From a virus: 20,405 bases of DNA. Below the pieces are notes generated by a model. The model had not been told where the DNA came from. It saw nothing but the letters and a program-made list of their open reading frames with translations, and made no database searches. The stretch covers positions 1 through 20,405 of IMG/VR virus record IMGVR_UViG_3300032291_002409; one strand, written 5' to 3'. The position numbers were made by a program, and so were the translations under genes. Below are positions 1 to 20,405 of the stretch, piece by piece (the stretch's first letter is position 1; each line of letters begins with the position of its first letter).

Positions 1-2
1 TA

Positions 3-860
3 TCTGAATACGATGATATACTTGATAGTTCAGATTCTCCTTATGGTGCTGACCAGCCTTCTGTGTTTACTGCCTTAGCTGCTTTTTTTTTTGATTTAGG
101 CGGAGGAGGTTCACAGGACTTAGCAAGTGTTTTAAATGTTGGCAATACATCAGGCTCAAACGATATTGCGTTCGATTCTACTTATGGTCTTTATTTTAAT
201 AATACTTCCCGACTAAGAGAGGGAACTATAGATGCAGGTCTTGGAGGTACAAAAGGTATTGCTCAAATTTGCGCCGTTGGTTACGAGTTAAAATGGGAAG
301 CTGGCAGGTTATACGTAATGGATGGTAATGGTATTTACATTAGACATTCATTGTATAATTTTACAATACCACCTTCTGTAAATGATGATTCTTCAAAAGG
401 TTATTTAGTTGGTAGTCGCTGGTCATTAGATGATGGTAATGTTTATGTTTGTTCGGATTCTACAACTGGTGCTGCTGTTTGGACATTAGAAACTGTTACA
501 ATCCCTATTGATATTCAGGCTGCATGTAGTGATGAAACTACAGCATTAACAACTGGTACTGCTAAAGTTACATTTAGAGTTCCATGTGCTATTACTTTAA
601 CATCAGTTAGAGCATCACTTACAACAGCACAAACTTCAGGTTCTATCTTTACAGTAGATATAAATGAAGGTGGAACATCAATTTTAAGTACCAAGCTAAC
701 AATAGATAATACAGAAAAAACATCTGTAACTGCTACTACTCCTGCTGTTATATCTGACACAGCATTAGCTGATGATTCAGAAATAACAATTGACATTGAC
801 CAGATAGGAGATGGAACTGCAAAAGGATTGAAAATAACTCTAATTGGTGTACGCTCATGA
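3..860 (+). CDS. Tail-fibre / receptor-binding-type structural protein, 5' end missing
   Basis: The reading frame is open from the left edge of the window (285 codons from position 3), so the gene starts outside it; a GTG at 63 is only an internal possible start. A glycine-rich stretch leads into a QDLASVLNVGNTSGSNDI motif often seen in phage fibre proteins. A second segment, GYLVGSRWSLDDGNVYVC followed by DSTTGAAVW, is the common 'GxxVGSxW...YVCxDxTxGxAVW' fibre motif. The last ~110 residues, beginning at SDETTALTTGTAKVTF and ending in GLKITLIG, form a beta-rich C-terminal domain typical of phage appendage proteins. The role inferred is host contact at the tail tip. The stop codon overlaps the next start (ATGA, 857-860). 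The family assignment is by motif memory; the exact receptor is unknown. Confidence 0.75.
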   Translation, partial: SEYDDILDSSDSPYGADQPSVFTALAAFFFDLGGGGSQDLASVLNVGNTSGSNDIAFDSTYGLYFNNTSRLREGTIDAGLGGTKGIAQICAVGYELKWEAGRLYVMDGNGIYIRHSLYNFTIPPSVNDDSSKGYLVGSRWSLDDGNVYVCSDSTTGAAVWTLETVTIPIDIQAACSDETTALTTGTAKVTFRVPCAITLTSVRASLTTAQTSGSIFTVDINEGGTSILSTKLTIDNTEKTSVTATTPAVISDTALADDSEITIDIDQIGDGTAKGLKITLIGVRS

Positions 861-1651
861 TAATAAATCCATACGCTTTCGGTGTTAGCTATGACCCTGA
901 TGCTTTAGCTTTCATAACAGCAGCAAACATTACTAACAACACTCAGAAACTTGCAATAAATCAACTTGTTATAGATTTAAAGTTTTATGGTATTTGGACA
1001 AAAATGTATGCTATCTATCCTTTTGTGGGAGGAACAGCAAGTACACATAAATGGAATTTAAAAAATCCTCTTGATACTGATGCTGCATACAGACTAACAT
1101 TTAATGGTGGTTGGACACATAGTGGTACAGGTATACTTGGCAATGGTGTTAATAGCTATGCAGATACAAAGTTAGGGATGAATGTTCTTCCTCAGGACAA
1201 TGCTCATATATCAATTTATAGCAGAACGAATACTACTGCAAATATTATAGATATGGGAGTCCAATACACAACAATATCTTTTAGTTCTTTTATTAGCTGT
1301 AAACTATCAGGCAATTTTAATAGTAGACTAAACACATCAGGTTTTACAGATGGACTTACTGCCAATGCAGATTCAAGTGGTCAATATATCTCCTGGCGAT
1401 CAAACAATCTAAAAATTACCACAAAGAAAAATCTAAATACAGGAAATGCTTTTAATCAGACATCTACATCAGCTGGTGGATTTACTTTCCCATATTTCAT
1501 AGGTAATTTAAACTTTAATAATTCTCCTCTAAACGGTTACTATTCAAATCGTGAATATGCTTTTGCTACACTTGGAGAATACCTTGGGGCAGGAAATGAG
1601 ATAAATTTATGCAATATTATAACTACATTTCAAACAACAATAGGTAGGTAA
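857..1651 (+). CDS. Lectin-like (concanavalin/LamG-type) phage structural protein
   Basis: This is a 264-residue protein with no signal peptide or membrane segment, rich in N, T, S, G and aromatic residues, as beta-sandwich appendage proteins are. The segment FNGGWTHSGTGILGNGVNSYADT (residues ~83-105), followed by regularly spaced beta-like stretches, resembles the concanavalin/LamG-like domain proteins encoded in Bacteroidota phage fibre loci. The C-terminal end, IITTFQTTIGR, also matches my recollection of that group. The start overlaps the stop of the upstream fibre gene by ATGA, implying coupled translation and a shared structural role. A carbohydrate-binding function at the tail tip is inferred from fold resemblance and position. 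It could instead be a purely structural baseplate protein. Confidence 0.6.
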   Translation: MIINPYAFGVSYDPDALAFITAANITNNTQKLAINQLVIDLKFYGIWTKMYAIYPFVGGTASTHKWNLKNPLDTDAAYRLTFNGGWTHSGTGILGNGVNSYADTKLGMNVLPQDNAHISIYSRTNTTANIIDMGVQYTTISFSSFISCKLSGNFNSRLNTSGFTDGLTANADSSGQYISWRSNNLKITTKKNLNTGNAFNQTSTSAGGFTFPYFIGNLNFNNSPLNGYYSNREYAFATLGEYLGAGNEINLCNIITTFQTTIGR

Positions 1652-1653
1652 GT

Positions 1654-1863
1654 ATGATACAGGTAGGACTTTTAAAATTAGATGAATACGAGCAGATTGT
1701 CGGACAATTGTTTGATGAAGATAGCTACTTTAACCCAATCCAGGACGCAAACGATGACTGGGTAATAAGTACAGAAGAAATAAATTTTTGCACTAACCCT
1801 GAATTTCAATGGGTTAAATATTTACCATTAATAGAGTATCAACCAAAAGCGATTGAGTTATGA
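1654..1863 (+). CDS. Small conserved phage protein, function unknown
   Basis: This 69-residue acidic protein starts two bases after the preceding stop and overlaps the holin start by ATGA (1860-1863), so it lies inside a coupled operon and is very probably translated. It contains an N-terminal LLKLDEYEQIVGQLFDEDSYFNPIQD stretch (about residues 6-31), then DDWVISTEEINFC and a tryptophan/proline-rich end. I see no signal peptide, membrane segment or catalytic motif. Small acidic proteins of this kind often sit between fibre and lysis genes in Bacteroidota phages, where a chaperone or accessory structural role is possible but unproven. Confidence 0.6.
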   Translation: MIQVGLLKLDEYEQIVGQLFDEDSYFNPIQDANDDWVISTEEINFCTNPEFQWVKYLPLIEYQPKAIEL

Positions 1864-2414
1864 CACATTCAGAATTATTAAGCATTGAAACGATTCTCAA
1901 TTGTATGTTTAAATACAAGCAAGTGAATCTATCTAAACTATTAAATTACACAACTGGTATGACCCTTGTCCTTTTGTTTGTCCCATTTTTAGAGAAATGG
2001 ATATGGAGTCCTTTTTGGACACTAATCATATTCATGATGGTTGTTATCTTAGATTTTATTACTGCGGTTGCTTGCTCATGGAATGAGAAGAAATTCGTGA
2101 CAAGCAAAGCTATTAAAGTTCCTTTCACTTTGGTAGCATACTTTATTTTATTTGCAATCCTGCATAGCTTAGAGAAGGTTGTAGGTGCTTTTGAGATGCA
2201 CAATATCTTAAATCCTGAAGCATTTAGATTTTTAGCTATAAGCACATACTTTCTTTGCTTTGCAATTAACTTATTGTCTGCATTGAAGCACATGAGCAAA
2301 CTTGGATTAGTACCAAAAGCAGTAGAAAAATACATCTCAAGGTTTATAGATGTACATAAGAATAAATTCGACAAAGAAATGACTAAAGAAGATAAGCAAG
2401 ATGATAATAAGTAA
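1860..2414 (+). CDS. Phage holin (holin-4/toxin-secretion type)
   Basis: This 184-residue protein has four likely membrane segments at about residues 32-46, 52-72, 86-104 and 122-141, followed by a charged, lysine/aspartate-rich tail (about 165-184). The segment VVILDFITAVACSWNEKKF (61-79), then VTSKAIKVPFT, fits the class of phage holins (Phage_holin_4_1, PF05105) in which a membrane-embedded Asp is followed by a basic loop and a conserved Lys. The role is to permeabilise the cytoplasmic membrane at the end of infection so that endolysin reaches the cell wall. The start overlaps the previous stop by ATGA, and its last 14 bases overlap the next gene. An endolysin candidate is not adjacent here but occurs at 19988 and, on the other strand, at 6806-7252. 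Confidence 0.78.
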   Translation: MTHSELLSIETILNCMFKYKQVNLSKLLNYTTGMTLVLLFVPFLEKWIWSPFWTLIIFMMVVILDFITAVACSWNEKKFVTSKAIKVPFTLVAYFILFAILHSLEKVVGAFEMHNILNPEAFRFLAISTYFLCFAINLLSALKHMSKLGLVPKAVEKYISRFIDVHKNKFDKEMTKEDKQDDNK

Positions 2415-3546
2415 AGAGTTAAAGGTATATGCCATTACAAACATGGTCATATTTTTGGATGTTGACTATGGTCTTATGCAATCTGTCGCAAAAGGTGCTG
2501 TTCGTGTATATCCTTTTCAAGCACCTAATCAAGGTTTTAGATTTGTAGACATCCGTTCAAATCAGATAATTGCTCAGATTCAAGATTGGGCAATGGTAAA
2601 AGATAGCACAGGAACAGCCTGGGGTATATCCTACATAGATACTTTAGAAAAACTATGTCTGTTCTTACAGGAAGATGGAATCATCGAAGCAGAAAACGTA
2701 AGCTATGACAATTCTATCAGCTTACTAACGGCAACAGATGTACAGGATGCTATAGATGAATTATCGCAGTCTTATATTATGTCCAGCACTGAATGGAGTA
2801 GAACGCTTGGTGCGCCTGTTGCGCTTAATAATGGAGATACTGCAAATGGTTTTACTTTCTTTTCCGATCTTACTAACAGAGTAGCAGCAGGATGTACTGC
2901 CTACAATGAATTTTTTATAAGATTTACAAGAAAGCTTGACTTGTCAGGTGCTTCAGGTACAGCTAATATAAATGTAGGTGGTGTAAACTATTTAATTACT
3001 TACAATACCACTCTAATACAGACAGCAACAGATTTTGTAAACTTACACGCTTTATCTATTAAAGCTGCTACTGGTATTGTAGTTGCTGCTGTAGGAGATA
3101 TTTTAAGATTTGGCGATATTACATCTACTAATATCAATGCTATTACTATTACTAATCTTAGTGGAACTCTAAATGGTCTTTTTATTGCATCTGTAGGAGA
3201 CCATGTCATAGTACCTTATACTACAGAACCATATAATGGATTAAGAATACATCATAATTTCAGAGTAAATTTCGATATCTCAACAGGTTCAGAACAAACA
3301 TTAGCACTATCTTTGAGGAGATGGTTAGATGACAGTATTATAGGCAGCGAGATACCTGTAGAACGTTCTACCGATGTAGCAGGACAACAATTTAATTTTA
3401 TAACTTATACATCAGGAGCATCAGACCCTTTTGTTACAGGTGGTTTTTATTTTTCTTTAAGAAATAATTCAGGACAGAATGTTAGTATAGAGGGTAATGT
3501 AGGTATTTTAATACAAAATTATTTTCAGAAAGCTGTTAAATTCTAA
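2401..3546 (+). CDS. Fibre-like structural protein with an inserted domain
   Basis: This is a 381-residue protein. Its N-terminal ~100 residues look like a virion-anchoring segment. Residues 109-121 (LTATDVQDAIDEL) form the helical motif common in phage fibres just before a receptor domain. Residues ~181-270, starting SGASGTANINVGGVNYLITY, look like a separate small beta/alpha domain (the 'GTANINVxGxxY...TATDFV..HA' type) set inside a C-terminal beta-sandwich. The flanking halves, ~135-180 and 271-381, would form that sandwich. It starts inside the holin tail (14-nt overlap) and is the last gene before the two-way terminator. Tail appendage/receptor binding is the inferred role; it is not an enzyme by any motif I can see. 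Confidence 0.65.
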   Translation: MIISKELKVYAITNMVIFLDVDYGLMQSVAKGAVRVYPFQAPNQGFRFVDIRSNQIIAQIQDWAMVKDSTGTAWGISYIDTLEKLCLFLQEDGIIEAENVSYDNSISLLTATDVQDAIDELSQSYIMSSTEWSRTLGAPVALNNGDTANGFTFFSDLTNRVAAGCTAYNEFFIRFTRKLDLSGASGTANINVGGVNYLITYNTTLIQTATDFVNLHALSIKAATGIVVAAVGDILRFGDITSTNINAITITNLSGTLNGLFIASVGDHVIVPYTTEPYNGLRIHHNFRVNFDISTGSEQTLALSLRRWLDDSIIGSEIPVERSTDVAGQQFNFITYTSGASDPFVTGGFYFSLRNNSGQNVSIEGNVGILIQNYFQKAVKF

Positions 3547-3552
3547 AAAAAT

Positions 3553-3570
3553 AACCCCTATAAAGGGGTT
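3553..3570. terminator. Bidirectional intrinsic terminator between convergent operons
   Basis: A 7-bp perfect stem AACCCCT/AGGGGTT encloses a 4-nt ATAA loop. On the plus strand it is followed by TTTTATTATT. On the minus strand it is followed by an A-then-T7 run, read from the A tract at 3544-3550. It lies in the 30-bp gap between the stops of the rightward fibre operon and the leftward replication operon, so it can end both transcripts. Confidence 0.85.
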
Positions 3571-3576
3571 TTATTA

Positions 3577-4068
3577 TTAAAACGGCAGCTTTTCTTCATT
3601 CATGAAAGGCTCTTCTCTTTTCAGCTGATTAAATTGCTCGGATGTTAGGTTAAACTTCTCCTGAATCTGCTCTAACATTAAATCTCCATGCTTAACTTTT
3701 AGTAACATGGCTTTCATCTGATTCTCTGTTGGGTATGGTAACTCTACTGCTGGTGTATATTCCTCCTCTTTCTTCTCAGATTTGTTACTCATCTTCTTAG
3801 CATAAGAACCTATGATGTCGGTGTAGTATTTGCCTTCATGTTCCCGGTAAGATACTTTGCCTTCTAAATAGCATAAATCCCCTTTATCTGCCTTGAATTC
3901 CTTAAAGATAGTGCATTGATGCCATTGTGTATTCTCTTTCCACTCTCCATTCTTATCCTTATAAGACTCTGATGTTGCCAGGGAAAAACTTGTAAGCTTG
4001 TCTCCGCTTTTTGTGTCCTTAATTTCGATTTTGCCAATCCTTCCAATCAGCGTGATTTTGTTAATCAT
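3577..4068 (-). CDS. ssb: Single-stranded DNA-binding protein
   Basis: The protein is 163 residues from the ATG at 4068. A longer open frame to 4131 exists, but MINKITLIGRIGK is the canonical SSB N-terminus, and the bases just upstream are the A/T-rich leader usual here. The OB-fold spans residues ~1-95 with the conserved ATSESYKDKNGEWKENTQWH segment (31-50) and a KGDLCYLEGKVSYRE strand. The C-terminus NEEKLPF is a short version of the acidic '-DDxxPF' tip that recruits replication and repair proteins. Between them, residues ~113-152 look helical (EQIQEKFNLTSEQFNQLK), which ordinary bacterial SSBs do not usually have. It coats single-stranded DNA during phage replication and recombination. 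It is the last gene of the leftward operon, 131 bp after the helicase gene. Confidence 0.92.
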   Translation of the reverse strand: MINKITLIGRIGKIEIKDTKSGDKLTSFSLATSESYKDKNGEWKENTQWHQCTIFKEFKADKGDLCYLEGKVSYREHEGKYYTDIIGSYAKKMSNKSEKKEEEYTPAVELPYPTENQMKAMLLKVKHGDLMLEQIQEKFNLTSEQFNQLKREEPFMNEEKLPF

Positions 4069-4173
4069 GTTTTTTAATTTTATGTTTATGAATTTTTTTG
4101 AACTTGTTTGTCTTTCTGTTGCCTGGCGCAAGGTTGTTAGTCATTATAAATATTCCGCTACCAAGACAAAAAA

Positions 4174-4181
4174 CAAAAATA
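4174..4181 (-). promoter_or_regulatory. Possible -7 box of an internal ssb promoter
   Basis: On the minus strand the bases read TATTTTTG, an exact match to the Bacteroidota TAnnTTTG element, about 105 bp before the ssb start in the only sizeable gap of the operon. No TTG was found at the expected -33 distance, and the region is T-rich, so this is weak. The 131-bp gap (4069-4199) otherwise holds nothing I can identify. Confidence 0.25.
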
Positions 4182-4199
4182 AATATTGCAAATAGCATA

Positions 4200-5912
4200 T
4201 TATAGAACATTTTTTAAGTTAATCTGTACACATCTACCAATCAAACCACTCGAAAATCTTGTTGTGCTACGCTTGGATGCTCCAGGATGTCTTAGTAGTA
4301 TCGTTGCATAGCTTACTGCCCATGGTGTCCTGCTCAAAACTTGTTTTATAAATGTAGATGTATTCAATATTACTAAGTATTTCTCCTTTTTCTCCTCTAT
4401 CACTCGTATTCCTAATCTCTGTAATCTCTCATCCGCTGCGCTTTGCTTTATTTTAGATTGTGGGTCATATTTAGAAGCATAATCTACGAGTTCCCCTACG
4501 GTTAGTGTGCCAATGTAATCTCCTTCTATCCTTGTCTCATTCTGTAGTATTGTCTGTAAACATCTCTGCTCATCTGTCAGTTCTTCTCTGTCTTCCAATA
4601 TTCCTTTCATGTCAAGTATTGCAGCAGATTCTTCAAGTGCTTCTTTAGGACTAACAACATCATCATTCCAGGTATGCCACCATCCTCCCAATAGTGCGCC
4701 ATATTGGTCCCCGATTGCTCTATCTTCTGTAAGTTCTGTTATGGCTTCAGTAAACATATTTATACTTTGCAATAATTGTGGTAACATATTTACCATCCTT
4801 GCAATAAATCTTAGACCATAATCTCCTTTTATAATCTCCTTCCTTCTCTTGTTTAATTCTTTAAACTTGTCAGGATTAGGATGCTTTGCCAATTCAAATA
4901 TTGTGAATCTCCTTTTATCAGAATCATTAACAAGTTGAGGATTGATACTAACAAATAAAAAACAACTGCGGACAAAATAATCCGTTGCCTTTCCATCCTT
5001 TCCTCCTTTTGGGATGGCTGGAGATTTCTCAGATGATCCTGCCCGGGCAAGTGCGATAACTTCCTGCATTCTTCTTGCTGCATTCTCATCATTACCTTCA
5101 GATTCATCTATCGTTACAGGCATAGCATCAGAATTTAACTTCTGTCTTATCGCTGCCTCTGTCGCAGATGTTCCCTGTGCGTTTATACAAAAATCAGATA
5201 GAACAGGATTTATTATCTGTTCTAAGACATAACTCTTACCGTTGCCCCTTGGTCCAGTAATCCAGGCATGAGGTCTCCAAGATAATGCTCCACAAATAGA
5301 TGCAATAGCTAACCATCCAGCAAGTAATTTACCATCTGCATAGGTTTGCCAATTTAATGAGCAGAGAATCTTAGTAAGCAAAGAACTTTCCATCTTATCC
5401 ATTGCTGATTCGATTGGAATTTTTATGTTCTTTCTCATCTCGTAGGTATATTCTGTCTCTATTGTACCAAGATTAAATCGGCACTTATTTGTAAGTAACT
5501 GCATTCCGCTATGGAAGATAATTCTATCAGATTCTTTCCATGCTCCTCTGCCTCGTATGTTCTGTAAGTCAAAATATCCGACAGCATTGGACATCTTTAC
5601 AAGAAAATCAGATATTGCTTCACTTTTAGCAAACATAGGATTATCCCAAAATTCAATGGGTGCAAGTGATGTAAGATGCTGTTTAGTAAATTTAGATGTG
5701 CTGTATGCCAAAATAGCATTTGACATTCTCGAGTAAAAGTAAAATCTCTGAACTCTGCTTTCAGTATCCCATCCGAGTGGCTTAAAATAACCACCAACAA
5801 AACCTCTGTTATCTAAGGTTGGTGTGTTGCCAGGTGCAGGTTCTGCCTTGACTCTTTTCTTTTTTATTTCGGGTTTAGGCTCATCGCCCCAGCTAATTGG
5901 TAGTTTTTTCAT
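4200..5912 (-). CDS. Phage replicative helicase (AAA+/SF3-like, DUF927-related ATPase)
   Basis: This is a 570-residue protein. A basic N-terminal ~30 residues precede an all-purpose N-domain. The ATPase core then starts at WRPHAWITGPRGNGKS, with Walker A GPRGNGKS at 220-227. A Walker B-like VTIDESEG lies at 266-273, a sensor-type FVSIN at 320-324 and a candidate arginine finger KRRF at 333-336. The spacing and the ATEAAIRQ and RMQEVIALARAGSSE stretches match the phage family that carries this helicase with or without a fused primase. Residues ~440-570 look like a winged-helix tail. No TOPRIM or prim-pol motif is visible, so this copy appears to be helicase only. Its start overlaps the upstream stop by ATGA (5909-5912). 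Role: unwinding DNA at the replication fork. Confidence 0.8.
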   Translation of the reverse strand: MKKLPISWGDEPKPEIKKKRVKAEPAPGNTPTLDNRGFVGGYFKPLGWDTESRVQRFYFYSRMSNAILAYSTSKFTKQHLTSLAPIEFWDNPMFAKSEAISDFLVKMSNAVGYFDLQNIRGRGAWKESDRIIFHSGMQLLTNKCRFNLGTIETEYTYEMRKNIKIPIESAMDKMESSLLTKILCSLNWQTYADGKLLAGWLAIASICGALSWRPHAWITGPRGNGKSYVLEQIINPVLSDFCINAQGTSATEAAIRQKLNSDAMPVTIDESEGNDENAARRMQEVIALARAGSSEKSPAIPKGGKDGKATDYFVRSCFLFVSINPQLVNDSDKRRFTIFELAKHPNPDKFKELNKRRKEIIKGDYGLRFIARMVNMLPQLLQSINMFTEAITELTEDRAIGDQYGALLGGWWHTWNDDVVSPKEALEESAAILDMKGILEDREELTDEQRCLQTILQNETRIEGDYIGTLTVGELVDYASKYDPQSKIKQSAADERLQRLGIRVIEEKKEKYLVILNTSTFIKQVLSRTPWAVSYATILLRHPGASKRSTTRFSSGLIGRCVQINLKNVL

Positions 5913-6280
5913 TGTAATGATTTTTGACTGTACTTATCTCCAAGATAATCCATGAATATTTCTGTTCTTCGAATGCTTTCTGTCCTTGCCTGCTCTCTGC
6001 CATATAGTCCTTCAATCTTTCTGATAGACATCTCATCTATTCTTTCAATTTTCGGGGGTTGCAAGGTAGTTTTTTCTGTTGGTACTTCCAAATAAATTAC
6101 TTCCTGTTCTACATTCTTTATTTCTTCTATCATCTCAGAAATTAGTGCTAACTGTCTTTCTTTCATCTCTCTGTAGTTCTTTCGCTTTACCTCATCTTTA
6201 AACCAGGCATCCATCCGCTTGGCTTCATCTATCAAATCTTGTAGTAGTTTTTCTGCATCTGTGATTAGTCTGTCATTCAT
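5909..6280 (-). CDS. Coiled-coil hypothetical protein in the replication operon
   Basis: This is a 123-residue, highly charged protein. Residues ~1-60 are a heptad-like helix (EKLLQDLIDEAKRMDAWF, then KERQLALISEMIEEIKNVE). A proline-containing linker follows, then a second charged helix IDEMSIRKIEGLYGREQART (81-100). There is no membrane segment, signal or catalytic motif. It starts 2 bp after the DUF3310 gene and overlaps the helicase start by ATGA, so the two are probably translated together. A helicase-loader or accessory role would fit the position but nothing in the sequence proves it. Confidence 0.6.
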   Translation of the reverse strand: MNDRLITDAEKLLQDLIDEAKRMDAWFKDEVKRKNYREMKERQLALISEMIEEIKNVEQEVIYLEVPTEKTTLQPPKIERIDEMSIRKIEGLYGREQARTESIRRTEIFMDYLGDKYSQKSLQ

Positions 6281-6282
6281 AG

Positions 6283-6495
6283 TTATCGTTTTTTAATTTG
6301 AGAAATCTTTCTTTCTAAATACCATTTAGCTTTTTCCAGGTCTTGCAACATATCTTCTTTCTTTCCTGCTCTCGATATGTACTTTACTGCATTTCCTAAG
6401 TGGAAATCTAACTGCCAATTCTCTATTACTTTGATGGTCTCATACATATTTAATTCTCCACCATAATGCTCAGGATGATTCACTTGTTCTTTCAT
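6283..6495 (-). CDS. DUF3310 family protein
   Basis: This 70-residue protein carries the whole DUF3310 (PF11753) signature: NHPEHYGGELNMYETIKVIE at residues 6-25, FHLGNAVKYISRAGKK at 31-46, then LEKAKWYLERKI. The domain is widespread in phage replication/nucleotide loci and is sometimes called a nucleotide-kinase-like protein, although its biochemical activity is not firmly settled. The length is near the minimum for the family, so no extra domain is present. It overlaps the upstream VRR-NUC gene by ATGA (6492-6495). A role in nucleotide or replication metabolism is a reasonable inference from family and position. Confidence 0.88.
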   Translation of the reverse strand: MKEQVNHPEHYGGELNMYETIKVIENWQLDFHLGNAVKYISRAGKKEDMLQDLEKAKWYLERKISQIKKR

Positions 6496-6809
6496 ACTCT
6501 TTCTATTTTTGCTATGCCTCCAGCCTGGATGACATTGTTTATAAAATTTTGTTGTTCTTCACTTACCTTACCGTTTTCTGTCTTTACTTCTACCGCTGTA
6601 AAGATAGCCATCTTCTTACCTACCATCTCTTCTGTAATCTCCACTTCTGTCCATCCAATTAGATCGGAACTGCCTTTACATAGTCCAAACTTAATAATTC
6701 GCTTTACTCCATTGTATTCTTGGTATCCTGTGCCTGTATTATTTCTAAACAATACACCACTTTTCGAATGTGCTGCCATGATTCTTATGTAATGCTTCTG
6801 CTCTTTCAT
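6492..6809 (-). CDS. VRR-NUC domain nuclease
   Basis: This 105-residue protein is a single VRR-NUC (PF08774) domain of the PD-(D/E)XK superfamily. It has FRNNTGTGYQ at 21-30, then GLCKGSSDLIGW (42-53) with the metal-binding Asp at 49, then AVEVKT (72-77) with the E-x-K pair at 74 and 76, and the EEQQNFI helix (84-90). Stand-alone phage versions of this nuclease are thought to cut branched DNA structures, in the manner of Holliday-junction enzymes. It overlaps both neighbours by 4 bp (ATGA), consistent with a replication/recombination operon. All expected catalytic residues are present, so an active enzyme is likely; its true substrate is an inference. Confidence 0.88.
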   Translation of the reverse strand: MKEQKHYIRIMAAHSKSGVLFRNNTGTGYQEYNGVKRIIKFGLCKGSSDLIGWTEVEITEEMVGKKMAIFTAVEVKTENGKVSEEQQNFINNVIQAGGIAKIERV

Positions 6810-7252
6810 AATTCTCTAAACTTTTCTAAGTATTTTAATGTAGCATTCATTTTGTAACCTGCTGGTCCACCATTCCACATTCTTGCCAGGTCTTCGTATG
6901 TCGGATATTTACCATGTCTCATCGCATAAGTATGGCAATTTATTCCCATTACTGCCCAAAAAACGTGTTCTGCCTTGACTGAATCTGCCATATCTTTATG
7001 ATTGTAATTCAACAGGTCTTGCAAGCCACTTCCTTTTACACAAATATCATGAATTCCGTATCTTCCAATGGCTCTACCGCCATCTCCGATAGCATTATCT
7101 GTGTTAAGTGATTCTATCTCTCCAATCTTTCTAATAAATTCACTATCACAAGTATCTCTATAAACATAGATAGTTTTATAGATTATCTCTTTCTTATGTT
7201 CTTGGCAGCCAATAATACAAAAGGCTGCCAAGATATAAATTAAATTGCTCAT
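6806..7252 (-). CDS. Lysozyme/transglycosylase-like lipoprotein
   Basis: This is a 148-residue protein. The N-terminus is a short hydrophobic signal with a lipobox IIGC, so lipidation at Cys16 is predicted, although the n-region lacks a basic residue. The rest resembles the lysozyme-like/SLT superfamily: RKIGEIESLN (41-50) with a candidate catalytic Glu47, AIGDGGRAIGRYGIH (54-68), then a tryptophan-containing helix and ARMWNGGPAGYK (123-134). These match phage muramidase/transglycosylase-type endolysins. Position in the early leftward operon and a lipid anchor are unusual for a lysis enzyme. Alternatives are a wall-remodelling or superinfection-related lipoprotein. The start overlaps the upstream gene and the end overlaps the VRR-NUC gene by ATGA. 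Confidence 0.7.
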   Translation of the reverse strand: MSNLIYILAAFCIIGCQEHKKEIIYKTIYVYRDTCDSEFIRKIGEIESLNTDNAIGDGGRAIGRYGIHDICVKGSGLQDLLNYNHKDMADSVKAEHVFWAVMGINCHTYAMRHGKYPTYEDLARMWNGGPAGYKMNATLKYLEKFREL

Positions 7253-7482
7253 TTCAATTGTTTTTTTTCTACTGGAATAAATCCTGTGCCAGTTCCTTCA
7301 TTGCCATGTATCCGAATAAAGTCAATCTCTACCTTTGCAGATTCAATGATTACACTTGCCAGGCTTGTAATAGATTTTGACTTGAATACTTCTTTCTCCA
7401 TATCGCAATCAGGGTCCATAAGTTTTTCAATCTGTTCGAAAAGAAGGTTTCTTAAATCCTCAATTTTATTTTTTGTTGGCAT
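7249..7482 (-). CDS. Small conserved phage protein
   Basis: This 77-residue protein starts with a helix containing IEDLRNLLFEQIEKLMD (7-23). A second helix, SLASVIIESAKVEIDFIRIHG (40-60), is followed by a GTGTGFIP end. The pattern of 'LRxxLFExIExL ... AxxIIxSAKVExDFI' recurs in small phage proteins encoded near HNH or regulatory genes, but I know of no established function. Its first 17 bases overlap the HNH gene and its stop overlaps the lipoprotein gene by ATGA. It is soluble, with no cysteine pairs that would suggest a zinc site. Confidence 0.6.
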   Translation of the reverse strand: MPTKNKIEDLRNLLFEQIEKLMDPDCDMEKEVFKSKSITSLASVIIESAKVEIDFIRIHGNEGTGTGFIPVEKKQLK

Positions 7483-8056
7483 TTTTAATTAAATTTTTAA
7501 TTTTAAAAATAAGTTTTTGTGTCTCCATTATCTCGGATGAGTATTTACCCCATCTGTTAAAATATAATAATTCTCTTCTGTGTACTAAAGCTAAGTTCGA
7601 AAGTTCAAAGTTTGTCTTGTTGCCATCGACAAATATCACTACATGATTGTGTTCAATGTCTCCGAAAAGGTTTTTCCAAACTAATCGATGCTTTAACTCC
7701 CACTTGTTTGGATTCTCTACCTTTACATATGTGTATCCGTCTGCATCTAATCTTTCTGTACCAACTTCAACAAAATTTGCAGGTGTCATACCTTTCTTAA
7801 AGCTTGTGACATTTGGTCCCATGTAGCCTTTTACTCCTTTGTTCCAGGATATATCGCCTTTCTTAAAAAAAGATTTACTGCTACATTCATACATGAAAGA
7901 TACTGACTTCTTTAATCCTAACTTAAACGCTGCTGCATTAACTGCACTTTCGGATCTTCCAAATAACTTAGCCAGGTCAACATTTTTAGTGTGAGGATAT
8001 AACTCTTGTAGTTTAGCTTTATCCTCACTTGTCCATTTCCTACAGTTAAAATTCAT
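7466..8056 (-). CDS. HNH endonuclease with N-terminal HTH domain
   Basis: The protein is 196 residues from the ATG at 8056; an in-frame extension to 8101 would add 15 residues inside the upstream gene and before the conserved domain, so the shorter start is preferred. Residues ~6-48 (WTSEDKAKLQELYPHTKNVD onward, then GRSESAVNAAAFKLGL) form a SANT/Myb-like helix-turn-helix. Two FKKG-type basic repeats (64-67 and 86-89) follow. The HNH_3-type core is KHRLVWKNLFGDI, then HNHVVIFVDGNKTN (136-149) and LSNLALV. His138, Asp144 and Asn146/149 are candidate metal or catalytic residues. Such enzymes can be homing-type nucleases or phage DNA-processing nucleases; there is no intron here, so a free-standing gene is what is seen. 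Confidence 0.85.
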   Translation of the reverse strand: MNFNCRKWTSEDKAKLQELYPHTKNVDLAKLFGRSESAVNAAAFKLGLKKSVSFMYECSSKSFFKKGDISWNKGVKGYMGPNVTSFKKGMTPANFVEVGTERLDADGYTYVKVENPNKWELKHRLVWKNLFGDIEHNHVVIFVDGNKTNFELSNLALVHRRELLYFNRWGKYSSEIMETQKLIFKIKNLIKNANKK

Positions 8057-8294
8057 ATTCGTAATCATCAAGTGCTTGATTGAAGAGGAAATAAATGTCA
8101 TCCTCTGTGTAATTTGTCATCTCCATTATTTCTTCATCTGTCACTTGTTTGTTGCCATGATAGATTTCAGTAATCTCGAAACAAGCTGGCTCATACGGTT
8201 CGTATAATGTCTCTGCAATTGATGCATGTTCGATTGCATAAACGGTTAATTTGTGACCGTTAATAATTACGTCTGTTGAAATTGTCTCGTACAT
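8046..8294 (-). CDS. Small, very acidic hypothetical protein
   Basis: This 82-residue protein has roughly ten times more Asp/Glu than Lys/Arg, concentrated in the C-terminal half (VTDEEIMEMTNYTEDDIYFL, then DDYEYEF). The N-terminal part, IINGHKLTVYAIE, looks beta-stranded. No membrane segment, signal or cysteine motif is present. It starts 18 bp after the first gene of the operon and its last 11 bases overlap the HNH start. The family is not recognised. A high acidic content in an early phage gene raises the idea of a DNA-mimic or protein inhibitor, but that is speculation. Confidence 0.6.
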   Translation of the reverse strand: MYETISTDVIINGHKLTVYAIEHASIAETLYEPYEPACFEITEIYHGNKQVTDEEIMEMTNYTEDDIYFLFNQALDDYEYEF

Positions 8295-8312
8295 AGTAGT
8301 TTTTTTAAAATG

Positions 8313-8531
8313 TTATTTATTAAATGATTCTGCTAATGATTTTTTAATTCTGCTAACTAATTTTTTTCCAATGAAATATTCATATTCATGATCATCTTCT
8401 ACAAGATTCGCCCAGGTCGTTTTACTTCCAAGACTAATATCTAAGCGTAAGAAATATCCATCTTTGCATAGTAGTAATGCGTCAGAACCTTCATCATAGA
8501 CCAGTTCAAATCCTTCAATAGTGTTTTTCAT
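8313..8531 (-). CDS. Small hypothetical protein, first gene of the leftward operon
   Basis: This 72-residue soluble protein begins MKNTIEGFELVYDEGSDALL and continues with LCKDGYFLRLDI, a beta-rich pattern, then a WANLVEDDHEYEYFIGKKLV stretch and a basic helical end (SRIKKSLAESF). It is not a family I recognise. Its ATG lies about 40 bp downstream of the expected start point of the promoter at 8578-8607, which makes it the first translated gene of the early transcript, a common position for small host-takeover proteins in phages. The start is preceded by an A/T-rich leader rather than a Shine-Dalgarno site. Confidence 0.6.
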   Translation of the reverse strand: MKNTIEGFELVYDEGSDALLLCKDGYFLRLDISLGSKTTWANLVEDDHEYEYFIGKKLVSRIKKSLAESFNK

Positions 8532-8577
8532 GTCTGTTAAAATTTAATAGTTTAAAATCGTTTGCCTTAAGTGTGAT

Positions 8578-8607
8578 CAAAAGTAATAATAAAATTTTAT
8601 TATCAAA
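8578..8607 (-). promoter_or_regulatory. Leftward early promoter, Bacteroidota type
   Basis: Read on the minus strand there is a -33 TTTG (8607-8604), an 18-bp spacer and a -7 box TACTTTTG (8585-8578) that matches TAnnTTTG exactly. The transcript would start near 8572 and reach the first ATG at 8531 after about 40 bases. It sits just downstream of the helicase stop at 8614, so the early genes can be transcribed apart from the helicase. The spacer is a perfect palindrome (separate entry). Confidence 0.7.
8586..8603. promoter_or_regulatory. Palindromic operator candidate filling a promoter spacer
   Basis: ATAATAAAATTTTATTAT is a perfect 18-bp palindrome centred between 8594 and 8595. It exactly occupies the interval between the -33 and -7 elements of the leftward promoter, the classic place for a repressor to block RNA polymerase. 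A related 18-mer occurs at 10375-10392. Pure A/T composition in an AT-rich gap means chance cannot be excluded. Confidence 0.5.
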
Positions 8608-8613
8608 GTATTT

Positions 8614-10137
8614 TTATAATATTTTTTTCAATAATTTTTTTTTGTCCTTATAAAATTGTCTCCAAATGACCATCAAATGTAGTTTTATGTCATTTTCTTC
8701 TAACGAAATAAGGTTTATTCCAAACTGATTATTTACTTTTTCTATTGTTTTATCCTTCGAATAATAAATTACATCATAACAAAATGTATGGTAAACCCAC
8801 CAGTCCTTGTATCCTCTTGCTTCCTTTTTCTCCCACAATTTATCTAAATGTCCTTTCTTTAATAAATTATCTAAACTTACATTCAGTTTTACTGCTACTC
8901 CTTTCTTTTTAAGCACAGATTTAATAACTTTTTCTTTTTCTGCTCCACAATATGGACAGCAATCTTCTTTCTTTTCGAAAACTCTGTAACAGGACTTACA
9001 TTGTGTGAATGGGTCTTCTTCCTCATCCTCCTTATTTTTTTGTTTTTTCTTTGTCATCTCTAACTTCCAGTCCCTTTCAATCAATGGATGCTTATGGTTT
9101 GAATAGTTATTCACATGGTCCAAGATTAAACAACTTGTCTTGCCCGGGCATGGTCTTAATCCTCTGCCTACAATCTGTAAATACAATGCAGTAGATGTAG
9201 TTTTTCTAAGCAATCCCACAACAGCGACAGCAGGAATATCTGTCCCTTCAGAGATAAGGTTACAAAATGTAACCACCTGGATACTTCTGTCTGCCAATCC
9301 TTTGAATATTCTATCAACTTCCTCATCTTTCATCTCTCCATTAACTGCCTCAGCTGCATATCCTGCATCTCTGAAAGCCTGTGCCATTTTTTTTGAATGC
9401 TTTATGTCTATGCAAGAATAGATAGCAGGCTCTCCTGGTGCTAACCTGGAATATTCTGCAATTATATCTCCTATTATTACATTCTGTTCCATTATCTGCA
9501 CCATCTTATTTAGATTGTATTCTCCAAACTTATCCTTTTTTAGGTTATCAAGTTCTTTTATAGGTTTAAAGATATAGTATTCAGGCATTACAAGATTACC
9601 CATCTTTGCAAGTGCAGCTGGAGAAGGACCAAGTACCATTTCTTGATATATGTCTCCCAGTCCTTTGCCATCCATCCTTATGGGAGTGGCAGTTACACCA
9701 AGAGTATAAACATCACTATAAAAATTAAGAATGTCTTTCCATGTGCCAGCGTTCGAATGATGTGCTTCATCGACTATAATAAGATCGGGTCTTATGTTAA
9801 TCTTATCCAATCTGTTCTTTAAGGTCTGCACACTACATATCTGTGCTTTGCATTTATAGTCAGGTTTTATCCCACCTGCAATAATTGAATGTGCCAGGTT
9901 GTATTTATTACATCTTTCCGATATCTGCCTTACAAGGTTCTTCTTATGCACCAGGAAGAACACAGTCTTTCCTTTTGCCAATGTCTTTTCAGCTATGTGT
10001 ATAAATGTCTCAGTCTTACCACCTCCTGTAGGCAGTACATAAAGAACTTTTTTGATTCCTTCCCCAAAACATTTTCTAATCCCATTAACACCATCTTCCT
10101 GGTATTGTCTTAATTTAACCCCTTCTACCTCTCTCAT
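8614..10137 (-). CDS. SF2 DEAH-type DNA helicase with zinc ribbon
   Basis: This 507-residue protein has the full superfamily 2 motif set. LRQYQEDGV (9-17) is Q-motif-like, motif I PTGGGKT is at 36-42, motif II DEAH at 123-126, motif III TAT at 149-151, a GTDIP segment at 298-302, and motif VI QIVGRGLRP at 321-329. A highly charged linker follows, then a four-cysteine zinc ribbon CKSC (380-383)...CPYC (394-397). The C-terminal ~100 residues, with tryptophan-rich GYKDWWVYHTF, are a less conserved tail. The set fits phage helicases of the RecG/UvsW/RadD-like ATP-dependent group that act in replication restart and recombination. Its first 23 bases overlap the end of the regulator gene, so both are probably on one transcript. 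No terminator is obvious after it. Confidence 0.9.
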   Translation of the reverse strand: MREVEGVKLRQYQEDGVNGIRKCFGEGIKKVLYVLPTGGGKTETFIHIAEKTLAKGKTVFFLVHKKNLVRQISERCNKYNLAHSIIAGGIKPDYKCKAQICSVQTLKNRLDKINIRPDLIIVDEAHHSNAGTWKDILNFYSDVYTLGVTATPIRMDGKGLGDIYQEMVLGPSPAALAKMGNLVMPEYYIFKPIKELDNLKKDKFGEYNLNKMVQIMEQNVIIGDIIAEYSRLAPGEPAIYSCIDIKHSKKMAQAFRDAGYAAEAVNGEMKDEEVDRIFKGLADRSIQVVTFCNLISEGTDIPAVAVVGLLRKTTSTALYLQIVGRGLRPCPGKTSCLILDHVNNYSNHKHPLIERDWKLEMTKKKQKNKEDEEEDPFTQCKSCYRVFEKKEDCCPYCGAEKEKVIKSVLKKKGVAVKLNVSLDNLLKKGHLDKLWEKKEARGYKDWWVYHTFCYDVIYYSKDKTIEKVNNQFGINLISLEENDIKLHLMVIWRQFYKDKKKLLKKIL

Positions 10138-10333
10138 CTAAATATTTTTGTAAGTTAGCATCTTCCTGTGTACCAAGAACATCAAAAATTAGCTGTAAGT
10201 AAACCAATGTCTTTGGTTCTTTCCTGGACCATTTGTCCAATGTCTGTTTATGTATTCCTGTCCTTTTGCATATCTCAGCAATGGTCAATCCGCAGCGTTC
10301 TGCCCTGTCTTTAATCTTTTGGTAAGTCTTCAT
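10115..10333 (-). CDS. Cro/CI-type helix-turn-helix regulator
   Basis: This is a 72-residue protein. Residues ~16-38 (LTIAEICKRTGIHKQTLDKW) form a typical HTH_3/Cro helix-turn-helix, with the recognition helix around HKQTLDKW. A further helix LVYLQLIFDVLG (43-54) is consistent with a small dimerising DNA-binding domain. There is no peptidase or sensing domain, so it acts as a simple repressor/activator rather than a LexA-like CI. It faces the recombination operon across a 98-bp divergent region with inverted repeats, and its 3' end overlaps the helicase gene by 23 bp. Autoregulation and control of the divergent promoter are inferred. Confidence 0.85.
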   Translation of the reverse strand: MKTYQKIKDRAERCGLTIAEICKRTGIHKQTLDKWSRKEPKTLVYLQLIFDVLGTQEDANLQKYLDERGRRG

Positions 10334-10355
10334 TGTGTTAAATTTTTAAAAAAAA

Positions 10356-10377
10356 TATTATTCATGGTGCAATAATA
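10356..10377. promoter_or_regulatory. Inverted repeat, operator candidate
   Basis: Perfect 7-bp arms TATTATT and AATAATA flank an 8-bp centre (CATGGTGC). It lies between the regulator start (10333) and the -7 box of the opposite promoter (10390), where a bound regulator could affect transcription in both directions. Confidence 0.4.
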
Positions 10378-10392
10378 ATAAAAAAATATTAT
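10375..10392. promoter_or_regulatory. Second copy of the 18-bp operator-like sequence
   Basis: ATAATAAAAAAATATTAT matches the palindrome at 8586-8603 at 15 of 18 positions; only the central TTT is AAA. It overlaps the -7 box TATATTTG by three bases, a similar position relative to its promoter as the first copy. It also overlaps the inverted repeat at 10356-10377. Confidence 0.4.
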
Positions 10393-10397
10393 ATTTG
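10390..10397 (+). promoter_or_regulatory. -7 box of the rightward recombination promoter
   Basis: TATATTTG matches TAnnTTTG exactly, with an expected start near 10403 and about 29 bases of leader before the ATG at 10432. No good TTG is present at -33, so the promoter may need an activator. A 12-bp palindrome TTAAAATTTTAA (10410-10421) lies in the leader. Confidence 0.5.
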
Positions 10398-10431
10398 TCA
10401 CATAATTAGTTAAAATTTTAAAATTACTACA

Positions 10432-11187
10432 ATGACAAACAAAGAGTATCATCAAAAAACTGAGTATCTGAGCAAGTCTTTACTTGACCAGGTACACAAA
10501 TCCCCAGCGCATTATATTGCTGCGCTAAACAAAGAAGCAAAAGAACCTACAGCAGCACAATTGTTTGGTAGTTTAGTACATTCTGTGCTATTCAATCAAG
10601 ATAATTTCGCTATCTCTCCTGTATGTGACAGAAGAACAAAGGAAGGTAAACTTCTTTACGATGCTTTCTTACAGGATGCACAAGGTAAAGAGTTAATCGT
10701 GACTGAAGAACAATATGAGAATGCTCTTAAGATTGTAGCAGCAGTACAACAGCATCCTAAAGCTGCATCATTACTTAGTGAAGGCAAAGCAGAAATGCCA
10801 ATCTTCGGAGAGATAGATGGCACAAAGGTTAAATGCAAACCCGATTTTCATAATACAAAATTTGATGTGCTTGTAGACCTTAAAACTACACAGGACAGTT
10901 CCCCATCTGAATTCGCAAAATCTGTTTTAAACTATCGCTACCATGTTCAAGCTGCTCTTTATCTTGACATCACTAAAGCAAAAAGATTCTTCTTTATTGC
11001 AGTAGAAAAGGAAGCACCATTTAATGTAGAGGTATATGAACTTGACCAGGAAGCAATCGACAAGGGCAGAGATGAATACCTGGCAGATATAAATACTTAC
11101 AAGAAATGCCTTGAAACAAATAACTGGCATGGATATAATGAGACACAAGAAATACATATTCTTTCACTCCCTAAATGGGCAAAATAA
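10432..11187 (+). CDS. RecE-like PD-(D/E)XK exonuclease
   Basis: This is a 251-residue protein of the RecE/exodeoxyribonuclease VIII-like family (PF12684, DUF3799). The N-terminus carries EYLSKSLLDQVHKSPAHYI and AAQLFGSLVHSVLF (41-54), which supplies the conserved His50. The catalytic core is IFGEIDGTKVKCKPDF (124-139) with Asp138, LVDLKTT (147-153) with Asp149 and Lys151, and YRYHVQAALYLD (168-179) with the conserved Gln173. These are the metal-binding and catalytic positions of the fold. The enzyme is expected to resect double-stranded DNA ends to expose single strands for the annealing protein encoded 12 bp downstream. The length is typical for the domain alone. Confidence 0.9.
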   Translation: MTNKEYHQKTEYLSKSLLDQVHKSPAHYIAALNKEAKEPTAAQLFGSLVHSVLFNQDNFAISPVCDRRTKEGKLLYDAFLQDAQGKELIVTEEQYENALKIVAAVQQHPKAASLLSEGKAEMPIFGEIDGTKVKCKPDFHNTKFDVLVDLKTTQDSSPSEFAKSVLNYRYHVQAALYLDITKAKRFFFIAVEKEAPFNVEVYELDQEAIDKGRDEYLADINTYKKCLETNNWHGYNETQEIHILSLPKWAK

Positions 11188-11199
11188 TTCAAAACTACT

Positions 11200-11727
11200 A
11201 TGACAAACATCACAAAACTTCCAAGCTTTCAAGAACTGGTAACAGAGACAGAACAATCTCTTAAAGACAATGCTTTAATGGTCCTTCTTAACCAAGAGCC
11301 ACCAAAGAACTGGCTGTTAGATCATCCAATGATTAAAGGTTACCGCTACTTACCTATCGAAAAAGTAGAATATTTACTCACAAGAATCTTCACAAAGTGG
11401 TGGGTTGAGGTAAAAAATGTGCAAATTTTGGCCAATTCTGTTGTTGTAACAGTACGTTTATACGTTACAAATCCACTAAATGGAGAAATTATGTTCCAAG
11501 ATGGTATCGGAGCAGCACCAATCCAAACAGACAAGGGTTCGGGCGCAACTGATTGGAACTCAGTCAAAACGGATGGAGTTCAGAAGGCTGCCCCATCTGC
11601 CGAAAGTTACGCAATAAAAGACGCTGCGGAGAAATTTGGTAAGATTTTCGGACGAGATGTGAGTAGAAAAACTACGATGGATTACACTCCGTTACTTAAA
11701 AAATCAGACTTTAACGAGCAAATATAA
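11200..11727 (+). CDS. Rad52/Sak-like single-strand annealing protein
   Basis: This 175-residue protein has an N-terminal helical segment followed by a beta-sheet core (WWVEVKNVQILANSVVVTVR, 67-86). A hallmark helix KAAPSAESYAIKDAAEKFGK (129-148) leads into IFGRDV, the position of the conserved 'A.KSA.TDA.KRA...G' motif in Rad52/Sak proteins. It is expected to form rings on single-stranded DNA and anneal complementary strands. The partnership with the RecE-like nuclease 12 bp upstream makes this a RecE/RecT-type recombination pair with a Rad52-fold partner instead of RecT. It may also contact the SSB tail. The operon ends in the terminator 20 bp downstream. The alternative is another single-strand annealing family such as Erf. 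Confidence 0.75.
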   Translation: MTNITKLPSFQELVTETEQSLKDNALMVLLNQEPPKNWLLDHPMIKGYRYLPIEKVEYLLTRIFTKWWVEVKNVQILANSVVVTVRLYVTNPLNGEIMFQDGIGAAPIQTDKGSGATDWNSVKTDGVQKAAPSAESYAIKDAAEKFGKIFGRDVSRKTTMDYTPLLKKSDFNEQI

Positions 11728-11747
11728 CCTCCTAACTATCTGAAATT

Positions 11748-11779
11748 GAGTGCCTAATATAACGGCACTCTTTTTTTTT
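11748..11779 (+). terminator. Strong intrinsic terminator after the recombination genes
   Basis: A perfect 7-bp stem GAGTGCC/GGCACTC with a 9-nt loop is followed directly by nine T residues. It lies 20 bases after the annealing-protein stop and isolates that operon from the repeat region and the terminase genes. Confidence 0.92.
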
Positions 11780-11783
11780 GTCT

Positions 11784-11998
11784 TGTAACAGCCTTTTTAA
11801 ATCGTTACAAAATTGTTACACATAACTTATTGAAATTCAATTCATGTTACAATGTAACGGTTGTAACGGAAAATAATATATATATATAGAGTAATTATAT
11901 ACCTATATGTATGTATTAAAATCGTGTTACATTTGTTACATTGTTACAATATAGTATTTATCGATATCTTGATGTAACAAAAATGTAACCGATGTAAC
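11784..11998. repeat. Iteron-like array of GTTACA/TGTAAC repeats, candidate origin or packaging site
   Basis: Twelve exact copies occur within 215 bp. TGTAAC starts at 11784, 11853, 11862, 11973, 11984 and 11993. GTTACA starts at 11804, 11815, 11846, 11926, 11935 and 11943. The right cluster is three forward then three reversed copies, nearly symmetric about TATCGATA at 11959-11966. The two clusters flank an alternating AT-rich tract (about 11870-11922). No reading frame of note crosses it. The arrangement is that of an iteron replication origin with a DNA-unwinding element; its place just before the terminase genes also allows a packaging (pac/cos) recognition site. Confidence 0.75.
11870..11922. 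other. AT-rich core between repeat clusters
   Basis: This is a nearly pure A/T tract with alternating TA steps around 11876-11888, placed between the left and right repeat clusters. It could be the easily melted element of an origin. Confidence 0.4.
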
Positions 11999-12023
11999 AA
12001 TAGAAAAAATCAAAAAAAAAACA

Positions 12024-12031
12024 TAAATTTG
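12024..12031 (+). promoter_or_regulatory. Bacteroidota-type promoter before the terminase genes
   Basis: TAAATTTG followed by CAC is the TAnnTTTGCA form typical of Bacteroidota promoters. It is preceded by a long A tract and lacks a clear TTG at -33. Transcription would start near 12038, only ~25 bases before the hairpin terminator at 12061, so the immediate product would be a short RNA unless termination is overcome. Confidence 0.6.
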
Positions 12032-12037
12032 CACTAT

Positions 12038-12096
12038 GTCTGTCATAAAGTAGTTTAAGCAAGGGGACAGGTTGTAGTTTATCCTGTCCCTTTTTT
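12038..12096 (+). ncRNA. Possible short leader RNA ending at the terminator
   Basis: The interval from the expected transcription start to the T run is about 59 bases. It has no reading frame of note and is mostly the terminator hairpin. It could be a small RNA or a leader whose read-through is regulated, as with lambda 6S RNA at pR'. This is inferred only from the promoter-terminator spacing. Confidence 0.35.
12061..12096 (+). terminator. Strong intrinsic terminator / attenuator upstream of terS
   Basis: The stem GGGACAGG/CCTGTCCC (12064-12071 with 12083-12090), extendable to 11 bp with AAG/TTT outside, has an 11-nt loop and is followed by six T residues. It stands between the promoter at 12024 and the TerS start at 12207 with the late genes downstream, so it either ends upstream transcription or acts as an attenuator. 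Confidence 0.9.
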
Positions 12097-12144
12097 AAAA
12101 ATCTTCGATTTAAGACACTTTTTTTTTATTTTTATAGTAGAGTA

Positions 12145-12175
12145 CCACTTTAAAAAGATAATCGCTTAAAAGTGG
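12145..12175. repeat. Inverted repeat in the terS leader
   Basis: Perfect 7-bp arms CCACTTT and AAAGTGG are separated by 17 bases, ending 31 bases before the TerS ATG. It is not followed by a T run, so it is not a terminator. It could be a protein-binding site or an mRNA hairpin near the start. Confidence 0.4.
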
Positions 12176-12206
12176 CAAAGAATGTTAAACAAACATATTT
12201 TAACTT

Positions 12207-12560
12207 ATGCCTTTCGAACCTGGTAATACTTTAGGCAAGGGAAGACCAAAGGGAGCAATAAATAAAACCACTTCCGAAACAAAAGAATTCCTTGCTCGAA
12301 TCTCCAACAAACTCGGAAAAAGAGTAGAGGAGGACTTAGACTTAATGGACCCTAAAGACAGGGTTAAAATTTGGCTTGAACTACAGGAATACTTAATACC
12401 AAAATTAAGCCGAACCGAACTAACTGGAGAAGATGGCGGAATGATAGAGATACAACAAACCTTAAAACTCGAAAACCTTGGCATTGCTCAACTCAGAGAA
12501 CTTGAAAGAATTGCTGAACTTGCAGCGGATTCGTCAGCTGATAGCAGCCAAGGAGTTTAA
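12207..12560 (+). CDS. terS: Terminase small subunit
   Basis: This 117-residue protein starts at an ATG with an A/T-rich leader. Its N-terminus, GNTLGKGRPKGAINKTTSET (6-25), is the basic 'GRPKGAxNK' element of a common small-terminase family. It continues with helices around FLARISNKLGKRVEEDLDLM (28-47) and DRVKIWLELQEYLIPKLSRT (51-70), matching the 'P.DR...W..L.EYVIPKLxRTE' pattern. The role is to recognise the packaging site on phage DNA and load the large subunit. The repeat array just upstream is a candidate site. The last ~80 bases overlap the large-subunit frame (+1 relative to this frame). Confidence 0.82.
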   Translation: MPFEPGNTLGKGRPKGAINKTTSETKEFLARISNKLGKRVEEDLDLMDPKDRVKIWLELQEYLIPKLSRTELTGEDGGMIEIQQTLKLENLGIAQLRELERIAELAADSSADSSQGV

Positions 12561-13920
12561 GCGTTTCGTTAAACAGACAAAGCCTGACTATCAGTTTTCA
12601 TGGCATCACAATCTTTTAATTGACCATTTGCAGCAGTTTGCAGAAGGTAAGATTCGAAAGCTTATGGTGTTCATGCCTCCACAACATGGTAAGTCTGAAC
12701 TAACATCCAGGCGATTACCTGCCTATTTGCTTGGCATCAATCCAAAACTAAAGATTGTCGGATGTTCCTATTCTGCCGATCTAAGCAGAAGTTTTAACCG
12801 AGATGTGCAAAGGATAATGGATGATGATGTCTACATAGATATCTTCCCAAATACCAGGTTAAACTCTTCGAACATCAGGACAAGTGCTAAAGGTAGTTAC
12901 CTGAGGAATGCAGACATTTTCGAGATTGTAGAGAATGTAGGTTTTTATAAATCTGTTGGTGTTGGTGGTTCACTTACTGGTACACCTGTTGACATTGGCA
13001 TCATAGATGACCCTGTTAAGGATGTTGTAGAGGCTAATTCATTAACCTACAGAGCAAGGGTTTGGGATTGGTATAATGGTGTTTTTTCTACTCGTTTGCA
13101 CAATAACTCTCAGGTGCTTATCACTCAGACTCGATGGCATGAAGATGACCTTAGTGGTAGAATACTAAAGCAAAAGGATGCACATGAATGGACAGTCTTA
13201 ACCTTACCTGGTATCCTGATGACAGCAGAAAAGAATCAGGATGACCCGAGAAAGATTGGAGAAGCACTATGGGAAGACAGGCATAGCTTATCTAAGCTTA
13301 TTAAATTTCAAGAGAATTCTCCAAGACTATTTCAAGCGATGTACCAGCAAGACCCGAAGCCTTTTGAAGGTGGATTGGTTTATCCTCGTTGGAATGCTAT
13401 CGAAGAGACAGAATACAGAGCCATAAACATTGAGCCATTATACGGATTAGACTTTGGTTACAGTACCAGTCCTGCTGCATTCGTAGAGATAAAACTGGAT
13501 ATGCTTAACAGAAAGATTTACGTTAAGCAACTAATCTATAAAAGGGCAATGGGTATCGATGAACTTGGCGATCAAATTAACAGGACCATTCAGACAGGCA
13601 GAAGCAAGATAATTGCAGATTCAGCAGACCCGATTCTGATAGACCATTTAAGAGGCAAGCATAGGTTAAACGTACACAAAGCAGACAAGGGGAAGGATAG
13701 TATTTCCTATGGTATTTCTGTTATCAATGAATTTGAACTGGTGGTTACAAGCGAAAGCAAAGATGTTGCCATGGAACTTTCTAACTACAGATACAAAGAG
13801 GATGCAGATGGCAATCCATTGGATGAGCCTATCAAAGAATATGACCATAGCTTGGATGCTATGCGCTATGCAGTTACATCAGTTATCTCAAAGAAAAACA
13901 ATAAATTTTTACTACTATGA
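12478..13920 (+). CDS. terL: Terminase large subunit (ATPase-nuclease)
   Basis: The frame gives 480 residues from a TTG at 12478. The Walker A-type PPQHGKS is at 67-73, VDIGIIDDPVKD at 171-182 holds the Walker B acidic pair, and TQTRWHEDDL (217-226) is the coupling region. The RNase H-like nuclease has candidate acidic residues Asp325 (LDFGY), Asp381 (ADSADP) and Asp456/460 (YDHSLDAMRYA). It drives ATP-dependent DNA packaging and cuts the concatemer. The start is uncertain. A stop sits at 12463 in this frame and the first in-frame ATG is just before Walker A (residue 63), so translation must start at a TTG (12478, 12484, 12502, 12511 or 12520) or enter from the terS frame. The stop overlaps the next start by ATGA. 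Confidence 0.93.
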   Translation: MALLNSENLKELLNLQRIRQLIAAKEFKRFVKQTKPDYQFSWHHNLLIDHLQQFAEGKIRKLMVFMPPQHGKSELTSRRLPAYLLGINPKLKIVGCSYSADLSRSFNRDVQRIMDDDVYIDIFPNTRLNSSNIRTSAKGSYLRNADIFEIVENVGFYKSVGVGGSLTGTPVDIGIIDDPVKDVVEANSLTYRARVWDWYNGVFSTRLHNNSQVLITQTRWHEDDLSGRILKQKDAHEWTVLTLPGILMTAEKNQDDPRKIGEALWEDRHSLSKLIKFQENSPRLFQAMYQQDPKPFEGGLVYPRWNAIEETEYRAINIEPLYGLDFGYSTSPAAFVEIKLDMLNRKIYVKQLIYKRAMGIDELGDQINRTIQTGRSKIIADSADPILIDHLRGKHRLNVHKADKGKDSISYGISVINEFELVVTSESKDVAMELSNYRYKEDADGNPLDEPIKEYDHSLDAMRYAVTSVISKKNNKFLLL

Positions 13921-14159
13921 TAAATGCAAAAGACTTTAAAATTCACTTAGACATGATGATAAGTGAGATTGAATCAAACACAGAAAGATTCAGTTTACAG
14001 ACAAGGCAGCTAATGAATAACCTTATTGCATCCAGGCGGATATGTGAAAGGATATTATCTGACCAGTCTATCCTGGAGAAGCAAGGGAAGGAATACTTTG
14101 AACACAATATGCCTAAAGAGAAGAAACCAATTAAGATATCAAAACCCAAAAACAAATGA
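13917..14159 (+). CDS. Small coiled-coil/basic-tailed hypothetical protein
   Basis: This 80-residue protein has a long amphipathic helix (about 5-62) and a basic, proline-containing end KEKKPIKISKPKNK. It has no membrane segment, signal or catalytic motif. It overlaps TerL at its start and the next gene at its end, both by ATGA, so it is part of the late translational relay. The family is not recognised; small helical proteins here may assist packaging or tail assembly. Confidence 0.6.
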   Translation: MINAKDFKIHLDMMISEIESNTERFSLQTRQLMNNLIASRRICERILSDQSILEKQGKEYFEHNMPKEKKPIKISKPKNK

Positions 14160-14788
14160 TTGATTTAAAAATTGAAGGGATTAAATACAATCTACCTGGA
14201 TTGAAACAGATACAACTTGGTAAGTTTGTAGAATACCTTGATTTCATCACAGAGCATGAACCCCAAGAAGGAGAAGAGGACCCATTATCATGGCTAAATT
14301 TCTACACTAACCACATTGCCTTTTGGACTAATGCAGATATCAAGCTTATAAGGAAGTGTAAGGTAGAAGATATCGCTGGTGTCTATGCTGTACACAACAA
14401 ATATTTAGCACCAGTAGAAGATTCTACATATAATTGCTTTAAATGTGTGGATGAAATATACTATCTTCCGAAAAAGTTTATGTCTGACAGCACAATAGAA
14501 GACTTTGCAGAAGCGAGTGAGTATGAAAAGCAATTGGCAGAAGTATTAAATGGGCAGTATGAAGCATTACCGAAAGTGGCTTCTGTTCTATGCAGGAAGG
14601 AAGGCGAAAGTTTTGACGATTACAATATAGAAGAGAGAGCAAAGTTATTTGAAGAGCATCTTACCGCTTATGATTTATTTCAGATAGGTTTTTTTTTGCA
14701 GAGACAAAGCGAAAAATTGCAGACCAATTCGGAAATCTATATGAAGAGTCAGATGCTCGCAGCCTTAAAGCAGGAGTCAAGGACCTAA
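14156..14788 (+). CDS. Probable tail assembly chaperone (G-like, zero-frame product)
   Basis: This 210-residue acidic protein is highly charged, with a helix-rich character. The part before the slippery site ends TAYDLFQIGFFL (residues ~170-181). Codons 179-181 run through a nine-T tract, and ribosomes that slip -1 there would skip the last 30 residues (ending AALKQESRT) and make a 263-residue fusion (separate entry). A zero-frame protein with a frameshifted longer form is the hallmark of lambda gpG/gpGT-type tail chaperones, which coat the tape-measure protein during tail assembly. That function is inferred from the frameshift and operon position; the sequence itself is not one I recognise with certainty. 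Confidence 0.65.
   Translation: MIDLKIEGIKYNLPGLKQIQLGKFVEYLDFITEHEPQEGEEDPLSWLNFYTNHIAFWTNADIKLIRKCKVEDIAGVYAVHNKYLAPVEDSTYNCFKCVDEIYYLPKKFMSDSTIEDFAEASEYEKQLAEVLNGQYEALPKVASVLCRKEGESFDDYNIEERAKLFEEHLTAYDLFQIGFFLQRQSEKLQTNSEIYMKSQMLAALKQESRT
14689..14697 (+). promoter_or_regulatory. Slippery site for -1 ribosomal frameshifting
   Basis: Nine consecutive T residues give zero-frame codons GGT TTT TTT TTG. T_TTT_TTT (14689-14695) or T_TTT_TTG (14692-14698) fits the X_XXY_YYZ rule. The -1 frame has a TGA at 14671-14673 and then stays open to 14946. No clear downstream hairpin or upstream Shine-Dalgarno stimulator is visible, so efficiency cannot be judged. Confidence 0.75.
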
Positions 14789-14946
14789 TAGAACCCTTCG
14801 GTTGGTTTGCTACGTTTGTTACTTTAGCTGGAGGGGATATTCTAAAGATTAAGGAAGCAGCAAAGCTACCATTATACACAGCATTTGCCTTTTTGAGTCT
14901 TAAGACTGCGCACAATGAATTTGAAAAAAATATGATGAAGCAATGA
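14695..14946 (+). CDS. -1 frame extension of the tail chaperone (T-like domain)
   Basis: The -1 frame encodes 83 codons after the slip. It begins AETKRKIADQFGNLYEESDA, passes through a hydrophobic LIEPFGWFATFVTLAGG core and ends with FEKNMMKQ before TGA at 14944-14946. There is no ATG, GTG or TTG close to its beginning, so it cannot readily start alone. Two facts argue that it is real: it fills the otherwise empty gap between 14788 and 14943, and its stop overlaps the next gene's start by ATGA, the coupling used throughout this operon. The expected product is a 263-residue fusion made in a minority of translations, whose extra domain would recruit tail-tube subunits in the lambda gpGT model. 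A one-base homopolymer error is the alternative. Confidence 0.7.
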   Translation, partial: FAETKRKIADQFGNLYEESDARSLKAGVKDLIEPFGWFATFVTLAGGDILKIKEAAKLPLYTAFAFLSLKTAHNEFEKNMMKQ

Positions 14947-15503
14947 CAATAACACAGTTATCCAATATTTTTAATCTGATTGTACAGAACGATAGTGATT
15001 ACAAGTTTTTTCACTATGGATTTCCATCGGATGTAAACATAAATATCCAAAACAACTTTGACCCATTAGGCGATACAGGTAGACTATTCCCTTATCTGTT
15101 GTTGATACCTCCTGTTCTACAGAGCAGAGCAATGGAGAGTAATACTGAGGCTATATTTGATACTTATCAGGTAGAGTTTTTAATTACAGATACCTATGCG
15201 TACAATCAGGGAATTCTGACATACAAGAATGAGACTACAATTGAGATAGAGCAGAACTTACAGATATTGGCTAAAAAGATTATTCAGTATTTGTTAGACT
15301 ATTCTGCGGTGTCGAATCCTCCATTTAACGTTGGAGATTATCGAATCGAGTTTGACCCATACAGATTTACAGCGGATACAAGGAGCATAAGAGTGCAGTT
15401 AGATTTGGTATTCCCTGCAATCTGTGATGACAGCACATTGGATATTTCATTCCTTCCAATAGACCTGGAAGATATCAGCACAACAGATGAGGAGAAACAA
15501 TGA
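14943..15503 (+). CDS. Tail/structural hypothetical protein
   Basis: This 186-residue protein starts at an ATGA overlap with the -1 frame stop and overlaps the next gene by ATGA (15500-15503). It has mixed alpha/beta character. An N-terminal helix is followed by ILTYKNETTIEIEQNLQILA (about 95-114), which continues into KKIIQYLL, and an acidic C-terminus (DLEDISTTDEEK). It resembles no enzyme and has no signal or membrane segment. Position between the tail chaperone and a gp10-like protein suggests a tail-completion or tail-terminator role, on synteny only. I do not recognise the family. Confidence 0.6.
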   Translation: MTITQLSNIFNLIVQNDSDYKFFHYGFPSDVNINIQNNFDPLGDTGRLFPYLLLIPPVLQSRAMESNTEAIFDTYQVEFLITDTYAYNQGILTYKNETTIEIEQNLQILAKKIIQYLLDYSAVSNPPFNVGDYRIEFDPYRFTADTRSIRVQLDLVFPAICDDSTLDISFLPIDLEDISTTDEEKQ

Positions 15504-16006
15504 TAGGAGATGACTTGTTACAAGATTTAGCGGACCTTCTGATAGAGGAGATGAGGCAACAGCTTAAGATAGCAGACCATATTATGACTGGTAGTCTATC
15601 TGAGAGCATTGAAGAACGTATTTTGACAACTATAGATGGAAGGAAGATTGAGATATGGATTAACGATTATGGGATAGCTTTAGACCAAGGAGTTCCAGCG
15701 GATAGGATTCCATTCACAGAGCCATCAGGAAGAGGAGGGCGGAGCAAGTATATCGAAGGGTTACAGAGATTTGCACAGCTAAAGTTAGGAGTGACAGACC
15801 AAAGAAAAAGTTTAGGGATAGCTTTTGCGATTGCGAGAAAACATAAGTATGGTAGTCCTGGCGGAATGCCTGTCAAAGGACCAACACAATTTATTCAAAA
15901 GACATTAACAGCAACTGAAGAAGAAATAATTAAATTTGCGGAGGAATGGTCTAAGGCTATATTCGAAGCACAGATTGAAAGTATAATTCAAAACATAAGA
16001 GCATGA
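15500..16006 (+). CDS. Possible tail-completion protein (HK97 gp10-like)
   Basis: This is a 168-residue protein. The N-terminal helix DDLLQDLADLLIEEMRQQLK is followed by TGSLSESIEERI (30-41) and an IEIWINDYGIALDQGVPADR stretch (51-70). This ordering (helix, 'TGxLxxSI', beta strand, 'Y...lDxG') is seen in HK97 gp10-like tail-completion proteins. The centre has a basic glycine-rich loop GRGGRSK and a KHKYGSPGG segment. The C-terminal helix is acidic. It is coupled to both neighbours by ATGA. The assignment is a weak resemblance; it remains a hypothetical head-tail or tail protein otherwise. Confidence 0.5.
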   Translation: MIGDDLLQDLADLLIEEMRQQLKIADHIMTGSLSESIEERILTTIDGRKIEIWINDYGIALDQGVPADRIPFTEPSGRGGRSKYIEGLQRFAQLKLGVTDQRKSLGIAFAIARKHKYGSPGGMPVKGPTQFIQKTLTATEEEIIKFAEEWSKAIFEAQIESIIQNIRA

Positions 16007-16290
16007 CCGAAAAGAAATTTACAATCACTTTATTAAGCCAGGCAGATTCAGAAACTTTGCAAAACGACTACCAAGATGCTATAGATGCACAAGGTGGGAA
16101 TCAAAAAGCTAAGTCTTTAGCTGTATCTGCTTATGTTACTTTTATAATACCTGCCAGCCTTAATGCTGATTATAATGCTGCTGACCAGGATAAAAAAGAA
16201 AAGATGGCAGCTATTTGTCAGCTTACTTTTGCAAGTGGTCAAGACTTTGATACTTATTATGTACAACTATATAACGAAATTTACGCATAA
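16003..16290 (+). CDS. Small hypothetical late protein
   Basis: This is a 95-residue protein with a charged N-terminus (MTEKKFTITLLSQADSE), an alanine-rich central region (QKAKSLAVSAYVTFIIPASL, 34-53) and an acidic, aromatic end. A membrane segment is doubtful because the hydrophobic stretch is short. It overlaps the previous gene by ATGA and shares one base (TAATG) with the next, so it is co-translated. The family is not recognised. Confidence 0.55.
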   Translation: MTEKKFTITLLSQADSETLQNDYQDAIDAQGGNQKAKSLAVSAYVTFIIPASLNADYNAADQDKKEKMAAICQLTFASGQDFDTYYVQLYNEIYA

Positions 16291-17534
16291 TGGCAGTAAT
16301 AAGCAATCCTACATATAACCCTACAAGTGCATACAGACCATTGGTATGGCAAGTGATGTACACATCAATCGCAGCACAGCCACTAACCAATTGTGTTTTT
16401 TCTATTTTTACAGCTGGAGGAACTGTACTTATTGCAAAGGGAAGAGTAGCACCTTATCAGGTTGTATCAAGTTTGACTCCTCCATTCCTTGAATACTACT
16501 TTAACGTAGATGTTCAGCAGTACGTTCAAAGATATCTGACAAAGCGAAGCAGACGATCTACGTTCGGAGATTTGAATGCAGAGACAAGGGTAACGAATAC
16601 AGATTCTTATTTGGAAATTACTGTAGAGTTTAAGTATGAATACAGAGATGCCACAACAGGAAAGATAAATGCTTTTGTTTATACAGACTATTCAAATACA
16701 CAATATGCTTGTATTACTACCAGGCAGAACGGAGAGGACATGAGTTTAGATGATTTCTTAGGTGTGCCATTGGTAACAACTCCTAAGCGATTCCTAACGA
16801 ATAGTCCTACAAGTAGAAAGATTCAAGAGACAGAGAATATATTTCTTTCGTTCTTGGGCGAATGGAACTTTATTTTAATAGAAACATTCGATTCAACTGG
16901 AACATTAATAAACACATCTTATCTTACTACGTTTGGTGGATCGAATGAGATGAACACTATAGGAGTGGGTAAGCCACAGCTACAGGCTATTCCTAATGCA
17001 AGTTATTTCAATAGTGTTCCTCCTAACTTTACTAATTGCGCTTACTATACAATTACAGCTGGATTAGGTGTTCCGTTATTTACTGCTTTGTTATTCTTTT
17101 TAAATTCAGATACACATACTTATACATTTGAAGAAGCTTGTAACAAAAACTTAAGATTGTACTGGACCAATACTCTTGGCGGTGTAGACAATTATGACTT
17201 TAGCTATACTGACTTTATTGTTGGTGTATCATCTGATTTATTTCAAAAGCCATTAAATTATCCACATACACAGGATGACTATGGAAGGGCAAGGACAAAC
17301 ATACAAGCGAATAGAGTTTATAACTGCACAAAGATTGTTACGAATGCTGAGATGGCATGGCTTAAGGAATTGTTTTATTCTGTAGAAGTTTATTTAGTTA
17401 ATCCGAATGACCCTAATGAATACTGGAGATGTTGGATAACAGACACAGAGATAAACGAGAAGAAGAAGCCAGGTCCTTTTACTATTCAATTCAATCTTAA
17501 TATTTCACAGGACATTATTACACATAGGATATGA
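16290..17534 (+). CDS. Structural (tail/baseplate) protein
   Basis: This 414-residue, beta-rich protein has many aromatic and Asn/Thr residues and no catalytic motif. The N-terminal half (about 10-200) contains repeated strand-like stretches (PFLEYYFNVDVQQYVQRYL, 65-83). The C-terminal half carries NLRLYWTNTLGGVDNYDFSY (287-306), an element I associate with Bacteroidota phage structural proteins ('YW.N..GG.D.Y.F'), and ends in EYWRCWITDTEINEKKKPG. It is joined to its neighbours by a TAATG overlap and an ATGA overlap. The next long gene resembles a baseplate hub, so a distal-tail or baseplate role is the best inference. Confidence 0.6.
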   Translation: MAVISNPTYNPTSAYRPLVWQVMYTSIAAQPLTNCVFSIFTAGGTVLIAKGRVAPYQVVSSLTPPFLEYYFNVDVQQYVQRYLTKRSRRSTFGDLNAETRVTNTDSYLEITVEFKYEYRDATTGKINAFVYTDYSNTQYACITTRQNGEDMSLDDFLGVPLVTTPKRFLTNSPTSRKIQETENIFLSFLGEWNFILIETFDSTGTLINTSYLTTFGGSNEMNTIGVGKPQLQAIPNASYFNSVPPNFTNCAYYTITAGLGVPLFTALLFFLNSDTHTYTFEEACNKNLRLYWTNTLGGVDNYDFSYTDFIVGVSSDLFQKPLNYPHTQDDYGRARTNIQANRVYNCTKIVTNAEMAWLKELFYSVEVYLVNPNDPNEYWRCWITDTEINEKKKPGPFTIQFNLNISQDIITHRI

Positions 17535-17860
17535 CATTTACCTACGCTGACTATGATAGTCTTGCATTTTCGAACTGGAGTGCGATTAGTGGAAAGGCAT
17601 ATAGCTATACTACCAGTATGCAGTTCCCTGAAGCTTTTATTTTTGGTGCTTTGAATACTTACACAGGATACAAGACAATAGATGTAGAGTATCAGGTAAA
17701 AGATAGTTTTTTGATTGGCTATCTTTATGTAGATTCAGGATTGACAGATATAAAATTTGTCTTTGGTAATGCTGAAAAGATATGCAGTAGTTTTGCTTTA
17801 TTAACTGGAGTTTTAACAATAGCTTCTAAGAATCCTTTAGTATCAACAAATTATGTATAG
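17531..17860 (+). CDS. Hypothetical late protein
   Basis: This is a 109-residue protein of alternating polar/aromatic pattern (SYTTSMQFPEAFIFGALNTY, then KTIDVEYQVKDSFLIGYLYV), which suggests an all-beta fold. There is no signal, membrane or enzyme motif. Its start overlaps the preceding gene by ATGA and its last eight bases overlap the start of the 711-residue gene. It may be a small baseplate component; the family is not recognised. Confidence 0.6.
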   Translation: MTFTYADYDSLAFSNWSAISGKAYSYTTSMQFPEAFIFGALNTYTGYKTIDVEYQVKDSFLIGYLYVDSGLTDIKFVFGNAEKICSSFALLTGVLTIASKNPLVSTNYV

Positions 17861-19988
17861 AAGATTAACTATAGATGGTACAGTAGTGGACCTTCCACAG
17901 AGTGGTTTGACCTATTCTATTGTTTACGAGGTAGATTCTGAAGGCTTTGTATCGGGAGCATATAGCAAGCGAGGAGTAGAGTTACCAAGTACAGGTACAA
18001 ACGATACTTTGTTCGAAGATTGGTATGCAGCAGGAGTACAGAACGAAACGACAGCACCAATCCTTAAGCCATTTGTTTTTGAAGATGGGGGAGTTCAAAT
18101 AATATCAGGACAGGCAGAATTACAGTCAGCTGTTTTGATGTCTGACCGGTATAGATTCAAGGCAAGGAATTACAAGGTTGAGTTATACGGCATAAATGCT
18201 GACTGGACTATCAGGTTAAAAGATTTAAGAATCAGGGATTTAGATTTCCCTATTTTTGTTTACGATAGTTCAGCGGTGCTACAAGGATGGAATGCTGAAT
18301 ATGATTCCAATGATGAATATGGTTTTACGCTTGTAAAATTCAAGGAATGGAATGTAGCTGGAGAGGTTGGCATTGATGAGTTTACTCCTTTCCTATTTAT
18401 CAAGACTATCCTGGTAAAAGCATTCGACACAATTGGCTATAACATAAATTCTAATTTCTTTGAAACAGATGTTTTCAAGAGATTGATTATGCCGTTGCCA
18501 TTGCCTGATAGATATCCTGAAGAGTTTAGTCAGGATTATATAAATGTTTTACTTGTTGAACCTGGCACAACTACACCACCGACTGCTGATTTATTTTATT
18601 TGTTTCCAGGTGTAACACAGCCAAATTTGACTACACCATATAATGCAGCAACAGGATTTTATGTTTGTCCTTTCACAGGATATTACGAAGTGTCACTTAC
18701 TGCAAATATAGTTAGTGCATCAGGAACATATCTTTTTAATATTGTAGCGATATTAGATAGTGACCCTACTGGTGCTATAAATAATCAAGGTGGTATAAAT
18801 TTTGGGACTCTTTTATCTCCAGCATCAGGTTCAAACACAGGAAGTTTAACTTATAATGTTGTTTATCTTCAAGCAGGTACAACTATAAGCTTGCTTAATA
18901 ACTTTGGAGGAACAGACCCTACAAATGTTTATTCTTTTACTATGTCTATTGTTGGAGAAGCAGAGATTACTTTTGGCACATTGATAGATTTCAAATATCT
19001 GTTAAAAGATTGGAAAATAATTGATATGATTAAAGGGTTGCAGCACATGTTTAACCTTAGATTCGAAGCTACACCAGCGAATGGTTCTTTATGGGTAGAT
19101 CCTGCTGACCCATATCTTTACAGGCAAGAGACTCCTTATGTTATTCCACAACAGGTCAATGAAGGTTTTTATACTACACCAATAGTAGACAGCACACAAG
19201 GGTTAGACTTAGATCCAGCAGCGGAGTTATTTAACGTATGTGATATACCTGAAGTAACAATACTAAAATATATGACAGATGGAGACACAGAAGCATACAC
19301 AGAGGAAAACAATATACTTGGCATTTATTCAGCGCAGTACAACTTACCGCAGGATAGATTTAACAAGGAGATTGATGAGAAAGAGAATCCGTTCTTTGCG
19401 AAGACGATACACACTAATGACTTTACGATACAGGGTGCGTCAGCGACAACATCGTTGCAAGTGCCGTTAATTTATGCACAGAATTATGTTTTAGACCCTA
19501 CAAGTACAGATATAAACAGAGATATACAGCCAAGAATTTTATTTTTTGGAGGATTCAGAGGTTTAGCAAGTGACTCTTTGGTTAATTTTAATTTTTCTGT
19601 TGTACCATTTCCTCCTCCGATAAGTTTTATGGTAAATTATAACAATCCTGGCGATTTTAATCTTAGCTTTGCCACAGAAAACATACAAAATAATTTAGTG
19701 CCAGGTCTATTGGAGTCTTTTTGGCTACAAGATTTTGCAAGAAAGAGGATTGGCAAGAGATTAGAGGCTTTTTATTTTTGGGATTTGCTAAGTATCAATA
19801 GTTTATCCTTTAGAAATAAGCTTTTAATAGATGGATTAGAGTGGGTTCTGTTAAAAATTGATGGGTTTAGTGCGCAGTCAGATACAAGTACAAAAACTAT
19901 CTTATTAAGAGAGCAGGGACCTACAATAGATGATGAGTTTGCAATAGAAAATACTTTACTTAATGGACTTATAAACCCAATTGCATAG
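17853..19988 (+). CDS. Baseplate/tail protein with an inserted jelly-roll domain
   Basis: This is a 711-residue protein. Residues ~1-130 (DLPQSGLTYSIVYEVDSEGF, then YSKRGVELPSTGTND) match an N-terminal domain found in Bacteroidota phage tail/baseplate proteins ('TYSI.D..DF...SFSK.I.LPGT..N'). Residues ~240-375 have different composition: TGFYVCPFTGYYEVSLTANI (267-286) begins a C1q/TNF-like beta-sandwich that seems inserted. The host domain resumes around LKDWKIIDMIKGLQHMFNLR (384-403), the '.F.KGL..MFNL.F..' pattern, and runs to the end. The likely role is a baseplate hub or fibre-anchoring protein. It is followed by an endolysin gene whose start overlaps its stop by one base. Confidence 0.68.
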   Translation: MYRRLTIDGTVVDLPQSGLTYSIVYEVDSEGFVSGAYSKRGVELPSTGTNDTLFEDWYAAGVQNETTAPILKPFVFEDGGVQIISGQAELQSAVLMSDRYRFKARNYKVELYGINADWTIRLKDLRIRDLDFPIFVYDSSAVLQGWNAEYDSNDEYGFTLVKFKEWNVAGEVGIDEFTPFLFIKTILVKAFDTIGYNINSNFFETDVFKRLIMPLPLPDRYPEEFSQDYINVLLVEPGTTTPPTADLFYLFPGVTQPNLTTPYNAATGFYVCPFTGYYEVSLTANIVSASGTYLFNIVAILDSDPTGAINNQGGINFGTLLSPASGSNTGSLTYNVVYLQAGTTISLLNNFGGTDPTNVYSFTMSIVGEAEITFGTLIDFKYLLKDWKIIDMIKGLQHMFNLRFEATPANGSLWVDPADPYLYRQETPYVIPQQVNEGFYTTPIVDSTQGLDLDPAAELFNVCDIPEVTILKYMTDGDTEAYTEENNILGIYSAQYNLPQDRFNKEIDEKENPFFAKTIHTNDFTIQGASATTSLQVPLIYAQNYVLDPTSTDINRDIQPRILFFGGFRGLASDSLVNFNFSVVPFPPPISFMVNYNNPGDFNLSFATENIQNNLVPGLLESFWLQDFARKRIGKRLEAFYFWDLLSINSLSFRNKLLIDGLEWVLLKIDGFSAQSDTSTKTILLREQGPTIDDEFAIENTLLNGLINPIA

Positions 19989-20405
19989 TGAAAAATTTTC
20001 AAGAGTTATTAAAAAAGAAAGGATATTACAATGGTTCTATAGATGGAATCATTGGTCCTTTAAGTTTGGCAGCCACAGACAAATTTGTATCGAATGAGAT
20101 AATGAAGAGAGGATGGAATCTTCCAAAAACAGATTTTATATGGCTTAGATTAGAACAAAACCTTGATAATAAATTTGCTGACATTTGCGTCAGATACAAT
20201 AATGGAATTGCTGATATGGTAATGCCATGTTCAACGAGACCAGGCGACTTTTATGTCTTCAATCCACTAACTGTTGGTGGTATTACTGGATGTGCCATTG
20301 CCTGTGAGCAGCAGCAAGTTAACAGCCATACTTTTAACACAAGTGGCAACTGGAAATCGTTGTGGTTAGGCGCACCTTTCTTTATGCAGACAGGAGCAGT
20401 AGAGA
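19988..20405 (+). CDS. Endolysin with peptidoglycan-binding domain, 3' end cut
   Basis: The frame from a GTG at 19988 (sharing the G of the previous TAG stop) is open to the window end, giving 139 residues. Residues 4-34 (FQELLKKKGYYNGSIDGIIG and on) form a classic PG_binding_1 repeat, which anchors enzymes to peptidoglycan. After a linker, residues ~79-139 (MPCSTRPGDFYVFNPLTVGG, then TSGNWKSLWLGAPFF) match my recollection of a Bacteroidota phage lysis protein family with this N-terminal module; the catalytic class is not clear. It follows the baseplate gene directly. The role inferred is cell-wall cleavage at lysis, or a virion-associated lysin given its location among tail genes. The holin at 1860-2414 is a potential partner. 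Confidence 0.75.
   Translation, partial: MKNFQELLKKKGYYNGSIDGIIGPLSLAATDKFVSNEIMKRGWNLPKTDFIWLRLEQNLDNKFADICVRYNNGIADMVMPCSTRPGDFYVFNPLTVGGITGCAIACEQQQVNSHTFNTSGNWKSLWLGAPFFMQTGAVE

Follow-up and report, generated by a model that had tools for sequence, protein, structure and literature searches.

A mirrored array of GTWAC boxes as a probable phage replication origin of the SaPI-Rep/SCCmec-Cch type with a detached initiator gene

Described origins and the locus under study

SaPI origins lie directly downstream of the initiator gene, and iterons in opposed sets are a criterion by which they are recognised. Their multiple short iterons are read by the C-terminal domain of a self-loading AAA+ helicase, for which loading as two hexamers has been proposed (PMC7581432). 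Cch2 of SCCmec also binds its own iterons via its C-terminal domain; these are only three AAGTG iterons, and Cch2 belongs to a different helicase family from Cch (PMC7581432). P4 alpha, as cited in PMC4234260, is a helicase with a winged-helix domain that binds repeats at the origin. In pRN1 the origin immediately follows an initiator that has a winged helix at its C-terminus (PMC4234260).

Here we analysed a 20.4-kb phage fragment, whose whole length is called the window below, in which an array of GTTACA/TGTAAC hexamers occupies positions 11784-11998. An earlier note made from the letters alone had offered three functions for this array: an iteron origin with an unwinding element, a TerS-binding pac/cos site, or a late-operator array. 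Our results argue strongly for the first, disfavour the second, and lend little support to the third. We conclude, with a probability of roughly 0.8, that the array is a phage replication origin of the SaPI-Rep/SCCmec-Cch type. Against this reading stands the distance of 5.9 kb between array and candidate initiator gene in the window, unlike in SaPIs; because of this separation, we claim only that the locus functions as these origins do, as a variant whose initiator gene is detached; strict membership of the SaPI type is not claimed.

With SaPIbov1-type origins the locus shares short iterons, and the DUF927 helicases of phages with GTTAC-type arrays match SaPIbov1 Rep. It differs in that the window's initiator is of a diverged family outside Pfam's DUF927, in that the origin is situated between recombination and terminase genes, and in that the window is from a phage and not an island. 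The putative origin of SCCmec Cch2 has its iterons directly downstream of cch2, in the same way as arrays follow the genes of distant homologs of the window's helicase (see below), but consists of the three AAGTG iterons in place of twelve GTWAC boxes in mirrored arms. P4 alpha is unlike the window's protein in being a fused Toprim primase-helicase, and the pRN1 origin consists of a 100-bp stem-loop and has no iterons.

As listed in Table 1, the leftward early genes encode a single-strand DNA-binding protein, the primase/helicase-like protein, an SF2 helicase, and a small HTH protein of 72 aa. Facing this block are the rightward exonuclease and Rad52-like annealing genes, followed by the intergenic array, terS, and terL. 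The terS product is a probable small terminase subunit from its position before terL; its PHROG matches were weak and of unknown function. A TAnnTTTG promoter-like element and best TerL matches that include a Flavobacterium phage suggest that the host is probably a member of the Bacteroidota. Neither Pfam nor PHROGs identified a portal or major capsid gene after terL (12478-16290); the structural genes of this stretch are very diverged or unusually ordered.

Table 1 Positions of genes and array elements in the window
Feature	Position	Strand	Remarks
Single-strand DNA-binding protein (SSB)	3577..4131	-	next gene after candidate initiator
AAA+ primase/helicase-like protein, 570 aa, candidate initiator	4200..5912	-	PHROG 35358, E 9e-100
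SF2 (ResIII-type) helicase	8614..10137	-	early module
PD-(D/E)XK exonuclease (exonuclease VIII-like, DUF3799)	10432..11187	+	
Rad52-like single-strand annealing protein (SSAP)	11200..11727	+	array's left neighbour
Terminator-like hairpin	11749-11780		just 3' of annealing-protein gene
Left iteron arm	11784..11867	.	six GTWAC sites
Left-arm hexamers	11784(-), 11804(+), 11815(+), 11846(+), 11853(-), 11862(-)		GTWAC core starts 11785, 11804, 11815, 11846, 11854, 11863
AT-rich core, candidate unwinding element	11868..11925	.	between arms
Right iteron arm	11926..11998	.	six GTWAC sites
Right-arm hexamers	11926(+), 11935(+), 11943(+), 11973(-), 11984(-), 11993(-)		GTWAC core starts 11926, 11935, 11943, 11974, 11985, 11994
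Conserved Bacteroidota-type -7 element	12024-12033		right after array
Conserved hairpin with T run	12063-12096		before terS
Probable small terminase subunit (TerS)	12207..12560	+	array's right neighbour
Terminase large subunit (TerL)	12478..13920	+	

Architecture of the array

All twelve exact hexamers that the earlier note had reported were found at the positions given there, and its statement that their number far exceeds what base composition predicts was borne out: 5000 dinucleotide-preserving shuffles of the 479-bp intergenic region (11728-12206) contained on average 0.60 and at most 5 copies, none reaching 12, which rules out chance or base composition as the source of the array. The remaining 19.9 kb of the window contain 19 further hexamers, only a modest excess over the shuffle mean of 11.5 for the whole window. 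A search of Rfam gave no match, scans for sigma-70 promoters and terminators gave no signal beyond chance, blastn of the array against named phages returned weak partial matches at most, and a literature search for GTTACA as a phage iteron found no relevant report.

The core starts are spaced 19, 11, 31, 8, 9 | 63 | 9, 8, 31, 11, 9 bp, and ten of the twelve GTWAC cores form five pairs (sum 23789) whose positions mirror each other exactly across 11896.5, midway through the AT-rich core. The richest 50 bp of this core begins at 11870 and has 88% A+T. Five mirror pairs arose in 4 of 100,000 random placements and in 20 of 20,000 permutations of the gap order. The real unit is therefore two arms of six boxes around an AT-rich core, an arrangement in two opposed sets as in SaPI origins. 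The symmetry about 11962 noticed earlier is real as a local mirror within the right arm, but the main dyad at 11896.5 had been overlooked. Likewise, TATCGATA, previously taken as the mirror centre, is a genuine palindrome that is not kept in relatives. As most boxes read TGTWACA, and TGTTACA and its complement TGTAACA differ at the central base alone, the "orientation" of a box amounts to one base; the copy equivalent to 11846 has the mirrored orientation in relatives.

If the array is an origin, the helicase encoded at 4200-5912 would recognise the GTWAC boxes through its C-terminal domain, with one box of an arm for each of the six C-terminal domains in a helicase ring. Two hexamers might thus load head to head with the AT-rich core between them, melt this core, and travel apart as bidirectional forks. 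Six boxes per arm would then suggest one hexamer per fork, a parallel in bacterial viruses to MCM double-hexamer loading.

The candidate initiator and the conservation of the array

Pfam assigned no family to the 570-aa protein, and the DUF927 model did not recognise it. When a profile of 40 homologs was aligned by hhalign with a set of phage DUF927 proteins, taken from array loci and named phages, the match began at Walker A, reached the C-terminus and covered 300 columns (E 9.9e-7, probability 91%). This DUF927 set in turn matched SaPIbov1 Rep (8tch; E 2e-49) and SCCmec Cch (5dgk; E 5e-28). The relation of the window's protein to Cch and Rep is a distant one; sequence profiles of the window helicase family itself matched no solved Cch or Rep. 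The structure model was poor (mean pLDDT 50.9), and Foldseek found no significant match for it in the PDB; among structural matches of this low-confidence model, Cch (DUF927) ranked first with Z 5.0 and SaPIbov1 Rep third with Z 4.7. The helices and hairpins at the C-terminus, mostly at pLDDT 67-87 after residue 490 within the poor overall model, are compatible with a winged helix, which makes the C-terminal domain (~440-570) a candidate for one. We regard the 4200-5912 product as a diverged AAA+ helicase distantly related to SaPIbov1 Rep and SCCmec Cch. Its role as a self-loading helicase initiator is supported, not proven, by the profile link to DUF927 helicases and the structural matches to Cch and Rep.

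Homologs of this protein were gathered down to 29% identity. Those 75-81% identical had a GTTACA array 5-6 kb from the gene, and those 56-57% identical a GTAACA array 7-9 kb away. In an unbiased search, the top-scoring two-strand hexamer array at homologs of 29-35% identity lay no more than 250 bp past the homolog's stop codon in 14 loci (L610, L611, L612, L619, L621, L623-L627, L631, L639, L641, and L642), with scores of 16-53 compared with a null maximum of 14.7. The position directly downstream of the initiator gene that the window lacks is thus found in its distant homologs. Their arrays usually had a GTTAC core, sometimes a GTGACA or GTTGCA variant, and arms often repeated the triplet followed by a step of 31-33 bp. 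The next genes included, by inspection, a sliding-clamp-like gene and other non-terminase genes, which shows that terS is not required. L619, L621, and L626 carry twelve GTGACA/TGTCAC boxes 122-123 bp behind the initiator homolog; they represent natural specificity variants useful for finding the residues that read the central base.

Close relatives of the window have the array in the same place with 8-12 copies; the earlier note had named a lack of conservation as grounds for abandoning its proposal. Conservation is highest in the inner triplets, whose spacings of 8,9 | 9,8 are kept in many close relatives. One subgroup has TGTAAC 8 TGTAAC 9 TGTAAC, the core, and GTTACA 9 GTTACA 8 GTTACA; elsewhere the third right-hand box varies and the outer copies differ in number or orientation. 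Locus L034 retains eleven copies; neither an annealing protein nor a TerS resembling those of the window was detected there. L582, with a helicase homolog of 56% identity, has the array 12,31,8,9 | 69 | 9,8,31,12.

Genome G007 (56% for the homolog of the 4200-5912 protein, 71% for SSAP) encodes no TerS or TerL similar to those of the window and retains the array skeleton (10,12,30,8,10 | 76 | 17,31,12,9). Genomes G013 and G014, with a TerL 72% identical and a different early module, lack the array at the equivalent place, and G020 (TerL 68%, helicase 41%) carries an array of CCTTAA/TTAAGG at the corresponding site upstream of terS (L068:12198-12460). These cases show that the array follows the early, replication module and not the terminase lineage that a pac site would be expected to follow. 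For G020, we note that the motif has changed where the helicase has diverged.

The assemblies of two close relatives, ~34.5 and 33.6 kb long, are circular, as their end repeats of 127 and 123 bp show; in both, the cumulative GC-skew minimum falls 481 bp before the array, a position that agrees with an origin but is confounded by the divergent gene orientation.

Arrays in other viruses and alternative functions

Scanning viral contigs for three close GTTACA copies yielded at least 120 stretches. Among the matches listed, 80 of 120 had at least two copies on each strand, compared with 12 of 120 for each of the control hexamers ACATTG and CTATGA. We lean, by a modest degree, towards a shared origin code, in which an arm of about six GTWAC boxes, used singly or mirrored, serves phages with different initiator helicases (DUF927, VapE, DUF5906, NrS-1-type, and the window's) and also forms the single marine arms before terS. 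The order in such a canonical arm would be a triplet at 8-9 bp, a long step of 31 or 41-43 bp, a pair at 11-12 bp, and a single box. This arm was present in 39 of 81 viral arrays among the matches listed, with 4.6 expected from permuted gaps. Its long step was mostly 31-32 or 40-45 bp, two lengths that differ by about one helical turn, and its spacing was found beside several helicase families and terS genes. Bacterial-genome matches were mixed, some resembling tandem intergenic repeats, with the canonical arm in 5 of 43.

Among the matches listed, many of which are related so that independent lineages are fewer than loci, the array was directly downstream of the DUF927 gene in 9 of 10 loci (overlapping it in the tenth), of VapE in 8 of 9, and of the NrS-1-type polymerase gene in 2 of 2. 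Four named phages with DUF927 helicases also have a GTTAC-type array behind the DUF927 gene. To our knowledge, origins are unmapped in most phages known from metagenomes alone; if the shared code holds, motif and spacing rule would locate origins by sequence across unrelated phages and tie them to testable initiator helicases.

The position before terS recalls P1 pac, where hexamer clusters flank a central region close to terS. The array might accordingly be a pac/cos packaging site, with TerS binding both clusters and TerL cutting between them. Its distance of 209 bp from terS fits this function. So does the finding that, among the matches listed, an array immediately precedes terS in 24 of the 26 near loci whose TerS is of the Terminase_2 family and in all three loci of another TerS family. 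We nevertheless consider a packaging site unlikely, as motif and spacing are common to unrelated TerS families (G007, window, Terminase_2, cl34), the array is absent before the 72%-identical TerLs, and it stays behind the helicase gene where the next gene is not terS. The P1 hexamer is also a different one, and the window array is linked to a helicase, not to a terminase.

The marine one-arm phages are the remaining point for packaging. A single GTTAC arm lies directly upstream of a Terminase_2-type terS in L094, L098, L117, L126, L131, L160, and L179, and no DUF927, D5_N, VapE, or window-type helicase was found in the one-arm contigs tested, mostly fragments. Another protein can therefore sit on such arms, and a packaging-related role is possible for them. 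Such single arms before terS also prompt one to ask if the start of replication is connected with the control of packaging.

Still less probable is an operator array of a late promoter, by which a phage regulator would switch terS and the structural genes. The conserved -7 element and the conserved hairpin between array and terS are in line with it, but twelve sites in a two-arm dyad far exceed the needs of a promoter, and arrays follow replication helicases in unrelated phages. The small HTH gene also has no sites in its divergent promoter region (10334-10431); operators of an HTH repressor were discarded on this ground. A partition or copy-control locus (centromere or incompatibility site) bound by a segregation protein has the least to recommend it: iteron arrays are known from such loci too, but the window showed no recognisable parA/parB-like gene, and the linkage of the array is to initiator helicases.

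Beside the probable origin, some candidate transcription signals were observed. The terminator-like hairpin before the left arm (GAGTGCC/GGCACTC) is followed by a long T run. The -7 element TAnnTTTGCA reads TAAATTTGCA in the window and TATTTTTGCA in relatives, and the arms of the hairpin before terS, GGGACAGG/CCTGTCCC, are replaced in relatives by GGGGAAGG/CCTTCCCC, a paired change. Together, -7 element and hairpin perhaps form a late promoter with a leader terminator or antitermination point.

Follow-up and report, generated by a model that had tools for sequence, protein, structure and literature searches.

A conserved T9 tract with an open −1 frame predicts a frameshifted gene pair, probably of tail assembly chaperones, close to the terminase gene of a metagenomic virus

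Introduction

In phage lambda (gpG/gpGT), as in the HK97-type pairs, a single gene of the structural operon gives rise to two tail assembly chaperones: shortly before the shorter product would end, a −1 change of frame yields a C-terminally extended fusion. The lambda gene lies just before that of the tape measure protein, and its frame change takes place on the ribosome, at the slip site G_GGA_AAG. The tape measure protein is bound by both gpG and gpGT, whose T domain in turn contacts the subunit of the tail tube (PMC5009743).

RNA polymerase can slip as well. Bacterial RNA polymerase does so with high efficiency on runs of nine As or Ts in vivo, and U_UUU_UUU is a weaker ribosomal slip site in E. 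coli than A_AAA_AAG (PMC5009743). Runs of Tn with n>8 have been cited as transcriptional slip sites (PMC3711429).

Here we describe a gene that resembles the lambda and HK97-type pairs in belonging to a structural operon, in a −1 change late in the shorter product and in a C-terminally extended fusion, which in our case is predicted. It comes from a virus record of 20.4 kb in a collection of metagenomes, and we call this whole stretch the window. Unlike lambda gpG/gpGT, to which it shows no detectable sequence similarity, the gene follows that of the terminase large subunit (TerL) and carries a T9 homopolymer. In this last respect it recalls Thermus dnaX and Shigella mxiE, where A/T runs of about nine nucleotides also give two products from one gene, although the proteins are unrelated, and slippage was shown experimentally in those systems and is predicted here.

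Results

Two open frames over a T9 tract

All the genes of this locus lie on the plus strand. The TerL gene (12478–13920) is readily recognized (Pfam Terminase_3C, E=3.8e-17, and Terminase_6N, E=2.4e-11; PHROG 38, E=3.7e-68), and it is followed by an 80-aa gene with no family match (13917–14159). The next open reading frame (14156–14788) encodes the putative gpG-like product of 210 aa, for which short beta strands and helices are predicted. It crosses nine Ts (14689–14697) with the codons GGT TTT TTT TTG, so that two slippery heptamers are in phase: T_TTT_TTT (14689–14695) and T_TTT_TTG (14692–14698). In the −1 frame the sequence is open from 14674 to 14946, that is, 91 codons with the stop. 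The candidate gpT-like extension (14695–14946), counted from the TTT at 14695, comprises 83 residues plus the stop, and a first-order model gives P=0.0019 for an open stretch of 249 nt arising by chance. Both frames are coding between 14699 and 14788, where synonymous and zero-frame third-position differences are reduced. The stop of the −1 frame, TGA, shares an ATGA (14943–14946) with the start codon of the following gene, which encodes 186 aa (14943–15503).

These data agree with the first-pass annotation of the window in the coordinates of the tract and the open frame, in the ATGA overlap and in the lack of a usable start for the −1 frame: a codon scan of the window found no ATG, GTG or TTG in that frame until 34 codons 3′ of the zero-frame stop. 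One point of that annotation has to be corrected, since a tract of eight Ts would not give one uninterrupted frame; it leads into the +1 frame, and ten or seven Ts would be needed. A scan of all the genes of the window, of two long related contigs and of phage P12024S looked for a 9-nt homopolymer within an overlap followed by a shifted-frame extension of at least 40 codons belonging to no other gene, and returned only the T9 gene and its homologues.

From a single start, the locus would give a major product of 210 aa and a minor one of 263 aa, whose last 30 residues would be replaced by the 83-residue C-terminal domain through a −1 change at the T9. The predicted fusion reads QIGFF-FAETK at its junction, and its predicted tryptic junction peptide ends in ...AYDLFQIGFFFAETK.

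Conservation of the tract and of both frames

Relatives were collected by scanning viral contigs with the two parts of the gene and with TerL as queries, and 18 contigs besides the window cover the tract. One of them is identical to the window at this locus and the others are 36–69% identical in the 210-aa product, with identities of 46–87% for the extension. The T9 is found in the same codon phase (GGT/GCT-TTT-TTT-TTG) in all 18 contigs, as are an open −1 frame, inside which one contig ends, and a zero frame that continues for about 30 codons beyond the tract. The homologue alignment that the first-pass annotation had proposed as a check thus finds both the T run and the −1 frame conserved. 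The wobble T is kept even where glycine is replaced by alanine (GCT, in the L044 group). The ATGA overlap is retained in the closer relatives, and L043 and L044 have a nearby stop and start instead.

In comparisons of sequence pairs with the same amino acid at a site, which are not independent because the sequences share descent, a different codon is used in 44.5% of the comparisons upstream of the tract and in 14.4% of those in the overlap, but in none of the 210 that fall within the four tract codons. Elsewhere in the gene, codons differ in 54% of the comparisons for Gly, 25% for Phe and 66% for Leu. The wobble T of Gly/Ala and that of Phe, which are silent and of consequence for slipping alone, are fixed. 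Past the end of the overlap, the −1 frame changes mostly at third positions, as a protein-coding sequence does (0.285, 0.190 and 0.515 for positions 1 to 3). Third-position differences of the zero frame, which are first positions of the −1 frame, fall from 0.538 upstream to 0.229 in the overlap. This third-position-biased extension, together with the depressed change at zero-frame third positions in the overlap, argues that both frames are kept as protein. The conserved residues of the extension start at the tract itself. As far as comparisons of this kind can show, the T9 is invariant and both frames are conserved under purifying selection. A programmed change of frame at the T9 that yields the 83-codon extension, as first proposed for the window, is thus strongly supported by the invariance of the tract and by selection on both frames.

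Downstream stimulatory RNA structures are frequent, though not required, at ribosomal −1 sites. No conserved one was detected here, with z-scores from −1.8 to +1.4 among 8 sequences and a covariation term of +0.3. An in-phase X_XXY_YYZ heptamer (T_TTT_TTT) occurs in all homologues, as is unavoidable in any T9, and all of them likewise carry the homopolymer of nine or more A/T that characterizes transcriptional slip sites.

Similar loci in cultured and named phages

The closest cultured counterparts are the Nonlabens (Persicivirga) phages P12024S and P12024L (JQ823122, JQ823123), which also have, after TerL, a gene with a T9 and a −1 extension of about 80 codons. In P12024S, gp38 comes directly after TerL, and its T9 is read as CTT TTT TTT TAT, in a codon phase unlike that of the window; the −1 extension reaches 54 codons past the gp38 stop. 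This T9 layout is also present in P12024L and in another contig. The zero-frame products of P12024S and of the window could not be aligned by sequence, but a 175-aa P12024S product, of the length of gp38, matches the model of the 210-aa product (Foldseek E=2e-5), among many unnamed phage proteins. The two extensions match weakly by profile (hhalign E=1.6e-4, probability 50%, for the single pair compared), and this similarity already starts before the ATG at which gp39 is annotated to begin. GenBank gives gp39 as a separate protein of 55 aa (gp38/gp39, JQ823122, L072:23136-23830), and no frameshift is annotated in either phage. Given its T9 and open −1 frame, gp38/gp39 is probably a frameshift pair too, with MLEAPLIAYSSCILFFLSFR as its predicted junction peptide.

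When the extension was searched against named phages, the only protein found at the right position was the product of the third gene of Elizabethkingia phage TCUEAP1 (QGZ15838.1, E=0.3), whose C-terminal part resembles the extension by profile (hmmsearch E=5e-4; hhalign E=3e-5). This gene also lies right after TerL, but it runs for 180 aa in a single uninterrupted frame without any homopolymer, which indicates that the frameshift device is not universal. A direct protein search with the 210-aa product gave no match among named phages at E<=1. Flavobacterium phage 6H has a 191-aa gene with a weak fold match to this product (TM 0.3), and an unannotated open frame occupies the gap after it (L073:10047-10927, minus strand); no clear slip site was found from the −1 stop to the stop of the 191-aa gene, and the gene was discarded as a counterpart. 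In Polaribacter phage P12002L, which was compared for gene order only, the layout is different. Relatives of the extension and of TerL were not found in cellular genomes, and thus no host or prophage is named. A partial search of the literature turned up no description of such a device in phages of Bacteroidota.

Affinities of the products and genome context

No significant Pfam or PHROG match was obtained for either part of the gene, and solved structures in the PDB gave no meaningful match by sequence or by fold. Two homologues gave a weak hit (E=0.045) to PHROG 1442, a family of tail assembly chaperones. The AlphaFold model of the 210-aa product (pLDDT 78, pTM 0.76) resembles a named tail assembly chaperone in BFVD (Foldseek E=0.011, prob 0.98, TM 0.41), and the model of the 83-aa extension (pLDDT 59) is of too low a quality for a structural search.

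Two related contigs of 35–36 kb give a wider picture of the genome, with tape measure and portal assigned by PHROG match and the other genes by size and inference. In both, one or two small genes lie between TerL and the T9 gene, and the order then continues with a gene of the 186-aa type, one of 165–170 aa, the 414-aa and 711-aa types and a tape measure gene of 1100 aa; the capsid and portal genes are located elsewhere in these contigs. Since these relatives encode a tape measure protein and are long-tailed phages, a tail chaperone is expected in them, and the all-gene scan found no other gene with a comparable frameshift layout. The T9 gene does not occupy the typical, though not strictly defining, site directly upstream of the tape measure gene, from which it is separated by about 6 kb and several genes. 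The location near TerL that the first-pass annotation called unusual is therefore real, although it is a trait of the lineage, common to P12024S and the related contigs.

The 186-aa gene stands beside the pair in nearly all relatives, and its size and position suggest a neck or tail completion protein. In one subgroup (G001, L046/L048), the frameshift pair and the gene of the 186-aa type are separated by an inserted 108-aa gene whose product, judged by eye, resembles nucleotide pyrophosphohydrolases of the MazG type (L060:15723-16049 in G001).

Other elements of the window lie upstream of the packaging operon. An intergenic cluster of TGTTACA/TGTAACA repeats, direct and inverted (11780–12010), could be a replication origin or an operator array, and just upstream of the operon an inverted repeat, GGGACAGG...CCTGTCCC, is followed by a T run in the manner of an intrinsic terminator (12062–12097). 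At the start of the window (3–860), the ORF listed from the GTG at 63 has a T10 tract at 83–92; its frame is already open where the contig begins and it looks like an internal part of a 578-aa gene of G002, and is thus a truncated gene.

Discussion

The pair described here is probably a counterpart of the gpG/gpGT tail assembly chaperones of siphophages, as its architecture, its context and weak profile and fold matches indicate, and it most likely belongs to a divergent family placed after TerL. The part shared by both products would coat the tape measure protein and the extension would recruit tail tube subunits. The first-pass assignment to tail chaperones stands as plausible and as the best explanation, backed by architecture, distant fold similarity and context, although no significant family match sustains it. 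A frame change near the 3′ end that gives an extended form is present and conserved in relatives; the 30 codons by which the zero frame outlasts the slip count against the assignment.

Among the alternatives, a sequencing or assembly error that splits a single 263-aa gene comes to mind for any homopolymer, given how prone these are to errors, and TCUEAP1 does carry a one-frame gene at the corresponding place. We rule it out as practically inconceivable, because the identical T9 recurs in the isolates P12024S and P12024L and in each of the 18 related contigs, almost every one of which stems from a different metagenome, and because conservation of the zero frame and selection on it extend 30 codons beyond the tract. 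The extension could otherwise be a separate downstream gene in chance overlap. A standard start of its own is ruled out by the lack of ATG, GTG and TTG in the overlap of the window, so that a non-standard one would have to be invoked; the −1 frame does contain ATT codons, and in P12024S an ATG overlapping the gp38 stop is the one from which GenBank calls the 55-aa gp39. But conservation of the extension begins at the tract, similarity to P12024S begins upstream of the gp39 ATG and the fixed silent Ts would be left unexplained, all of which make an independent gene very improbable. The frameshifted pair might instead serve in packaging, in the neck or in some other step of tail assembly, as a factor of which little of the longer form is required. 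Its position right after TerL, beside neck-like genes and far from the tape measure gene, would suit such a role, as would the absence of a family match; still, the architecture, the sizes, the helical extension and the fold matches favor tail chaperones, the long relatives offer no other chaperone candidate, and we consider this alternative unlikely.

A different question, which leaves the proteins unchanged, is where the slip occurs. We lean slightly towards the ribosome, which would slip at T_TTT_TTT, as in the known cases of tail chaperones; the nearly even chance is that an extra U is added by RNA polymerase as it transcribes the T9, and that ribosomes read the altered mRNA normally. The run is exactly nine in all homologues and in P12024S despite the differing codon phase, a length that meets the Tn, n>8, rule (PMC3711429) and on which polymerase slippage is efficient in vivo, whereas U_UUU_UUU is the weaker ribosomal site (PMC5009743). 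The downstream RNA, neither stable nor covarying, points the same way. Against this, the amino acids encoded in the two frames already dictate the eighth and ninth Ts, and the exact length of the tract is therefore not independent evidence, and the in-phase ribosomal heptamer comes with any T9. The first-pass statement that gpG/gpGT-type chaperones use exactly this device was too strong, since lambda gpG/gpGT is ribosomal and transcriptional slippage fits the present locus about equally well.

Taken as a tail chaperone pair, the locus raises a more speculative idea, which we find rather unlikely as a whole: that in this lineage, related to flavobacterial phages, the chaperone ratio is set by RNA polymerase slippage on the T9 and not by the ribosome, with translation of the 186-aa gene perhaps coupled to it, since the start of this gene and the stop of the rarer frame share the ATGA. 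In any case, these results reveal an unannotated and well-conserved pair of frameshift products in phages whose hosts are probably Bacteroidota, and suggest a corrected annotation for gp38/gp39 of the isolated phage P12024S. Searches confined to the region immediately preceding the tape measure gene can overlook such pairs. With P12024S and P12024L, both isolated from seawater, there are cultured phages in which slippage by the ribosome could be distinguished from slippage by RNA polymerase as the source of the tail-assembly ratio.
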